From positions 2,258,407 through 2,322,406 of the forward strand of contig NZ_CP026001.1 in the NCBI RefSeq assembly GCF_003086775.1: 64,000 nucleotides of DNA. Reading direction: 5' to 3'. Position numbers and translations under genes: made by a program. Positions 1 to 64,000 of the stretch are shown here, one piece after another. The first letter of the stretch is position 1. The number at the start of each line of letters is the position of its first letter. Origin of the DNA: Stenotrophomonas sp. ZAC14D1_NAIMI4_1. GTDB lineage: Bacteria > Pseudomonadota > Gammaproteobacteria > Xanthomonadales > Xanthomonadaceae. Under the pieces are notes generated by a model. It did not search any database. It saw only the letters and a program-made list of their open reading frames with translations, and had not been told where the DNA came from.

Positions 1-21
1 GCGAGGGACTTTAGGTGGACC

Positions 22-45
22 ATCCACGCTTGGCGTGGATCTACC
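22..45. repeat. REP-like palindrome (ATCCACG family)
   Basis: An inverted repeat with arms ATCCACG/CGTGGAT is followed by CTACC, the complement of the GTAG signature. The same sequence recurs near 3821, 37888 and 62143. It lies downstream of the first minus-strand gene, where it could stabilise or end transcripts. Confidence 0.75.
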
Positions 46-62
46 GGTCAACGGATCGGTCA

Positions 63-118
63 TGCCGGCCGCTGGCCGGCAATGATGGCCCGTTGCCGGC
101 CAGCGGCCAGCACTACCG
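63..118. repeat. REP-like inverted pair (GCCGGCC family)
   Basis: Two copies of TGCCGGCCGCTGGCCGGCA-type palindromes face each other, and the second ends in CACTACC (GTAG on the other strand). The same paired arrangement occurs at 59440-59504 and 63461-63533. It sits just after the ycgR stop codon. Confidence 0.75.
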
Positions 119-130
119 GACGGTGCGCTG

Positions 131-904
131 TTACATCTCGCCGTTCTGGCGTGCCTTGCGCTGGCGGTCGACGCGGAAGATGTAGCGCTGGATGGCGCTG
201 TCACCGCCGCGTGGCAGATCGTCGAAACGCATGCCGATGCGCTTGACCTCGATGCCGTTGGGCTGCCGCTGCGGAAGCATGTTGCAGACCACCAGGGTGA
301 TCTGCAGGTCCGGGCCGTCGGGCATCGAGAGCACGGCGTTGTAGCGCTTCTGCAGGCTGAATACCGCGCAGTCGTTGGGCACGGTGACTGCCAGGCCGCC
401 GCCGCTGATGTCCACCACGCGCATGGACAGCGCATCGCTGCCCACTTCACCGGCAGGCAGGCTCAGCTGCGGCGAGTCGGTGATGGGGGTTTCCAGCCGG
501 TACAGCTCACGCCGCTGCAGGTGCACCAGCTCTTCGGGCAGCGGGGCGCGGAAGGCCACGCGGCCGTCGTTGTCCACCCGCTGCAGGTCGTGCAGGCGGA
601 AGCGCACCAGTACCCGCTCCAGCTGGGCGAAGCACAGCAGGTGGTCGGCCTGTTCGGCGGCGCGGTTGGAGGCTTCCTGGGGGCTGCCATCCAGCAGCAG
701 GAAGTCGTCGTCATCGTCCAGCTCAAGCAGGGCGGTAGGGAAGGATCGATCGCGACCATCGACATGGGCGTTGATCAGCGAACGCTGGTCGATCAGCGAA
801 CGCAGCAGCTGGCGCAGCTGGCGGGGATTGCGCACCAGGAAGCGTTCGTCGGCGGCGTCGGCCGCGTGGGCATCGTGCAGGTCGGTGTCGTGGCCGTCGG
901 ACAT
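131..904 (-). CDS. ycgR: YcgR-type flagellar brake, PilZ domain c-di-GMP receptor
   Basis: This 257-residue protein has the two-part YcgR layout: an N-terminal YcgR domain (about residues 20-130) and a C-terminal PilZ domain. The c-di-GMP binding residues are visible as RELYR (the RxxxR motif) and DISGGG (the D/NxSxxG motif). In this family the c-di-GMP-bound form docks on the motor and slows or biases rotation. The frame stays open to a TTG at 979, but the ATG at 904 (MSDGHD) gives the usual family N-terminus and is preferred. GCCGATAC, a sigma-28-like -10 element, lies near 959-966 with no good -35, so late-class control is only suggested. Confidence 0.88.
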
Positions 905-1013
905 GGAATCTTGGTTCTGGGGCGGGGGCCGACACGCGCTGGCGCGTGGCTTGAAGGAGGTATCGGCCGGGGGCGGCAATTATGAAGTGTGAAGTTCATC
1001 ACTCTACACGGGT

Positions 1014-1054
1014 GGGGTCAGAGCCCTTTCCCGATGGGAAAGGGCTCTGACCCC
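1014..1054. repeat. Perfect 19-bp inverted repeat overlapping the end of an MCP gene
   Basis: The arms GGGGTCAGAGCCCTTTCCC (1014-1032) and its exact complement (1036-1054) are separated by GAT. The mcp stop codon (1018-1020) and the last residues of that receptor lie inside it. Related copies occur at 37188-37219 and 37926-37962, with a half copy near 36635. Confidence 0.9.
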
Positions 1055-3234
1055 TTGGCGATCTCGCGCACGCGCCGCATCACGGCGGGATCGCCGTGGC
1101 TGTCGTCCAGGTGGAAACGCGCCACGGCCTCGGCCAGCAGCCCGGCCTGTTCGGCCATGCCGTGCGTGGCGTGGGTGGAATCCTCCACCAGCGCGGCGTT
1201 CTGCCGGGTGGCGGCATCCATCTGCGCGATGCTCTGGTTGACCTGCTCGATGCCGGCGCTCTGTTCCTGCGAGGCGGCGGAAATCTCGCCCATGATCTGG
1301 TTGACCTGCTGCACGGCCTGCACGATCTGCCCCATCGTGCCGCCCGCCCGGTCGACCAGGCGGGCGCCCTCGGTGACCTTGCCGACCGAATCGTCGATCA
1401 GGCCCTTGATCTCCTTGGCCGCGGCCGCCGAACGCTGCGCCAGCGTGCGTACCTCGCTGGCGACCACGGCGAAACCGCGGCCCTGCTCGCCGGCACGCGC
1501 GGCCTCGACGGCGGCATTCAGCGCCAGGATGTTGGTCTGGAACGCGATGCCGTCGATGACGCTGATGATCTCGGCAATCTTCTTCGACGATGCCTGGATG
1601 GCCGACATGGTGGCGACCACCTGGCCGACCACGGCGCCGCCTTCGCCAGCCACGTCGACCGCACCGCTGGCCAGCTGGTTGGCCTGGCGCGCATGTTCGG
1701 CGTTCTGGCGCACCGTGGCAGTCAGTTCCTCCATGGTCGCGGCGGTTTCTTCCAGGCTGGCGGCCTGCTGTTCGGTGCGGTCGGCCAGGTGGCCATTGCC
1801 GCGCGACAGGCCGTCGGCGCTGGCGGTGAGCGTGGTCGAGGCAGACTGGATGCTGCCGACGATGGCGGTGAGCTGGGCGACGGTGGTGTTGGCATCGTCG
1901 CGGATGCGGGCGTATACGCCCTGGAAATCACCCTGCATGTGCGCGGTCAGGTCGCCGCGTGACAGCGACGACAGCAGCTGGGAGATCTGATCGAGACTGG
2001 ATGCGCTGGCGTCGAGCAGGCTGTTGAGGCGCTCGGCCAGCTGCAGGAAGAAGCCTTCCTTGCCGGCGGTGACGACGCGGCCGCTGAAGTCGCCCAGCGA
2101 GGCGGCCTCGACGATCTCGCCCAGTTCTTCTTCCACCTGCAGTTCGACGGTGCGGTCGGCCCATTCCACCACGAAGCCGTGGCGCTGGCCGGCGCCGTCG
2201 ATGATCGGGTTGACGATCAGGCGCATGCTGCGGCCGCCGACCCGGATCTGTGCCCGGTACGTGCCGGTGAGGCCGTCGAGCAGCTGGGCCTGGTGGGCGG
2301 GGTTGCGGTGGAAGATGTCGATGCTGCGGCCCAGCAGGTCGGCGGCACTGAACTGCGGCAGGTCGCGGCGCAGGTCGGCTTCGGCGGCGGCCAGCATTTT
2401 CTGCAGGGGCCGGTTGACGAAGACGATGGTGCGCTCGCGGTCGGCGATCATGACGTTGGTGGTGACATCGTCGAGCGCGGTGCGGATGCGCAGCGATTCA
2501 CTGCTGGCGGCCTGTTCGCGGGCGCGCCGCTGCAGCAGCTGGTTGCCGGTCTGCACCAGCGCGGCGGCCAGCGAATCAGGCGGGAACTGCGCGGCCTGCA
2601 GGCTGTCAGGCAGCGGCCGGTCTTCGGCCAGTCCGTGTGCCAGCTGGGCCAGCTGCTGCGGGTCGTGGCCGAGCAGCAGCAGCTGCCGACGCATCTGCAC
2701 CGCCATCACCGACAGCAGGCCCGCTTCCACCACCACGTACAGCGCATGCAGCGCCAGCACGCCCAGGCCGCTGCCGGTGGCAAACACCGGGTAGGGCAGG
2801 CCACGCACCTGCAGCGCGTAGAACAGCACGTGGTGCACGGCGATGGCGGCGGCGGCCACCACGATCGGCAGCCAGTCGCGGTAGTAAAGCAGCAGGGCGA
2901 TCAGCACGATGACCGTGAAGTGGGTTTCCAGCTGCCCGTGGGTCTGGTGGATGAGCGTGGCCGACAGCACCATCCAGGCCAGCGCAACGGTGCAGCGGCT
3001 GAGGCGGGTGCCCGGCAGGCCGTGCACCTGCAGCGCGGTGACCAGCAGCGCCGGCAGCGACACCGCCAGCCACGGGGTCCACTGCCCACTGCGCAGGGCC
3101 AGGCCCAGCGAAACCAGCACCAGTGCGGCGGTGACTGCCAGGAACAAACGATCGGCGCTGGCCGACATGGCGCGCAGGAACGGCGGCGTTTCGTGACCGC
3201 CCGGTGGCGTGGGGCGCGGGGTCGATGCGTGCAT
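1018..3234 (-). CDS. Methyl-accepting chemotaxis protein with polytopic membrane N-terminus and PAS domain
   Basis: A 738-residue chemoreceptor. About six hydrophobic segments fill residues 25-190, with no large periplasmic domain. A PAS-like domain follows (about 235-370, containing [13 protein letters not shown]), then HAMP-like helices and the cytoplasmic signalling hairpin with the tip [18 protein letters not shown]. This suggests sensing of an intracellular or membrane signal rather than a periplasmic ligand. There is no xWxxF CheR-docking pentapeptide; the C-terminus ([12 protein letters not shown]) is encoded by the palindrome at 1014-1054. The ATG at 3234 has AAGGAG upstream. The gene starts 3 bp after the DUF6436-like gene and is probably co-transcribed with it. 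Confidence 0.9.
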
Positions 3235-3237
3235 GCA

Positions 3238-3717
3238 CTACTCCTTGAGGCATGGGCATGGGTTGGAAAGGATGAGCGGCGCCTGCGGCCCGCGCAGGAG
3301 CTGGCCGACCAGTGCGGTGGCAGCCAGCGGGCCGCGGCTGCAGCCTGGCCCGAGCAGGGCCGGGCCGGCGTAGACCAGGCGCTGGTCGTGCAGGACCAGC
3401 CAGTCGAAGGGCAGGGCGAGGGTACTGTTGCGCGTGGCCACGCCCAGCGGCGGGGCTGTACTGGCGGCGCACGGGCAATGGCCGGGCTGGCGCAGCAGCA
3501 GGGGGTGGTCGCGGCTGGCGGCGAGCAGGGACGGCGGGACCTGCGCCAGCAGCTGCGCGGGATTCCAGTCGCTGGCCACGGGCATGGCGGTGCGGGCGCC
3601 CTGCAGCCACAGCACGGGCAGGGTCCAGCCCAGCCATGCGGCCAACAGCAGCATGCCGGCCAGGGCCGACCAGCGCGGGGCTGGGCTCGGAGGGGAGTCG
3701 GCGCTGGCGGGCATCAT
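3238..3717 (-). CDS. Small membrane-anchored protein, DUF6436-like (thioredoxin-like)
   Basis: A 159-residue protein with one N-terminal hydrophobic segment (about residues 18-38) and a probably periplasmic remainder. The segment GHCPC, followed by FDWLVLHDQRLVYAGPAL and a later GCSRG cysteine, resembles DUF6436 proteins, which look thioredoxin-like. The family match is from memory and tentative. The gene lies immediately upstream of an MCP gene (3-bp gap). Two adjacent ATGs (3717 and 3714) are possible starts. A periplasmic redox role linked to the receptor is a guess. Confidence 0.6.
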   Translation of the reverse strand: MMPASADSPPSPAPRWSALAGMLLLAAWLGWTLPVLWLQGARTAMPVASDWNPAQLLAQVPPSLLAASRDHPLLLRQPGHCPCAASTAPPLGVATRNSTLALPFDWLVLHDQRLVYAGPALLGPGCSRGPLAATALVGQLLRGPQAPLILSNPCPCLKE

Positions 3718-3743
3718 CGGGCCTGCTCGGGGGGCGTTCTCCG

Positions 3744-3770
3744 ATAGCGGCGCGATGGCGTGAAGCTGAA
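3744..3770 (-). promoter_or_regulatory. Candidate sigma-28 promoter upstream of DUF6436-like gene and mcp
   Basis: On the minus strand the sequence reads TTCAGCTT-N11-GCCGCTAT. The -10 half matches the strong MCP promoter at 6172-6198 exactly, but the -35 half is poor (5 of 8 to TAAAGTTT). It lies about 30 bp before the start codon. Confidence 0.4.
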
Positions 3771-3797
3771 GGGAAAATAAATAAATGCGTCATGCGC

Positions 3798-3843
3798 GGA
3801 TGGGTTCGTTGGATGAACCCATCCACGCACGGCGTGGACCTAC
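3798..3843. repeat. REP-like palindromes downstream of the second mcp
   Basis: An inverted repeat GGATGGGTTC/GAACCCATCC (3798-3824) overlaps a second one, ATCCACG/CGTGGAC followed by CTAC (3821-3842). The pair lies just past the mcp stop at 3862 and may act as its transcript end. Confidence 0.65.
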
Positions 3844-3861
3844 ATCAAGGGTGGCCCTGGC

Positions 3862-6102
3862 TCAGAACTCCTGCCAGTCGCCGTCACCGGCCAGTGCCGG
3901 CTGCGCCACCGGCTTGCGGACCCGCGACGGGGCCGGGCTGGCCACCGGAGCCGGCTTGCGTGCGGCAGGCATTGCGGCGACGGGGCGCGGCGCGACGGGG
4001 CTCAGGCCCGGGGTGGCCAGGCGGAAGCGGGCCACGGCCTCGCCCAGCTGCGCGGCCTGGTCTTCCATTGCACGCGCGGCGGCGGTGGCTTCCTCGACCA
4101 GCGCAGCGTTCTGCTGGGTGGTTTCGTCCATCTGCACCACGGTCTGGTTGACCTGCTCGATACCGGCCGACTGCTCCTGCGACGCGGCGGAAATCTCGGC
4201 CATGATGTCGGTGACGCGCTGCACCGAGGCGACGATTTCGCCCATCGTGCTGCCCGCCTGGTGCACCAGGCTGGAGCCTTCGGCGACCTTGCCGACCGAG
4301 TCGTCGATCAGGCCCTTGATTTCCTTCGCCGCAGCGGCGGAGCGCTGGGCGAGGGTGCGGACTTCGCTGGCGACCACGGCGAAACCACGGCCCTGCTCAC
4401 CGGCACGCGCGGCTTCCACGGCGGCATTCAGCGCCAGGATGTTGGTCTGGAAGGCGATGCCATCGATGACGCTGATGATCTCGGCGATCTTCTTCGACGA
4501 GGCTTCGATGGCCGACATGGTGGTGACCACCTGGCCGACCACGGCGCCACCCTGCGAGGCGACGCCGTGCGCGCCGATGGCCAGCTGGTTGGCCTGGCGC
4601 GCATGTTCGGCGTTCTGCTTCACGGTGGAGGTCAGTTCCTCCATCGAAGCGGCGGTTTCTTCCAGGTTGGCGGCCTGCTGTTCGGTGCGGCGCGACAGGT
4701 CGCTGTTGCCCGAGGCGATCTCGCCCGCGGCCAGGGTGATGCTGCCGGCGCTGGCCTGGATCTGGCCGACGATCTGGGTCAGCTGGGCGACGGTGGTGTT
4801 GGCATCGTCGCGCATGCGGGCGAAGACGCCGTGGAACTGGCCGTCCATGCGAGCGGTCAGGTCGCCTTCGGCAATGGCCTGCAGCAGCTGTGAGAGCTGG
4901 CCCAGGTTGCCATCGGCCACCTGCATCATCGAGTTCAGCTGTTCGATCATCACCTTGAAGTCATGGTCGAAGCGATCGGCGTCGCCGCGCTGGCTGAAGT
5001 CACCGGCGGCAGCAGCGCTGGCCAGGTGCTGGATCTGCGTGTTGATGGCCAGCAGGCTGGCCTTGGCGGCATCCATCGCCTCGTGCAGGAAGGCACGGGT
5101 GCCCGGCAGGCGCTGTGCATCCTGGGTCAGGTTGCCGGCGGCGTACTGGTTCAGTACGTCGATGGCAGCGCGGATCGAATCGAGGTGTTCGAAGATGACG
5201 GTGTTGATGCCGCCGGCCAGCTGGCCGTAGACGCCGGGGAAATCCTCGGGGATGCGATGGCTGATGTCCGGGCCTGCATGCATCTGCGCCATCAGCTGGG
5301 TCTGCTCGGAGAAGCGGCGCAGCATGGCGGTCATGTCGCTGGTGGCGGTCAGCATGCGGCCGGCTTCGTCCTTGCTGGTGGCCTGGGTGCTGACGCTCAG
5401 GTCGCCGCGGGCGACGGCCTGGATGGCGGTCAGTGCCTTGCCGAGCGGAACGGTGACCGCGCGCGAAATGACCACGGCCAGCGCAGCGGCCACCAGCGAC
5501 AGCAGCACGATGCAGCTGACGACGGCGATGATGCTGTTGCGGTGGGTGGCATTGGCGGCGTCGATCTTGCCCTGCATCTGCGTGCCGAGGAAGGCGCTCA
5601 GTGCCTTCAGTTCCTCGAAGGCCTTTCGCCGCGCGGGGCGGGACTGTTCGTCGGATACCTGCTGGGCCAGCGCGCCGTCGCCGGCGTTGGCGGCTTCGCG
5701 CAGCTTGGCGTTGGCAGCGAAGTAGGCGTCCACGCCGGCCTTCACCGGCTGGTACAGCGCGCGTTCCTTCTCGCCGGTCGGCAGGGCGGCATAGGCGGCC
5801 AGCTCCTTGTGCACGATGGCGGCGCTGTCATCCATGCGCTTGTAGTAATCGGCCACCTTTTCCGGCTGGTCCAGCATGGTCAGCAGGGCCATCTCGTAGG
5901 TGCGGAACTCGCCGAGCTGCGAACGCACTTCGCCCAGGTGCTGCACCGAGGGAATATCGTTGCTGGCCATGCTGCCCAGCTGGGTGTTGGCTTCGCTGAG
6001 GCGGACCAGGGCGAACAGCCCCAGGACCAGGGTCATCAGCGTTGTCAGGGTGAACCCCACGGCCAGCTTGCGGGCGATGGGCAGATCGTGGAACCACTTC
6101 AT
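3862..6102 (-). CDS. Methyl-accepting chemotaxis protein with CheR-docking tail
   Basis: A 746-residue classical transmembrane receptor. TM1 is near residues 10-32, a periplasmic four-helix-type ligand domain follows, TM2 ([20 protein letters not shown]) lies near 190, then HAMP, extra helical repeats and the signalling tip [18 protein letters not shown]. The last residues, DWQEF, match the xWxxF pentapeptide that recruits CheR and CheB. The start was moved from 6165 to the ATG at 6102 ([13 protein letters not shown]), which has GGAG about 10 nt upstream and gives the usual MCP N-terminus. A good sigma-28 promoter lies at 6172-6198. The ligand cannot be predicted. Confidence 0.93.
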
Positions 6103-6171
6103 GCAGGGTGCTCCAGGTGGGCAGAGGGAAACGGTCGTGCCGGTGGGGGTTCGGTGTGCCGTCAAAGCCAG

Positions 6172-6198
6172 ATAGCGGCGTGCCCTGCACGGACTTTA
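6172..6198 (-). promoter_or_regulatory. Sigma-28 (FliA) promoter for mcp
   Basis: The minus strand reads TAAAGTCC-N11-GCCGCTAT, close to the FliA consensus TAAAGTTT-N11-GCCGATAA. It lies about 70 bp upstream of the mcp start at 6102. Confidence 0.8.
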
Positions 6199-6347
6199 TG
6201 GATGGATGTCACATTCGTGTGCGTAGGGTGAAACCGCGCGAAAGCCTTGCAGGGCGGGCGCTTTCACTTGCCGGTGTGGTTGCACGGGAAACTGCCTGCG
6301 CGACAGAGATCACATTGCGTGACCCCCCACATACCGTGCAAACGAAA

Positions 6348-6371
6348 ACCGCCGCCCCTGGGGGCGGCGGT
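6348..6371 (-). terminator. Rho-independent terminator after the second cheA
   Basis: A GC-rich hairpin, ACCGCCGCCCC facing its complement GGGGCGGCGGT across a 2-nt centre, is followed on the minus strand by TTTCGTTT. It lies 25 bp past the stop of the operon's last gene. Confidence 0.8.
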
Positions 6372-6396
6372 CCGAAGTACAGCGCGGTGCGGAAGG

Positions 6397-8397
6397 TCAG
6401 GCGGCCTGCGGCACGCGCAGCGAGCGCACCAGGCCACCGATGTCGACGATCAGGGCGACGCGGCCGTCGCCAAGGATGGTGGCACCGGACACCCCGCCGA
6501 TGCGGCGGTAATTGTTCTCGATGTTCTTCACCACCACCTGCTGCTGGCCAACCAGTTCGTCCACTTCCAGGGCGATCTTCTGGCCATCGCCCTCGACCAC
6601 CACCACCAGCGATTCGCTGTTGGCGCCGCGGGCACCATAGCCGTAGTACTCGCTGAGCGAGAGGATCGGCAGGTACTCGCCGCGCACGCGCAGCACGCGG
6701 CCTTCGCCGGCCATGCTGCGGATGTCCTCGGCCTGCGGCTGCAGGGCTTCGAGCACGTAGGCCAGCGGCAGGATCAGGGTTTCGCCGGCCACCGCCACGG
6801 TCATGCCGTCGAGGATGGCCAGGGTCAGCGGCAGGCGGATCAGCGTGCGCGTACCACTGCCCAGGCTGCTCTCGATCTGCACCTCGCCACCCAGTGCCTG
6901 GATGTTGCGGCGGACCACGTCCATGCCCACGCCCCGGCCGGACAGATCGGTCACGGCATCGGCAGTGGAGAAGCCAGGCTGGAAGATCAGGTCCCAGACC
7001 TGCGAATCGGTCGGATTGTCCGGCACGGCCAAGCCGCGCTCGTGGGCCTTGGCCAGGATCTTGGTGCGGTCCAGGCCGCGACCATCGTCGCTGACTTCGA
7101 TGACGATGTGGCCGCCCTGGTGCGAGGCCGCCAGGGTGATCGTGCCAGTCTCGTCCTTGCCCGCGCCACGGCGCACGTCCGGCATTTCCAGGCCGTGGTC
7201 GATGGAGTTGCGGACCAGGTGGACCAGCGGATCGGCGATCTTCTCGATCAGGCCCTTGTCCAGTTCGGTGCCTTCGCCGACGGTGCGCAGGCGAACCTGC
7301 TTGCCGAGGCGGGTGGAAAGGTCGCGGACCAGGCGCGGGAAGCGGCGGAACACCGCATCGACCGGCAGCATGCGCACGCCGATCACCGCTTCCTGCAGGT
7401 CGCGGGTGTTGCGTTCAAGCTGGTCCAGGCCGGCGAACAGGCTTTCGGCATGCACCGGGTCCAGTGCGTGCGAGACCTGCTTGAGCATGGCCTGGGTGAT
7501 GACCAGTTCGCCGACCAGGTTGATGAGGGCGTCCACCTTGTCCACGCTGACGCGGATCGAGGTTTCGGCTTCCTGGGCGCCACCGCCATTGGCGGCCGGC
7601 GCGGCGGAGGTGGCAGCGGCCACCGGTGCAGCGGGGGTGGAAGGGGCAACAACGGGTGCAGCAGGGGCCTGGGTAGCGAGGCTCGGCGGCGCTGCCGGAC
7701 GGATGTCCAGTTCGCAGTCATCCAGCACCCAGGCAAACGTATCTTCGATCTTGCTGCGCGGCACCTTGCCGACCAGGCCCAGGTCCCACGCCAGGTGGGC
7801 CTCCAGCGGGTCGAGCTGGGCAAAGCCGGGCAGGCGCTCCATGCGCGCGGCCACCTGCAGCGAACCGAGGTGTTCCAGTTCGCGGATGATGCGCAGCGGA
7901 TCGTTGCCGCTCATGAACAGCGACGGCGCAGGGGTGAAGCCGATCTGCCAGGCTTCGGGCGTGTCGTCGACCTTGGCTTCGGCGGCAACCGGGGCGCTGG
8001 CGGCGGCCTGGCCGGACAGCACTGCTTCCAGGCGCGCCTTCACCGCAGCAACGGCGGCCGGATCAGCGGCCTGGCCATGTTCGGCTTCGCGCAGCAGGGC
8101 GCGCAGCACGTCCACCGAGGACAGCATGGCGTCGACCGCCACCGGCTCCAGCGCGCGCTTGCCGGCACGCAGCTCATCGAGCAGCGTTTCCAGCACGTGG
8201 GTCAGGCCGGCGATCGCATCGAAGCCGAAGGTGCCGGCGCCCCCCTTGATGGAGTGGGCGGCGCGGAACACCGAATTGATGATCTCCGCGTCCTGTTGCC
8301 CCGATTCCAGGGCCAGCAGGCCGGCCTCCATCGCGTCGAGGCCTTCGCGGCTCTCCTCGAAGAAGGTGGCGTGGAAGCGTTGCAGGTCCATGCTCAT
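6397..8397 (-). CDS. Second CheA-type chemotaxis histidine kinase
   Basis: A 666-residue kinase with an N-terminal HPt domain (phospho-site His in AAHSIKGGAGTFG), a variable middle region with a Pro/Ala linker, the dimerisation segment (VDKVDALINLVGELVI), the HATPase domain (HLVRNSIDHG N-box, DDGRGLD and GRGVGMDVV G-boxes) and a C-terminal CheW-like P5 domain. It lacks the FliM-like repeats of the CheA at 13235-15070. It is the last gene of motC-motD-parC-parP-STAS-cheY-cheA and ends at a clear terminator, so it is likely made with the motor and array-positioning proteins. Whether it feeds the flagellar CheY or its own neighbour is unknown. Confidence 0.93.
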   Translation of the reverse strand: MSMDLQRFHATFFEESREGLDAMEAGLLALESGQQDAEIINSVFRAAHSIKGGAGTFGFDAIAGLTHVLETLLDELRAGKRALEPVAVDAMLSSVDVLRALLREAEHGQAADPAAVAAVKARLEAVLSGQAAASAPVAAEAKVDDTPEAWQIGFTPAPSLFMSGNDPLRIIRELEHLGSLQVAARMERLPGFAQLDPLEAHLAWDLGLVGKVPRSKIEDTFAWVLDDCELDIRPAAPPSLATQAPAAPVVAPSTPAAPVAAATSAAPAANGGGAQEAETSIRVSVDKVDALINLVGELVITQAMLKQVSHALDPVHAESLFAGLDQLERNTRDLQEAVIGVRMLPVDAVFRRFPRLVRDLSTRLGKQVRLRTVGEGTELDKGLIEKIADPLVHLVRNSIDHGLEMPDVRRGAGKDETGTITLAASHQGGHIVIEVSDDGRGLDRTKILAKAHERGLAVPDNPTDSQVWDLIFQPGFSTADAVTDLSGRGVGMDVVRRNIQALGGEVQIESSLGSGTRTLIRLPLTLAILDGMTVAVAGETLILPLAYVLEALQPQAEDIRSMAGEGRVLRVRGEYLPILSLSEYYGYGARGANSESLVVVVEGDGQKIALEVDELVGQQQVVVKNIENNYRRIGGVSGATILGDGRVALIVDIGGLVRSLRVPQAA

Positions 8398-8450
8398 GGC
8401 AGAGGCAATCCGGAAACGTGGGGAAGGGGCGGTTCAGGGGTGCGGGGCGA

Positions 8451-8816
8451 TCAGCCCAGCACCTTCTGCACGGTGGCGACCAGCTGTTCGGGGTTGAACG
8501 GCTTGACCAGCCAGCCGGTGGCACCGGCGGCCTTGCCTTCGGACTTCTTGTCCGCAGCCGACTCGGTGGTCAGCATCAGCATCGGGGTGAACTTGTAGTC
8601 CGGCAGCTGGCGCAGTTCACGGATCAGGCTGATGCCATCCATGTTCGGCATGTTGACGTCGGTGACCACCGCGTTGAAACGCTGGCCCTTGGCGCGACCG
8701 AGCGCGACCGCGCCGTCTTCGGCTTCTTCGACGGCAAAACCGGCCGAGGTGAGGGCGAAGGAAACCATCTGGCGCATCGACGCCGAATCGTCCACCACCA
8801 AGATACGTGCGCTCAT
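8451..8816 (-). CDS. CheY-like single-domain response regulator
   Basis: A 121-residue receiver domain. The acidic pocket is VVDDS (D9-D10), the phospho-acceptor is D53 in VVTDVNMPNMDG, and the conserved Thr and Lys are in MLTTES and LVKPFN. Its start overlaps the STAS stop (ATGA) and it precedes a cheA, so it is the natural partner of that kinase. It resembles CheY proteins of non-canonical chemosensory operons (VDDSASMRQMV) more than the flagellar CheY at 15678-16070. Confidence 0.93.
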   Translation of the reverse strand: MSARILVVDDSASMRQMVSFALTSAGFAVEEAEDGAVALGRAKGQRFNAVVTDVNMPNMDGISLIRELRQLPDYKFTPMLMLTTESAADKKSEGKAAGATGWLVKPFNPEQLVATVQKVLG

Positions 8817-9121
8817 GCAGCGTTCTCCACAGATTTCAGGTTGTCATGGGGTACGTCCAGGCCCAGGGCCTGGGTGACGCCCAACAGGCGGGCGGCGTCA
8901 CGGAAGGTTGCAGTGCAACCGTGGAAGCCGGTGCCCAGGCCCGCCTCGCGGCGTGCCTGCACGAACGCACACAGCACCTGCACGCTTGCCGTGTGGATGC
9001 GACCGACCTGGCTTGCGTCCAGGGTCAGTTCGCCTGCTTCCGCCACGAGGGGCGAAAGGCGGTTCTTGAGCTCGGTGCTGTTCTCGATGCCGAGATCGTC
9101 ACCCAGTTCGACAGTGCTCAT
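8813..9121 (-). CDS. STAS-domain protein (anti-sigma-factor antagonist type)
   Basis: A 102-residue single STAS domain with the LTLDASQVGRIHTASVQVL core, where Thr/Ser sit at the usual phospho-site. STAS proteins of this type occur in chemosensory operons as phosphorylation-controlled binding partners. The partner kinase or anti-sigma factor is not evident here. The ATG at 9121 with GGAG 6 nt upstream is preferred over the in-frame TTG at 9136. It overlaps the next gene by 4 bp. Confidence 0.85.
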   Translation of the reverse strand: MSTVELGDDLGIENSTELKNRLSPLVAEAGELTLDASQVGRIHTASVQVLCAFVQARREAGLGTGFHGCTATFRDAARLLGVTQALGLDVPHDNLKSVENAA

Positions 9122-9195
9122 CGTTGCTCCGGACAAACGGTTCCGAGATCCATAACGGCACCCGGCAGGGGTTCTTTAGGGTTGAATCGACGCGC

Positions 9196-10551
9196 TCAAC
9201 CCAACAGCCGGGTCGCGTCGAGCAGGATCATCGGCCGCTGGCTGATGCGGGCCACGCCGCGGAACAGCTCGTTGGAGATCTGGCAGATGCGCGCGGTATC
9301 GGGAGGCTCGATCTGCGAATCGGTGAGGTTGGCCACGTCTTCGACCGCCGATACACGCAGGCCCAGGGTCTCGCCGTTCTCTTCCAGCACCACGATGCGC
9401 GTCTGCGCGTCGTCTTCGGCGGTGACCGCGCCCAGGTGGATGCCCAGGTCCATCACCGGCACCACCTGGCCACGCAGGTTCATGATGCCGAGCATGGCCG
9501 GGGCGGTGCCGCGCAGCGGCAGCAGCGGCACGGGCAGGACCACTTCCTGCACCTTCAGCAGTTCCAGCGCATAGGCCTGGGTGCCACAGCGCAGCCGCAG
9601 CCAGCGCGAGGTGCGCTCGGCGGCACGGCGGTTGTGCGGGTTCGCGCCGTGCGGCGGCTGGTGGGCCTGCGCCTGCAGTTCCTGCCAGCTGCCGGGGCGG
9701 CTGCCGGGCGGCGCGTCGAGGGCGATGCGCGGGGGCGGTGCGACCGCCGCCCGTGCGGCCGGGGCGGGCGCAGGGCGCGGCGCAACCGGCGCGATCGGTG
9801 CGGCCACGGCTGGTGCCGGTGCCGGTACCGCCTCGCCTACGGCTGCCGCTTCGAAGGCGGCCTGCAGGGCAGGGCTGTCGGTGTGCGCCAGGCGATGGCT
9901 GTCGGCGCCGTCGGTTTCGTAGATGACTTCGTCGGGCAGGTCGTCCCAGGTGGGCTTGGGGGCTGCCGGGTCGGTGGCGGGGTCGGGGGCCGCTGCGCTC
10001 GCCGGGCCCGGCCCGGCGCTACCGGTGGCATCGCCCGTTTCGTAGATGACTTCGGCCGGCAGGTCGTCCCAGGTGGGTTCGCGTTCGCGTTCGGGTGCGG
10101 CGACGGCCGCGGCTTCGAATGCGGCTTCGAGCGAGGCGTCGTCCACGGATGCGGCAGCATCGGTGTCGCCGGTCTCGTAGATGACCTCGGACGGCAGGTC
10201 GTCCCAGGTGGGTTCGCGTTCGGGTGCGGCGACGGCCGCGGCTTCGAATGCGGCCTCGAGCGAGGCGTCATCCACGGACGCGGCAACGGTGGTGTCGCCG
10301 GTTTCGTAGACGACTTCGGCCGGCAGGTCGTCCCAGGTAGGCTCGCCTTCGGGTGACGCTGCGCTCGCCGGGCACGGCCCGGCGCTACCCGGGAGGGTGT
10401 CGCCGGTTTCGTGGATCACCTCGGCCGGCAGGTCGTCCCACGTCGGCTCGCGCTCGGGCGCGGCGGCGACCGGGGGTGGCGGTGCAGCCAGGGCGATGGC
10501 TTCGCCCAGCAGCTCGTCCAGGTAGTCGTCCAGCACGCCGGGGGTGTTCAT
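9196..10551 (-). CDS. parP: ParP-like chemotaxis array scaffold: repeat linker plus C-terminal CheW domain
   Basis: This 451-residue protein begins MNTPGVLDDYLDELLGEA, carries a long low-complexity region, and ends in a CheW-like domain (about residues 300-451; LGIMNLRGQVVPVMDLGIHLG). Its position directly after a ParA-type ATPase and motD matches the parC-parP arrangement of Vibrio and Pseudomonas, where ParP ties CheA and receptors to the pole. The linker contains five copies of EPTWDDLPAEVIYETGD or close variants (from about residues 35, 70, 113, 158 and 199) and DDASLEAAFEAAAVAAP blocks; the middle copies are nearly identical in DNA. Two REP palindromes are translated within it. The start at 10551 overlaps the parC stop (ATGA). 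The ParP name rests on context and domain layout. Confidence 0.85.
   Translation of the reverse strand: MNTPGVLDDYLDELLGEAIALAAPPPPVAAAPEREPTWDDLPAEVIHETGDTLPGSAGPCPASAASPEGEPTWDDLPAEVVYETGDTTVAASVDDASLEAAFEAAAVAAPEREPTWDDLPSEVIYETGDTDAAASVDDASLEAAFEAAAVAAPEREREPTWDDLPAEVIYETGDATGSAGPGPASAAAPDPATDPAAPKPTWDDLPDEVIYETDGADSHRLAHTDSPALQAAFEAAAVGEAVPAPAPAVAAPIAPVAPRPAPAPAARAAVAPPPRIALDAPPGSRPGSWQELQAQAHQPPHGANPHNRRAAERTSRWLRLRCGTQAYALELLKVQEVVLPVPLLPLRGTAPAMLGIMNLRGQVVPVMDLGIHLGAVTAEDDAQTRIVVLEENGETLGLRVSAVEDVANLTDSQIEPPDTARICQISNELFRGVARISQRPMILLDATRLLG
10001..10022. repeat. REP palindrome inside the parP coding sequence (copy 1)
   Basis: GCCGGGCCCGGCCCGGC followed by GCTACC is the intergenic GCCGGGC-family REP (compare 13167, 13212, 26353). 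Here it is read in frame as GSAGPGPAS, about residues 177-185 of the ParP-like protein. Confidence 0.75.
10367..10388. repeat. REP palindrome inside the parP coding sequence (copy 2)
   Basis: GCCGGGCACGGCCCGGC followed by GCTACC encodes GSAGPCPAS at about residues 55-63 of the ParP-like protein. It differs from copy 1 mainly at the palindrome centre. Confidence 0.75.
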
Positions 10552-11330
10552 GCCGCCTGCTCCAATGCACGCGCGTCTTCGCCGAGGATCCAGTTCAGGG
10601 CGCGGCGATAGGCGGCCAGGCCGCGGCCCGGGTAGTCCTCGCCCACATTGGGCAGGGTCAGGCCGGCGGCGTTGCTGATGCGGGTGTCGATCGGGATCGC
10701 GTCTTCCCACACGCGGGCGCCGTGGCGGTCCTGCATGGTGCGCAGCGATTCGTTGCCGGCGCGGGTGCGGCGGTCGAACAGGGTGGGCAGGATCGAGATC
10801 GGCAGCGGACGGCGGCGCGAGCGCTCGACCATCTCGCCGGTGCGCACCATGCCGTCCAGTCCGTGCAGGGCCAGCGGCTCGGCCTGGGTGGGAATGATCA
10901 GGCGGTCGGCCGCAGCCAGTGCGTTGATCATCAGCAGGCCCAGGGTGGGCGCGCAGTCCAGCAGGATGTAGTCATGCTGGCCCTGGTGGCGGGCAAGTGC
11001 GTTCTGCAGGGCCAGGCCCAGGCCGGGCTGGTTGGCGCTGCGCCGTTCCAGCGTGGCCAGCGAAGCCTGCGCGCACACGTAGTCCAGGCCGCCGATGCTG
11101 CTGGGGTGGCTCAGTGCGGACAGCTCGGCCGGCGGTGCGCCGAACAGTTCCAGCACGCCGGCCGGCGCCGGTTCCACCGGCACGCCGAAGGCGCGGGTAA
11201 GCGAGGCGTGCGGATCCAGGTCGATCAACAGCACGCGGTGGCCCTGTGCGGCCAGGCCGCGACCGAGGGCGAGGGTGGTGGTGGTCTTGCCGACTCCACC
11301 CTTCTGGTTGGCGACTGCCCAGATGCGCAT
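10548..11330 (-). CDS. parC: ParC: ParA/Soj-family ATPase for polar localisation of chemotaxis arrays
   Basis: A 260-residue ParA-type ATPase with the deviant Walker A motif KGGVGKTTTT near the N-terminus, LLIDLDPHASLT as the A' motif and LLDCAPTLG as Walker B. It lies between motD (4-bp gap) and the CheW-domain gene (4-bp overlap). This is the neighbourhood of ParC in Vibrio and of the soj-like gene in the Pseudomonas fliA-che-mot cluster, where it directs CheA/ParP to the cell pole. There is no ParB gene or parS-like site here, so a chromosome-partition role is unlikely. Confidence 0.9.
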   Translation of the reverse strand: MRIWAVANQKGGVGKTTTTLALGRGLAAQGHRVLLIDLDPHASLTRAFGVPVEPAPAGVLELFGAPPAELSALSHPSSIGGLDYVCAQASLATLERRSANQPGLGLALQNALARHQGQHDYILLDCAPTLGLLMINALAAADRLIIPTQAEPLALHGLDGMVRTGEMVERSRRRPLPISILPTLFDRRTRAGNESLRTMQDRHGARVWEDAIPIDTRISNAAGLTLPNVGEDYPGRGLAAYRRALNWILGEDARALEQAA

Positions 11331-11334
11331 CGGG

Positions 11335-12345
11335 TTACTCCTTCATTGCCGGGGGAACGGCGGCGCCGACGCGGCTGCCAGCCGGCACCGGCGGCAACTG
11401 CACCGGTGCGTTGGGGGAAACGGGGGTGCTGCGCGGTGCAGTGGCGGCCGTGTCGGTGGCCGCGCTGCCACCGGCGGCGGCGTTCAAGCGTTCGCCCAGC
11501 GGGTCGACCGCGTGGCTGGTGTCGGCCAGGATGATGACCATCACCCGCCGGTTGCGGTTGCGGCCCTGCGCGCTGTCGTTCTCTTCGCGCGGGCGGAACT
11601 GGCCGTAGCCGACCATGGCCAGCCGCGAGGGCTGCACGCCCTGGTCGGCGAACAGATGCACCACGCTGGCGGCGCGACCGGCCGACAGTTCCCAGTTGGA
11701 GGGGAAGGTGGCGGTGGCGATCGGTACGTTGTCGGTGTGGCCTTCCACGCGCACGCTGTTGGGGACGTCGCGCAGCACGTCGGCCAGGCTGGCCAGGGTC
11801 TGCCGCGCATGCACGTCCAGCGCGGCCGATCCGGTCGGGAACAGGATGTCGCTGTTGATCTCCACTTCGATCCACAGCTCGGTGCGGCGCACGCTGATCA
11901 TGCCGCGGTCGATCAGCGGCGACAGCGCAGCGGTCAGGCGGTCGGCGATGCTGCTGAGCTGGCGCTCGGCGCGGGCGATCTGGTCCTGGTTGTGCACCGA
12001 CACCGGCATGCGCATCTGCGAGGCCATCGCCGGCAGCAGGGTGGGGTCGTGGGTGGGCGCCGGTGCGGACGGGCCGATCCGGGTGCCCGACTTGATGACC
12101 GAGGGGCTGTCCCAGCCGCCGCCCTGCACCTGCTTGTTGCCCACCTGCACCGGATTGATGGTGCGCGGTGCGCCACCGAAAGCATCGGTCAGGGCGTCGG
12201 CCATGATCCGGTACTTGCCCTCGTTGACCGAGGAAATGGCATACATGACCACGAAGAAGGCGAGCAGCAACGTCATCAGGTCGGCATAGGGAATGGCCCA
12301 TGCCTCGTGGTTGGCGTGCTCTTCGTGGTGCTTGCGGCGGGCCAT
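11335..12345 (-). CDS. motD: Flagellar stator protein MotD (MotB family)
   Basis: A 336-residue stator B-subunit with a single N-terminal TM segment. The proton-path aspartate is D22 in PYADLMTLLLAFF. A plug/linker follows, then a C-terminal OmpA-like peptidoglycan-binding domain (about 185-290; VEGHTDNVPI, LSAGRAASV, NRNRRVMVII). A proline-rich tail ends the protein. It starts 1 bp after the motC stop. By analogy with Pseudomonas MotCD this second stator type supports torque under load; a separate MotAB is not in the window. Confidence 0.93.
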   Translation of the reverse strand: MARRKHHEEHANHEAWAIPYADLMTLLLAFFVVMYAISSVNEGKYRIMADALTDAFGGAPRTINPVQVGNKQVQGGGWDSPSVIKSGTRIGPSAPAPTHDPTLLPAMASQMRMPVSVHNQDQIARAERQLSSIADRLTAALSPLIDRGMISVRRTELWIEVEINSDILFPTGSAALDVHARQTLASLADVLRDVPNSVRVEGHTDNVPIATATFPSNWELSAGRAASVVHLFADQGVQPSRLAMVGYGQFRPREENDSAQGRNRNRRVMVIILADTSHAVDPLGERLNAAAGGSAATDTAATAPRSTPVSPNAPVQLPPVPAGSRVGAAVPPAMKE

Positions 12346-12346
12346 G

Positions 12347-13087
12347 TCAGTGCAGGAAGCCGGTGAGGTTGGTTTCGATGTTGCGCGGGTTTTCGCCCTG
12401 GGCGATCGAGATCAGGCCTTCGATGACCATTTCGCGGTCGCGGGTGTTGTGCGCGATCACGCCCTTCAGCTTGGCCGCGATGGGCAGGAACAGCAGGTTG
12501 GCCGAGGCGATGCCGTAGATGGTGGCGGTGAACGCGGCGGCGATGCCGTGGCCCAGCTTGCTGGGGTCGGCCAGGTTCTTCATCACCGCGATCAGGCCCA
12601 GCACGGCACCGATGATGCCCAGGGTGGGGGCGTAGATGCCCATGGCCTCGAAGACCTTGGCGCCGGCCTGGTCCTGGTGTTCCTGGCTGCTCAGTTCGAT
12701 TTCCAGCATGTGCCGGATCGATTCGGGCTCCACGCCGTCGACCAGCAGCTGCAGGCCCTTGCGCAGGAACGGGTCGCGCTGCGCTTCCACCTGCGACTCC
12801 AGGCCCAGCAGGCCCTGGCGGCGGGCGATGTTGCTCCACTCGACGATCTGCTTGATCAGTTCGTGACGGTCGCTGTGCGGCGGGCGCACGACCCAGCGCA
12901 CGATCTTGAAGGCGTGCTTGAACACCGCCGGGGCGGTGTGCAGCAGGATCGATGCCACGGTGCCGACGATGACGATCACGAAGGCGGCAGGCGACCACAG
13001 CGAAGCCAGGCCGGCGCCCTTCAGGATGCTGCCGCCGACCAGCGAGGCCAGGGCGAGAAAGAGTCCAATGAGGCTGAGTCTATCCAT
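12347..13087 (-). CDS. motC: Flagellar stator protein MotC (MotA family)
   Basis: A 246-residue four-TM MotA-type subunit: MDRLSLIGLFLALASLVGG at the start, a cytoplasmic loop with charged residues for FliG contact (about 65-150), then the paired TM3/TM4 region (APTLGIIGAVLGLIAVMKNL; IYGIASANLLFLPIAAKLKG). The ATG at 13087 is chosen over 13126 because it gives the exact family N-terminus and lies downstream of the sigma-28 promoter at 13095-13121. It is the first gene of a seven-gene operon ending with the second cheA. Confidence 0.94.
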   Translation of the reverse strand: MDRLSLIGLFLALASLVGGSILKGAGLASLWSPAAFVIVIVGTVASILLHTAPAVFKHAFKIVRWVVRPPHSDRHELIKQIVEWSNIARRQGLLGLESQVEAQRDPFLRKGLQLLVDGVEPESIRHMLEIELSSQEHQDQAGAKVFEAMGIYAPTLGIIGAVLGLIAVMKNLADPSKLGHGIAAAFTATIYGIASANLLFLPIAAKLKGVIAHNTRDREMVIEGLISIAQGENPRNIETNLTGFLH

Positions 13088-13094
13088 GGGTCCG

Positions 13095-13121
13095 GTATCG
13101 GCTTGTGTGAATGGGACTTGA
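13095..13121 (-). promoter_or_regulatory. Sigma-28 promoter for the motC operon
   Basis: The minus strand reads TCAAGTCC-N11-GCCGATAC. The -10 is 7 of 8 to consensus and the -35 is partial. It lies directly before the motC start and would place motCD, parCP and the second CheA branch in the FliA-dependent class. The very short leader (the -10 ends 8 bp before the ATG) is odd. Confidence 0.65.
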
Positions 13122-13166
13122 GACACCGGTAGATCGTGTACAGACGGTAGTCACAGTTTTCGGGTC

Positions 13167-13228
13167 GCCGGGCATGGCCCGGCGCTACCGCGCAGGGCCA
13201 TCTCGGGTAGCGCCGGGCCATGCCCGGC
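13167..13228. repeat. REP inverted pair between cheA and motC
   Basis: GCCGGGCATGGCCCGGC-GCTACC (13167-13189) and GGTAGC-GCCGGGCCATGCCCGGC (13206-13228) form a head-to-head pair. They separate the cheA stop (13235) from the motC promoter and could end the upstream transcript. Confidence 0.8.
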
Positions 13229-13234
13229 GGGGGT

Positions 13235-15070
13235 TCAGCGCAGGCCGTCCACGTCCAGGATCAGGGCCATGCGACCATCGCCGATCAAGGTTGCACCGGC
13301 GTAGCCGCGCAGGCCGCGCAGCGCCTTGGGCAGCGGCTTGATGACCACTTCCTCGCGGCCGCGCACCTGGTCCACCACCAGGCCGAAGCGCGCTTCACCG
13401 GCCTGCAGCACCACGATGGTCAGCAGGGGGGACGCTGCAGGCGTCACATCCAGCCACTGGCGCAGATCGACCAGCGGCAGAGTGTGCGAGCGGCGGTCCA
13501 GCACGGCGCGGCCATCGAACCAGCCCAGCGAGGTGCGTGGGGCGTGCAGCACCTCCATCACGCGCGCCAGCGGCAGCGCATAGATGTCTTCGCCGGCCTG
13601 CACCAGCAGCGTCGGCAGGATGGCCAGGGTGAGTGGCACGCGGATCAGGAAGCGGCTGCCACGGCCTAGTTCCGACTGGATCTGGATCTGGCCGCTCAGT
13701 TCGCGGATACGAGACTGCACCACGTCCATGCCCACGCCGCGGCCGGAAATATCGGTGACCTGCTGCTTGGTCGAGAAGCCGGGCAGGAACACCAGGTGCA
13801 GGCACTCCTCGCTGCTCAGGCGGGCGGCGGCTTCCGGATCGATCAGGCCCTTCTCGCGTGCCTTGGCGCGCAGCTTTTCCGGATCGATGCCGGCGCCGTC
13901 GTCCTGCACTTCGATGCTGACGTAGTCGCCTTCCTGCTGCGCCGACAGGCGCACATGGCCCATCCGCGGCTTGCCCTGGGCTTCGCGCAGGTCGGGCATT
14001 TCCACGCCGTGGTCGATGGCGTTGCGCACCAGGTGCACCAGCGGGTCGGCCAGCGCTTCGACCAGGTTGCGGTCCAGTTCGGTCTCGGCGCCGATCAGCT
14101 CCAGGTCCACTTCCTTCTGCAGCGAACGGGCGACGTCGCGGGCCACCTTCGGGAAGCGCGAGAACACCTTGCCCACCGGCTGCATGCGGGTGCGCATGAC
14201 CGCCGACTGCAGGCGGGCGGTGGCGATGTCCAGCGTCGACACCGCCCGATCCAGCTCTTCGTCGCGCAGGCGGGTGCGCAGGGTCTTCAGCCGGTTCCGT
14301 GACAGCACCAGTTCGCCGATCAGGTTGACGATCGCATCCAGGCGCTTGGTGTCCACGCGCACGGTGTGTTCGGCTTCGGCCACCGGCTTGTTCGCGGCCG
14401 GCTTGGCGGCCGCGCGCGGGGCGGGTGCCGGGGCCGGTGCGGCGGCCACCGGTGCGGCGGCCACGGGCTTGGCGCCCGGGACGGCGCCACCATGCAGCTG
14501 GTCGAGCAGGGCTTCGAACTCGTCTTCGCTGATCAGGCCATCATCGGCCTTCTTCGGCGGCGCGACGGCAGTCGGTGCGCTGCTGCCATGCAGCTGGTCG
14601 AGCAGGGCCTCGAACTCATCGTCGGTGATCAGGTCGCTGCCGGCAGCGGCCGGGGTGGCGGCTGCGGCGGCGCTCGATGCGGGGCTCGCTCCGCCATGCA
14701 CGTCGAACTGGGCGATCAGTTCCGGCGGGGCGTAGCCGGGTTCAGTGCCGGCGGACACCGCATCGAGCATCGACTGCAGGTAATCCAGCGACTGCTGGGC
14801 GGCATCGAAGTGATGGGCCTGCAGCACGGCCTGGCCGGCACGCGCCGCGCCCAGCGCTTCTTCGGCGGCATGGCACAGCTCGACCATGGCGGTGATGCCG
14901 AGGAAGCCGGCGCCGCCCTTCAGCGTGTGGTAGCCGCGGAAGACCGCATTGAGCTGGTCGTTGTCCTGGGGTGCCTGTTCCAGCGACACCAGCTGTTCGC
15001 CCAGGCGATCCAGGATTTCCTGCGCCTCGATGATGAAATCGGCAGTGATGTCGTCGGCAACAGCGCTCAT
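13235..15070 (-). CDS. cheA: Chemotaxis histidine kinase CheA
   Basis: A 611-residue flagellar CheA. The HPt domain has H48 in GYHTLKGGAGFLG. A long linker follows with two near-identical peptides, ITDDEFEALLDQLHG (148-162) and ISEDEFEALLDQLHG (180-194), instead of a classical P2 domain. Then come the dimerisation region (VDTKRLDAIVNLIGELVLS), the HATPase domain (HLVRNAIDHG, DDGAGID, GRGVGMDVV) and a CheW-like P5 domain at the C-terminus. It autophosphorylates and passes phosphate to CheY. It follows cheZ with a 2-bp gap in flhB-flhA-flhF-fleN-fliA-cheY-cheZ-cheA. Confidence 0.96.
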   Translation of the reverse strand: MSAVADDITADFIIEAQEILDRLGEQLVSLEQAPQDNDQLNAVFRGYHTLKGGAGFLGITAMVELCHAAEEALGAARAGQAVLQAHHFDAAQQSLDYLQSMLDAVSAGTEPGYAPPELIAQFDVHGGASPASSAAAAATPAAAGSDLITDDEFEALLDQLHGSSAPTAVAPPKKADDGLISEDEFEALLDQLHGGAVPGAKPVAAAPVAAAPAPAPAPRAAAKPAANKPVAEAEHTVRVDTKRLDAIVNLIGELVLSRNRLKTLRTRLRDEELDRAVSTLDIATARLQSAVMRTRMQPVGKVFSRFPKVARDVARSLQKEVDLELIGAETELDRNLVEALADPLVHLVRNAIDHGVEMPDLREAQGKPRMGHVRLSAQQEGDYVSIEVQDDGAGIDPEKLRAKAREKGLIDPEAAARLSSEECLHLVFLPGFSTKQQVTDISGRGVGMDVVQSRIRELSGQIQIQSELGRGSRFLIRVPLTLAILPTLLVQAGEDIYALPLARVMEVLHAPRTSLGWFDGRAVLDRRSHTLPLVDLRQWLDVTPAASPLLTIVVLQAGEARFGLVVDQVRGREEVVIKPLPKALRGLRGYAGATLIGDGRMALILDVDGLR

Positions 15071-15072
15071 GC

Positions 15073-15678
15073 TTACAGCCCCAGGTCCGACAGCAGGTCG
15101 TCGGCGTCGTTCTGCGAGACCGCGTGGCGGTCCAGTCCCTTCAGTGCCGGCCCGGCCAGTTCAGGGTCGGTGCGATGCTGTTCCGGCGGCAGGCCGAGCG
15201 CGCCAAAGCCTTCGTGCACGCGGCGGACGATGCCGACCACGCGACGGATGATCTGCCCGGTCAGGTCCTGGTAGCTCTGGGTCAGGGCGATCTCGGTCAG
15301 GTTGTGGCGGATGCGTTCCAGCTGCGCGTCCTGGCCCGGCTGCAGGCCATCGGCACGCAGCTGTTCGGTCAGGGCGCGGCATTCTTCGGCCAGGTCCAGG
15401 GTGCGGTGGGTGGCCTGTTCGGTCATCGCCACGACGTGGTCCAGGCGTGCGCAGGCATCATCCAGCTCGCCGGCCTCGTCGGGCACGGTCGGCAGCTCGC
15501 CCAGGGCCTGGCCGAGTTCGCGGGCCAGCCGCGAAAGACCGCTCATCATCGGCTGGGTGCGCGCGGCCACCAGGCTGTCGATGCGCTGGCGCCAGGCGGC
15601 CTCGTCACCGGATTCCAATGCATCCAGGGCTTCCTGCAGGCGCAGGGCAAGGGCGCTTCTGTCGACCTGTGCGTCCAT
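15073..15678 (-). CDS. cheZ: CheY-P phosphatase CheZ
   Basis: A 201-residue helical protein with the conserved active-site segment TQSYQDLTGQIIRR (134-147), which dephosphorylates CheY-P. The C-terminal SQNDADDLLSDLGL is the CheY-binding tail. The start codon overlaps the cheY stop (TGATG), indicating translational coupling. Confidence 0.95.
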   Translation of the reverse strand: MDAQVDRSALALRLQEALDALESGDEAAWRQRIDSLVAARTQPMMSGLSRLARELGQALGELPTVPDEAGELDDACARLDHVVAMTEQATHRTLDLAEECRALTEQLRADGLQPGQDAQLERIRHNLTEIALTQSYQDLTGQIIRRVVGIVRRVHEGFGALGLPPEQHRTDPELAGPALKGLDRHAVSQNDADDLLSDLGL

Positions 15679-16070
15679 CAGGCGCTCGCCGCCAGGCGTT
15701 CGAAGATCTTGCCCAGCTTTTCTTCCAGGGTCTGCGCGGTGAACGGCTTGATGATGTAGCCGTTGACGCCGCTCTGGGCCGCTTCGATGATCTGCTCGCG
15801 CTTTGCTTCGGCGGTGACCATCAGCACCGGCAGGGTCTTCAGCTTGGCATCGGCACGGATCGCCTTCAGCAGCTCGATGCCGGTCATCACCGGCATGTTC
15901 CAGTCGGTGACCACGAAATCGAACGGCTGGCTCTGCAGCATCGACAGCGCGGCATGCCCGTCCTCGGCTTCGGCGGTGTTGGTGAAGCCCAGATCGCCCA
16001 GCAGGTTCTTGACGATGCGACGCATGGTCGAGAAGTCGTCGACGATCAGGATGCGCATGTTCTTGTTCAA
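15678..16070 (-). CDS. cheY: Chemotaxis response regulator CheY
   Basis: A 130-residue receiver domain, closest in character to the flagellar CheY of gammaproteobacteria ([20 protein letters not shown]). The phospho-site is D56 in [12 protein letters not shown], with Thr in LMVTAEA and Lys in YIIKPF. CheY-P binds FliM to switch rotation. It follows fliA after a 57-bp gap and is coupled to cheZ. Confidence 0.97.
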
Positions 16071-16127
16071 AGCAGAGTTCCTTTGTTGTTCACTGCGGGC
16101 GGCCGGGGGCAGCCGCCTCGCGCATGT

Positions 16128-16871
16128 TCATTGTTCGAGGCCGGCGTCGACCGCCTCGAACACCTTGAGCCGGCCGCGCAGGCGCAGCACGGCCTGGCCG
16201 TGGATCTGGCAGACCCGCGATTCGCTCACGCCGAGCACCGCGCCGATCTCCTTCAGGTTCAGCTCCTGCTCGTAGTACAGCGAGAGCACCAGCTGTTCGC
16301 GCTCGGGCAGGTGGCCGATGGCCTTGCCCAGCTCGCGGCCGAACTCGCCACGCTCCAGCACCTGCTGCGGGGTCGGGCCACCCTGGGCGACCGTATCCAG
16401 CTCGCCCTGGTCCTCGATGCGCGACTCCAGGCTCAGCACCTGGCCGCGCGAGGCGTCTTCCATCAGGCGCAGGTACTCGGGCAGGGGCATGTCCATCGCC
16501 GCGGCCACTTCAGTGGCGCTGGCGGCACGGCCGCTGCTCTGTTCCAGCCGGCGGATGGTGGCGGCCGCGTCGCGGGCACGGCGGTGCACCGAACGCGGCA
16601 CCCAGTCGCCACGGCGGATCTCGTCGATCATCGAGCCACGGATGCGGATCGAGGCGTAGGTCTCGAACGAGGCGCCCTGGTCGGCGTCGTAGCTTCGCGA
16701 GGCTTCGATCAGGCCCATCATGCCGGCCTGGATCAGGTCGTCCACCTCGACGCTGGCCGGCAGGCGCGCCGCCAGGTGGTGGGCGATGCGCCGCACCAGG
16801 TCCGAGTGCTGGGCGATGACGTCGGTCGCGCTCGAGCGCTGGACTTCCTTGTACTGGGCTGCGCCTTTCAT
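16128..16871 (-). CDS. fliA: Flagellar sigma factor sigma-28 (FliA)
   Basis: A 247-residue sigma factor with region 2 (VDDLIQAGMMGLIEASRSYD; FETYASIRIRGSMIDEIR), region 3 and the region 4 helix-turn-helix (LKEIGAVLGVSESRVCQIHG). It transcribes late genes; matching promoters occur before motC, mcp, fliS, fliC1, cheV and flgM in this window. FlgM (61479-61784) is its antagonist. The start overlaps the fleN stop (ATGA). Confidence 0.97.
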   Translation of the reverse strand: MKGAAQYKEVQRSSATDVIAQHSDLVRRIAHHLAARLPASVEVDDLIQAGMMGLIEASRSYDADQGASFETYASIRIRGSMIDEIRRGDWVPRSVHRRARDAAATIRRLEQSSGRAASATEVAAAMDMPLPEYLRLMEDASRGQVLSLESRIEDQGELDTVAQGGPTPQQVLERGEFGRELGKAIGHLPEREQLVLSLYYEQELNLKEIGAVLGVSESRVCQIHGQAVLRLRGRLKVFEAVDAGLEQ

Positions 16872-17755
16872 ACGGTCACCCCACGCTGCTTGAGGATGCG
16901 TTCGAGGAAGAATTCGACGCCACCACGCGGTTCGGTCGGCGCCTGCCAGCGGGCGGTACGGCGGGCGATCTCGGTGATCGCCAGCGCGGCCGGGCTGGAC
17001 GGGTAGGCCTTGACCACCGGCTGCTGGCGCTGCACCGACAGGCGCAGCCAGTCATCCTGCGGCACGCAGCCGAGGTAGTTCAGCGAGACATCGGCGAGGA
17101 ACTTCTCGCAGACGCGGGTCAGCTTCTCGTACAGCACGCGGCCTTCGTTGGGGTCGCGCACCATGTTGGCCACCACCTGGATGCGATCCACGCCACGTTC
17201 GCGCGACAGCACCTTGATGAGCGCGTAGGCGTCGGTGATCGAGGCCGGCTCATCGCAGACCACCACCACGGTGTCCTGCGCGGCCTGGCAGAAGGTCAGC
17301 ACGCCGTCGTTGATGCCGGCGGCGGTGTCCACCACCATGATGTCCAGCTCGCGTTCCAGCTCGGAGAACACGTTGACCAGGCCGACATGTTCGGCTGGGG
17401 CCAGTTCGGCCATGTGCCGGCGGCCCGACGCGGCCGGTACCACCAGCACGCCGTTGGGGCCCTCGATGATCACGTCTTCCAGGCTGCAGCGGCCGGCCAC
17501 CAGGTCGGCCAGGGTGAACTTGGGGTTCAGGCCGAGGATGACGTCGATGTTGGCCAGGCCGAGGTCGGCGTCCAGCAGCAGGGTGCGTTTGCCCATGCCG
17601 GCCAGCGCCACGGCCAGGTTGGCCGACACGTTGGTCTTGCCCACGCCGCCCTTGCCGCCGGTCACCGCGATGGTGCGGACAGGGCCGAGCGGCTCGCTGC
17701 GGGTAGCCGACAGCGGGAAGGTATTGGTCAGCTTGGCGTACTCACGCGACGGCAT
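16868..17755 (-). CDS. fleN: FleN (FlhG) MinD-like ATPase, flagellar number regulator
   Basis: A 295-residue MinD/ParA-family ATPase with deviant Walker A GGKGGVGKTNVSANLA, LLLDADLGLANID and MVVDTAAGI. In polar flagellates it counteracts FlhF and restrains FleQ to limit flagellum number. The first about 28 residues (MPSREYAKLTNTF...) form a possible N-terminal activator helix. It overlaps the end of flhF by 14 bp and fliA by 4 bp. Confidence 0.95.
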   Translation of the reverse strand: MPSREYAKLTNTFPLSATRSEPLGPVRTIAVTGGKGGVGKTNVSANLAVALAGMGKRTLLLDADLGLANIDVILGLNPKFTLADLVAGRCSLEDVIIEGPNGVLVVPAASGRRHMAELAPAEHVGLVNVFSELERELDIMVVDTAAGINDGVLTFCQAAQDTVVVVCDEPASITDAYALIKVLSRERGVDRIQVVANMVRDPNEGRVLYEKLTRVCEKFLADVSLNYLGCVPQDDWLRLSVQRQQPVVKAYPSSPAALAITEIARRTARWQAPTEPRGGVEFFLERILKQRGVTV

Positions 17756-19433
17756 GGTTCAACTCCGGGTTGCAGGGCATATCGGCCGCTCGGCGCAAAT
17801 CTTCAAGGCGAAGTACGAGATTGGCTGCACTGGCCCGGTGCAGGTCCTCCGGGACGTCCTGGCCATCGGTCACCCAGGTGATCGGCAGGGCATGGTCGAC
17901 GGCCACCGACAGGGCGTTGCCGAAGCGGCCGGTCTCGTCCAGCTTGCTCAGCACCAGGCCCTGCAGGTTGGCCGCGCCGAAGCGGCGGACGACCTCGTCC
18001 ATGTCGCCGAAGCTGGTATTGGCCGGCAGTACCAGCAGGGTGCGCACCTGGCGGGCGGCCCGCAGCCACTGCAGCTGGGCGGCAAGGGCGCGATCACGCG
18101 GGCCCAGGCCGGCGGTATCGATCAGCACCAGCTTGTAGTCCTGCAGGCGCTCCAGCAGCTGGTCCAGGTCGGTGCCGCTGTTGGCTTCGTGCACCGCGAT
18201 GCCGAGCTGGCGGCCGTAGCCGTACAGCTGCTCGCGGGCGCCGACGCGCAGGGTGTCGGTGGTCACCAGGGCCACGTCGCGCGGGGCGTGCTTCTCGGCG
18301 AAGCGCGAGGCCAGCTTGGCGATGGTGGTGGTCTTGCCGGCGCCGGTCGGGCCGACCAGGGCGATCACGCCGCCTTCTTCCAGCGGGTCGACCGGGGCGA
18401 TCGGCAGCTTGCGCGAGATCAGCCCCAGCATCAGGCCGCGGCCGCGGTGGGCCTCGGTCTCCAGCGGGATCTGTATGGCCACGTCGCGGGCGAGGCCGGC
18501 ATCGAAGCCGTACTCGTCCATCAGGTCCAGCGCGGTGGCGCGCACCGCACTGCCACGCAGGCGCTCGTCGGTGAAGCGGTTCATCTCACGCTCGATGACC
18601 TGGCGCATGCCGGCCACTTCCTGGCGAAGCTGGCGGATCTCGCCGTCATCGGCGGCCACCATGGTCAGGGCCGGGACCGGGGCCAGCTGCGGGGCCGGTG
18701 CCGGCGTCGGTGCGGCTTCGGCAAGCGGCGCTGCGTCGTTGGCAGGCGCGGCGGCGGCCGGGGCTTCCACGATGGCAGCGGTGGCCACGGCCGGGGCCAT
18801 CTCCACCGGCGCTTCCACCGGGTCAGCGGCGACCGCAGGGGCCGGCAGCGGCAGCGGCGGCGGCAGCAGGGCGGCGCTGTCATCTTCCAGCGGCGGATCG
18901 ATCAGGAAGCGGGCGCGGTTGATCGGCGCGGCGGCAACCGCTGCGGTACTGGCCGGCGGCGCGACGATGGCGTCGGCATACGGGGCGAAGATCTGTTCCG
19001 GCAGTGCCGATTCGTTGACGCTGGCGCGGGCCAAGGTGGAGGCGAAACCGGTGCTGCCACGGGTCGGCACGATCTCGTCGGCGCTGTCCAGGGTGCGGCC
19101 GGTGGCACCGACGGCGGCGCGGGCCAGGGCGGCGACCGCCGAGGTGGTGGCGGCCACCGGCTCGGCGGCCGGGGTCGCGCTGCGGCGGCGGGTCACGGCG
19201 GCGATCACGGCATCGGCGGCGCTGCGCGGCTTCGGCGGCGGCGGTGCGATCTCGCGGCGCGAGGCTTCCAGCGCACGCTGCACGGCACTCTCGTCGTAGT
19301 GGGCGGCGGCGACGATCTCGATGCCTTCCTCGATCCGGCGGTTGGACAGGATCACGGCGTCGGGGCCATGTTCCTTGCGCACCAGGTTCATGGCCGAGCG
19401 CATGTCGGCGGCGACGAATCGTTTGATTTTCAT
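17742..19433 (-). CDS. flhF: FlhF, SRP-type GTPase for polar flagellum placement
   Basis: A 563-residue protein beginning MKIKRFVAADMRSAMNLVRKEHG (B domain). A long Ala/Pro-rich linker (about 90-280) follows, then the N and G domains with G1 GPTGAGKTTTIAK, G3 DTAGLGPRD and SKLDETG. The ATG at 19433 is chosen over 19499 because the preceding 22 residues are not family-like. FlhF marks the pole for assembly of the first flagellar rings. It follows flhA after 145 bp without a recognisable sigma-54 or sigma-28 site. Confidence 0.95.
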   Translation of the reverse strand: MKIKRFVAADMRSAMNLVRKEHGPDAVILSNRRIEEGIEIVAAAHYDESAVQRALEASRREIAPPPPKPRSAADAVIAAVTRRRSATPAAEPVAATTSAVAALARAAVGATGRTLDSADEIVPTRGSTGFASTLARASVNESALPEQIFAPYADAIVAPPASTAAVAAAPINRARFLIDPPLEDDSAALLPPPLPLPAPAVAADPVEAPVEMAPAVATAAIVEAPAAAAPANDAAPLAEAAPTPAPAPQLAPVPALTMVAADDGEIRQLRQEVAGMRQVIEREMNRFTDERLRGSAVRATALDLMDEYGFDAGLARDVAIQIPLETEAHRGRGLMLGLISRKLPIAPVDPLEEGGVIALVGPTGAGKTTTIAKLASRFAEKHAPRDVALVTTDTLRVGAREQLYGYGRQLGIAVHEANSGTDLDQLLERLQDYKLVLIDTAGLGPRDRALAAQLQWLRAARQVRTLLVLPANTSFGDMDEVVRRFGAANLQGLVLSKLDETGRFGNALSVAVDHALPITWVTDGQDVPEDLHRASAANLVLRLEDLRRAADMPCNPELNHAVA

Positions 19434-19578
19434 GCTGTGGTCACGGGACGAAGTCGGCGGAGTGGCGGTCGAGGAACGCGGGTGGTCGGTGGTCTGCACG
19501 GTTCGGGTTCCCCTTGGAATCTGTCGTGTGGTGCGGTTTGAAAGTGGTGTCTGTTTTCTGGCGCTTGGAAGGCGGGCG

Positions 19579-21684
19579 TCAGCTGATCGTTCCGACCAGC
19601 TTCAGGCGCTTGTCTTCCGGCACCTCGCTGTAGGCCAGGACCGACAGCGACGGAACGCTGTGGCGGACCAGGCGGGCCAGCGCGGCGCGCACCGGGCCCG
19701 GTACCAGCACTACTGCCGGCTCGTTTCGCGCTTCCTGCTTGCTGACACATTCGGCCAGGCTCTGGTGCAGTCGCTCTGCGAGTCCGGGTTCCAGCGCGGC
19801 GCCGTTGCCCTGCGTGGACTCCTGCAAGACACGTTCCAATTGCGGGTTGAGGGTGAACACCGGCAGCTCCGCCGACATTCCGGCGATCTCCTGCACGATG
19901 AAGCGGCCCAGCGCGGTACGCACGGCTGCGGTCAGCGTGGCCGGGTCCTGGCTGATGGGGGCGTGCTCGACCAGTGCTTCGGCGATCTTGCGCAGCTGGC
20001 GGATCGGAATGCGCTCGACCAGCAGGTTCTGCAGCACGCGCACCACCGCCGACAGCGGAAGCGCCTTGGGCGTCAGATCTTCGACGAGCTTGGGCGCGCT
20101 CTTGCCGAGGTTGGCCAGCAGGTGCTGCACTTCCTCGTGGCCCAGCAGTTCCGGCGCGTGTTCGCGGATCAGGTGGGACAGGTGCGTGGCGACCACGGTG
20201 GCCGGGTCGACCACGGTGTAGCCCATGGTCTCGGCCTGGGCGCGCTGGTGCGGCTGGATCCAGGTGGCATCCAGGCCGAAGGCGGGGTCCTTGCCGGCGA
20301 TGCCTTCCAGCGGGCCCAGCGCACTGCCGGGGTCCAGCGCCAGTTCGCGGTCGGGGTGGATGTCGGCGGTGGCCACCGGCACGCCATGCACCAGCACGCG
20401 GTAGCCGTTGGCCGGCAGTTCCAGGTTGTCGCGGATATGCACGGAGGGGATCAGGAAGCCCACGTCCTGGGTCAGCTTGCGGCGCACGCCCTTGATGCGC
20501 GCCATCAGCTCGCCGCCCTGGTTGGCGTCCACCAGCGGGATCAGCCGGTAGCCCACTTCCAGGCCCAGCGGATCGACCGGGCGCAGCTCGTCCCAGCTCA
20601 GTTCGGCCGTGGGCGCGGGGCTGGGCTGGCGGCCCAGGGCGGCCAGCGCGGCGGCATCGCCGGACCCGGCGGCATCTTCGGCGGCCGGTGCCTGGCTCTT
20701 GCGGTACAGCTTCCAGGCGATGAAGCCGAGGATCGCGGCCAGCGTCAGGAAAGCGACGTTGGGCATGCCGGGGACCAGGCCGACCAGGCCGAGGATGCCG
20801 GCGGTGATCGCCAGTGCGCGGTACTGGCCGAACACCTGGCCGGTCATGGCCTGGGCCATGTCCTGCGAGCGCGAGGCGCGGGTGACCAGCATTGCCACGG
20901 CGCTGGAGATCAGCAGGGCCGGCAGCTGCGCCACCAGGCCGTCACCGATGGACAGCAGGGTGTAGGTGGCGGCGGCATCGCCGAACGGCATGCCATGCTG
21001 CAGCACGCCCACGGCCAGGCCGCCCAGCATGTTGATGAACAGGATCAGGATGCCGGCGATGGCGTCGCCGCGGATGAACTTGCTGGCACCGTCCATCGCA
21101 CCGTAGAAGTCGGCTTCCTCGCGGACCTCTTCACGACGGGCCTTGGCTTCTTCACGCGTCAGCAAACCGGCGTTCAGATCGGCGTCGATGGCCATCTGCT
21201 TGCCGGGCATGGCGTCAAGGATGAAGCGCGCAGTCACTTCCGAGACGCGCCCGGCGCCCTTGGTGATGACCACGAAGTTGATGATGGTCAGGATGGCGAA
21301 GACCACGATGCCCACGGCGTAGTTGCCGCCGATGACGAATTCACCGAAGGCGGCGATGACCTTGCCGGCCGCCTCGTGGCCGTTCTGGCCGTGCAGCAGG
21401 ATGACGCGGGTGGAGGCCACGTTCAGCGCCAGCCGCAGCATGGTGGTGACCAGCAGCACGATCGGGAAGATGGTGAAGTCCAGCGGGCGCTTCACGTAGA
21501 CCACCGCCAGCAGCACCATCAGCGAGATGGCGATGTTGAAGGTGAACAGTGCATCGAGCACGGGTGCGGCCAGCGGCACCACGACCATGGCCAGCAGGGC
21601 CAGCACGATCAGCGGCGCGCCAAGGCCCTGGCGGATCATCTCCAGGGCGCGGCGGGTGTTGAAGCTGGATGCCTGTGCGCTCAC
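19579..21684 (-). CDS. flhA: Flagellar export gate protein FlhA
   Basis: A 701-residue export-gate protein with about eight N-terminal TM segments and a large cytoplasmic C-terminal domain that receives chaperone-substrate complexes. The signature ADFYGAMDGASKFIRGDA is present. It starts with GTG (21684), and GTGA overlaps the flhB stop. The C-terminus ends in LAYSEVPEDKRLKLVGTI. Confidence 0.97.
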   Translation of the reverse strand: MSAQASSFNTRRALEMIRQGLGAPLIVLALLAMVVVPLAAPVLDALFTFNIAISLMVLLAVVYVKRPLDFTIFPIVLLVTTMLRLALNVASTRVILLHGQNGHEAAGKVIAAFGEFVIGGNYAVGIVVFAILTIINFVVITKGAGRVSEVTARFILDAMPGKQMAIDADLNAGLLTREEAKARREEVREEADFYGAMDGASKFIRGDAIAGILILFINMLGGLAVGVLQHGMPFGDAAATYTLLSIGDGLVAQLPALLISSAVAMLVTRASRSQDMAQAMTGQVFGQYRALAITAGILGLVGLVPGMPNVAFLTLAAILGFIAWKLYRKSQAPAAEDAAGSGDAAALAALGRQPSPAPTAELSWDELRPVDPLGLEVGYRLIPLVDANQGGELMARIKGVRRKLTQDVGFLIPSVHIRDNLELPANGYRVLVHGVPVATADIHPDRELALDPGSALGPLEGIAGKDPAFGLDATWIQPHQRAQAETMGYTVVDPATVVATHLSHLIREHAPELLGHEEVQHLLANLGKSAPKLVEDLTPKALPLSAVVRVLQNLLVERIPIRQLRKIAEALVEHAPISQDPATLTAAVRTALGRFIVQEIAGMSAELPVFTLNPQLERVLQESTQGNGAALEPGLAERLHQSLAECVSKQEARNEPAVVLVPGPVRAALARLVRHSVPSLSVLAYSEVPEDKRLKLVGTIS

Positions 21685-22811
21685 GGGCGGCCTCCCTTGC
21701 CGAATTCATCCACATCCACATGCGGGGCGGACGGCATCGGGCCGGTCCGCCAGCTGCGCAGCTGGTAGACGTAGGACAGCACCTGGGCGACGGCGGAATA
21801 CAGTCTCACGGGAATTTCCTTTCCGAGTTGCCCCTCCCGATACAAGGCGCGTGCCAAAGGCGGGGCAGAGACAATGGCGACCTTGTTGCCGTCGGCCACT
21901 TCACGGATGCGCAGGGCGGTTTCATCCACGCCCAGGGCGACCACGGTGGGGGCGCCCATGCTGCCGCCCTCGTATTTCAGGGCCACCGCGTAGTGGGTGG
22001 GGTTGACCACCACCACGTCGGCGGTAGGCACCGCTTCCATCATCCGGCGGTTGGCCAGCTGCTGCTGCATGTGGCGGATGCGGCCCTTCACCTCGGGGCT
22101 GCCTTCGCTTTCCTTCATTTCCCGGCGCAGCTCTTCACGGGTCATCTTCAGCTTGCGCATCCAGTTCCAGCGCTGGTACGGGGCATCGATGGCGGCCAGC
22201 ACCAGCATGGCCCCGGCCGCGGCCAGCAGCAGCTTCAGGGTGAAGCCCAGGCCGTGGCCGATGGCCGATTCCAGCGGCTGGTTCAGCAGGCCGCGCAGGC
22301 TGTCGAAGCTGGCGGCGAAGACCAGCATGGCCGAGGCGCCGACGAAACCCATGCGCAGCAGTGACTTGGTGAGTTCGGCCAGGGCTTCGGCACCCCACAT
22401 GCGCTTCAGCCCGGACAGCGGGTTGAGCCGGTTCGCGTCGGGGACAAGCGACTTGTTCGACCAGCGCAGGCCGCCCATCGCCACCGGCGCCAGGAAGCTG
22501 GCCAGCAGGCAGACCAGCAGCAGCGGCCAGCAGGCCATCATCAGGCGCAGGAACAGCATGCCGAAGTGCCCGAACAGCAGCTGCGGGTTCTGCCACAGGG
22601 CCGGTTCGGGGCTGAGCGCGGCACGCATCCAGGCACGGCCGCCGGCCCCCAGCGAGGCGGCGCTGGCCATGATGGCGATGATGCCGGCACCGAACACGGC
22701 CACGGTCGCCAGCTCCTTCGAGCGCGGGATGTTGCCCTGTTCGCGGGCTTCACGCAGGCGCTTTTCTGTTGGCTGTTCGGTTTTTTCGCCTGCGTCTTCG
22801 TTCTCGGACAT
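21681..22811 (-). CDS. flhB: Flagellar export switch protein FlhB
   Basis: A 376-residue protein beginning MSENEDAGEKTEQPTEKR, with four TM segments and the autocleavage site NPTH (in VVVNPTHYAVALKYEGG) that changes substrate specificity from rod/hook to filament type. The ATG at 22811 is chosen over 22820 because it gives the family N-terminus. A sigma-54-like promoter lies 34-49 bp upstream. First gene of the flhB-cheA operon. Confidence 0.97.
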   Translation of the reverse strand: MSENEDAGEKTEQPTEKRLREAREQGNIPRSKELATVAVFGAGIIAIMASAASLGAGGRAWMRAALSPEPALWQNPQLLFGHFGMLFLRLMMACWPLLLVCLLASFLAPVAMGGLRWSNKSLVPDANRLNPLSGLKRMWGAEALAELTKSLLRMGFVGASAMLVFAASFDSLRGLLNQPLESAIGHGLGFTLKLLLAAAGAMLVLAAIDAPYQRWNWMRKLKMTREELRREMKESEGSPEVKGRIRHMQQQLANRRMMEAVPTADVVVVNPTHYAVALKYEGGSMGAPTVVALGVDETALRIREVADGNKVAIVSAPPLARALYREGQLGKEIPVRLYSAVAQVLSYVYQLRSWRTGPMPSAPHVDVDEFGKGGRP

Positions 22812-22844
22812 CACGGGCACTGCGGCTGGGGTTGCCGGGGTGCG

Positions 22845-22860
22845 TGCAAGAAGTGTTCCG
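22845..22860 (-). promoter_or_regulatory. Sigma-54 promoter for flhB
   Basis: The minus strand reads CGGAACACTTCTTGCA: the -24 GG and -12 GC have the required 10-bp spacing and the -12 half is TTGCA, but the -24 half is weaker than at the other sites. Confidence 0.6.
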
Positions 22861-22892
22861 TGATGGCGCTACCGGAGGTGCAGCGGGTCCCT

Positions 22893-22963
22893 GTAGAGCC
22901 GAGCCCATGCTCGGCTGCCCTTCGCGTGTGGCCTGACCCAGCCGAGCGCAGGCTCGGCTCTAC
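22893..22963. repeat. REP inverted pair (AGCCGAGC family)
   Basis: GTAGAGCCGAGCCCATGCTCGGCT (22893-22916) and AGCCGAGCGCAGGCTCGGCTCTAC (22940-22963) face each other. The last copy contains the TAG stop of the MHYT-GGDEF-EAL gene. The pair separates that gene from the flhB promoter. Confidence 0.8.
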
Positions 22964-25095
22964 AAGGGCGCATTGCCGTTGGGCGGCGGGCTCTGCGCCA
23001 GCTCCACCCGTGGCCGCGGCAGATCGTGCAGCTGCATGAAGCGCGCCGCATCCACCGGCCGGCCCAGCAGGAAGCCCTGCAGGTAGTCGCAGCCCAGCCG
23101 CTCCAGGTAGGCACGCTGGGCCGCGGTTTCCACACCCTCGGCCACGATGTCCATGTCCAGTGCGTGGCCCAGCGCCACGATGGCCGACACGATCACCACG
23201 TCCTCGGCGCTGTGTTCCAGGTCGCGCACGAAGGCGTGGTCGATCTTGATCTCGGTGGCCGGCAGCCGCTTGAGGTACAGCAGGCTTGAATAACCGGTGC
23301 CGAAATCATCGATGGAGATGCCCACGCCCAGTGCCGACAGCGCCTGCAGCAGGCGCAGGCTGGTATCGGTATCGCGCATCACCGCGCTTTCGGTGATCTC
23401 CAGCACCAGCTGGCGCGGCGTGATGCGATGGCGCTCGAGTACTTCGGTCACGTCCTGCAGCAGGTGCGGCGAGCCGAACTGCACCGGCGACAGGTTGACC
23501 GACATCGACCAGCCGTCGTGGCCGGCGTCGTGCCAGCGGCGCAGCTGCGCGCAGGCCTGGTCCAGCGCCCAGCGGCCGATCTCGTTGATGGCGCCGCTGC
23601 GCTCGGCCAGGCGGATGAAGCGGTCCGGCGGGATGAGGCCGTGTTCGGGATGGCGCCAGCGGATCAACGCCTCGGCGCCGGCCACCCTCTGCGTGGCCAC
23701 CTGGATCTTCGGCTGGTAGTGCAGGAACAGCTGGTCGCTGCTGATCGCCCGGCGCAGGTCGGCCAGCAGGCGGAACTGCTGCTCGGCGCTGTCGTTCATC
23801 CAGTCGGCGAACATCACGAAGGCGTTGCGGCCCGATTCCTTGGCCTGGTACATCGCCGCATCGGCAAAGGCCATCAGCTGCCGCTCGCTGGCGGCATGGT
23901 CGGGGCAGATCGCCACGCCGATGCTGGCGGTCACCTGCAGCTCGCTGTCGGGCAGGAGCGGGGCGCTGCCCACCGCCTGCAGGATGCGCCGGGCCAGGGT
24001 GGGCAGGTCCTCGTCGTGCTCGATGCGGACCACCAGCACGAATTCATCGCCGCCCAGCCGGGCCAGCAGGTCGTTGGGCCGCAGCAGCTGGCGGGTGCGT
24101 TCGGCCACGGCCACCAGCAGCGCATCGCCGGCCTGGTGGCCATAGGCATCGTTGACCTGCTTGAAGCCATCGAGGTCCATGAACATCACCGCGAACCGGC
24201 TGCCGCCCTGTTCGGCCTCGGCCAGCGCCTGCACGATGCCCCGCTGCAGCAGCAGCCGGTTCGGCAGGCGGGTGAGCGGATCATGCAGTGCGGCCTGGGT
24301 CAGTTCCTGCTGGGCATCGGTCAGCGAGGTGCTCAGCATCGAATTGCGCAGGCGCAGCAGTTGTGCCTCCACCCGCTGGTCCATCCAGGACACCACCAGC
24401 ACCACGGCGAGGATGGCCACGGTGAGCACCACCACCAGCATCGCCAGCCAGGTGTTCTGCAGGCCATCGCCCACCGCCGCGCCGCAGACGCTGCCTTCGG
24501 GGAAGCGGGCGGCGGCCATGCCGGTGTAGTGCATGCCGACGATGGCCAGGCCGAGCAGGCCGGCGGCCGCCAGCCGGTCGACGCTGCGGGTGTGCTGCGC
24601 GCGCAGGCGGAAGGCCACGTACAGCGCCACCCACGAGGCAGCCACGGCGACCAGCAGCGACAGTGCCAGCCAGGCCGGGTCGTAGTCGATGCCCGGGTTC
24701 ATGCGCAGGGCGGCCATACCGACGTAATGCATGCCGGCGATGCCGATGCCCATCAGTATCGCGCCACCGGCCAGGCGCGGATGGGGCAGCGTGCGCAGCG
24801 ACACCAGCCACAGCGCGAACACCGAGGCGGCGATGGACATGCCCAGAGAAAGCAGGGTGATCGGCAGGTCGTAGCCCAGCGGAATGGGCAGGTCGAAGGC
24901 GAGCATGCCGATGAAATGCATGGACCAGATGCCCAGGCCCATGGCGAAACCACCCCCCAGCCGCCACCACCAGGTAGCGCCTTTGCCGGGCGCGGTGACC
25001 GTGCGGCCGGCCATGGCCAGCGCGGTGTATGACGCCATCACGGCGACCAGCAGCGACACCGCTACCAGCCACGGGTTGTACGTGCCTACCAGCAT
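22960..25095 (-). CDS. MHYT-GGDEF-EAL membrane c-di-GMP cyclase/phosphodiesterase
   Basis: A 711-residue protein. The N-terminal sensor has about seven TM segments with three MHYT-type motifs (SMHFIGM near 58-64, GMHYVGM near 121-127, GMHYTGM near 187-193), a proposed binding site for metal and diatomic gas. A GGDEF domain follows with intact GGDEF (348-352) and the inhibitory I-site RPND (339-342), then an EAL domain with intact GAEALIRW (EAL 475-477) and DDFGTGYSSL. All catalytic motifs are present, so both activities are possible. The ATG at 25095 has GGAG 9 nt upstream. It lies between flhB and fliR, suggesting local control of c-di-GMP for the PilZ proteins and FleQ; that link is inference. 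Confidence 0.92.
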   Translation of the reverse strand: MLVGTYNPWLVAVSLLVAVMASYTALAMAGRTVTAPGKGATWWWRLGGGFAMGLGIWSMHFIGMLAFDLPIPLGYDLPITLLSLGMSIAASVFALWLVSLRTLPHPRLAGGAILMGIGIAGMHYVGMAALRMNPGIDYDPAWLALSLLVAVAASWVALYVAFRLRAQHTRSVDRLAAAGLLGLAIVGMHYTGMAAARFPEGSVCGAAVGDGLQNTWLAMLVVVLTVAILAVVLVVSWMDQRVEAQLLRLRNSMLSTSLTDAQQELTQAALHDPLTRLPNRLLLQRGIVQALAEAEQGGSRFAVMFMDLDGFKQVNDAYGHQAGDALLVAVAERTRQLLRPNDLLARLGGDEFVLVVRIEHDEDLPTLARRILQAVGSAPLLPDSELQVTASIGVAICPDHAASERQLMAFADAAMYQAKESGRNAFVMFADWMNDSAEQQFRLLADLRRAISSDQLFLHYQPKIQVATQRVAGAEALIRWRHPEHGLIPPDRFIRLAERSGAINEIGRWALDQACAQLRRWHDAGHDGWSMSVNLSPVQFGSPHLLQDVTEVLERHRITPRQLVLEITESAVMRDTDTSLRLLQALSALGVGISIDDFGTGYSSLLYLKRLPATEIKIDHAFVRDLEHSAEDVVIVSAIVALGHALDMDIVAEGVETAAQRAYLERLGCDYLQGFLLGRPVDAARFMQLHDLPRPRVELAQSPPPNGNAPL

Positions 25096-25155
25096 TCGTC
25101 TTTCTCCCGGACCTTCCTGTCGACGGAAAAACTACGTTGGGGCATGGATGAGGCA

Positions 25156-25175
25156 GGCAGTCCGCACGGACTGCC
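25156..25175. other. Inverted repeat between fliR and the MHYT gene
   Basis: GGCAGTCCG-CA-CGGACTGCC is a near-perfect hairpin without a T-tract. It may end the fliL-fliR transcript or act as a stem upstream of the MHYT gene. Confidence 0.4.
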
Positions 25176-25259
25176 GGATGCGGCGCCCCCCGGTCGCCGC
25201 CTATTCACTCTACCGTGCTGCCCGGGGGGCAGGGCAAGCGGTAAAGCGTGATGATGGCG

Positions 25260-26051
25260 TCATTGTGTGACGGCGCCCGCCGCTTCGAAGGCTGCATCGA
25301 ACAGGCGCTGCACCGGCGGACCCATCTCACCCACCAGCAGGGCCAGCAGGAACAGGCCCAGCAGCAGCGACACCGGCAGGCCCAGCTGGATCGGATTCAT
25401 CGCGGGCGCGGCACGGGCCAGCACGCCAAACGCCAGGTTCACCGCCAGCATCGCCACCGTCAGCGGGATGGCCAGGGTGAGGGCACCGCGCAGCGCGGTC
25501 AGCAACAGGGTCGGGGCGATGGTGAAGAAGGCGTTCGGATCGGGCAGGGGCGCGCCGATGGGCAGCGCGCGATAGCTGTCCACTACCAGCGAAATCAGCG
25601 CAAGATGGCCATTGGCGGTGAAGAACAGCAAGCCGAACAGCAGGTAGAACCACTGGCCGATGACGCCCGAGGTGCCGCCGCGCAGGGGGTCGCTCATCTG
25701 TGCGAAGGCCAGGCCGGTGCCCTGTGCGACCAGTTCGCCGGCCAGCGCACCGGCCTCGAAGATCAATCGCAGCATGAAGCCGATGGACACGCCGATGGCC
25801 AGCTCGCGGGCGATGGTCAGCACCGTGGCGGCGTCGAAGCCGGTCCAGTCCGGTACCGGAGGCAGCAGCGGCGCCAGGGCGATGGACAGGGTGCCGGCCA
25901 GGATCACGCGCACGCGTCCCGGCACCGCGCGGGTGCCGATCATGGGCATGGCCATGGCCACGGCACCGATGCGCAGCATCGTCCACAGCACCGTGGCGAT
26001 CATGCCGAAGGCCTGCAGGCCGTCGGCAGCCATCTGGGTGGCGGCATCCAT
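25260..26051 (-). CDS. fliR: Flagellar export gate protein FliR
   Basis: A 263-residue hydrophobic export-gate subunit with about six TM segments (for example IGTRAVPGRVRVILAGTLSI; LAIGVSIGFMLRLIFEAG). It forms the FliPQR gate complex. It follows fliQ after 13 bp and is the last gene of the fliL-fliR operon. Confidence 0.95.
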   Translation of the reverse strand: MDAATQMAADGLQAFGMIATVLWTMLRIGAVAMAMPMIGTRAVPGRVRVILAGTLSIALAPLLPPVPDWTGFDAATVLTIARELAIGVSIGFMLRLIFEAGALAGELVAQGTGLAFAQMSDPLRGGTSGVIGQWFYLLFGLLFFTANGHLALISLVVDSYRALPIGAPLPDPNAFFTIAPTLLLTALRGALTLAIPLTVAMLAVNLAFGVLARAAPAMNPIQLGLPVSLLLGLFLLALLVGEMGPPVQRLFDAAFEAAGAVTQ

Positions 26052-26064
26052 CAGCGCGCAGGCC

Positions 26065-26334
26065 CTAGCCGATCAGGTGTGGAATGCGCTGGAACAGCAG
26101 CGTGGTGAATTCGACCAGGTGGCCGATCAGCAGGCTGCCCAGCGCGAACAGCACCGCCGTCAGCGCGGCGGCCTTGGCGACGAAGGCGATGGTCGGTTCG
26201 TTCAACTGGGTCGCGGCCTGGACCACGCCCACCACCACGCCCACCACCAGCACGGTGAGCAGCAGCGGGCCGGCCACCCACAACACGGTGATCAGGCCGC
26301 CACGCAGTTCGGTCAGGGCAAGTTCGGGAGACAT
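26065..26334 (-). CDS. fliQ: Flagellar export gate protein FliQ
   Basis: An 89-residue protein with two TM helices separated by a short polar loop (QAATQLNEPTIAFVAK), the standard FliQ hairpin. It is separated from fliP by 64 bp containing a REP palindrome, unlike the tightly packed genes around it. Confidence 0.96.
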   Translation of the reverse strand: MSPELALTELRGGLITVLWVAGPLLLTVLVVGVVVGVVQAATQLNEPTIAFVAKAAALTAVLFALGSLLIGHLVEFTTLLFQRIPHLIG

Positions 26335-26347
26335 CGTTGTTCCATCG

Positions 26348-26370
26348 GTAGCGCCGGGCCGTGCCCGGCG
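26348..26370. repeat. REP palindrome between fliP and fliQ
   Basis: GTAGCGCCGGGCCGTGCCCGGCG, a single GCCGGGC-family copy with its GTAG head, lies inside an operon whose other genes mostly overlap or nearly touch. Confidence 0.8.
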
Positions 26371-26398
26371 GCGCGTGTTCGATTCACGCGGGATTGAT

Positions 26399-27175
26399 TC
26401 ACGCCGGATTGAAGCTGGCCGCCAGCGTTCCCACGGTCAGCACCCAGCCATCGACCAGTACGAACAGCAGGATCTTGAACGGGGCCGAGACCAGCATCGG
26501 CGACAGCATCATCATGCCCATCGACATCAGCACGCTGGCCACGACCAGATCGATGATCACGAACGGGATGAAGATCAGGAAGCCGATCTCGAAAGCGGTC
26601 TTCAGTTCACTGGTGACGAACGAGGCAACCAGCACCGGGAACGGGATCGCGTCGGGGCTGGCGTAGGTGCCGTGCCCGGCGATGCCGGCGAAGGTCATCA
26701 GGTCGGTCTCGCGGATCTGCGCCAGCATGAAGCCGCGCAGCGGCTGGGTGGTCATGGTCCAGGCGGTCTGGAAGTCGATCTCGCCGTTGAGGTAGGGCGC
26801 CATGCCCGTGCTCCACGCCTTGTCCCAGGTGGGCATCATGATCATCGCGGTCAGGAACAGGGCCAGGCCCATCAGCACCTGGTTGGACGGCGTCTGCCCC
26901 GTACCCAGCGCCTGCCGCAGCAGGCCCAGCACGATGATGATGCGGGTGAACGAGGTCAGCACCAGCAGCATCGACGGGATCAGGGTGATCGCCGTCATCA
27001 GCAGCAGGGTCTGCAACGGCAGGCTGACCGGCGCACCGCCGATCTTGCCGACGTTGACGTCGGGCAGTGCAACCGGCGCGCCGGGCGCTGCGAACGCCAG
27101 CGCGGGCAGCAGGCACAGGGCGATCAACAGCAGCCACGACAGCGCGGTGGCAGGGCGGGTACGGGCGACACGCAT
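26399..27175 (-). CDS. fliP: Flagellar export gate protein FliP
   Basis: A 258-residue protein with an N-terminal signal-type segment (LLLIALCLLPALAFAAPG) and the FliP core: LMTAITLIPSMLLVLTSFTRI, FLTAMIMMPTWDKAW, FLIFIPFVIIDLVVASVLMSMGMMML. Starts 1 bp after the fliO stop. Confidence 0.96.
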   Translation of the reverse strand: MRVARTRPATALSWLLLIALCLLPALAFAAPGAPVALPDVNVGKIGGAPVSLPLQTLLLMTAITLIPSMLLVLTSFTRIIIVLGLLRQALGTGQTPSNQVLMGLALFLTAMIMMPTWDKAWSTGMAPYLNGEIDFQTAWTMTTQPLRGFMLAQIRETDLMTFAGIAGHGTYASPDAIPFPVLVASFVTSELKTAFEIGFLIFIPFVIIDLVVASVLMSMGMMMLSPMLVSAPFKILLFVLVDGWVLTVGTLAASFNPA

Positions 27176-27176
27176 G

Positions 27177-27584
27177 TCAGGGATCCTTGCGCAGCCGCTG
27201 TTGCAGCAGCTGGGCGAAATTCGGCAGGTTCTTCAGGTCCGGCACGCGCACCGGGGTCGGTGGCGGCAGCGGCTCGGAAAGGGTGTGCAGGGCGTTGATG
27301 CTGCCGGCGGTGACGCCCAGCAGCAGCTGCTGGCCATTCACCTCCACCACCACCACGCGTTCCTTGGCGCCCACGGTCAGGGTGGCCACCAGCTTCATGC
27401 CTTCCGGTGGGCGGAAGCCGCTGCCCGGCATGCGCTTGAGCAGCCAGCCGAGGCCGACCACCAGCGCCAGCACGGCCAGCAGCGCCAGCACCGCGCCGAA
27501 CAGGCTCGGTGCGCCGGCGGCATGCTGGCCGATCTGCGGGGTGGTCTTCGCAGCGGCCTGGGCAGTGGCGAGCAGCAGGCTCAA
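27177..27584 (-). CDS. fliO: Flagellar protein FliO
   Basis: A 135-residue protein with a short N-terminal region, one TM segment (about residues 28-49, LFGAVLALLAVLALVVGLGWLL) and a cytoplasmic domain with LVATLTVGAKERVVVVEVNGQQLLLGVT. It assists FliPQR assembly. The only plausible start is TTG at 27584, overlapping the fliN stop as TTGA; the next Met is inside the protein. Confidence 0.9.
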   Translation of the reverse strand: MSLLLATAQAAAKTTPQIGQHAAGAPSLFGAVLALLAVLALVVGLGWLLKRMPGSGFRPPEGMKLVATLTVGAKERVVVVEVNGQQLLLGVTAGSINALHTLSEPLPPPTPVRVPDLKNLPNFAQLLQQRLRKDP

Positions 27585-27916
27585 CGCAGTCTCCGGATCC
27601 GCTCGCTCGGGCTGACCACGTCGGTCAGGCGCACGCCGAAGCGGTCGTTGATCACCACCACTTCGCCATGGGCGATCAGGGTGCCGTTGACGAACACATC
27701 CAGCGACTCACCGGCACCGCGTTCCAGTTCCACCACCGAGCCCTGGTTGAGCTGCAGCAGGTTGCGGATCGGCAGGCGGGCGCGGCCGACTTCCAGCGAC
27801 AGGGTCACCGGCACGTCGAGGATCACGTCAAGGTTCAGGTCCGGACCGATCGACTCGTCGGCCTGCAGGCTGCTGAACTGGGCCGGGGTCGGTTCGAGGG
27901 CGTCGATATCGTTCAT
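27581..27916 (-). CDS. fliN: Flagellar motor switch protein FliN
   Basis: A 111-residue switch protein with the SpoA domain (LDVILDVPVTLSLEVGRARL, IRNLLQLNQGSVVEL, ERIRRLR at the end). It builds the C-ring base. The frame stays open far upstream, but the ATG at 27916 overlapping the fliM stop (ATGA) gives the normal length. Confidence 0.96.
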   Translation of the reverse strand: MNDIDALEPTPAQFSSLQADESIGPDLNLDVILDVPVTLSLEVGRARLPIRNLLQLNQGSVVELERGAGESLDVFVNGTLIAHGEVVVINDRFGVRLTDVVSPSERIRRLR

Positions 27917-28917
27917 TGCGGGTCTTCCTGGATGACGGGTACGCGCGGGCGGGTGCCCGGCGGATGGGTAGCGGTGATCTTCACGGCGTTCATGCCGTTG
28001 GCGATGCCGAATTCGCCGGTGAACACGGGGATGTTCTCCACGCACAGCGGCACCTGCGGGTTCAGCTCGATCGGCAGGATGTCGCCCACCTTCAGCCGGG
28101 TCAGGTCGCGCAGGGTCATGCGCTTGCTGGCCAGCACGCTGGACAGGGTCACTTCGGCGATGTTGAGCTGCTCGCGCAGCATCACGCCCCAGCTGGCGTC
28201 GCGGTCGTTGCGGTCGCTCTGGATGCCGGCGTCGAGCAGTTCGCGGATCGGCTCGAGCATCGAGTACGGCAGGGTGACGTGGATGTCGCCGCCACCGCCA
28301 TCGAGTTCGACGTGCAGGCGGCACACCACCACGTACTCGCGCGGCGTCACGATGTTGGCGAAGTGCGGGTTGATTTCCGAATTGATGTATTCGAAATCCA
28401 CCTCCATCACCGGCGCCCACGCCTCGCGCAGGTCGGCGAAGGTCTGCTTCAGCAGCAGCTGGATCACCCGCATTTCGGTGGCGGTGAATTCGCGGCCTTC
28501 GATGCGGGTGGGGTAGCGCCCGTCACCACCGAAGAAGTTGTCGACGATGGCGAACACCAGGGTCGGCTCGAACACGATCAGGCCGGTGCCACGCAGCGGC
28601 TTGAAGCGGATCAGGTTCAGGTTGGTCGGCACATACAGCGAGTGCATGTAGTCGTTGAACTTGATCAGCTCGATGCCGCGCACCGAGAGTTCTGCCGAGC
28701 GGCGGATCAGGTTGAACAGGCCGATCCGCCACAGGCGCGCGAAGCGCTCGTGGACCATTTCCAGGGTCGGCATGCGACCGCGGATGATGCGGTCCTGGCT
28801 GGCGAAATCGTACGAACGGGCTTCGCCACTGGGCGCCTCCGGCTCGGTTTCGACCGCGCCACTGTCCACGCCATGGAGCAGGGCATCGATCTCATCCTGG
28901 GACAGCAGGTCATTCAT
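27913..28917 (-). CDS. fliM: Flagellar motor switch protein FliM
   Basis: A 334-residue protein. The N-terminal MNDLLSQDEIDALLHGVD is the CheY-P binding peptide; the middle CheC-like domain contacts FliG and the C-terminal SpoA domain pairs with FliN. The peptide LSQDEIDALLHG closely resembles two peptides in the CheA linker (see 14489-14629). Overlaps fliN by 4 bp; 12 bp after fliL. Confidence 0.97.
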   Translation of the reverse strand: MNDLLSQDEIDALLHGVDSGAVETEPEAPSGEARSYDFASQDRIIRGRMPTLEMVHERFARLWRIGLFNLIRRSAELSVRGIELIKFNDYMHSLYVPTNLNLIRFKPLRGTGLIVFEPTLVFAIVDNFFGGDGRYPTRIEGREFTATEMRVIQLLLKQTFADLREAWAPVMEVDFEYINSEINPHFANIVTPREYVVVCRLHVELDGGGGDIHVTLPYSMLEPIRELLDAGIQSDRNDRDASWGVMLREQLNIAEVTLSSVLASKRMTLRDLTRLKVGDILPIELNPQVPLCVENIPVFTGEFGIANGMNAVKITATHPPGTRPRVPVIQEDPQ

Positions 28918-28929
28918 CGGGGGCAGCCC

Positions 28930-29445
28930 TTACTGGGTCACGAAGCTGGTGAACAGCAGATCGTCGGCACCGTTGTTGCCGGTCTCGGCCTTGAGCACCT
29001 TCTGCACTTCGGCCAGCGCATTGGCCTGCAGCTTCTGCTTGCCGGCGATATCGGCGATCTGGTCGGAGGTGACCTGCGAGAACAGCATCAGCAGGCGTGC
29101 GCGGATGGCCGGGGCGTGCGTCTTGATCGCTTCCAGCGCGGCCGGATCGCGGGTCATCAGCTGCACTTCCACCTGCAGGTAGCGCGGGCCGTCCATCGAG
29201 CCGTTGAGGTTGACCACGAAGGCCGGATCCAGCGCGAAGTACTGGGCCGGGGCCGGGGTCGCGCCCTTCTTCGGGGCTTCGGCGGTCTTGTCTTCGTGCT
29301 TGGACTGGGTGAAGAACCAGACGCTGCCGCCGGCGGCACCTGCGGCCAGCACGGCCACCAGGGCGGTGATCAACAGCGGACTACGCGGCTTGGCGGTCTT
29401 GTCCTTGTCGGCGGTCTTCTTGGTTTTGTCAGCGGCTGCGGCCAC
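28930..29445 (-). CDS. fliL: Flagellar basal-body protein FliL
   Basis: A 171-residue protein with a Lys-rich N-terminus, one TM segment (LLITALVAVLAAGAAGGSVWFF, about 25-46) and a periplasmic domain (YFALDPAFVVNLNG...RYLQVEVQLMTRD) ending near LLFTSFVTQ. It associates with the stator. The start is GTG at 29445 with AGGAG 10 nt upstream; no ATG is available. First gene of fliLMNOPQR, with a sigma-54 promoter 36-51 bp upstream. Confidence 0.94.
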   Translation of the reverse strand: MAAAADKTKKTADKDKTAKPRSPLLITALVAVLAAGAAGGSVWFFTQSKHEDKTAEAPKKGATPAPAQYFALDPAFVVNLNGSMDGPRYLQVEVQLMTRDPAALEAIKTHAPAIRARLLMLFSQVTSDQIADIAGKQKLQANALAEVQKVLKAETGNNGADDLLFTSFVTQ

Positions 29446-29480
29446 GAGGTGAAGCTCCTGAGGGTTGCTTCACCGGGATA

Positions 29481-29496
29481 TGCAAGGAGCGTGCCG
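29481..29496 (-). promoter_or_regulatory. Sigma-54 promoter for fliL
   Basis: The minus strand reads CGGCACGCTCCTTGCA, matching the -24 GGCACG / -12 TTGCA consensus with 10-bp GG-GC spacing. Confidence 0.85.
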
Positions 29497-29516
29497 CAAC
29501 GCGACGGGCAGCGGGC

Positions 29517-29530
29517 GACGGAATTCCGTC
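29517..29530. promoter_or_regulatory. Palindrome GACGGAATTCCGTC, candidate activator box
   Basis: A perfect 14-bp palindrome about 27 bp upstream of the fliL -24 element. The core CGGAATTCCG recurs at 55821-55830 (upstream of the flgG promoter) and 41491-41500 (upstream of rpoN). Confidence 0.5.
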
Positions 29531-29534
29531 GGCA

Positions 29535-29553
29535 CGCCGGGCCAGGCCCGGCG
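29535..29553. repeat. REP palindrome after fliK
   Basis: CGCCGGGCCAGGCCCGGCG lies just beyond the fliK stop (29560-29562), where it could end the fliE-fliK transcript before the fliL promoter. Confidence 0.65.
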
Positions 29554-29559
29554 CTGCCG

Positions 29560-30711
29560 TCAGGCGTAGGCGTCCAGCAGGCCGCGCTGGCGGATCAGCT
29601 GTGCAGCCGACATCGTGGCCTCGCCCCGCGACGGTTCTCCGTCGCCACCGCCCAGGCCCGTGCCGCCGCCCGGCGACGACGACGGACTGCCGTCGCCACT
29701 GTTCTGGTGGCCGACGTCGGCATGGGCGAGCTGGAAGCCCTGTTCGCCCAGCAGTTCGCGCAGGCGTGGCAGGCTGCTTTCCAGGGCCTGGCGCACGTCC
29801 ACGTGCGGGCTGCTGAAACTGGCGTGGACCTTGTCGCCGTTCATCTGCAGGCGGACGTCCACCGGGCCCAGGTCCTCCGGGTTCAGGCGGATATGGGCGT
29901 GGCCGATTTTCTGGTCCGCCAGCCAGCCGAGGCGCGCGCCGATGGCCTGGTCGAAGCCGTCGTCGCCCAGGGTCGGGGTCGGCGTCGGTTCGCCATTGAA
30001 CGCTGCGGTGCTGGCCAGCGCTGCTTTCAGATCCTGCAGGGCGGCAGGCAGCGGGGCCTGCAGCGGGGCGGGCGGCGTGCGATCGCCGATCAGCAGGCTG
30101 TCGGCGTCGTCAGCAGCGTCCAGCGCCTGCTGGCCCAGGATCATGTCCGGCAGTTGCTGGGTCGTGATCTCGCCGTCGCTGTCCGCCATTGCAGCGGTCG
30201 CTGCCGGGGACGCGGGCGCGCCGGCCGCCAACGGTGCGGCCGCCGGGAGTGTCGGGGCGGCTGCGGGCAGGCCGGCATCAACGCCAGTGGCGCTGGCCGC
30301 GGGCGTAGAGGCAACCCCGTCGGTGGGCACCGGTACCGCCAGCACCAGGCCGGCCAGGCCGAGCGGCGGCCACGGCGCATCGTCGCCCTCGCTCGCCGTG
30401 TCCTTGTCGTCCGCAGCGGGTGACGTGGGGGGCGAGGCGGCCGTCGCCGCTTCAGTCGGCGTGGTGTCACTGTCGGTTGCGGCGCTGGACGGCTTGTCTG
30501 CGCTGCCATCCGGGTTGGCAGGCGCGCCATGGGACGGCGCGCCCGCTTTGCCTGGCTGGGCCTTGCTGGCCGGCGGTGCCTTCGCGGCGGTTTCGGGCGA
30601 GCCCTGCAGCATCTGCCCGAATTCCTTGCCGCTGCCGGTGCTGCGCGCGCTGCTGGAGCCGGTGCTGGGGGTGCTGCCGGTGCCGGTGCTGCTGGACAGT
30701 GCGGAGGGCAT
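29560..30711 (-). CDS. fliK: Flagellar hook-length control protein FliK
   Basis: A 383-residue protein: a Ser/Thr/Ala/Pro-rich, low-complexity N-terminal two thirds (the molecular ruler part) and a conserved C-terminal domain (LNPEDLGPVDVRLQMNGDKV...SLPRLRELLGEQGFQL). It interacts with FlhB to stop hook export. The ATG at 30711 overlaps the fliJ stop (TGATG); a GTG one codon upstream is also possible. Confidence 0.92.
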   Translation of the reverse strand: MPSALSSSTGTGSTPSTGSSSARSTGSGKEFGQMLQGSPETAAKAPPASKAQPGKAGAPSHGAPANPDGSADKPSSAATDSDTTPTEAATAASPPTSPAADDKDTASEGDDAPWPPLGLAGLVLAVPVPTDGVASTPAASATGVDAGLPAAAPTLPAAAPLAAGAPASPAATAAMADSDGEITTQQLPDMILGQQALDAADDADSLLIGDRTPPAPLQAPLPAALQDLKAALASTAAFNGEPTPTPTLGDDGFDQAIGARLGWLADQKIGHAHIRLNPEDLGPVDVRLQMNGDKVHASFSSPHVDVRQALESSLPRLRELLGEQGFQLAHADVGHQNSGDGSPSSSPGGGTGLGGGDGEPSRGEATMSAAQLIRQRGLLDAYA

Positions 30712-31178
30712 CACGTGCGGCCTCCCTGGTCGCCGCCGTCCGGTTCCGCCGTCTGCGCCAGGCGCGCACGACGGGCGCCGATGTCATCCATCTCGCGCTG
30801 GTCGCGGCGGTCGGTCACCACCTTTTCCTGGGCACGGTAGCTGGCGGCCAGCTGTTCCAGTACGGCCTTGTCACGACTGGCGAGGATCAGGCGTGCGCGT
30901 TCGGCTTCCACCTTTTCGCGGTTGCCGTTCACCGTGGCCTGCTGCTGCTCCACGGCGCTGTCGAGGCGGTCGAGGAACGCGCGCCGGTTCAGCAGCTGCG
31001 CGGGACTGGTCGCGGCCATCTGCGCGTTCGCGTACTCCTCCGCATAACGGCGAAGCTCGTCCAGGCGCGACAGGTGGGTGTCGAGCACGCGCTGGCGCTC
31101 GGCCAGGTCGCGGGCCACGGCGTCTTCGTGTTCCTGGGCCCGCTTCAGCAGGGGATCGATGCGCTTGGACTGTTTCAT
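30711..31178 (-). CDS. fliJ: Flagellar export chaperone-escort protein FliJ
   Basis: A 155-residue, highly charged coiled-coil protein (MKQSKRIDPLLKRAQEHEDAVARDLAERQ...). It sits between fliI and fliK, as the export-ATPase stalk FliJ normally does. Identity rests on position, size and coiled-coil character. 12 bp after fliI. Confidence 0.88.
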   Translation of the reverse strand: MKQSKRIDPLLKRAQEHEDAVARDLAERQRVLDTHLSRLDELRRYAEEYANAQMAATSPAQLLNRRAFLDRLDSAVEQQQATVNGNREKVEAERARLILASRDKAVLEQLAASYRAQEKVVTDRRDQREMDDIGARRARLAQTAEPDGGDQGGRT

Positions 31179-31190
31179 GGTTCGGCTCTC

Positions 31191-32567
31191 TTAATCCACC
31201 AGGCGCTGCAGCGCCGCCTGGCTGTGCGGAAGATCGGCGGCCTTGGCCACGTCCTGGCCGAGGAACTCCATGATTTCCGGCCAGCGTTCCAGGGCTTCGT
31301 CGGTGGCGGCGTCGTTGCCGCGCTGGTAGGCACCGATTGCGATCAGGTCGCGGTTGGACGAGTAGGCCGAGACCAGGCGCTTCAGCTTGCGGATGCGCAG
31401 GCGCCACGGTTCGTCGGCGATTTCCGTGACCACGCGGCTGACCGACGATTCGACGTCGATGGCCGGGTACAGGCCGCTGTCGGCCACCCGCCGCGACAGC
31501 AGGATGTGGCCGTCGAGGATGGCGCGCGCCGCGTCGGCGATCGGATCCTGCGGGTCATCGCCTTCGGTCAGCACGGTGTAGAAGGCGGTGATCGAGCCAC
31601 GGCCCTTGGCACCATTACCGGCGCGTTCCACCAGCGCCGGCAGCTTGGCGAACACCGAGGGCGGGTAGCCGCGGGTGGTCGGCGGCTCACCCACCGACAG
31701 GCCGATCTCGCGCTGGGCCTGGGCGAAACGGGTCAGCGAATCCATCAGCAGCAGCACGTTCAAGCCCTGGTCGCGGAACCACTCGGCGATGGCCGTGGCA
31801 CGGTAGGCGCCGTGCAGGCGTGCCAGCGGCGGCCGGTCGGCCGGGCTGGCCACCACCACGGCGCGGCGCAGGCCTTCCTCGCCCAGCGTGGTTTCGACGA
31901 AATCGCGGACTTCGCGGCCACGTTCACCAATCAGGCCGACCACGATGACGTCGGCAGCGGTGTAGCGGGTCATCATGCCCAGCAGCGTCGATTTGCCGAC
32001 GCCGGAACCTGCGAACAGGCCCACGCGCTGCCCGCGACCGATCGGCAGCAGGGCATTGATGGCGCGCACGCCCACGTCCAGCGGCTGGGTGATCGGTTCG
32101 CGCGCGAGCGGGTTGATCGAAACGCCGGCCATGCCGACGTGGCCCTCGGCGCGGATCGGGCCCTTGCCGTCCAGCGGCACGCCGTCGCTGTCGATCACGC
32201 GGCCCAGCAGGCCTTCGCCCACTTCCACACCGCCACGGCGCGCCGAGGGCACCACGCGTGCGTTGGGCAGCAGGCCGTGCAGTTCGGCGCTGGGCATCAG
32301 GTAGGTGCGCTCGCCGGCAAAACCGACCACTTCGGCATCGACCCAGCCACCGTCGACCACTTCCACCTTGCAGCTGGCACCCAGCGGTGCCTCGCAGCCC
32401 ACGGCTTCCAGGGTCAGGCCCACCGCGCGGCGCAGCACGCCCTCGCGGATCAGGCCGCGGCCATGCGCGGTGTCCACGCGCAGGCCATCCAGGCGGCGGG
32501 CCAGGCGCAGGTTGCGGGCCACGGCCCAGTCGGCCGGCGGCGGGGGCAGGTTCGTCTCGGGGGTCAT
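31191..32567 (-). CDS. fliI: Flagellum-specific ATPase FliI
   Basis: A 458-residue F1-beta-like export ATPase with Walker A GLFAGSGVGKSTLLGMM, Walker B NVLLLMDSLTRFAQAQREI and the EPPTTRGYPPSVFAKLP motif. It energises and orders substrate loading with FliH and FliJ. Overlaps fliH by 4 bp. Confidence 0.97.
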   Translation of the reverse strand: MTPETNLPPPPADWAVARNLRLARRLDGLRVDTAHGRGLIREGVLRRAVGLTLEAVGCEAPLGASCKVEVVDGGWVDAEVVGFAGERTYLMPSAELHGLLPNARVVPSARRGGVEVGEGLLGRVIDSDGVPLDGKGPIRAEGHVGMAGVSINPLAREPITQPLDVGVRAINALLPIGRGQRVGLFAGSGVGKSTLLGMMTRYTAADVIVVGLIGERGREVRDFVETTLGEEGLRRAVVVASPADRPPLARLHGAYRATAIAEWFRDQGLNVLLLMDSLTRFAQAQREIGLSVGEPPTTRGYPPSVFAKLPALVERAGNGAKGRGSITAFYTVLTEGDDPQDPIADAARAILDGHILLSRRVADSGLYPAIDVESSVSRVVTEIADEPWRLRIRKLKRLVSAYSSNRDLIAIGAYQRGNDAATDEALERWPEIMEFLGQDVAKAADLPHSQAALQRLVD

Positions 32568-33205
32568 GGGGTGGCTCCGGTCTGGCGGATCACCGCGTCC
32601 AGCGCGCCGCGCAGGCGTGCTTCCAGCGTGCCGTCGATGCGCACTGCTTCGGCGTGCACGCGCAGGTCGCCACGGCTCAGGCTGGTATCGGGCACCAGGC
32701 GCTGGGTGGGCGTCAGGCTCATCAGCGGCGCAAGCGCGGCGATGTCGTCCGGGTGCAGGCGCACTTCCACTTCACGCGTGCTGCCGCCTACTGCGTCCAC
32801 CGCTTCGCCCACCAGCTGCACCAGCAGCGCCGGGTCCGCCTCGTAGGCGCGACCGACCAGCGCACCGGCGATGCGCACCGCCAGTTCGCCCAGGGCGCCG
32901 ACCACTTCGTTTTCCAGCCGCACCAGCGGCCGGCTGAAGTTGTCGAGGATGCCTTCCATCTGCGCGACCAGGCGGCGCACTTCGGCCTGGCCCTGGCCGT
33001 AGCCCTCGGCGTGGCCGTGCTGGAAACCTTCCTTCTCGGCGCTGTCCTGGATCGCCTGGATTTCCTCCAGCGTCGGCAGCTGCAGGACCGGTTCCGGCTC
33101 GTGCTCAGGGTCCGGCTCGGTGAGCTCGAAGATGTCCTCCTGCTCCAGCTGCGGTTGCGGCTGGGCCAGCAGGTCGGGGGCAAGCCAGCGCACGACGTTG
33201 CTCAC
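32564..33205 (-). CDS. fliH: Flagellar assembly protein FliH
   Basis: A 213-residue FliI regulator: an acidic N-terminal half, a Gly-repeat helix (GFQHGHAEGYGQGQAE, GxxxG type) and a C-terminal domain that binds FliI. Overlaps fliG and fliI by 4 bp each. Confidence 0.93.
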   Translation of the reverse strand: MSNVVRWLAPDLLAQPQPQLEQEDIFELTEPDPEHEPEPVLQLPTLEEIQAIQDSAEKEGFQHGHAEGYGQGQAEVRRLVAQMEGILDNFSRPLVRLENEVVGALGELAVRIAGALVGRAYEADPALLVQLVGEAVDAVGGSTREVEVRLHPDDIAALAPLMSLTPTQRLVPDTSLSRGDLRVHAEAVRIDGTLEARLRGALDAVIRQTGATP

Positions 33206-34203
33206 AGCATGGCCTCCGCGCTGCCACCGATGGTGACGGTGCCCTCATCGGCCATGCGCTTGACGATGGCCAGGATCTCGCGCTGCGCGCCTTCCACGTC
33301 GGACAGGCGCACCGGGCCACGGGCTTCCATGTCTTCCAGCAGGATTTCGGCCGCACGCTGGGACATGTTGCGGGTGATCTTGTCGCGCACCTTGATGTCG
33401 GCGCCGCGCAGGGCCAGGCCCAGGCGCTCGCCGCTGACTTCGCGCAGCACCAGCTGCATCTCGCGGTCGTCCAGGTCCACCAGATCGTCGAACACGAACA
33501 TCAGGTCCTGGATGCGGCCACTGAGCGGCGCATCGATGCGCGCGATCTCGCCCAGGATCGCCTGGTCCTGGCCGCTTTCCATGAAGTTGAGGATGTTGGC
33601 CGCGCACTGCACGCCGCCGATGTTGGACGACTTCAGGTTCTGGTTGCCGGCGAACTGGCGCTCCATGATCTCGTTGAGTTCGTTCAGCGCGTTCGGCGGA
33701 ATGCCGTCCAGGGTGGCGATGCGCAGCAGCACGTCGACGCGGGTGCGGTCGGGCAGCAGCTTCAGCGCATCGGCGGCCTGGTCGGTTTCCAGGTGAGCCA
33801 TCACGATGGCGATGATCTGCGGGTGCTCGTTGCGCACCAGGTCGGCCACCGCACGCGGGTCCATCCACTTCAGCGCGTCCAGGCCGGTGGTGTTGCGGCC
33901 CAGCAGGATGCGGTCGATCAGGCCGCTGGCCTTCTCGCTGCCCAGCGCCTGGATCAGCATGTTGCGGATGTAGTCGTCCGAGCCCACGCCCAGCGAGGTC
34001 TTCGAGCCCAGTTCCTGGTTGAACTGGTCCATCACCCGGCCCACCTGGTCGCGGGTGATGTCGGTCATGGTCGCCATGGCGATGCCGATCTTCTGCACTT
34101 CCTTGGGTTCCATGTGGCGCAGCACTTCGGCCGCGTCCAGTTCACCCAGTGACAGCAGCAGCACGGCAGCGCGCTGCACGCCCGTCAGTTGTACGTCAGT
34201 CAT
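33202..34203 (-). CDS. fliG: Flagellar motor switch protein FliG
   Basis: A 333-residue rotor protein with N-domain (FliF contact, LTGVQRAAVLLLSLGE), a middle domain with EHPQ (RNEHPQIIAIVMAHL) and a C-terminal torque domain with charged residues (FVFDDLVDLDDREMQLVLREV). Overlaps the fliF end by 8 bp. Confidence 0.97.
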   Translation of the reverse strand: MTDVQLTGVQRAAVLLLSLGELDAAEVLRHMEPKEVQKIGIAMATMTDITRDQVGRVMDQFNQELGSKTSLGVGSDDYIRNMLIQALGSEKASGLIDRILLGRNTTGLDALKWMDPRAVADLVRNEHPQIIAIVMAHLETDQAADALKLLPDRTRVDVLLRIATLDGIPPNALNELNEIMERQFAGNQNLKSSNIGGVQCAANILNFMESGQDQAILGEIARIDAPLSGRIQDLMFVFDDLVDLDDREMQLVLREVSGERLGLALRGADIKVRDKITRNMSQRAAEILLEDMEARGPVRLSDVEGAQREILAIVKRMADEGTVTIGGSAEAML

Positions 34204-35842
34204 TGGCCACCCAGCCCTTGACCACCTGGGCCACGCGCTTGGAGTCGGTCTTCACGGCTTCACGGGCCATCCGCAGTCGTTCCTCATATGAATCCACCGG
34301 CAGGGCCAGTGGGTCCGCCCCGGCCAGGCTGACGCGGTCAGCGCCCAGCGCGGGCAACGGAGCGCCATCGTCATCCACCAGCTGTACGTCCGCGGTGTGC
34401 GGCTCCAGCTCGGTGTTCTCGTCCTTCTTGTTCTGCCCGGTGATGCCGCGCAGGGCAGGGCGCAGCACGCCAAACAGCAGGGCCAGCACCACCACCGCGC
34501 CCAGCAGCATGCGGCCGGCATCGAACACCCACGGCAGTTCCCACCAGGCCGGGCCTTCAACCGGGGTGGTGTCGCGCACGAACGGCGCGTTCATCACCGA
34601 CACGGTGTCGCCACGTTCGGCGTTGAAGCCCACCGCCTGCTTCACCAGCGCTTCGACGCGGGTCAGCTCGGCAGCGGCCAGCGGCTGCGGGGTGACCTTG
34701 CCGTTGGCACCGGCGCGCGGCACGTTGTCCACCAGCACCGCCACCGAGACGCGCTTGATGCGGCCGGCCGGCTGGCGGGTGTGCTGCAGGGTGCGGTCCA
34801 GCTCGTAGTTGCGGGTGGCGTTCTTGCTGCTTTCGGTCGGTGCCTGCGCGGTGGGCGGTGCGGCCTGCTGGCCCGGCGGGCTGTTGCTGGTCGCGCCCGG
34901 CACGCCCTGCGGGCCCGGGGTGCTGGTGGTGTTCTCGCTCATCTGCTCGCTGCGCAGCTTCTGCGGTTCACCGTTGTAGAGTTCGCGGGCTTCCTCGGTC
35001 ACCGAGAAATCCATGTCCACGCTCACTTCCGGGTTGACGCGGCCGGGGCCGGTCATCGGTTCCAGCAGCTCGCGGATGCGCTGGTTGAACGAGGTTTCCT
35101 GGCGGCGCACCTGCTCGAACTGGGCGGCGTTGACAGCCGCTTCGCTGTTGGGGTCGCTGACGCTGAGCATGCGCCCGCTCTGGTCGACGATGGTCACCCG
35201 TTCCGGGGCCAGGTCGGGAATGCTGGCGGCCACCATGTGGACGATGGCGTCGACCTGGCTGCGCTCCAGCTGCTGGCCACCGCGCAGTTCCAGGGTGACC
35301 GAGGCACTGGCCACGTCACGCTGGCGGGTGAAGGCGCTGGGCTTGGGAATGGCCAGGTGCACGCGCGAATCGCGCACCGGGCGCAGCGTGTTGATGGTGC
35401 GCGACAGCTCGGTTTCCAGCGCGTGCTGGTAGCGCGCGCTTTCGACGAACTGGCTGACGCCGAAGCCGGGATCACGTTCCATCAGCTCGAAGCCGAGCTT
35501 GCCGCTGTCGGTCAGTCCGGAGCCGGCCAGCTTCAGGCGGGCATCGTGCAGGTTCTTTTCCGGCACGGTGATGCCACCGGTGGCCGGGTCCAGCTCGAAC
35601 GGAATCTGTGCCGCGCGCAGCAGGTCGGTCGCTTCTGCGGTCGCCTTCTGGTCCAGGCCGGTGTACAGCGGGACCATGCCGGGCTTCTGCGACCAGAAGA
35701 ACACGAACAGGCCTGCCGCCACCGCCACCGCGATCATCGCCATCAGGCCCAGGCGGCGGGTGATCTGCAGACTCTGCAGGCGGTCGAACCACTGCCCGGC
35801 CTTTTCGGCGTTCAGGGTTTCCTTGGAGAGCGTCAGTGCCAT
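34196..35842 (-). CDS. fliF: Flagellar MS-ring protein FliF
   Basis: A 548-residue ring protein with two TM segments (about 32-52 and 440-460), the ring-building motifs between them (YTGLDQKATAEATDLL) and a short cytoplasmic C-terminus that binds FliG (EERLRMAREAVKTDSKRVAQVVKGWV). Follows fliE after 13 bp. Confidence 0.97.
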   Translation of the reverse strand: MALTLSKETLNAEKAGQWFDRLQSLQITRRLGLMAMIAVAVAAGLFVFFWSQKPGMVPLYTGLDQKATAEATDLLRAAQIPFELDPATGGITVPEKNLHDARLKLAGSGLTDSGKLGFELMERDPGFGVSQFVESARYQHALETELSRTINTLRPVRDSRVHLAIPKPSAFTRQRDVASASVTLELRGGQQLERSQVDAIVHMVAASIPDLAPERVTIVDQSGRMLSVSDPNSEAAVNAAQFEQVRRQETSFNQRIRELLEPMTGPGRVNPEVSVDMDFSVTEEARELYNGEPQKLRSEQMSENTTSTPGPQGVPGATSNSPPGQQAAPPTAQAPTESSKNATRNYELDRTLQHTRQPAGRIKRVSVAVLVDNVPRAGANGKVTPQPLAAAELTRVEALVKQAVGFNAERGDTVSVMNAPFVRDTTPVEGPAWWELPWVFDAGRMLLGAVVVLALLFGVLRPALRGITGQNKKDENTELEPHTADVQLVDDDGAPLPALGADRVSLAGADPLALPVDSYEERLRMAREAVKTDSKRVAQVVKGWVAND

Positions 35843-35855
35843 GCGTCAATGTTCC

Positions 35856-36224
35856 TTACAGCGGCATGTTCATCACGTCCTGGTAAGCCTGGACGAGACG
35901 GTTGCGGACTTCCACGGTGGCGCGGAAGGCGATCTGGGACTGCTGCGAGGCGACCATCACCTTGGCCAGGTCGGCGCCGGGTTCGCCCAGTTCGAAGGCC
36001 TTGGCCAGGGCGCCGGACTTCTGCTGGGCGTCGTTGACGCCGGCGATGGCGCCGCGCAGGGTCTCGGTGAAGCTGGCGGGCTGGACCTGCGGTGCATCCA
36101 GCACCGTGCCCGGCAGGGCATTGCTACGCGGCGCTTCGGCCAGCGGATTGAGCGCCGCCGGCTGTCCCATCTGGGTCTGATAGGAGCGGATCTGGGAGAG
36201 GATCGAAGTGACGGAGTGGGACAT
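35856..36224 (-). CDS. fliE: Flagellar hook-basal body protein FliE
   Basis: A 122-residue MS-ring/rod adaptor with the conserved C-terminal half (LAKVMVASQQSQIAFRATVEVRN). The frame stays open beyond the start, but the ATG at 36224 (MSHSVTSILSQIRS) matches the family length. First gene of fliEFGHIJK with a sigma-54 promoter about 47-62 bp upstream. Confidence 0.94.
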   Translation of the reverse strand: MSHSVTSILSQIRSYQTQMGQPAALNPLAEAPRSNALPGTVLDAPQVQPASFTETLRGAIAGVNDAQQKSGALAKAFELGEPGADLAKVMVASQQSQIAFRATVEVRNRLVQAYQDVMNMPL

Positions 36225-36270
36225 CTGCAACGGTTCCAGAAACAGGGATGGGGGTGTTCGCTGGAGCAGT

Positions 36271-36286
36271 TGCAAGCGGCGTGCCG
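36271..36286 (-). promoter_or_regulatory. Sigma-54 promoter for fliE
   Basis: The minus strand reads CGGCACGCCGCTTGCA, with GGCACG and TTGCA at the standard spacing. The same 14-bp core recurs before flgG and flgA. Confidence 0.88.
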
Positions 36287-36352
36287 AAACCGGTTTTCGA
36301 TTCAGTGAGGTGAGGGTGGGGGTGTTGGCAGGGCTGCGCTGTTGTTGGTGGG

Positions 36353-36633
36353 TGCCGACCGTTGGTCGGCAACGGAAGAACAACGGCAAGAGCTGGCTAT
36401 CCGTGGGTTGGCGGGGGGGGGGGGGGCGGTTGGGGGGGACGCTGCAAGTACGTCCCTGTAAGCTCGGTCGCCGCATCCATGCGGCTCACGCCCCCTCAAC
36501 CGGACCCACCCCGCCTTCGACAGATTTCCGCGACCTGTTGGGACCTGCTGCTGATGGTGGTGCTTCTGATGAGGGTGGGTGCCGACCGTTGGTCGGCCTG
36601 CTGCCGTTGGTGGGTGCCGACCGTTGGTCGGCA
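36353..36633. repeat. Three REP-like palindromes (GCCGACCGTTGGTCGGC)
   Basis: Copies at 36353-36371, 36581-36597 and 36615-36633 share the arms GCCGACC/GGTCGGC around GTT. They flank the poly-G region. Confidence 0.75.
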
Positions 36634-36657
36634 CAGGCTCTGACCCCCATGGAGGCG

Positions 36658-37101
36658 TCATTTAACCGGCGTCGGTTTTCCGGCCTGGGGCTGCAGGGTC
36701 CAGCGGCCGGAATTCTGGCGCTGGCGCGGTGCGATGGGGCCGTCGTGCTGGGTGTAGATGAATCGGCCCTGCTGGTCGCTCAGGCAGGTCAGCAGCAGGG
36801 TGTAGTGGGCGGGGCCGGCCGGGTGGTCTTCAGTCATCCGGATCTCAGCGATGTGCGGGGCCAGTCGCTGGTAGCGGTAGCTGCCGCCGATGCGCAGGCC
36901 GGTGCCGAGGATGTCCAGCACGTACTGGTTGCCGGCAAAGCTGACCTGCACCATGCGCCCTGCGTTGGGGTTGTCGGGCGCATACAGCGGGTCGCTGAGG
37001 TTGGTGAACTGGCGCTGGTCCAGCGTGGTGGGCAGGCTGCAGTCGGCAGCGGCAGCCAGGGCCGGGCAGAGCAGGGCGGCGAGCAGGGTGCAGCGTCGCA
37101 T
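36658..37101 (-). CDS. Small secreted protein of unknown function
   Basis: A 147-residue protein with a clear signal peptide (MRRCTLLAALLCPALAAAADC) and no family I recognise. Visible features are a Cys near the mature N-terminus and another in LLTCLSDQ, alternating hydrophobic stretches (MVQVSFAGNQYVLDILG, HYTLLLTCLSDQQGRFIYTQ) suggestive of a beta-rich fold, and a Pro/Lys tail. The start at 37101 has an excellent ribosome site (AAAGGAGGT). It sits between repeat elements, unconnected to flagellar operons. CTAAAG lies about 55 bp upstream, but no matching sigma-28 -10 follows. Confidence 0.75.
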   Translation of the reverse strand: MRRCTLLAALLCPALAAAADCSLPTTLDQRQFTNLSDPLYAPDNPNAGRMVQVSFAGNQYVLDILGTGLRIGGSYRYQRLAPHIAEIRMTEDHPAGPAHYTLLLTCLSDQQGRFIYTQHDGPIAPRQRQNSGRWTLQPQAGKPTPVK

Positions 37102-37187
37102 GGTGGGACCTCCTTTGGGTGTCCCTGCAATGCACCGCAGTTCGGGGTCGGTTGTCTTTAGGAAAACTTGTAAACGCAATGCAGGCC

Positions 37188-37219
37188 GGACCCCTTTACA
37201 GAGGAAAGGGCTCCGACCC
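37188..37219. repeat. Diverged copy of the GGGTCAGAGCC palindrome
   Basis: GGACCCCTTTACAGAGGAAAGGGCTCCGACCC resembles the perfect repeat at 1014-1054 and, with 37926-37962, brackets the SUKH-like gene. Confidence 0.65.
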
Positions 37220-37265
37220 AACCCGGGACCGGGGCCGGGGCCGCAGAGCGGGTTTAAGTCGATTG

Positions 37266-37811
37266 CTACCAGGGATAGCCGAGATCGATTCCGAGCGACC
37301 GGTGTAGTTCCACCTTCTCGGATGAAAGAGGAAAGAACCCTTCTGACAGCTCGTAAAGGCACGTGGGCCAGAAGCTGCTCTCGTCCGCCATTGAAGCCGC
37401 ATCGCAGATCCGGAACGTGGCCTCTAGTTCCGTGAGCGTGGATTCCGCCAAGCCACCACTGGAGTTCAGCAGAGGTCGGATTGCTGCCATGAACGCGCTG
37501 TGGAATGCTGCGAAGCTACGCAGATCTGAATTGCAGTATTGGGGCGCTGCTTCGGAGCTGATTGGAAGCAGTCCTACTGAACCATCTTTCAGGTCCGCGA
37601 AGAACAGTCCGCCCAACACGCGTCCGAAGATCGCCAGGGTGCGATCATCAGTCTCGTGTCGCAGCAGGCGCGGATCGAACATCGTGTTGTTGTTGGCATA
37701 CGGCGCAAGACGGTCCGATAGCCGCTGCGCTTCAAGCAGGAGAGGGGAGTGGTCGATCTCGTCCTGACTGATTGGCGTGAGGTCAAGCGTTGGCGGTCTG
37801 GTTTTCTTCAT
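37266..37811 (-). CDS. SUKH-type (SMI1/KNR4-like) putative immunity protein
   Basis: A 181-residue soluble protein. The segment FGRVLGGLFFADLKDGSVGLLP followed by NSDLRSFAAFHSAFMAAI resembles the SUKH superfamily, probably SUKH-4, whose members include toxin immunity proteins. No toxin gene is adjacent. Base composition is visibly lower in GC than in the flagellar genes, and it is bracketed by related palindromes, consistent with acquisition. The ATG at 37811 is preferred; the upstream extension is translated repeat. Family assignment is tentative. Confidence 0.6.
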   Translation of the reverse strand: MKKTRPPTLDLTPISQDEIDHSPLLLEAQRLSDRLAPYANNNTMFDPRLLRHETDDRTLAIFGRVLGGLFFADLKDGSVGLLPISSEAAPQYCNSDLRSFAAFHSAFMAAIRPLLNSSGGLAESTLTELEATFRICDAASMADESSFWPTCLYELSEGFFPLSSEKVELHRSLGIDLGYPW

Positions 37812-37887
37812 CCGGGCCAAGCTACCGGGATATTTCACCGGTGCCTTTAGGAGAAGTTGCAAACGAGGGCGTGTCGCTGAATCCCCT

Positions 37888-37962
37888 ATCCACGCATGGC
37901 GTGGATCTACTGACTGGGATCGCGCGGGGTCAGAGCCCTCCCTGCGGGAGGGATCCGACCCC
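37888..37962. repeat. Two REP elements between fleQ and the SUKH-like gene
   Basis: ATCCACGCATGGCGTGGAT-CTAC (37888-37910) is followed by a GGGGTCAGAGCCC...GACCCC hairpin (37926-37962) related to the element at 1014. They lie just past the fleQ stop (37975). Confidence 0.75.
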
Positions 37963-37974
37963 GGCTTCGTGGGC

Positions 37975-39476
<1,502 letters not shown>

Positions 39477-39480
<4 letters not shown>

Positions 39481-39854
39481 GATCGATCCTCCCTGAGGCC
39501 TTCCAGGATCGGCATGACTTCCTGGATGTACGACAACTTGCTGACGAAATTGTCGGCGCCGGCGCGCAGCGCGTGCTCGCGGTGCTCGACGTCGTCGAAG
39601 TGGCTGGCGATCACGATGTACGGGGCATCGTCCTGCGACTTGATCAGGCGGGTGGCCTGCAGGCCACCCATTTCCGGCATTGCCAGGTCCATCAGCACCA
39701 CCTGCGGGCGCAGCGACTCGGAACGCTCGATCGCTTCCAGGCCGTTGCCGGCGCTGCCGACGATCTGCAGCCAGTCGATCTTGCGGAAGTGGCGCATCGC
39801 CGCGTTGATGAATCCCTCATGGTCATCGACCAGCAGAACTGTGAGCTTGTTCAT
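39477..39854 (-). CDS. vemR: VemR-like receiver-only response regulator
   Basis: A 125-residue single receiver domain with LLVDDHE (D10-D11), D56 in [13 protein letters not shown] and Lys in FVSKLSY. Location between rpoN and fleQ is the arrangement of Xanthomonas VemR, which affects motility, exopolysaccharide and virulence through FleQ. The ATG at 39854 is preferred over 39863 because the AAGGA site is too close to the latter. Confidence 0.88.
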
Positions 39855-39868
39855 GTCCAACATCCTTT

Positions 39869-41278
39869 TCAGCCCACGCGGGCCAGCTGTGGTTGCCTGG
39901 CGCTGAGCCGGCGCCGTTCGCGGGCCGGGGCGATATCCAGTTGTTCGCGGTATTTTGCGACGGTTCGGCGGGCAATGTTCACCCCCTGGCGCGACAGCAG
40001 GCCGGCAATGGCCTCGTCAGCCAGCGGGCGACCGGCCGGTTCGGCGTCGATCAGGCGCCGCACCATGGCCTTGACGGCCTGGCCGGAGACGCTGGCGCCT
40101 TCCAGGCGCACGGCGAAGAAGTGCTTCAGTTCGAAGGTGCCGCGGGGGGTCTGCAGGAACTTGCCGGTGGTGATGCGGGACACCGTGGATTCGTGCATGC
40201 CGATCGCTTCGGCCACTTCCTTCAGGGTCAGCGGTGCCATGGCTTCCTCGCCACGCACCAGGAACGCGGCCTGGCGCTCGACGATCACCCGCGCGGTGCG
40301 CAGCAGGGTGTCGTAGCGCATCGACAGGCCGCGGCTGAACCAGCGTGCTTCCTGCAGCATCTCGCGCAGGGCCGGGGCGGCGTCGCTGGTTTCGGCCAGC
40401 GCCTGTTCGTACTGGCTGTTGATCGACACACGGCGGCTGGTGGCCGGGTTCAGGGCCACCTTCCACTGCTCATCGGCGTGCCAGGCGACCACGTCGGGCA
40501 CCACCACCGCATTGCGTTCGGGCAGCAGGCTGTCGCCCGGGCGCGGCTGCAGTGACAGGATCAGGCGCACGGCCTCGCGCACGTCGTCCACTTCGGCATC
40601 GTGCTGGCGGGCCAGGGCAGGGTAGTCGTGCGCGGCCAGGGCTTCCAGCGCGCCTTCCAGGATGCGTGCGGCCAGGTGCCGGGCCGGCACCACGCCGTGC
40701 AGGCTGTACAGCTGCGCCAGCAGGCCTTCGCGCAGGTCCTGCGCGGCCATGCCGGCCGGTTCGCCGTGCAGCAGCTGCTGGCGGATGGCTTCCACGCCGG
40801 CGCCATCGATATCGAACTGCGCACTGGCCAGCAGCTGCAGCTGGTCCAGCGGGGCCTGCAGGTAGCCGGCTTCGTCGCAGTGCTCCAGCCAGAAGGCCGC
40901 CACGGCCAGCTCGCGCTCGTCCAGGTCCAGGGCCAGGCGCTGCAGCACGCGCAGCTGCGGGTCGCTGGACTCGCCCGCGGCGATGCGGGCCATGCGGTCG
41001 TCGTCGCCGTCCTGCCAGCTGCTGCCGGCCACGTCCCACATGGACGACTCGGGCAGCTCATCGAAGGCTGCCGTTTCCAGGGTGGTGGTGCTGGCGTCGG
41101 TGGCGTCGGCCGCCGGTGCTTCAGCGTCCTCGATTTCCAGCAGCGGGTTGGAATCCAGCAGGCGCTGGATTTCCTGTTCCAGGTGCAGGCCGTCCAGTTG
41201 CAGCAGTCGGATCGACTGCAGCAGCTGCGGCGTGAGGTGAAGCGTCTGGCCCAGCTGGGTCGAAAGTGCAGCCTTCAT
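39869..41278 (-). CDS. rpoN: RNA polymerase sigma-54 factor RpoN
   Basis: A 469-residue sigma-54: Gln/Leu-rich region I (QLGQTLHLTPQLLQSIRLLQL), an acidic region II, the core-binding part, the helix-turn-helix (LKEVAEAIGMHESTVSRITTGK) and the exact RpoN box ARRTVAKYRE near the C-terminus. As it leads the vemR-fleQ operon it corresponds to the flagellar rpoN2 of xanthomonads; whether another rpoN exists cannot be judged here. Confidence 0.96.
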   Translation of the reverse strand: MKAALSTQLGQTLHLTPQLLQSIRLLQLDGLHLEQEIQRLLDSNPLLEIEDAEAPAADATDASTTTLETAAFDELPESSMWDVAGSSWQDGDDDRMARIAAGESSDPQLRVLQRLALDLDERELAVAAFWLEHCDEAGYLQAPLDQLQLLASAQFDIDGAGVEAIRQQLLHGEPAGMAAQDLREGLLAQLYSLHGVVPARHLAARILEGALEALAAHDYPALARQHDAEVDDVREAVRLILSLQPRPGDSLLPERNAVVVPDVVAWHADEQWKVALNPATSRRVSINSQYEQALAETSDAAPALREMLQEARWFSRGLSMRYDTLLRTARVIVERQAAFLVRGEEAMAPLTLKEVAEAIGMHESTVSRITTGKFLQTPRGTFELKHFFAVRLEGASVSGQAVKAMVRRLIDAEPAGRPLADEAIAGLLSRQGVNIARRTVAKYREQLDIAPARERRRLSARQPQLARVG

Positions 41279-41389
41279 TTCAGTTCCCCGGCGCCGCTCC
41301 CCGACGCCTTGTGGAACACATCTTGCTTTTGATCCCGGGCAGGCGGAATCGGGGGGTTCCTGAGTGCGCTGGTGGTATTCCCGACAGTT

Positions 41390-41408
41390 TGTAGGGGTAT
41401 CCCCTACA
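41390..41408. promoter_or_regulatory. Inverted repeat upstream of rpoN, possible operator
   Basis: Arms TGTAGGGG and CCCCTACA are separated by TAT, 112 bp before the rpoN start. It could be a regulator site or a reduced GTAG-type repeat. Confidence 0.4.
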
Positions 41409-41490
41409 GCGTCGCGGGAAGTTGACGAAGTCCTGCGCCAAGTTGTTGATTTGTGGTGATTGGGCTGCGTGCCCGGGGAGCCTGTGTGTA

Positions 41491-41503
41491 CGGAATTCCG
41501 TCA
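41491..41503. promoter_or_regulatory. CGGAATTCCGTCA palindrome upstream of rpoN
   Basis: Shares the CGGAATTCCG core with sites upstream of the fliL and flgG sigma-54 promoters; a related TGACGGAATCC follows 14 bp on. No sigma-54 sequence was seen between it and rpoN. Confidence 0.4.
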
Positions 41504-41556
41504 GGGCGTGTCGGGGTGACGGAATCCTGTCGTCGCTGCACGGGCCGGAAAGGGGG

Positions 41557-41661
41557 GTAGAGTCGACTGTCAGTCGACTCCCGCGCAGACCGCAGTCGAC
41601 CAACGGTCGACGCTACCGAGGCAGAGGGCGCGAAGCGCAGTCGACCAACGGTCGACTCTAC
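41557..41661. repeat. Cluster of three GTCGAC REP palindromes
   Basis: Copies at 41557-41580 (GTAGAGTCGACTGTCAGTCGAC), 41595-41616 and 41640-41661 (GTCGACCAACGGTCGACTC then TAC). The family is the same as the tandem array at 60526-60685. The last copy contains the TAG stop of the adjacent regulator gene. Confidence 0.8.
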
Positions 41662-42290
41662 TCGAGCTCGTGCTGGTGCCGTGCTGCCAGCAGCAGCAGG
41701 TCGTTGGCGCGGCGGCAGCCGAGCGACTCCATCATGCGGGCGCGGTGGGTCTCCACCGTTTTCACGCTGATACCGAGGTCGGCGGCGATTTCCTTGTTGC
41801 TCTCACCCTTGCCGATGCGGCGCAGGATCTCGCGCTGGCGCGGCGACAGGGCGGCGATGCCGGTGGGCTTCTCGCGGCCCAGCATCGGCGCCAGCATCTT
41901 GGCCGAGATCTGCGGGCTGAGGAACACTTGGCCGGCGTGCGCGGCGCGCAGCGCCAGCTCCAGCTCCTGCGGGGCGGCATCCTTCACCACGAAACCCACG
42001 GCGCCACGGTCCAGTGCATCGCGCACGTGGGCGGCGTCGTCGTGCATGGTCATCATCACGATGCGCGTACCGGGCGAGCGCAGGCGGATGTCGCTCAGCG
42101 CTTCCAGGCCGGTACGGCCGGGCAGGGACAGATCCATCAGGACCACGTCGGGGGCGTGTTGCAGGGCCATCTGCAGGGCCTGTTCGGCGTTGCTCGCCTC
42201 GGCCACCAGCTGCACATCGGCAAACCCCTGCAGCAGTCGCGCCAGGCCGGCCCGAACCAGGGTGTGATCGTCGACGATGAGAACTCGCAC
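41658..42290 (-). CDS. NarL/FixJ-family response regulator
   Basis: A 210-residue regulator: receiver domain (VDDH, phospho-site D53 in VVLMDLSLPGRTG, Lys in FVVKDA) and LuxR-type helix-turn-helix (LSPRQREILRRIGKGES, IAADLGISVKTVETHRARM). The start is GTG at 42290. It follows the fliS operon (91-bp gap) and precedes rpoN. No cognate kinase is adjacent. Its targets are unknown; rpoN and flagellar genes are natural candidates by position. Confidence 0.9.
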   Translation of the reverse strand: MRVLIVDDHTLVRAGLARLLQGFADVQLVAEASNAEQALQMALQHAPDVVLMDLSLPGRTGLEALSDIRLRSPGTRIVMMTMHDDAAHVRDALDRGAVGFVVKDAAPQELELALRAAHAGQVFLSPQISAKMLAPMLGREKPTGIAALSPRQREILRRIGKGESNKEIAADLGISVKTVETHRARMMESLGCRRANDLLLLAARHQHELE

Positions 42291-42381
42291 AGGTACGTTG
42301 CTGGTCCGTGAGGGGAGACCACCTTAACTTAGCTGAACGGGCACGCCAAGGGCCGTCCGTCCCGCTGCCGGGTGGCAGGTT

Positions 42382-42960
42382 TCAGCGCGCTCGCCGCGCT
42401 TCGGCAACCTGACGCCGATGCAAACGGAACAAGTGCCGTTCCATGGCCATTTCCAGGCCATCGCCAAGGCGGTTGAAGCGCAGCCACAGGAAGTGGCCGC
42501 CGCTGCCATCGGCTGCTTCGGCGATCACGTCTACCGGCAGGTCGATGTTGTCGGGCAGCCAGTCGCTGGGCTGCAGGCGTACCACCCCGGCCTGGCCGGG
42601 CAGGGCGCCGCTGCGCGGGCCCAGCTGCAGGCGGATGCCGCGGCGCGACCAGCGCACCGGGCGCAGTGGCAGGTCCTGGCCCTGCTGGCGCACCAGGCGG
42701 CCCAGCAGCACCATGGTCAGGTCCAGCTTGGCTTCCAGGCGCTGGATCTGCAGGCTCGCTTCGCTGCGTTCGTCGTGCTCGTCCCCGCGGCTGTCTTCCA
42801 CCAGCGCCAGGCTGCGCAGCAGGCCTTCGGCACTGCTGGTGCGGCCCGCCGCGCTGCCGGCCTGGAACTCGGCCGGCAGGGCCAGTTCGCAGCTGAGCGT
42901 TTCATCAAACAGCTCGCTCTCGGCAGGGTGGTGCAGCGACGTGGTCGGCAGCAGGGTCAT
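42382..42960 (-). CDS. Atypical PilZ-domain protein (tPilZ-like)
   Basis: A 192-residue protein with a helical middle (EASLQIQRLEAKLDLTMVLLGRLV) and a C-terminal beta-rich part (PVRWSRRGIRLQLGP...GVVRLQPSDWLPDNIDLPVDV). This resembles the tetrameric atypical PilZ proteins of Xanthomonas, where a heptad-repeat helix mediates assembly. The classical RxxxR motif is not evident, so c-di-GMP binding is uncertain. It overlaps the FliT-like gene by 4 bp, so it is part of the fliS operon. Confidence 0.7.
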   Translation of the reverse strand: MTLLPTTSLHHPAESELFDETLSCELALPAEFQAGSAAGRTSSAEGLLRSLALVEDSRGDEHDERSEASLQIQRLEAKLDLTMVLLGRLVRQQGQDLPLRPVRWSRRGIRLQLGPRSGALPGQAGVVRLQPSDWLPDNIDLPVDVIAEAADGSGGHFLWLRFNRLGDGLEMAMERHLFRLHRRQVAEARRAR

Positions 42961-43247
42961 GCCAGCGATTCTGCCTTCAGGTACGCATGGGCGGCGCGAA
43001 GGGAGCGGCCCGTGTGCTTGAGGTGTGCGGCGGCTTCGTCGCGCAGGCCGATCATGCGGGCCAGCACGCGCTGCTGGTGGTCGCGCAGGGCGAGGATGGC
43101 CTCGTTGCTGGGGCGCTCGACCACCATCGACAGTGCGGCCACGGCCTGCAGGTGCTCGGCCATCAGGCGCTCGCTGGTGTCGTAGTCATCGCCCGGCAGG
43201 CTGGCGTCGAGCGTGTCCAGCGAATCGTGCAGTGATTGCAGGTTCAC
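42957..43247 (-). CDS. FliT-like small flagellar chaperone
   Basis: A 96-residue helical protein (MNLQSLHDSLDTLDASL...) directly after fliS, with 4-bp overlaps on both sides. Position and size fit FliT-type chaperones, but no diagnostic motif was recognised. Confidence 0.65.
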   Translation of the reverse strand: MNLQSLHDSLDTLDASLPGDDYDTSERLMAEHLQAVAALSMVVERPSNEAILALRDHQQRVLARMIGLRDEAAAHLKHTGRSLRAAHAYLKAESLA

Positions 43248-43660
43248 GGTGCCACCGCCTTGACGTGGCGCTGGTCGGCCGGAATGGCGTTCCAGGCCGA
43301 ATCGATTTCGACCATCAGGCCCAGCGCTTCCTGCAGCGCGGTGGAATCGTTGTGCAGGTTGCCTTCGGTCAGGCGCATGATGACGAAGTCGTACAGCGCC
43401 GACAGGTTGCCGGCGATCTCGCCACCAGCTTCGTGGTCGAGCGAGCCATGCAGGTGGCCGACGATCGCACAGGCTTCGCCGATGGCCTTGCCCTTGCGCG
43501 CCTGGTCATTCTGCTGCAGCGAGGCTTCAGCGGTGCGGATGCGCTCGCATGCACCGGCCAGCAGCAGGGCCACCAGCTTGTGCGGATCTGCGTCCACGAC
43601 CGAGGTGGTCACACCGACCTTGCGGTACTGCTCGGCGAACTGCCGATTGGAACCGTACAT
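43244..43660 (-). CDS. fliS: Flagellin export chaperone FliS
   Basis: A 138-residue helical chaperone with the N-terminal YRKVGVTTSVVDADPHKLVALLL signature and ALGLMVEIDSAWNAI near the end. It binds the flagellin C-terminus. The ATG at 43660 has AGGAG 10 nt upstream. A sigma-28 promoter lies at 43732-43759. Confidence 0.94.
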   Translation of the reverse strand: MYGSNRQFAEQYRKVGVTTSVVDADPHKLVALLLAGACERIRTAEASLQQNDQARKGKAIGEACAIVGHLHGSLDHEAGGEIAGNLSALYDFVIMRLTEGNLHNDSTALQEALGLMVEIDSAWNAIPADQRHVKAVAP

Positions 43661-43731
43661 ATATGGAATCTCCTGGAATGCCTGCCCATCCGCGCGGGTA
43701 GGGGCATGGGTTCGGCACGGGGTCTAACGTG

Positions 43732-43759
43732 TTATCGGCGCAGGTGGCGTGCTACTTGA
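43732..43759 (-). promoter_or_regulatory. Sigma-28 promoter for fliS operon
   Basis: The minus strand reads TCAAGTAG-N12-GCCGATAA. The -10 is a perfect consensus; the -35 resembles those of motC and cheV. Confidence 0.7.
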
Positions 43760-43770
43760 GTGCCACCTGC
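43740..43770 (-). terminator. Hairpin after fliD overlapping the fliS promoter
   Basis: GCAGGTGGC and GCCACCTGC form a 9-bp stem with a 13-nt loop, 19 bp past the fliD stop. There is no strong T-tract, so terminator activity is uncertain. The promoter -35 lies in the loop. Confidence 0.45.
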
Positions 43771-43788
43771 ACGGGAAAAGCGCGTGGA

Positions 43789-45126
43789 TCAGCCGAGCTG
43801 GTCGATCAGCGAGCCGCTGGCGGACTGCATCTGCGAGACCATCTTTTCCATCGCGGTGAACTGCTTGGTGTAGCGGTCGGACACTTTTTCCATGCTCTTG
43901 TCGAGATCGTCCAGCTGCTTTTCCAGCGCCTTGATCTGCTTGTTCAAGGTGGCCTGGCGCTGGGTGATCGTGCCGCTGGTGGTATCCAGGGTGCTCTTCA
44001 TCAGCTCGGTCATCGGCTTGGCCAGCGCGCCTTCGGCACCGAACAGCTTGTTGGCCGCTTCCGGGTTCTTCGACAGTGCGGTGTCCAGCTTGGCCGCATC
44101 CAGGCTCAGGGTGCCATCGGCGGCGATGGTCAGGCCCAGGTCCTTCAGATCGTTGACGTTGCTGCTCAGCTGCGTGCGCAGCTGCTGCTGCAGGCCGCGC
44201 ACCATGGCATCGCCGGTCATCGTCGAGGCGGTGTTGGTTTCGGCGTTGTAGGCGCTGGAGCTCTTCAACGTCGACTGGATCGAGTTGTAGGCGGTGATGA
44301 ACGCGTTGAGGTTGGTTTTCAGCGTGCTGTTGTCAGGGGCGATGGTCAGCGTCTGCGGCTCGCCTTCCTTGGCCTTGGTCAAGGTCAGGCTGACACCGGG
44401 CACCAGGTCGGTGATGGTGTTGGAGCTGCTGGTACGGGTGAAGCCATCGACCACGACCACGGCATCCTTGGCCGGCACCATTTCGCTCATCTTCGAGGCG
44501 TCGGTGCCGTCATAGACCAGGCTGGACAGCCCGCCATTGCCGCCGCTGGCGCTGACCTTCAGCGCGCCCTTGGTGCCCGAATCGACGGCGGTGAGCACCA
44601 GGTGCTGGCCATCGTCGGCGGTGACCACCGCAGCGGTGACGCCCTTGCTCTGCGCGGCCGAGTTGATTTCCGCAGCGATCTTCTCCAGCGTCGCGCCGGC
44701 TTCGATCTCCACGTTGATGGTCTTGTCGCCGTAGGCAATCGACAGCGTACCGTCGCCCACGACGGCATCCTTGGTGTAGGCCTGCGAGCTCAGCTTCTGG
44801 TTCTGCGCCAGCGATTTGACTTCCACCTGGTGGGTACCCGCTGCGGCCTTGCCGGCCGTGGTGCTGGTATCCAGCGCGGCGGTGAAGTTCGACTCGGTGG
44901 GCGTGGTGAGCTTCATGCCGGGCTTGGCCATGCCCGTCACCAGCGTCTTCAGCGCCGTCTGCAGGGTGGTCATGCCGCTCTTGATGGTGCCCAGCGCCGA
45001 CAGTTTGGCGCTGGCCGCAACACCGGCCGAGTTGATCTGGTTTTCGCGGGGCTCGCGTTCCTTGGCTGTCAGCTGGGCAACCAGCGAGGGAATGTCGAGA
45101 CCTGTACCAATCGTGCCGATGGCCAT
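43789..45126 (-). CDS. fliD: Flagellar filament cap protein FliD
   Basis: A 445-residue HAP2 with the N-terminal (MAIGTIGTGLDIPSLVAQLTAKEREP) and C-terminal coiled-coil (LNKQIKALEKQLDDLDKSMEKVSDRYTKQF...MQSASGSLIDQLG) regions conserved in caps. A sigma-54 promoter about 100 bp upstream places it in the RpoN class, unlike flagellin. Confidence 0.96.
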   Translation of the reverse strand: MAIGTIGTGLDIPSLVAQLTAKEREPRENQINSAGVAASAKLSALGTIKSGMTTLQTALKTLVTGMAKPGMKLTTPTESNFTAALDTSTTAGKAAAGTHQVEVKSLAQNQKLSSQAYTKDAVVGDGTLSIAYGDKTINVEIEAGATLEKIAAEINSAAQSKGVTAAVVTADDGQHLVLTAVDSGTKGALKVSASGGNGGLSSLVYDGTDASKMSEMVPAKDAVVVVDGFTRTSSSNTITDLVPGVSLTLTKAKEGEPQTLTIAPDNSTLKTNLNAFITAYNSIQSTLKSSSAYNAETNTASTMTGDAMVRGLQQQLRTQLSSNVNDLKDLGLTIAADGTLSLDAAKLDTALSKNPEAANKLFGAEGALAKPMTELMKSTLDTTSGTITQRQATLNKQIKALEKQLDDLDKSMEKVSDRYTKQFTAMEKMVSQMQSASGSLIDQLG

Positions 45127-45225
45127 GCGGGGAATCCTTGTTCTTGGACGGGCCGTTCAGGTGTCCTGCACCTGCTATCGGCCGGGGATGGGCGAGCTTG
45201 AGCGTTGAAACGCTTCCCCACCCGG

Positions 45226-45241
45226 TGCAAGGCGCGTGCCA
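45226..45241 (-). promoter_or_regulatory. Sigma-54 promoter for fliD
   Basis: The minus strand reads TGGCACGCGCCTTGCA, an excellent -24/-12 match. Confidence 0.88.
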
Positions 45242-45260
45242 ACCGGCCGCCGGGCACGAA

Positions 45261-45282
45261 GAAGGGGGCTTTCGCCCCCTTC
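45261..45282 (-). terminator. Terminator hairpin after fliC1
   Basis: GAAGGGGGC-TTTC-GCCCCCTTC is a strong 9-bp stem 28 bp beyond the fliC1 stop, with a short T-rich tail on the minus strand. Confidence 0.75.
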
Positions 45283-45309
45283 CCGTTACTGCAAGGTACT
45301 ACCGCTGGA

Positions 45310-46914
45310 TCAGCGCAGCAGGCTCAGCACGTTCTGGCTGGACTGGTTGGCCTGGGCCAGCATGGCGGTACCGGCCTGCTGCAGGATCTGGTTGCGGGTC
45401 AGCTCGGCGGTTTCCGAAGCGTAGTCCACGTCGCGGATGCGGCTGCGGGCTGCGGACATGTTCTCCGACGAGGTGTTCAGGTTGGCAACCACCGAGGTGA
45501 AGCGGTTCTGGATGGCGCCCAGGTCGGCACGGGCCGAGTTGATCGAGTTCAGGGCTGCGTCCATCGCCAGGATGGCGTTGTCTGCACCGCCGACCGAGGA
45601 GATGTCCAAATCGGCGAAGCCGGTCTTGGCACCGCCAGCGGCGTAGTTGGTGGTGGCAGCGGCGGTCAGGCCGGTCTGCTCCAGCAGGTCGGCAGCGTCG
45701 GTCGAGCCAGCAACGCCCACGGTGAAGTCGCCTTCCTTGCCGGTCAGCTGCACCTTGCCCTCGACCAGCGCTGCGCTGACGCCGGTTTCGTGCGTCTTGG
45801 CGTTCACAGCGTTGACCAGCTGGGTGGCGCGATCGCCAGCCGAGCCGACCGCGGTCAGGTCGATCTGCACCGCCGAGGTGGCAGCGCCATCCAGCGTGCC
45901 GGTGATGGTGAAGCTGGCGGCGCCGAACTTCGACGGGATCGCAGCTTCGCCAGCCACACCGTTGGTGCTGGCGGCGGTCGGGCCAGCGAAGCCCGGGGCG
46001 GTGGTGTAGGCGGCGCCAGCGACGGTCTGGGCGCGGGTGAAGTTGGTGCCGTCAGCGCGGGAGACCGTCAGGCTGCCCGCGGTGATGGCGCCAGCGATGG
46101 TGGTGGCCGCACCCAGGTCCAGGCTGAAGCCGTTGACGGTGCCGGTACCGTCGGCGCCGAAGCCGGCGGTGACGAAGGCAGCGGCGTTGCTTGCTGCATC
46201 CGAAGCGCCCGTCACGGTGACAGCCAGGGTGGCGCTGCCTGCAGTGAAGGTCTGGGTAACGCTGCTGGTCGCATCGCCGCCGGCGGACGCGGTGAATGCA
46301 CCCATGGCCTTGGTGGCGGCAACAGCCGGGACAGCGGCGACGGCATCACCGTTCGGCACAACGCCGGTGGCGGTTGCCGAGGTGGTGGCGCTGGTCCAGT
46401 TGCCGAGCTTGCTGATGTTGGCGTTGGCAACCTGCGAGATGTTGATCGTCTCGCCCTGGTTGGCGCCGATCTGGAAGGCCTGGTTGGTGAAGCTGCCGTC
46501 CAGCAGGCTGGTGCCGTTGAAGTTGGTCTGCTCGGCGACGCGCTGGATTTCCTGCTTCAGCAGCTGCACTTCGGCGTTCAGCGCCTGGCGGTCGGAAGCG
46601 GAGTTGGTGGCGCTGCGCGACTGCACGGCCAGTTCACGGACGCGCTGCAGGTTGTTGCCGATTTCACCCAGGGCGCCTTCAGCGGTCTGGGCCAGCGAAA
46701 TACCGTCGTTGGCGTTGCGGGCAGCCTGGTTGGCGCCGCGGATCTGGGTGCTGAAACGCTCGGAGATGGCCAGGCCGGCGGCATCGTCCTTGGCGCTGTT
46801 GATGCGCAGGCCCGAGGACAGGCGCTGAATGGTGGTGGCCAGGTTGGTGCCGCTGGTGCTCAGGTTGCGCTGGGCGTTCAGCGACATGGTGTTGGTGTTG
46901 ATGACTTGTGCCAT
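45310..46914 (-). CDS. fliC: Flagellin (copy 1)
   Basis: A 534-residue flagellin. The conserved D0/D1 N-terminus (MAQVINTNTMSLNAQRNL...GLRINSAKDDAAGLAISERF) and C-terminus (RSRIRDVDYASETAELTRNQILQQAGTAMLAQANQSSQNVLSLLR) flank a variable Ala/Thr/Gly-rich D2/D3 region. Its own sigma-28 promoter and terminator hairpin mark it as a single-gene unit. Very similar to fliC copy 2 at both ends; the middles differ. Confidence 0.96.
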   Translation of the reverse strand: MAQVINTNTMSLNAQRNLSTSGTNLATTIQRLSSGLRINSAKDDAAGLAISERFSTQIRGANQAARNANDGISLAQTAEGALGEIGNNLQRVRELAVQSRSATNSASDRQALNAEVQLLKQEIQRVAEQTNFNGTSLLDGSFTNQAFQIGANQGETINISQVANANISKLGNWTSATTSATATGVVPNGDAVAAVPAVAATKAMGAFTASAGGDATSSVTQTFTAGSATLAVTVTGASDAASNAAAFVTAGFGADGTGTVNGFSLDLGAATTIAGAITAGSLTVSRADGTNFTRAQTVAGAAYTTAPGFAGPTAASTNGVAGEAAIPSKFGAASFTITGTLDGAATSAVQIDLTAVGSAGDRATQLVNAVNAKTHETGVSAALVEGKVQLTGKEGDFTVGVAGSTDAADLLEQTGLTAAATTNYAAGGAKTGFADLDISSVGGADNAILAMDAALNSINSARADLGAIQNRFTSVVANLNTSSENMSAARSRIRDVDYASETAELTRNQILQQAGTAMLAQANQSSQNVLSLLR

Positions 46915-47019
46915 GGTGCGGTTTCCTTGTTGGCAGTGTGTCCGGCAGAGCAGCCTGACCGGTTTCGGGGGGCAGTGGCTGGCTTCCCCCCAAGGGGTGT
47001 GCTACCGCTGCTGAAATCA

Positions 47020-47046
47020 ATAACGGCACTACCCCTCCGGCCTTTA
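47020..47046 (-). promoter_or_regulatory. Sigma-28 promoter for fliC1
   Basis: The minus strand reads TAAAGGCC-N11-GCCGTTAT, about 106 bp upstream of the start. Confidence 0.8.
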
Positions 47047-47083
47047 GGAAAGTTTCGGTGCTTTTTTCCCGGGGCAAATGAAA

Positions 47084-47111
47084 AGGCCCCGCCATCTGCA
47101 TGGCGGGGCCT
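47084..47111 (-). terminator. Rho-independent terminator after fliC2
   Basis: AGGCCCCGCCAT and ATGGCGGGGCCT form a strong stem, followed on the minus strand by TTTTCATTT. Confidence 0.85.
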
Positions 47112-47137
47112 CGGTACAGCTCAGGGTGCGGCGTCGG

Positions 47138-48688
47138 TTACGACTGCAGCAGGCGCAGCACGTTCTGCGGCACCTGGTTGGCCTGGGCCAGCATGGCCGT
47201 GCCGGCCTGCTGCAGGATCTGGCCACGGGTCAGCTCGGCGGTTTCCTGCGCGTAATCCACGTCGCGGATGCGGCTGCGGGCGGCGGACAGGTTTTCCGAG
47301 TTGGTGTTCAGGTTGGCGATGGTCGAGGTGAAGCGGTTCTGGATCGCACCCAGGTCGGCACGCGCCGAGTTGATCGACTGCAGCGCGGCATCCATGGCCA
47401 GGATGGCGTTGTCAGCGTTGGCCTGGTTGGAGATGTCCAGCTCGGCAAAGCCGGTCTGCGTGGTGCCTGCGGCGAACGAGGTACCGGTGGTGGCGCTGCT
47501 GCCGGCGGTCAGGCCGGTGGCGTTGGCCAGCTCGGTCGCGCTCAGGGTGCCGCCGATGGTGAAGTTGCCTTCCTTGTTTTCCAGCTGCACCTTGCCGTCG
47601 ATCAGCGATGCGGTCACGCCGGTTTCGTGGGTCTTGGCGTTGATGGCATTCACCAGCAGGGTGTTGCGCTCCGTTGCGGTCTTGGCGGCGCCGACGGTGA
47701 TGTCGACCACGCCGCTGCCATCGGCCTTGGTCATCGTCAGCTGGCCGGCGGTGACGGCCGGGTAATCAGCGGCGACGGCAGGCGTGCCGTCCTGGTGGTT
47801 GGCGACGAAACCTGCAGTTCCGAAGCCTTCCGTGCCCGTGGTGCCGGTAACGGTGATCGCCATGTCGTTGCCATCGGCACGCGAGAACGCCAGCGTGCCT
47901 GCAGCCACGGTGCCGGTCATGGTGATGCCAGCGGCAGCGAGCGCGTCGGACTTGTTGGCCAGGGCGGTGGTGAGGTCGGCCACGCTGACCGCATCACCCG
48001 CAGCAGCGGTATGGATTTCAACGCCGCCCACCGAGAAGGCGAACCCACCCGCAGCGGCAGAGACAACCGGAGTGAAGTTGCCCGAAGGACCCGACGTGGT
48101 CGGCGTAGCAGCCGCTGCACCGCCCGTCGCGGCCTGACCGGTCACGCTGGCCGGGGTCGAGGCGCTGGTCCAGTCGCCCAGCTTGTGCACGTTCGCATTG
48201 GCGATCTGCGAAATGTTGATGGTCTGGCCCTGGTCGGCGCCGATCTGGAAGGCCTGGTTGGTGAAGCTGCCATCCAGCAGGCTGGTGCCGTTGAAGTTGG
48301 TCTGTTCGGCGACGCGCTGGATTTCCTGCTTCAGCAGCTGCACTTCGGCGTTCAGCGCCTGGCGGTCCGATGCGGAGTTGGTGGCGCTGCGGGCCTGCAC
48401 GGCCAGTTCGCGGATGCGCTGCAGGTTGTTGCCCACTTCACCCAGTGCGCCTTCGGCGGTCTGGGCCAGCGAGATGCCGTCGTTGGCGTTGCGGGCGGCC
48501 TGGTTGATGCCACGGATCTGGGTGGTGAAACGCTCGGAGATGGCCAGGCCGGCGGCATCGTCCTTGGCGCTGTTGATGCGCAGGCCCGAGGACAGGCGCT
48601 GGATCGAGGTGGCCAGCGAGCTGCTGCTGGTGGTCAGGTTGCGCTGAGCGTTCAGCGACATGGTGTTGGTGTTGATGATCTGTGCCAT
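47138..48688 (-). CDS. fliC: Flagellin (copy 2)
   Basis: A 516-residue flagellin beginning MAQIINTNTMSLNAQRNL, ending QAGTAMLAQANQVPQNVLRLLQS. Ends are near-identical to copy 1; the central region diverges. It lies 86 bp after flgL, and I see no sigma-28 core in that gap, so it may be expressed by read-through from flgKL or from a promoter within flgL. A terminator follows. Confidence 0.95.
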   Translation of the reverse strand: MAQIINTNTMSLNAQRNLTTSSSSLATSIQRLSSGLRINSAKDDAAGLAISERFTTQIRGINQAARNANDGISLAQTAEGALGEVGNNLQRIRELAVQARSATNSASDRQALNAEVQLLKQEIQRVAEQTNFNGTSLLDGSFTNQAFQIGADQGQTINISQIANANVHKLGDWTSASTPASVTGQAATGGAAAATPTTSGPSGNFTPVVSAAAGGFAFSVGGVEIHTAAAGDAVSVADLTTALANKSDALAAAGITMTGTVAAGTLAFSRADGNDMAITVTGTTGTEGFGTAGFVANHQDGTPAVAADYPAVTAGQLTMTKADGSGVVDITVGAAKTATERNTLLVNAINAKTHETGVTASLIDGKVQLENKEGNFTIGGTLSATELANATGLTAGSSATTGTSFAAGTTQTGFAELDISNQANADNAILAMDAALQSINSARADLGAIQNRFTSTIANLNTNSENLSAARSRIRDVDYAQETAELTRGQILQQAGTAMLAQANQVPQNVLRLLQS

Positions 48689-48774
48689 GGTGCTTCTCCG
48701 TGGTTGCTCGGTTCGTTTCGGTGAGGAAAGGCGCGGGACGCGCCGTGCTGGAAGTCAGGTGGAACGGGAAGGGG

Positions 48775-49983
48775 TCAGCCGATCTTGTTGAACAGGGACA
48801 TCGCCTGCATCTGGCTGAAGATGGTCTGGGCGGCTTGAAGGGCAGCGTTCTCCAGCTTGTATTGGCCGATCGCATCGGCGTAGTCGAGATCGCGCATCGT
48901 CGAGAGCGTGCTCTTGACGGTGACGGCAGTGGCTTCGCGGGCGCTGGCCGCGGTATCGATGGCGGCCAGCTGCGCACCGCCCTTGGCACGGGCATCGATC
49001 ATCGTTTCCGAGGCCCGGTTGAGGTCGCGGATACTCGACTGCAGGGTGTTCTGCAGTGCCGTGCGCTGGCTTTCAGTGGACGGGTCGGTTTCCAGTGCCG
49101 CGACCAGGCTGTCCAGGGTGGAGAAGATGTCGCGGGTACCCGCGTCGCTGATGTTGAATTCGTCCCCGGCCACCGGCGCACCTTCGATGCGCATGCTGAC
49201 GCCGGCCACGACGATGTCTTCGCCGGGCTTGTGGGTGCCGCTGCCCACCACCGTGCCGCTGCCGTCCACGACCTCGTAGGCCCCTTCGGCGGTGCCGGTG
49301 AAGCGCACGTTGAGCGTGCCGCCGGCCCAGCTGCCGCTGCCATCGCGGCTGATGGAAGTGAGCAGGCCGCTGCCGCTGTTGCCGGCGGCGGCGCTGGCAT
49401 CCACGCGGCCATCGCCGGTGGGGATGCGCATGAAGATCTCGCTGCCGGGCAGGGCATCGGACACCAGCTGGCCGGGCGCAACCTCCACCTGGCGCTGGTT
49501 CTGGTCGCCGTTGTAGGTGACCGTGCCGCCGGACAGCTTGAACGGTGCATCGGCGTCGTTGCTGCCGCCGAACAGGTAGCGGCCGCTGCCGTCGCGGGAG
49601 TTGGCCAGCGACAGCAGGCTGTCCTGGATGGTCTTCAGTTCGCTGACGATGGCCTTGAGGTCACTGGACTTGGGCACCGGGCTGTTGGCCTGGATGCTCA
49701 GTTCAACGGCGCGCGACATCAGTTCATTGACCTGGGCCAGCGCGTTTTCCTGCAGGCCAAGACGGTTCTGCACGCTGTTGGCGTTCTTGCCGAGCTGCTC
49801 GAGGCCGGCCACGACGCGGTCCAGTCCAACGGCGGTGCCGGCACCGACCGGATCGTCCTTGGCCGAGCTGATCTTGCTGCCGGTGGCGATCTGCTGCTCG
49901 AGGTGGCTGATCTTGGACTGCTTGGCCAGCATCAGCGATACCGACTGGTTGAACATCATCCCGGTGGAAATGCGGCTGCTCAT
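48775..49983 (-). CDS. flgL: Hook-filament junction protein FlgL
   Basis: A 402-residue flagellin-like junction protein (MSSRISTGMMFNQSVSLMLAKQSKI...; DLDYADAIGQYKLENAALQAAQTIFSQMQAMSLFNKIG). Overlaps flgK by 4 bp. Confidence 0.95.
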   Translation of the reverse strand: MSSRISTGMMFNQSVSLMLAKQSKISHLEQQIATGSKISSAKDDPVGAGTAVGLDRVVAGLEQLGKNANSVQNRLGLQENALAQVNELMSRAVELSIQANSPVPKSSDLKAIVSELKTIQDSLLSLANSRDGSGRYLFGGSNDADAPFKLSGGTVTYNGDQNQRQVEVAPGQLVSDALPGSEIFMRIPTGDGRVDASAAAGNSGSGLLTSISRDGSGSWAGGTLNVRFTGTAEGAYEVVDGSGTVVGSGTHKPGEDIVVAGVSMRIEGAPVAGDEFNISDAGTRDIFSTLDSLVAALETDPSTESQRTALQNTLQSSIRDLNRASETMIDARAKGGAQLAAIDTAASAREATAVTVKSTLSTMRDLDYADAIGQYKLENAALQAAQTIFSQMQAMSLFNKIG

Positions 49984-51860
49984 CGGCGGATTGCTCCCAG
50001 GATGGTCTGGAACATGTTGTCGGCGGTGGAGATCAGCTGCGAGGCGGCCTGGTAGGCCTGTTGCAGGCGCAGCATGTCGGCGGCTTCTTCATCCAGGTTC
50101 ACGCCGGAAATCTCGTCGCGGGCGGACTGCGCCTTGTCCGAGATGACCTGCTGCGCATCGAGCGAATACTCGGCCGAGCGTGCGGCGGCGCCGACCTGGG
50201 TGGTCAGGCCACCGAGCGCGCCGTTGAGGGTGACCGTGCCAGCGTTGAATGCCTTGGCATCCTCGACCTTGGCCAGCAGCGCGGCGTTGCTGTTGTCGGA
50301 CGAGCCTGCCGGGGTAGGGGTGATGTTGAAGGTGTCGCCGGTCTTGGGCGCGCCATCCAGCACGAAGCTCCAGCCGTTGGCGCTGACGGTCTGGCCGGGC
50401 GTATAGGTCTGCGGGGCCCCGCCATTGATGGTGTAGGTCGTGGCCGAGGTGAACACGATCGCGGCAGGGTCGCGCAGGTTGGCGTTGCCGACGTCGGTCA
50501 CCGCAACGCCGGTCAGCTTGCCGGTACCGGTGTTGGCCAGTGCTGCCGTGCCCTTCACGGCGGCGGCGGCCGCGATGCGCGAGGGATCGGTGATGGCCGT
50601 TTCCAGGCTGCCGGCCACGCCGGCGGTCGGCTGCAGCAGGAACCGGTCGTTGGTGGCCGGCGTGCCGCTCACCACCAGTTCGACGCCGTTGATCACCAGC
50701 GGATCGGTGGCGCTGCCGGTGCCGGTCAGGGCAACGCTGGCGCCGGTATCGGCGCGGCTGGCCTGCCACTGCGTGCCGTCGAACTTGAGCACGATGTTCT
50801 GGGCATCCAGCTTGGACAGGTCGCCATAGGTCGCCGTGATGCTGCCGGTGCCGGCGTTGCTGGTGTTGGGGGTGACGCGCGGGTTGCCGATGTTGAAGAA
50901 GTCGCCACCCATCTGGCCATACAGGTCCACGCCCTGGCGGTGGGCCTGGTTGAAGCTCTCGGCCAGGCCGACCGCGAGCTTGCCCAGTTCGGCCTGGGCC
51001 GGGGTCAGCACGGTGTCGCGGAACTCGAGCATGCCGCCGATCTTCCCGCCCACGGCCTTCGGGTCCAGGGTGATCGTGCCGCCCTGGGTCTGCAGGGCGA
51101 GCTGCAGGCGCTCGGGCTGGTAGGGGTCGGTCACCGTGGTGACCTTGGAGGCCGTCGTGCCCACCACCAGCGCATTGCCGCCGGCGGTGTAGACGTTCAT
51201 CACGCCGCCATCCTGCACGACCGCGGTGCCGCCGGTGTAGCCGACCAGCTGCGAAATCAGCTGGTCGCGGCGGTCCAGCAGGTCCGGCGCGGCGTCGGTC
51301 ACGTTGCTGCCGATGGCGCCGTTGATCTGGGCGATTTCCTGGGCCAGCCGGTTGATCTCGGTGGCACCGGCGATGAGCCCGTTGTTGACCTCGCTGCTGA
51401 GGTTGTTCATCTGCGTGTTGAGCTGGCCGAAGCGGCTGGCCAGGGCCTTGCCGCCATCGAGCAGGCTCTGCCGGTCGGCCGTGCCTGCGGCATTGGACGA
51501 CAGGCCGCTGACGGCATCGAAGAAGTTGGACCAGGAGCCGGCGACGTTCGTGGCTGAATCGGAGAACAGGGCGTTGACCCGGTCGGCCATGGTCGACAGC
51601 TGCTTCAGGCGCGCGAGTTCGCCGCTGCTGTCGAGCAGCCGCGAGATCGCCAGCTGGTCTGCAGCGCGGCGGATGTCGGTGATCCGGGTGCCGCTGCCCA
51701 CCTCGCCAAACCCGTAGTTCTGCGGATCGGCGGTGGCGAAGTCGACCTTCTGCCGGCTGTAGCCGGGCGTGTTGATGTTGGCGACGTTATGGCTGGTGGT
51801 CGCCAACGCACGCTGGAAGGCGAGCAGGGCACTGGTACCGGTGGAAAGGACGCTGGACAT
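49980..51860 (-). CDS. flgK: Hook-filament junction protein FlgK
   Basis: A 626-residue HAP1 with the N-terminal rod-type signature (ALATTSHNVANINTPGYSRQ) and C-terminal coiled region (GVNLDEEAADMLRLQQAYQ). The ATG at 51860 with GAGG upstream is chosen over the TTG at 51872. Confidence 0.95.
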   Translation of the reverse strand: MSSVLSTGTSALLAFQRALATTSHNVANINTPGYSRQKVDFATADPQNYGFGEVGSGTRITDIRRAADQLAISRLLDSSGELARLKQLSTMADRVNALFSDSATNVAGSWSNFFDAVSGLSSNAAGTADRQSLLDGGKALASRFGQLNTQMNNLSSEVNNGLIAGATEINRLAQEIAQINGAIGSNVTDAAPDLLDRRDQLISQLVGYTGGTAVVQDGGVMNVYTAGGNALVVGTTASKVTTVTDPYQPERLQLALQTQGGTITLDPKAVGGKIGGMLEFRDTVLTPAQAELGKLAVGLAESFNQAHRQGVDLYGQMGGDFFNIGNPRVTPNTSNAGTGSITATYGDLSKLDAQNIVLKFDGTQWQASRADTGASVALTGTGSATDPLVINGVELVVSGTPATNDRFLLQPTAGVAGSLETAITDPSRIAAAAAVKGTAALANTGTGKLTGVAVTDVGNANLRDPAAIVFTSATTYTINGGAPQTYTPGQTVSANGWSFVLDGAPKTGDTFNITPTPAGSSDNSNAALLAKVEDAKAFNAGTVTLNGALGGLTTQVGAAARSAEYSLDAQQVISDKAQSARDEISGVNLDEEAADMLRLQQAYQAASQLISTADNMFQTILGAIRR

Positions 51861-51868
51861 GGGGTTCC

Positions 51869-53080
51869 TCAACGACGGGTGATACCCAGCGCCGCTGTTG
51901 CGGTGCTGGCGAAGGTCTGGCCAAGGCGCGTGCCGGCGTCGGTCACGGCGGCCACGGCGCGCTCGATGGTCGGGCCACCGGCGATCGCGGCGATCTTGGC
52001 CGCGTAGCGCGGATCGGTGGCGTAGCCGGCGCGCTGCAGGCCACGGGCGAAGCCCTGCACGTCGGTGCCGGCCTGCAGTGCCTGCTGGTAGCGCGGGCTG
52101 GTCTTCAGCAGGCGCACGTAGTCGGCGAAGCTCTCGGCGGGCGTGCTGTAGGCGCGGAAGCTGGCTGTTTCGTTACGGCGCACGCCATCGACATACTCGT
52201 GGGTGCCGGCGACGGCGCTCTGGCCCTTCCAGCCGGTGGCCTTGATGCCGAACAGGTTGTGCGAGGTGCTGCCGTCGGCGTGCTTGATCTGGCGCTTGCC
52301 CCAGCCGGTTTCCAGCGCGGCTTGGGCCACCAGGGCGCGGGCATCCACGCCCAGTTCCTTGGCCGCGCTCTGTGCGTGGCCCCAGATGCTGGCTACGAAT
52401 CCTTCGGGCGTGTTCGCGCCCAGTTGGGCCACGGCGGTGCGGGTGGCCAGGGCATCGGCCGGCGTGCCCATGCTGCCGCGGTTGCTGGCGGTGGCCGCCC
52501 ACTGGTCGTTGCTGGCCGCCCAATCGTCGCCGTCGATGCTGCTGGCGTACGGATCGCTGGTGCCCAGCGAACGGTGCATGCTGCTGCTGTCACGGCCGGC
52601 AATCAGGTCCAGTGCCTGCTCCATCGGTGCCAGTGCGGGGCTGGTCGCGGCCTGCGCGCCCTCCTGGGCGCCTGCCGCCATCTGCTGCAGCATGCGCACG
52701 GCCTGGCTGGCATCGTCCAGCGACAGCGAGGGCGCCGCCTTGGCCGGTGCATTGAGCTGGTAGGCGCGGCTGGCCTTGGCCGGGTCCACGCGGGTATCCA
52801 GCGCCGGGCCGTCGGCCTGCTGGCCGGACAGCTGGCGGCTGATGATGGACGACAGGCCCAGGCCTTTGCCCCGGGTCATCGCCTCGGCGATCTTCTGGTC
52901 GTACATCTCCCGGAACATCTTGTTTTCACCGGGGAACAGCGAATCACCGAAGCTGGCATCACGCATGCTCTTGACCAGCATCTGCGCGAACTGGCCTTCC
53001 AGCTGGCGCGCGACCTTGTCGATCCTGGCCGGGTCGGTCTGCTGTGCAGGATTCAGGTCGAAGGCGGGATTGATGCGCAT
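51869..53080 (-). CDS. flgJ: FlgJ, rod cap and peptidoglycan hydrolase
   Basis: A 403-residue bifunctional protein: N-terminal rod-capping domain (VARQLEGQFAQMLVKSMRD...MYDQKIAEAMTRGKGLGLS, about 20-90) and a C-terminal glucosaminidase-type domain (about 215-370; catalytic Glu in AALETGWGK, HNLFGIKATGW). Opens a path through the wall for the rod. 1 bp after flgI. Confidence 0.95.
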   Translation of the reverse strand: MRINPAFDLNPAQQTDPARIDKVARQLEGQFAQMLVKSMRDASFGDSLFPGENKMFREMYDQKIAEAMTRGKGLGLSSIISRQLSGQQADGPALDTRVDPAKASRAYQLNAPAKAAPSLSLDDASQAVRMLQQMAAGAQEGAQAATSPALAPMEQALDLIAGRDSSSMHRSLGTSDPYASSIDGDDWAASNDQWAATASNRGSMGTPADALATRTAVAQLGANTPEGFVASIWGHAQSAAKELGVDARALVAQAALETGWGKRQIKHADGSTSHNLFGIKATGWKGQSAVAGTHEYVDGVRRNETASFRAYSTPAESFADYVRLLKTSPRYQQALQAGTDVQGFARGLQRAGYATDPRYAAKIAAIAGGPTIERAVAAVTDAGTRLGQTFASTATAALGITRR

Positions 53081-53081
53081 G

Positions 53082-54224
53082 TCAGATCACCTCGAGTTCG
53101 GCGCTCAGCGCACCGGCCTGCTTCAGCGCTTCCAGGATCGCGATCAGGTCGCCCGGGGCAGCGCCCACGGCGTTCACGGCATGCACGATTTCATCCAGCG
53201 TGGTACCGCCATTGAACTTGAACATGCGGCTGCCATCGTTGGTGGCCGTCACCGTCGACTGCGGGGTGACCACGGTCTGCCCGCCACCGAAGGCATTGGG
53301 CTGGCTGACGTTGGCGTTCTCCTGGATGGTCACCGTCAGCGAGCCATGCGAGATCGCGGCCGGGCCGACGCGCACCTGCTGGCCGATGACCACGGTGCCG
53401 GTACGCGAGTTGACCACCACCTTGGCCGGGGCGCTGCCCGGGGTCAGTTCCAGGTTCTCGATGCGGGCCAGCAGGCCGATGCGCGCGCCCGGGTCGGTCG
53501 GTGCGGCCACGGCGACGGTCACGCCATCGACGGCACGCGCAGCGCCCTCGCCGAAAGCGTTGTTGAGCGCAGCGACCATGCGCGAGACCGTGGTGAAATC
53601 GTTCTGGTGCAGGTTCAGGGTGATGTCGCCGCCGTTGGCCAGCGGATCGGGCAGGGCACGTTCGACGGTGGCGCCGTTGGGAATGCGGCCCACGCTGGGC
53701 ACGTTCACCGAAACGCGCGAACCATCCTTGCCCTGTGCGCCGAAGCCGCCGACGATCAGGTTGCCCTGGGCGATGGCATAGATCTGCCCATCGGCGCCGC
53801 GCAGCGGGGCCATCAGCAGCGAACCACCGCGCAGTGACACCGCGTTGCCGATGGAGGACACGGTGATGTCGATCGGCTGGCCCGGCTTGGCAAACGGCGG
53901 CAGCTCGGCGTGGATCGCCACGGCGGCCACGTTCTTCAGCTGCGGGTTGACGTTGGCCGGCACGTTCACGCCCAGCTCGCCGAGCAGGTTCTTCAGGCTC
54001 TGCACGGTGAAGGGCGCCTGGCTGGTGCGGTCACCGCTGCCATCCAGGCCCACCACCAGGCCGTAGCCCACCAGTGCATTGCCACGCACGCCGCCTACCT
54101 GGGCGAGGTCCTTGATGCGCTCGGCGCTGGCCGGGAAGGCAACGGCGAGCACCAGGAACAACGATCCGTAGAGCGACGCCGCGCGTCGCTGCAGGAAATA
54201 TCGGAATGAAATCTTCATGGCCAT
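53082..54224 (-). CDS. flgI: Flagellar P-ring protein FlgI
   Basis: A 380-residue periplasmic ring protein with a signal peptide ([17 protein letters not shown]) and the conserved [21 protein letters not shown] mature N-terminus. Two in-frame ATGs (54224, 54218) are possible; the first follows the flgH stop by 2 bp. Confidence 0.96.
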
Positions 54225-54226
54225 AC

Positions 54227-54919
54227 TCAGAACGGCGTCAGGCCGGAATTGAAGAAGCGGCTCAGCCAGCCCATCGCGTTGGACTGCGCGACCGGGCCGC
54301 GGCCGCCGTAGACGATGCGGGCTTCAGCCACGCGGCTGGAGGGAATGCTGTTGTCCGGCGCGATGTCGCCCGGGCGCACGATGCCCTGCACCTGCACCAG
54401 TTCGTCGCCCTGGTTCAGGCGCAGGTTCTTCTGCCCCTGCACCACCAGGTTGCCGTTGGGCAGGCGCTGCACCACGGTCACCGTCACGCTGCCCTGCAGG
54501 CGGTTGCTCTGCGCGCTGTTGCCCTTGCCGGTGAAATCACGCTTGCCCGAAGCAGTGGCGCTGAGCACGTCCTTGCCACCCAGGGTCACCGGCGCACCGA
54601 AGATCGACGGCGTGCCGATGCTCAGGTTCGATTCCTTGTTGGTGGCGGTGTTGGCGCTGGTGGTGGCGGTGGTGTTCTCAAGCAGCGTGATGGTCAGCAG
54701 GTCGCCGACATCGCGTGCGCGGCGGTCCGAGTACAGCTGCAGCGTGGGGCCGGCGGCATAGATCGCACCCGCGGTCGGTGCGGCCTGCGGCGGCATGATC
54801 GGCTGGATCGGCGCAATGGCAGGGTACGGGCGCACGTCGCCGGCGATCACGCAGCCGCCAAGCAGGGCGGCCACGGCGCAGGGCAGGGCGATTCGGGCAA
54901 GGGTGGAGAAGGACGACAT
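54227..54919 (-). CDS. flgH: Flagellar L-ring lipoprotein FlgH
   Basis: A 230-residue outer-membrane ring lipoprotein with signal peptide and lipobox LLGGC (Cys about residue 23), then the conserved [18 protein letters not shown] and [20 protein letters not shown] motifs. Confidence 0.96.
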
Positions 54920-54941
54920 GGCGGTATCCCGTTGGCGACGG

Positions 54942-55727
54942 TCAGACGTTCTGGTTCAGGTAGCCGAGCATCGCGTCGGTGGTCGAAATGGCCTTGGCGT
55001 TCATTTCGTAGGCGCGCTGCGTTTCGATCATCGAAACCAGCTCTTCCACCACGTTGACGTTGCTGCCTTCCAGCGCACCCTGCACCACGTTGCCCAGGCC
55101 GTTCAGGCCGGGGTTGCCGTTCTGCGCCGGGCCGGAGGCAGTGGTTTCCAGGAACAGGTTTTCGCCGCGGGCCTGCAGGCCTGCCGGATTGACGAAGTCG
55201 GTCAGGGTCAGCGCGCCGATTTCCACGGTGGCGGCGTCGTCGGCCATCTTCACGCTGATGGTGCCGTCGCTGCCGATGGTCACCGACTGCGCGCCTTCGG
55301 GAATCTGGATGCCCGGCTGCACCGGGTAGCCGCTGTTGGTGACCAGCTCGCTGTCCTGGTTGATCTTGAACGAGCCGTCACGGGTGTAGGCCGAGCTGCC
55401 ATCGGGCATCTGCACTTCGAAGAAGCCGCGGCCATTGACCATCACGTCCAGTGCGCGGCCGGTCTGCTGCTGGCTGCCCTGTTCGAAATTCTTGGCGGTG
55501 GCCACCACGCGTACGCCGGTGCCGATCTGCAGGCCGGTCGGCAGCTGCGTCTGCGCCGACGATGCGCCGCCAGGCTGGCGCACCTGCTGGTACAGCAGAT
55601 CCTCGAAACTGGCGCGGTCCTGCTTGAAGCCGGTGGTGTTGGTGTTGGCGAGGTTGTTGGAAACCACCGACATGCGCATCTGCTGCGCATCCAGTCCGGT
55701 TTTCGCGATCCACAGTGCCTGGTTCAT
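54942..55727 (-). CDS. flgG: Distal rod protein FlgG
   Basis: A 261-residue rod protein (ALWIAKTGLDAQQMRMSVVSNNLANTNTTGFKQ; EELVSMIETQRAYEMNAKAI). First gene of flgGHIJKL; a sigma-54 promoter lies 57-73 bp upstream. Confidence 0.97.
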   Translation of the reverse strand: MNQALWIAKTGLDAQQMRMSVVSNNLANTNTTGFKQDRASFEDLLYQQVRQPGGASSAQTQLPTGLQIGTGVRVVATAKNFEQGSQQQTGRALDVMVNGRGFFEVQMPDGSSAYTRDGSFKINQDSELVTNSGYPVQPGIQIPEGAQSVTIGSDGTISVKMADDAATVEIGALTLTDFVNPAGLQARGENLFLETTASGPAQNGNPGLNGLGNVVQGALEGSNVNVVEELVSMIETQRAYEMNAKAISTTDAMLGYLNQNV

Positions 55728-55784
55728 CTTCGAAGTCCTGTCTGGGTGAAGCCGGCCGCGCGGTGCGGCCCTTGGGTGAGGTAG

Positions 55785-55800
55785 TGCAAGCGGCGTGCCA
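55785..55800 (-). promoter_or_regulatory. Sigma-54 promoter for flgG
   Basis: The minus strand reads TGGCACGCCGCTTGCA, identical to the flgA promoter. A CGGAATTCCG palindrome lies about 25 bp upstream. Confidence 0.9.
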
Positions 55801-55820
55801 GCAACGGCGCGTGCCGGTGC

Positions 55821-55830
55821 CGGAATTCCG
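55821..55830. promoter_or_regulatory. CGGAATTCCG palindrome, candidate activator box for flgG
   Basis: A 10-bp palindrome between the flgF stop and the flgG sigma-54 promoter, at nearly the same distance as the one at 29517-29530 from the fliL promoter. Confidence 0.5.
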
Positions 55831-56580
55831 TCAGCCGCCCAAGCGCAGCAGACTGTTGGCGCTGCGTGCGTTCTCGTCGCCGTGCTTGATCACCTTCACC
55901 TGCATTTCGTACTGGCGCTGCAGCTGGATCATCTGCACCAGCGCACCGGCGGCATCGACGTTGCTGCCTTCCAGCTGGCCGCTGTGCACCGTCGGGCCCT
56001 GTGCCTGCGTGAACGGCTGCTGCGGGTCGGTGTTGGCGAACAGGCCGTCAAGGCGGCGCTCCAGGCGTTCGTCGGCGGCCTGCACGATCTTGATGCGGCC
56101 GATCATCGCCATCGTCTGCGGGCCTTCGCCCTGCGGGATGATCGAGATCGTGCCGTCGTTGCCCACTTCCATCGCCTGGTAGGGCGGGATGGCGATCGGG
56201 TTGTTGTTGTCGTCCAGCACCGGACGGCCGCTGGAGGTCACCAGCTGGCCGTTCGGGGTGACCGACAGCGCGGCGCCACGGGTGTAGGCCTCGCTGCCGT
56301 CGGTGGCCTGCACGGCCAGCCAGGTGCCGGTCTGCAGCGACAGGTCCAGCGGCTTGCCGGTGATGTGCTGCGCGCCGGCGGTGCGGTTGAAGCCGGCGTC
56401 GACGTGCAGCGCATCCACCCGCGAGGCAAAGCCCTGGCCACGGATCGGGAAGGCTTCGGTGTTGGCCAGCGCTTCCTTGAAGCCGGGGGTGTCCGAGTTG
56501 GCGAGGTTGTGGCTGAGCGTTCCCTGCGCCTGCAGGGAGGCGCGGGCGCCGGTCATCGCAACGTAAAGGGCTTTATCCAT
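55831..56580 (-). CDS. flgF: Proximal rod protein FlgF
   Basis: A 249-residue rod protein (MDKALYVAMTGARASLQAQGTLSHNLANSDTPGF...; GALVQMIQLQRQYEMQVKVI). Last gene of flgBCDEF. Confidence 0.96.
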   Translation of the reverse strand: MDKALYVAMTGARASLQAQGTLSHNLANSDTPGFKEALANTEAFPIRGQGFASRVDALHVDAGFNRTAGAQHITGKPLDLSLQTGTWLAVQATDGSEAYTRGAALSVTPNGQLVTSSGRPVLDDNNNPIAIPPYQAMEVGNDGTISIIPQGEGPQTMAMIGRIKIVQAADERLERRLDGLFANTDPQQPFTQAQGPTVHSGQLEGSNVDAAGALVQMIQLQRQYEMQVKVIKHGDENARSANSLLRLGG

Positions 56581-56612
56581 GGGGGGCGTTCCGTGACAGG
56601 TTCAGCAGGTCA

Positions 56613-57836
56613 TCAACGGATGTTGATGACGGTCTGGGTGATCTGGTCCTGCGTGGTGATCATCTGCGCGTTGGCCTGGAAGTTGCGCTGCGCGGTGATC
56701 ATGTTCACCAGCTGCTCGGTCAGGTCCACGGTCGATGCTTCCAGCGCGCCGGCCTGGATCTTGCCGAGGTTGGAGCTGTCAGGCGCGGCGGTGCGCGGGG
56801 TACCCGACTCGAAGGTTTCCACCCACAGGTTGTTGCCCTTCTGCGCCAGGCCCTGGGTGTTGTTGAAGCTGGTCAGTGCCACCTGGCCCAGCGGCTTGTC
56901 ATCGCCATTGGAGTAGCGCGCGTAGACCACGCCGCTGTCGGACACAGTGATCTCGTTGAGCTTGCCGGCCGCATAGCCGTCCTGCTGCGTGTTGCGCAGG
57001 GCGAACTTCTCGCCGTACTGGGTCGAACCGCTGATATCCAGCGTCATGTTCAGTTCGCCCGCACCGGTGGTGGGGGTGAACGTGCCGAGGCTGATCTTGG
57101 CATCGGCCGGGGTGGTGAGCTTGCCGCTGTTGTCGAACGCGATCGCGGTCGGAGTACCGGCCGGTTCGCCATCGACGTAGTTGTGCACGGTCCAGCCGTT
57201 GGTCGCGGCGTCCTTGACGAAGTAGGACACCTGGATGTGGCTCACGCCCAGCGAGTCATAGACGGTGATGCCGCCGCTGGACTGGTTGTAGCTGTTGGAA
57301 TCGGTCGGATCGAAATCGGCGACCGTCGGCTGCTTGGCGTTGGCGGGCAGGGTGAAGCCCACCTTCACTTCGCTGGTCTGCTTGGGCGGGCTGTCGGTGG
57401 TCAGCAGCTGCAGGTCGACCAGGCGGCCGGCGTCGAAGCTGGTGCCATCGGCATTGGGTGCGAAGACCTGCAGGCGTGCGCCCTGCGGGTTGACCACGTA
57501 ACCGGCCGAGTCGGTCTGGAAGTTGCCGGCGCGCGAGTAGACGCGTGCGCCGTTCATGTTCATGGTGAAGAAGCCCTCACCGGAAATGGCCATGTCCAGG
57601 CTGCGGCCGGTCTGGTCGTTGTTGCCCTGGATGAACTGCTGGGCCACGTTGGTGACGCGTGCACCGGAGCCGGTCTGGTTGTTGGACAGGCCATAGCTGG
57701 TGGCGGCGAACAGGTCGGCGAATTCCGCGCGCGACTGCTTGAAGCCGACCGTGTTGACGTTGGCAACGTTGTTGGCGGTGACGCTCAGGTCGGTATTGGC
57801 GGCGTTGATGCCGGACAGCGAGACGTTGAAGCCCAT
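56613..57836 (-). CDS. flgE: Flagellar hook protein FlgE
   Basis: A 407-residue hook protein (MGFNVSLSGINAANTDLSVTANNVANVNTVGFKQ; NMITAQRNFQANAQMITTQDQ). The frame extends far upstream, but the ATG at 57836 gives the family N-terminus. Confidence 0.96.
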   Translation of the reverse strand: MGFNVSLSGINAANTDLSVTANNVANVNTVGFKQSRAEFADLFAATSYGLSNNQTGSGARVTNVAQQFIQGNNDQTGRSLDMAISGEGFFTMNMNGARVYSRAGNFQTDSAGYVVNPQGARLQVFAPNADGTSFDAGRLVDLQLLTTDSPPKQTSEVKVGFTLPANAKQPTVADFDPTDSNSYNQSSGGITVYDSLGVSHIQVSYFVKDAATNGWTVHNYVDGEPAGTPTAIAFDNSGKLTTPADAKISLGTFTPTTGAGELNMTLDISGSTQYGEKFALRNTQQDGYAAGKLNEITVSDSGVVYARYSNGDDKPLGQVALTSFNNTQGLAQKGNNLWVETFESGTPRTAAPDSSNLGKIQAGALEASTVDLTEQLVNMITAQRNFQANAQMITTQDQITQTVINIR

Positions 57837-57868
57837 GGGATTGCTCCTGGTAGATGCGGGGGTGCGGC

Positions 57869-58549
57869 TCAGCTGACGCGGAGCACGTAATCGATCGGGG
57901 CCGTGCCCAGGCCCTTGAGGTTCAGGTACAGGCCGTCGGAGCCGACGGTCACGCTTTCCACCGGTGCCTGCACGTAGGTGGACAGCTTGGTGCTGGTGCC
58001 TGCGGTATCGACGTGGTTGGCGACGATGGAGTACTTGCCCGGCGCCATGCGGTTGCCGTTGGCGTCCTTGCCGTCCCACTTGAACGCCACTTCGCCGGCG
58101 GCAGCGGCTTCGACACTGATCGAGGTGACCTTGCTGCCGTTGGCATCGGTGACATCGACGGTGACGATGCCGGCGGCGGGTGCTGCAACGGTGCCGCTGA
58201 CATCACCTTCCGCTTCGAGCACCAGCTTTTCCGAGGGCACCAGCACTTCATGGCCGACCAGTGCCGCGCCACGCAGCACCTGGTCGCTGGCCATCGATTC
58301 CTGGAAGCCCTTCACCGAGGTGTTGAGGTCGGTGATGCCCTGCACGGTGGACATCTGCGCCATCTGAGCGACCATCTGGGTGTTGTCCATCGGCTTCAAT
58401 GGATCCTGATGCTGCAGCTGCTCGGTCATCAGGCGCAGGAAGTCGGCCTGGTCGAGCGTGTTCTTCTTCTTGGTGCTGTTGCTGTTGGGGGCGTTCAGGC
58501 CGAGGGCGGCGTAGACGTCCTGGTTGGTCTGGGTGGTGACGGTGGTCAT
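57869..58549 (-). CDS. flgD: Hook cap protein FlgD
   Basis: A 226-residue hook-assembly scaffold with N-terminal DFLRLMTEQLQHQDPLKPMDN and the middle FLIG-type/Fn3-like region (FKWDGKDANGNRMAPGKYSI). Confidence 0.95.
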   Translation of the reverse strand: MTTVTTQTNQDVYAALGLNAPNSNSTKKKNTLDQADFLRLMTEQLQHQDPLKPMDNTQMVAQMAQMSTVQGITDLNTSVKGFQESMASDQVLRGAALVGHEVLVPSEKLVLEAEGDVSGTVAAPAAGIVTVDVTDANGSKVTSISVEAAAAGEVAFKWDGKDANGNRMAPGKYSIVANHVDTAGTSTKLSTYVQAPVESVTVGSDGLYLNLKGLGTAPIDYVLRVS

Positions 58550-58572
58550 GCGGTAATCCTCGCGGGCGCGCC

Positions 58573-58980
58573 TCAGCGGCCCATGGTCAGGGTGGCCAGG
58601 GCCAGTTCCTTGGCGGTGGTCAACATCTCCACGCCGGCCTGGTAATTGCGCGAGGTCGAGATCAGGTTGACCATCTGCGCCACCGGATCGACGTCGGGCT
58701 GGTAGATGTAGCCATCGGCGTCGGCCAGCGGATGGCCAGGCTCGTAGCGCTTGATCGGCGCGGCATCGCTCTGGGTGATTTCCTTGACCTTGACCGAGGT
58801 GATGTTCGGATCGGTCTTGCTGGTCACGGCCTGGAAGATCGGCTCCAGCGGCTTGTAGACCGCGTCGGCCGAGCCGGCGATGCTGTCGGCGTTGGACAGA
58901 TTGGAGGCGATGGTGCTCATGCGCACCGACTGCGCCTGCAGTGCGGAGCCGGCGATGTCGAAGATCGGCAGGTTGCTCAT
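58573..58980 (-). CDS. flgC: Proximal rod protein FlgC
   Basis: A 135-residue rod protein (FDIAGSALQAQSVRMSTIASNLSNADS; MVNLISTSRNYQAGVEMLTTAKEL). Confidence 0.96.
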   Translation of the reverse strand: MSNLPIFDIAGSALQAQSVRMSTIASNLSNADSIAGSADAVYKPLEPIFQAVTSKTDPNITSVKVKEITQSDAAPIKRYEPGHPLADADGYIYQPDVDPVAQMVNLISTSRNYQAGVEMLTTAKELALATLTMGR

Positions 58981-58983
58981 GGC

Positions 58984-59379
58984 TTACTGCCCCGTGATCG
59001 CGGTGAGCATGGAACGGACCTTGCTCTCGACGAAGCTGAGCGAGGCACGGTATTCCAGCGCGGCGCGGCCATAGGCAGCGCGCTCGGCATCGGGGTCGAC
59101 GGTGTTGCCGTCAAGGCTGGGCTGTACGCCTTCGCGGGCCACCTGGAACGGGTTCAGGCCACTACTGATCTCGTAGTGCCGTTCGCTCGTGGTGGTCATC
59201 AGGCCGTTGGCATCCAGGCCCTGCGCGTTGCGCAGGGCGGCGTCGAAGTCCAGGTCCTGGGCCTTGTAGCCGGGGGTATCGGCGTTGCCAAGGTTGCTGG
59301 CGATCAGCTTCATCCGCTGTTCGCGCAACGGCATGGCCTGGGCATGCACGCCCAGGTAGTCGGTAATCAGGTTGCGCAC
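58984..59379 (-). CDS. flgB: Proximal rod protein FlgB
   Basis: A 131-residue rod protein (MPLREQRMKLIASNLGNADTPGYKAQDLDF). It starts with GTG at 59379 with GGAG about 8 nt upstream; internal ATGs would remove the conserved N-terminus. First gene of flgBCDEF; sigma-54 promoter 34-49 bp upstream. Confidence 0.95.
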   Translation of the reverse strand: MRNLITDYLGVHAQAMPLREQRMKLIASNLGNADTPGYKAQDLDFDAALRNAQGLDANGLMTTTSERHYEISSGLNPFQVAREGVQPSLDGNTVDPDAERAAYGRAALEYRASLSFVESKVRSMLTAITGQ

Positions 59380-59412
59380 GGTGCACTCCCACGGGAACGA
59401 TGCCCGGGAAGC

Positions 59413-59428
59413 TGCAAGCGGTGTGCCA
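59413..59428 (-). promoter_or_regulatory. Sigma-54 promoter for flgB
   Basis: The minus strand reads TGGCACACCGCTTGCA, an excellent match. Confidence 0.88.
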
Positions 59429-59439
59429 AATTCGAGAGG

Positions 59440-59504
59440 GTAGTGCCGGCCGCTGGCCGGCTCCCCGATAGATCTGCGGTTGCCGGCCAGCGGCCGGCAC
59501 TACC
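59440..59504. repeat. REP inverted pair between flgB and cheV
   Basis: GTAGTGCCGGCCGCTGGCCGGC (59440-59461) faces TGCCGGCCAGCGGCCGGCACTACC (59481-59504). Lies just past the cheV stop and upstream of the flgB promoter. Confidence 0.85.
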
Positions 59505-59516
59505 GGATCAGTGGCC

Positions 59517-60461
59517 TCAGGCCGCCATCGCCACCTTGCGCAGGCGGTCCAGCACGAAGTCGGCCAGCTCGTGCGGCGAGTACTTGGCCACGAAGGCGTT
59601 TGCGCCGACGCGCTCCACCATCGCATTGTTGAATACGCCCGACAGGGAGGTGTGCAGCAGCACATACAGCTCGGACAGGCCGGCGTGGCGCCGGATTTCC
59701 GTCGTCAGCGTGTAGCCGTCCATCGCCGGCATCTCGATGTCCGAGATCACCATGGCGTAGCGGTCGGCCGGGTTTTCACCCGAGGCGTGGATCTGCAGCA
59801 GGTGGTCCAGCGCCTGCTTGCCATCGGAAAGCAGGGTCGCGCCGACCCCCAGCTGGTCCAGCACGCTGCGGATCTGCTGGCGGGCGACGCGGGAGTCGTC
59901 CACCACCAGCACCTGCAGCTGCGGGGCGTCGGCCGGCATGGCCATGGTCGGGTCCAGCACAGCCTCGCCACGGATCTGGGCGATGTCGGCCAGCACGCTT
60001 TCCACGTCGATCACCTGGATCAACTCGCCCTGGAAGCGGGTCACCGCGGTCAGGTAGCTCGACTCGGCGCCCAGCTCCGGCGGCGGGTGGATGTCCTCCA
60101 CCGCGATGTTGACGATGCGCTCGACCCCGCTCACCAGGAACCCCTGGATGGAGCGGTTGAACTCGGTCACCACCAGGTAGCCGGGGGCGGTGTCCGCGTC
60201 CGGCTCACGCTCGGGGTGGCCGATGGCCAGGCCCAGGTCCAGCACCGGCACCGAGCGGCCACGCACGTCGGCCACGCCGGCGAACTGGCCGGGCAGTCCG
60301 GGTACCTGGAACAGCTCCGGGCGGCGCAGGACTTCCTGCACCTTGAAGACATTGACGCCAAAAAGCTGACGTCCGCCGAGACGGAACAGCAGCAGCGCCA
60401 GGCGATTGTGGCCGGCCAGTCGGGTCCGCTGGTCGATCCGGTTGAGCAGGTCATGGGACAT
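59517..60461 (-). CDS. cheV: CheV: CheW-receiver coupling protein
   Basis: A 314-residue protein with an N-terminal CheW domain (about 20-165; FGVNVFKVQEVLRRPELF, VADVRGRSVPVLDL) and a C-terminal receiver domain (VLVVDDSRVARQQIRSVL, phospho-site Asp in MVISDIEMPAMDG, Lys in FVAKYSPHEL). It links receptors to CheA, probably adapting array output. The ATG at 60461 is preferred over 60521. With no stand-alone cheW nearby it may be the main coupler encoded here. Confidence 0.95.
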   Translation of the reverse strand: MSHDLLNRIDQRTRLAGHNRLALLLFRLGGRQLFGVNVFKVQEVLRRPELFQVPGLPGQFAGVADVRGRSVPVLDLGLAIGHPEREPDADTAPGYLVVTEFNRSIQGFLVSGVERIVNIAVEDIHPPPELGAESSYLTAVTRFQGELIQVIDVESVLADIAQIRGEAVLDPTMAMPADAPQLQVLVVDDSRVARQQIRSVLDQLGVGATLLSDGKQALDHLLQIHASGENPADRYAMVISDIEMPAMDGYTLTTEIRRHAGLSELYVLLHTSLSGVFNNAMVERVGANAFVAKYSPHELADFVLDRLRKVAMAA

Positions 60462-60468
60462 GGCTGCT

Positions 60469-60496
60469 GTATCGGCGCAGGGGGGGCCGAACTTGA
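60469..60496 (-). promoter_or_regulatory. Sigma-28 promoter for cheV
   Basis: The minus strand reads TCAAGTTC-N12-GCCGATAC, similar to the fliS promoter in -35 and spacing. Like that of motC, its -10 is very close to the ATG. Confidence 0.65.
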
Positions 60497-60525
60497 GGGC
60501 GTTGTGTCGCTTGCGATGCATCCTG

Positions 60526-60685
60526 TAGGGTCGACCGTTGGTCGACCGCTCTATTGGTAGGGTCGACTGTTAGTCGACCGCCCGATTGGTAGGGTCGACT
60601 GTTAGTCGACCGCTCGATTGGTAGGGTCGACTGTTAGTCGACCGCTCTATTGGTAGGGTCGACTGTTAGTCGACCGCTCTACAAG
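60526..60685. repeat. Five-unit tandem array of 32-bp palindromic REP elements
   Basis: Units start at 60526, 60558, 60590, 60622 and 60654. Each holds GTAGGGTCGAC-TGTTA-GTCGACC with a short C/T/A-rich tail; the first unit has CGTTG at the centre and the last ends in CTACAAGG. It lies between divergent cheV and flgA, ending 10 bp before the flgA sigma-54 promoter. Confidence 0.92.
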
Positions 60686-60695
60686 GGCAGGGCTC

Positions 60696-60711
60696 TGGCA
60701 CGCCGCTTGCA
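60696..60711 (+). promoter_or_regulatory. Sigma-54 promoter for flgA
   Basis: TGGCACGCCGCTTGCA on the plus strand, identical to the flgG promoter, 35 bp before the flgA start. Confidence 0.9.
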
Positions 60712-60746
60712 CGCACCCGGCCAGGTCTTTCCGAGCAGGAGGCGCC

Positions 60747-61403
60747 ATGCGCCGGATCACATCTCTATTGGGCATTGCACTGGCGCTCGCCTCGCCGTGG
60801 GCGGCCGCTGTCGATTGGCAGCCGGTGGCCAGCATCCGCACGGCGGCGCTGTCGACCCTGGCGGCCGGCAGCGAGGGCGAGGCCGTGGTGGCCGACGCCC
60901 TGCGCCTGCCGCGCTGCGGGGCCGCCCTGCAGGTGCAGCCCACCGCCAACACCACGGTGGAGGTCAGCTGCCCCGACGCCGGGGGCTGGCGCCTGTTCGT
61001 GCCGGTGAAGGTGCGCCACAACCAGGCGGTGCTGGTGCTCACCCGTGGCATTGCCACTGGAGAAACCCTGGCAGCGGCCGATATCAGTACTGCCCAGCGT
61101 GACGCGGCCCGGATCGCCGGCGCCGTATTGTCCGATCCCGCAAGCGCTGTCGGTCGTATCGCCCGCAGGCCGCTGCAGGCCGGAAGCCTGCTGTCGGCCA
61201 ACGACCTGGTCACCGAGCGTCTCATCAAGCGAGGAGACAGCGTGGCCCTGGTGTCCCGGCGCGGCTCGGTCGAGGTGCGCATCGCGGGCCGGGCGATGGG
61301 CGATGCAGGCGAGAACGAGCGCGTTTCCGTTGAAAACCTGTCCTCCCGCCGCATCGTGCAGGGGACAGTGGACGCCCATGGTGACGTAATCGTGGCGCGT
61401 TGA
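60747..61403 (+). CDS. flgA: P-ring assembly chaperone FlgA
   Basis: A 218-residue periplasmic protein with a signal peptide (ITSLLGIALALASPWAAA) and the SAF/C-terminal domain (IKRGDSVALVSRRGSVEVRIAGRAMGDAGENERVSVENLSSRRIVQG). First gene on the plus strand. Confidence 0.95.
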   Translation: MRRITSLLGIALALASPWAAAVDWQPVASIRTAALSTLAAGSEGEAVVADALRLPRCGAALQVQPTANTTVEVSCPDAGGWRLFVPVKVRHNQAVLVLTRGIATGETLAAADISTAQRDAARIAGAVLSDPASAVGRIARRPLQAGSLLSANDLVTERLIKRGDSVALVSRRGSVEVRIAGRAMGDAGENERVSVENLSSRRIVQGTVDAHGDVIVAR

Positions 61404-61421
61404 AAAAGTAAGAGATTTCCC

Positions 61422-61448
61422 TAAAGATCACGGCCCTGCGGTCGTTAT
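61422..61448 (+). promoter_or_regulatory. Sigma-28 promoter for flgM
   Basis: TAAAGATC-N11-GTCGTTAT, 31 bp before the flgM start. Allows FliA-dependent feedback synthesis of its own inhibitor. Confidence 0.72.
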
Positions 61449-61478
61449 CCCTTGTGAACGGCAACTCCAGGACACCCC

Positions 61479-61784
61479 ATGAGCCAGAAAATCGACGGCA
61501 ACCTGCAGGTCCCCCAGGCACTGCGCAGCGTGACGACCCCGGCCACCAAGCCGGGCGTCAGCGGTGATGCACCGGCCCGCCCGGTGGAGGCCGCTGACAG
61601 CCTGCGCCTGACCGGCGAGGCGACCAACCTGCAGGCGCTCGAGCGTGAGCTGAGCACCGCCCCGGCCATCGACACCCAGCGTGTCGCTGCCGTGCGCGAG
61701 TCGCTGCAGAACGGCAGCTACAAGATCAATCCGGACGCGATTGCATCGCGCATGCTTGAACTGGACCAGCAGCTGCAGGGATGA
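61479..61784 (+). CDS. flgM: Anti-sigma-28 factor FlgM
   Basis: A 101-residue protein with the conserved C-terminal sigma-binding region (DTQRVAAVRESLQNGSYKINPDAIASRML). It holds FliA until exported through the completed hook. Confidence 0.95.
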   Translation: MSQKIDGNLQVPQALRSVTTPATKPGVSGDAPARPVEAADSLRLTGEATNLQALERELSTAPAIDTQRVAAVRESLQNGSYKINPDAIASRMLELDQQLQG

Positions 61785-62119
61785 CCGCGGCGATGAGTGA
61801 ACATCTTCAGCGACTTGCCCAGGCCCTGGATGTCGAACACCAGGCCCTGGTCGAGCACGATGTGCACGCGCTGATCCGCGCTACCGGCGCCAAGCTGGAG
61901 GCGCTGCGTGCCCTGGATTCGACCCCGCCGCTGGGCGAGGCCGAGCAGCTGCAGGCGCTGGCCGAGCGCAACCGCGCCAATGGCGTGCTGCTGTCGCGCC
62001 GCCGCCGCGAGGTGGATTGGGCGCTGCGCCAGCTCGGTCGCACCGAGGCATCGTCCTCGTACGACGCCAAGGGCCAGGCGCACACGGTCAACGCACGCCG
62101 GCCACTCGCCGTCGCCTGA
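61781..62119 (+). CDS. flgN: FlgN, chaperone for FlgK and FlgL
   Basis: A 112-residue helical protein overlapping the flgM stop (ATGA). Size, position and helix content fit FlgN. A second in-frame ATG at residue 5 is possible. Confidence 0.9.
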   Translation: MTAAMSEHLQRLAQALDVEHQALVEHDVHALIRATGAKLEALRALDSTPPLGEAEQLQALAERNRANGVLLSRRRREVDWALRQLGRTEASSSYDAKGQAHTVNARRPLAVA

Positions 62120-62142
62120 CCGGCCCGGGGCGCACCCCGGCG

Positions 62143-62165
62143 GTAGATCCACGCCATGCGTGGAT
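62143..62165. repeat. REP palindrome after flgN
   Basis: GTAGATCCACGCCATGCGTGGAT, with a GTAG head. The ATG at 62156 inside it opens the following frame but is not the likely start of the kinase gene. Confidence 0.8.
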
Positions 62166-62233
62166 GCGGTCAGGCTGCTGCGCTGCGCGGCAGCGCGTAT
62201 ATTGGGCGCCTGTTCGCAAGCCCCCGAGTCGCC

Positions 62234-63451
62234 GTGTCTGCCGCCAACGCCCTGGTTACCGCCCCCCTTCCCCCGCAGCCGGTGCTGCAGGCCCTGCTTG
62301 AGCGCCTGCGCGAAGGGCTGCTGCTGTTCACCGAAGACGGCCAGGTGGCCCTGGCCAACCCGGCCGCGCAGAACCTGCTGGGCAGTGAAGAAGCCGCCGC
62401 AGCGGCCCCGCAGCGCCTGCGCGAGCTGCTGCCGCCGGATGCGCTGGAGCAGGCGCGCCTGCACGGGCAGTGGAACGGCAGCCTGCCGGTAGGCGAGGGG
62501 GTGGTCATCGCCCACCTGTACCACCACGGCCAACCCGGCAGTGGCCACTACCTGGCCCTGTTCCGCCCCATCGAAGGGCAGGAAGACTACGAGCGCGAAC
62601 TGCAGCAGCGCCATGCCGAACTGCGCCAGGCCTACCTGCGCCTCAACGGCACCCAGGAAAAGCTGCTGCAGTCGGAAAAGATGGCCTCCATCGGCCAGCT
62701 GGCCGCCGGCGTGGCGCACGAGATCAACAACCCGATCGGCTACGTTCACTCCAACCTCGGCAGCCTGCAGGAATACCTGCGCAGCCTGTTCACCGTCATC
62801 GAAGCGTACGAGCGGGCCCTGCGCGCGCCGGACCCGAAGGCGCTGATTCCGGAAATCGACGATATCCGTGACCGCCTCGACATCGATTTCATCAGCCGCG
62901 ACCTGCCGCAGCTGATGGCCGAATCGCGCGAGGGCATCGAGCGGGTGACCCGCATCGTGCGCGACCTGAAGGACTTCTCGTATTCCGGCCGCGACGAGTC
63001 GTGGAAGCTGGTGGACCTGCATTCCGGCCTGGAATCAACCATCAACATCATCTGGAACGAGCTCAAGTACAAGGTCACCCTGCACCGTGAATTCGGCCAG
63101 CTGCCGCTGGTGGAATGCCTGCCGTCGGAGTTGAACCAGGTCTACATGAACCTGCTGCTCAACGCCGGCCACGCCATCGCCGAGCGCGGCACCATCACCG
63201 TGCGCACCGGCGTGGACGGCGACACGGTCTGGGTCGAGTTCGAGGATACCGGTGGCGGCATTTCGCCGGAGCTGCGGCAGCGCATCTTCGATCCGTTCTT
63301 CACCACCAAGCCGGTCGGCAGTGGCACCGGCCTGGGCCTGTCGATCTCCTACAGCATCATCAACAAGCACCACGGCCGCATCGACCTGGACAGCACGCCC
63401 GGCGTCGGCTCGCGCTTCCGCGTGGTGCTGCCGGTGAAGCAGCCGCGCTGA
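62234..63451 (+). CDS. Soluble histidine kinase with PAS-like sensor
   Basis: A 405-residue kinase: PAS-like N-terminal domain ([29 protein letters not shown]), a short coiled coil, the HisKA motif with phospho-His in [13 protein letters not shown] and HATPase boxes ([45 protein letters not shown]). No TM segments. The GTG at 62234 is preferred over the ATG at 62156, which lies in a REP palindrome; TATATT near 62200 could be a -10 element. It converges on a receiver gene, a likely partner. Confidence 0.85.
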
Positions 63452-63460
63452 CGGCATCGG

Positions 63461-63533
63461 GTAGTGCCGGCCGCTGGCCGGCAACCCCATGGAATCGGGC
63501 ACCCTGGGCAGCCGGCCAGCGGCCGGCACTACC
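63461..63533. repeat. REP inverted pair between convergent kinase and regulator genes
   Basis: GTAGTGCCGGCCGCTGGCCGGCA (63461-63483) and GCCGGCCAGCGGCCGGCACTACC (63511-63533) face each other, a likely bidirectional transcript end. Confidence 0.85.
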
Positions 63534-63545
63534 GGGGCCTGAACC

Positions 63546-64000
63546 TCAACGCAGCGGCGTGCGATCCTCGCCGGCGTCTCCCGCTTCCACCGGCGTCGGC
63601 CCGGCATTGCTGCGCCGTTGTTCCTCGTACGTGCGGAATGCCTGGTGGATGTGCTTGCGCAGCTCATCATCGTTCCAGGGCTTGGTCAGGAAGCGGTAGA
63701 TCGCACCCCGGTTGATCGCATCGGTCACCGTGTTCAGATCGGTGTAGCCGGACAGCACCAGGCGGATCGTGTCCGGGTAGAGCATCTTCACCCGGCCCAG
63801 GAACTCGGTACCGCTCATGTCGCTCATGCGCTGGTCGGACAGGATCACCTGCACGTCGTTGATCGCCAGCAGGTCGAACGCATCGCGCACGTTGCCGGCG
63901 GCCAGGATGCGATAGCCATCGCGACGGAACAGGCGCACCAGCGAACGCAGCACGTTCTCTTCGTCATCCAGCAGCAGCAGTGTGCGGTCCGGGCGGGTTT
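63546..64000 (-). CDS. Receiver-domain response regulator (5' end outside window)
   Basis: A partial gene running off the right edge. The visible 150 residues read in frame from before TLLLLDDEENVLRSLVRLF (acidic pocket DDE), with the phospho-site Asp in VILSDQRMSDMSG, Thr/Ser near RLVLSGYTD and Lys in FLTKPW, then a short charged tail ending DRTPLR. No output domain follows the receiver. Likely partner of the kinase at 62234-63451. Confidence 0.88.
   Translation of the reverse strand, partial: TRPDRTLLLLDDEENVLRSLVRLFRRDGYRILAAGNVRDAFDLLAINDVQVILSDQRMSDMSGTEFLGRVKMLYPDTIRLVLSGYTDLNTVTDAINRGAIYRFLTKPWNDDELRKHIHQAFRTYEEQRRSNAGPTPVEAGDAGEDRTPLR

Follow-up and report, generated by a model that had tools for sequence, protein, structure and literature searches.

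A selectively conserved peptide in the linker of a Stenotrophomonas ParP-like protein forms a tandem array of variable copy number and may act as a docking array

Results

The DNA analysed here, referred to as the window, is a stretch of 64,000 nucleotides from Stenotrophomonas sp. ZAC14D1_NAIMI4_1 (contig NZ_CP026001.1, positions 2,258,407 to 2,322,406). It contains a flagellar che cluster in which cheY-, cheZ-, cheA-, motC-, motD- and parC-like genes are followed by a parP-like gene encoding 451 amino acids, including the first methionine (Table 1). The mechanically called open reading frame is longer on the 5′ side (9196-10710); we preferred the ATG at 10551 on two grounds, its overlap with the stop of parC, by which the two genes share 4 bases, and its fit to the N-termini of the relatives. 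The protein is built of an N-terminal LDDYLDELL segment, an Ala/Pro-rich, repeat-bearing linker that reads as the long proline-rich linker of the ParP type, and a C-terminal CheW-like (AIF-type) domain, which matches PF01584 (CheW; E 1.8e-30, residues 317-449 of the translation counted without the first Met); six CheW-type sequences in the PDB match the protein. The preliminary description of this DNA had called the protein ParP-like, and the cheY-to-parC gene order, the overlap with parC and the C-terminal CheW domain support this identity. The N-terminal segment also has a looser form, YLDxLL, in class-level ParP-like proteins (one family locus, L181, was taken in the wrong frame in this comparison), and it may be the putative ParC-interaction segment of ParP. 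Directly after parP lies a second chemotaxis set (3862-9136, minus strand), which encodes an MCP with GDWQEF as its last residues, a CheA-type kinase of 666 aa, a response regulator and a protein with a STAS domain.

Table 1. Features of the parP locus and related peptides in the window
Feature	Coordinates	Strand	Basis or remark
parP-like gene	9196..10551	minus	451 aa incl. first Met; frame, PF01584, relatives' N-termini
parC-like ParA-family ATPase gene	10548..11330	minus	directly upstream of parP; PF13614 E 1.1e-38
LDDYLDELL N-terminal segment	10507..10533	minus	kind common to ParP-like proteins of the family
W-type unit 1, EPTWDDLPAEVIHETGD	10399..10449	minus	protein search and sequence reading
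In-frame GTAG-type REP, units 1-2, read as GSAGPCPA	10365..10389	minus	0 mismatches to pattern
W-type unit 2, EPTWDDLPAEVVYETGD (..AEVVYETGD)	10294..10344	minus	protein search and sequence reading
SLEAAFEAAA, second half of repeated unit, between units 2 and 3	10234..10263	minus	direct-repeat comparison
W-type unit 3, EPTWDDLPSEVIYETGD (..SEVIYETGD)	10165..10215	minus	protein search and sequence reading
SLEAAFEAAA, second half of repeated unit, between units 3 and 4	10105..10134	minus	direct-repeat comparison
W-type unit 4, EPTWDDLPAEVIYETGD	10030..10080	minus	sole exact copy of the string in the preliminary description
In-frame GTAG-type REP, units 4-5, read as GSAGPGPA	9999..10023	minus	0 mismatches to pattern
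W-type unit 5 (terminal), KPTWDDLPDEVIYETDG	9907..9957	minus	protein search, codon alignment
ALQAAFEAAA after unit 5	9841..9870	minus	strong purifying selection too
CheA linker peptide LISEDEFEALLDQLHG	14489..14536	minus	P1-P3 linker, pattern and profile
CheA linker peptide LITDDEFEALLDQLHG	14585..14632	minus	P1-P3 linker, pattern and profile
FliM N-terminus LLSQDEIDALLHGVDS	28861..28908	minus	third-best profile match outside CheA

The linker holds an array of five units of a WDDLP-type peptide, about 180 residues from first to last, and all five copies that had been described were located where they had been placed. In protein order, the unit starts are 105, 129, 135 and 123 nt apart, and the middle of the array is a 129-nt direct repeat whose two copies are 91% identical (TRF period 129, score 491). 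The repeated unit exceeds the peptide of the preliminary description, since DDASLEAAFEAAA occurs in two of the inter-unit spacers and translated REP elements in the other two. Searching the complete genome at the protein level returned five matches at E<=10, all of them inside parP, and a degenerate DNA pattern (1 mismatch) found five sites in the genome and none in the reversed control; the five-unit array is not due to chance. The earlier suggestion of a recent expansion was borne out in part: the 129-nt pair arose fairly recently, but the 176 units compared across the genus are 47% divergent at synonymous sites. We regard PTWDDLPDEVIYETD, SLEAAFEAAA and DEFEALLDQLHG as candidate docking peptides.

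The REP elements, of the GTAG type and in frame, had been absent from the preliminary description; both carry the GTAG end and the palindromic arms. With the palindrome GGTAGCGCCGGGCCNNGCCCGGCGA as the pattern, 348 sites were found in the genome (171 + 177, up to 3 mismatches) and none in the reversed control, and the genome has four matches over the cut-off to Y1-type transposases as a class. The 81 parP genes from the genus contain 34 REP sites when up to 4 mismatches are allowed, spread over 18 genes; the sites are not independent, since duplications copy the elements along, and five codon-shuffled sets contained none in any set. All 34 lie in the orientation of the gene, and 33 share a single frame, translated as GSAGPxPA-like peptides, while the site of L109, with 4 mismatches, lies in another frame. 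Both elements of the window gene depart from the extragenic norm in lying inside a reading frame. Direct repeats and in-frame REP elements, together, shape the array. An Rfam search with the two elements gave only sub-threshold matches to CRISPR repeats, which we put down to chance arising from the palindrome. Elsewhere in the window, two opposed GTAG REPs 16 bases apart form an intergenic pair in the gap between motC and cheA (13165-13189, minus; 13206-13230, plus), and about five (4.9) tandem copies of a 32-base unit with GTCGAC motifs and a GTAG start, 95% alike, are found at 60525-60681.

We then compared the units across the genus, where matches were obtained in 84 of 91 genomes. Of these, 81 were analysed; the other three (G149, G199 and G222), whose matches lay at the ends of contigs, were left out. 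The 81 genomes represent one per species, so that the comparison of copy number is between species: zero units were counted in 6 genomes, one in 29, two in 7, three in 11, four in 25 and five in 3, and the counts are lower bounds where parP is cut at a contig end or its start was not located (e.g. L065, L110). The predicted variation in copy number is thus found, over a range of 0-5 units. For the 176 units, which came from 71 of the 81 genomes and were collected with a pattern that fixes some positions, pN/pS was 0.12, and it was 0.075 for the non-terminal copies. When 41 genomes with an AIF identity of at least 0.92 were aligned by codons without reference to the motif, and only windows filled in more than 70% of pairs were used, the terminal-unit window PTWDDLPDEVIYET had a pN of 0.002 and a pS of 0.359. 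In the same alignment, pN was 0.015 and 0.066 in the two LQAAFE windows, 0.06-0.34 in the remaining linker windows and 0.00-0.055 in the 19 windows of the CheW (AIF) region, so that the conservation of the terminal unit equals that of the folded domain. The copy nearest to the AIF domain is also the one that is retained in those single-copy proteins that we looked at. The WDDLP unit is a short peptide fixed by selection within a fast-evolving Ala/Pro linker, and, judged by this selection, the W-type peptide is very probably functional. These values uphold the earlier view of a short selected peptide as opposed to a passive spacer; with pN near zero, the motif does not drift at the protein level.

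In the relatives, all 35 matches to the W peptide fell within the coordinates of parP, in 10 of 21 genomes, and among the relatives compared the WDDLP peptide is confined to one genus, whereas relatives of ParC are found across the class (83 of 229 genomes); a general ParC-binding site is therefore unlikely. Other tandem peptides occupy the corresponding linker in ParPs of the family. Among 101 loci, a ParP of at least 150 aa was available in 97, a CheA linker in 83 and both in 80; 18 loci whose stretch did not include the whole CheA linker (four belonging to genus g18), three without a ParP found and L209 (a ParP fragment of <150 aa) were left out, and seven of the ParPs dropped in this way were repeat-positive. 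By self-alignment against shuffles, 41 of the 97 ParPs were repeat-positive, with linkers of <25 aa (L219, L255) set as negative without a test. In 39 of the 41, at least two copies of one type were present, and in shuffled linkers none; since the patterns were derived from the same linkers (96 scanned, L255 being outside the motif-type count), this is a description and not a test. The types are F (EFEALLD-like: DEFEALLD, ELDAAFD, LEAVFEQ and the like), D (LAExDxDPxF-like: LLAELDSDPLF, FLAEMDADPAF, LLDELMNDPAL and the like) and W (the WDDLP-type unit of the window). The ParP linkers of the family differ repeatedly in carrying tandem peptides from a small set of types. Of 27 frames after ParC from outside the family, 24 looked ParP-like and none looked repetitive by reading; the self-alignment test was positive in 0 of 14 (the linker of L219 was too short to test). 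In the outgroup loci L198, L203 and L206, the frame after parC is a plain CheW-like protein in two cases and a frame of 31 aa in one.

The F type of ParP is the EFEALLD peptide that is repeated in the P1-P3 linker of CheA, of which at least two copies were present in all 16 CheA linkers that were readable among 18 from outside the family. The pattern used for this peptide is loose and admits a small number of questionable sites, among them one in L222; units of the W type fall outside it. In 8 of the 80 genomes, CheA has no copy of the peptide. All 8 have a repeat-positive ParP, compared to 26 of the 72 others (Fisher 0.0006, uncorrected for descent), and at least two ParP copies of the F type are found in 7 of the 8 against 9 of the 72, the eighth genome (L140) having the D type in ParP. 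Restricting the comparison to the family gave 8/8 against 26/58 (p 0.005, Fisher, likewise uncorrected), and counting by genus and state, with genus codes assigned by hand, gave 5/5 against 7/38, or 5/5 against 7/24 within the family (p 0.007). Two graded series of CheA/ParP copies were seen, one running from 2/0 (L252) through 2/1 (L237) and 1/2 (L238) to 1/3 (L257-L259), and the other from 1/1 (L228) through 1/3 (L158) to 0/4 (L143) and 0/3 (L253). A quick ParC+CheA tree, which came with a long-branch warning, placed five changes for the CheA loss and eleven for the ParP repeats; independent pairs agreed in 0-2 cases with the loss as the first trait, or in 2-4 with the repeats as the first trait, and opposed in none, which is not significant, five losses being too few to reach significance. 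The loss of the CheA peptide may be paired with tandem repeats in ParP, which would stand in for the docking peptide of CheA. In the genome of the window, CheA retains two copies of the EFEALLD peptide, and so the W array is an addition and not a replacement.

Two further expectations were not borne out. Recent copying from CheA to ParP left no sign, the within-genome DNA identity being above that to the CheA of other genomes in 1 of 7 cases, equal in 1 and below in 5, and a trade-off between the lengths of the CheA linker and ParP, which gave a rho of -0.41 over all 80 genomes, weakened to -0.14 (p 0.26) when only the family, with 66 genomes, was considered. L140, whose CheA has no linker peptide, carries a similar in-frame palindrome-like stretch in its CheA and ParP linkers (at 2151 and 6517, plus strand; CTCCTCCC...GGGAGGAG and the like), which is another type of repeat.

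A profile was built from 80 linker peptides of CheAs outside the genus and used to rank 91,725 16-mers of the window. The N-terminus of the protein at 27916-28917, which is FliM (PF02154, E 2.2e-72), ranked 5th, behind CheA's own two peptides and two unrelated 16-mers, and a relaxed CheA pattern had five sites in 83,860 residues, namely two in CheA, one in FliM and two others. The N-terminus of FliM binds CheY, and its resemblance to the CheA F peptide suggests the latter as a candidate CheY docking peptide. The C-terminus of CheZ, considered as another relative, scored -7 on the profile and was rejected. No P2 or other CheY-binding Pfam domain was found in the CheA of the window at E<=1, nor in any of ten other CheAs (eight outgroups, L143 and L157) at E<=0.1; more than half of CheAs are described as lacking P2, which HMMER detects poorly (PMC10782961, consulted in part). 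The main text of this survey of CheA architecture contains none of the terms FliM, LID, ParP or 'linear motif'. A weak match to SHOCT (PF09851; 19.8 bits, cut-off 27) overlies one of the two EFEALLD peptides in the linker region of the window CheA at 14485-14640 (minus), and matches below the cut-off were likewise obtained with 7 of 8 outgroup CheA linkers (best 23 bits); the CheA linkers of L224, L143 and L157 had no match to SHOCT. A PDB search with the CheA linker returned no match. The hydrophobic moment gave no support for amphipathic helices. Fifteen peptides were compared with shuffles, namely 13 candidate motifs taken from ParP, CheA and FliM, the N-terminus of ParP and, as a control, a REP; in 14 of them the moment did not exceed that of the shuffles at p 0.05, the sole exception being a unit of L232 (p 0.042).

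Discussion

On balance, we favour the interpretation that the W repeats form a docking array of variable valency for a component of the polar chemosensory machinery. The peptides would bind a component of this assembly, and ParP, placed in the core unit of the array according to the excerpted Vibrio work (PMC5706961, PMC7534058), would display docking sites that replace or supplement those of CheA, with the copy number setting the valency. The multivalent docking proposed in the preliminary description therefore remains the best reading of the comparative evidence, but as a substitute for the CheA peptide it does not hold for the lineage of the window, where the W array may serve something else while CheA keeps its two copies. 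As to the ligand of the W peptide, for which the preliminary description had proposed ParC, CheA or receptors, we think that one of the soluble chemotaxis proteins or a different domain of ParP is likelier than ParC or the receptors.

Several other explanations have to be weighed against this one. The peptide could be functionless, the linker being a passive spacer that lengthened through slippage of the DNA and the insertion of REPs; the REP elements and the 129-nt direct repeat do exist, and intragenic REPs are known from other genes in the portions available of PMC3733652 and PMC2613905, but most of the neighbouring linker drifts while the units combine a pN near zero with a high pS, and the units are alike in protein though synonymously diverged, so that the codon data contradict this account and make it very improbable. 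A terminal W unit that folds back onto the AIF domain as an intramolecular latch, regulating AIF binding and leaving the extra units spare, would fit the near fixation of the AIF-proximal copy and its retention in the single-copy proteins looked at; it leaves unexplained the expansion to 3-5 copies that are themselves well conserved (non-terminal pN/pS 0.075), and we consider it decidedly unlikely. Receptor pentapeptides serve as tethers for CheR and CheB, and TWDDL might be an internal mimic of such a pentapeptide, given that the adjoining MCP ends in DWQEF and that the W and acidic residues line up. These tethers, however, are C-terminal and end in F, and the conserved part of the unit runs on through YET, which leaves this idea scarcely credible.

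Two explanations take the CheA peptide as their starting point. The F type might be the core of the CheA LID, which would bind the AIF domain of ParP, so that copies in the linker bind other ParPs and build a homotypic polar mesh, with the W units perhaps contacting the same or another face. As the excerpted Vibrio reports have it, the LID is restricted to systems with ParC/ParP and has AIF as its binding partner (PMC5706961, PMC7534058), and our peptide lies between P1 and P3 in CheAs of a ParC/ParP cluster; against this, its equation with LID is assumed from position and description, and a ParP that bound its own linker would compete with CheA. We consider this rather unlikely. Alternatively, the F type would be a FliM-like CheY-binding peptide serving CheAs without P2, supplied in trans by the ParP arrays, with the W unit as a further docking site. 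The absence of P2 at the thresholds given, the rank of FliM (3rd without CheA's own two) and the one site in FliM among the five of the relaxed pattern argue for it, as does the share of P2-less CheAs, over half in the part of PMC10782961 consulted; the two unrelated 16-mers that outscore FliM, the low score of CheZ, the SHOCT matches, the poor detection of P2 by HMMER noted in the same source, and the reported binding of the Vibrio CheA LID to AIF (PMC5706961, PMC7534058, in part) speak against it, and it seems unlikely. In its most extended form, this idea would have the repeated FliM-like P1-P3 peptides dock response regulators in the P2-less CheAs of this type of cluster, the function moving copy by copy in the Xanthomonadaceae from the kinase to tandem arrays in ParP, with the five units of the window, partly spaced by REPs, as one lineage's variable-valency version with a peptide of its own; we hold this to be quite unlikely as a whole. 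We have rated docking of response regulators lower because the CheA peptides also resemble SHOCT.

If the docking array that we favour is real, polar chemosensory arrays would possess a docking layer of short repeated peptides, the number of which evolves quickly and which can shift between kinase and scaffold. This would bear on how partners are recruited by CheAs without P2, over half of all CheAs according to the portion of PMC10782961 consulted, and would make the LID-ParP interaction testable at the level of peptides. Arrays of 0-6 copies would offer a natural series for experiments on valency, and mobile palindromic elements would have been turned into coding spacers of a signalling scaffold. 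Neither ParP linker repeats nor FliM-like peptides in CheA appear among the open-licence literature matches listed, as far as their excerpts go.

The comparison with known systems shows both likenesses and differences. In the excerpted accounts, Vibrio ParP is an adaptor tying arrays to ParC (PMC5706961), and the protein of the window resembles it in its partner parC, its N-terminal segment, its long proline-rich linker and its C-terminal CheW-like domain; unlike for the window ParP, these accounts mention no repeated peptides (PMC5706961, PMC7534058), and the whole word 'repeat' has no occurrence in the main text of PMC5706961. The acidic cytoplasmic region of FimV/HubP likewise gives a polar protein an extended acidic part, in a different protein from ParP and likened here by description (PMC12918733, in part). 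The EFEALLD peptide is like LID in its position, preceding P3 in the linker of those CheAs that occur with ParC/ParP, whereas the Vibrio LID, as excerpted, lies between P2 and P3 (PMC5706961, PMC7534058) and no P2 was found in the CheAs scanned here; the likeness is one of position and description, not of sequence. FliM (DEIDALL) and CheA (DEFEALL) are similar in sequence, but the FliM peptide is single and N-terminal, whereas the F peptide of CheA and ParP is internal and repeated, and SHOCT is resembled in part by the CheA linker peptides, with every match short of the Pfam cut-off. As for the spacers, the parP elements are like the GTAG/SMAG REPs described in the portions consulted of PMC3733652 and PMC2613905 in their GTAG end, palindrome and hundreds of genome copies, although the SMAG consensus printed there for K279a differs in its stem. 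The same sources report REPs inside some other genes and SMAGs tandemly repeated along with flanking DNA; unlike these known intragenic REPs, the elements in parP space putative docking units and do so nearly always in one frame (33/34).
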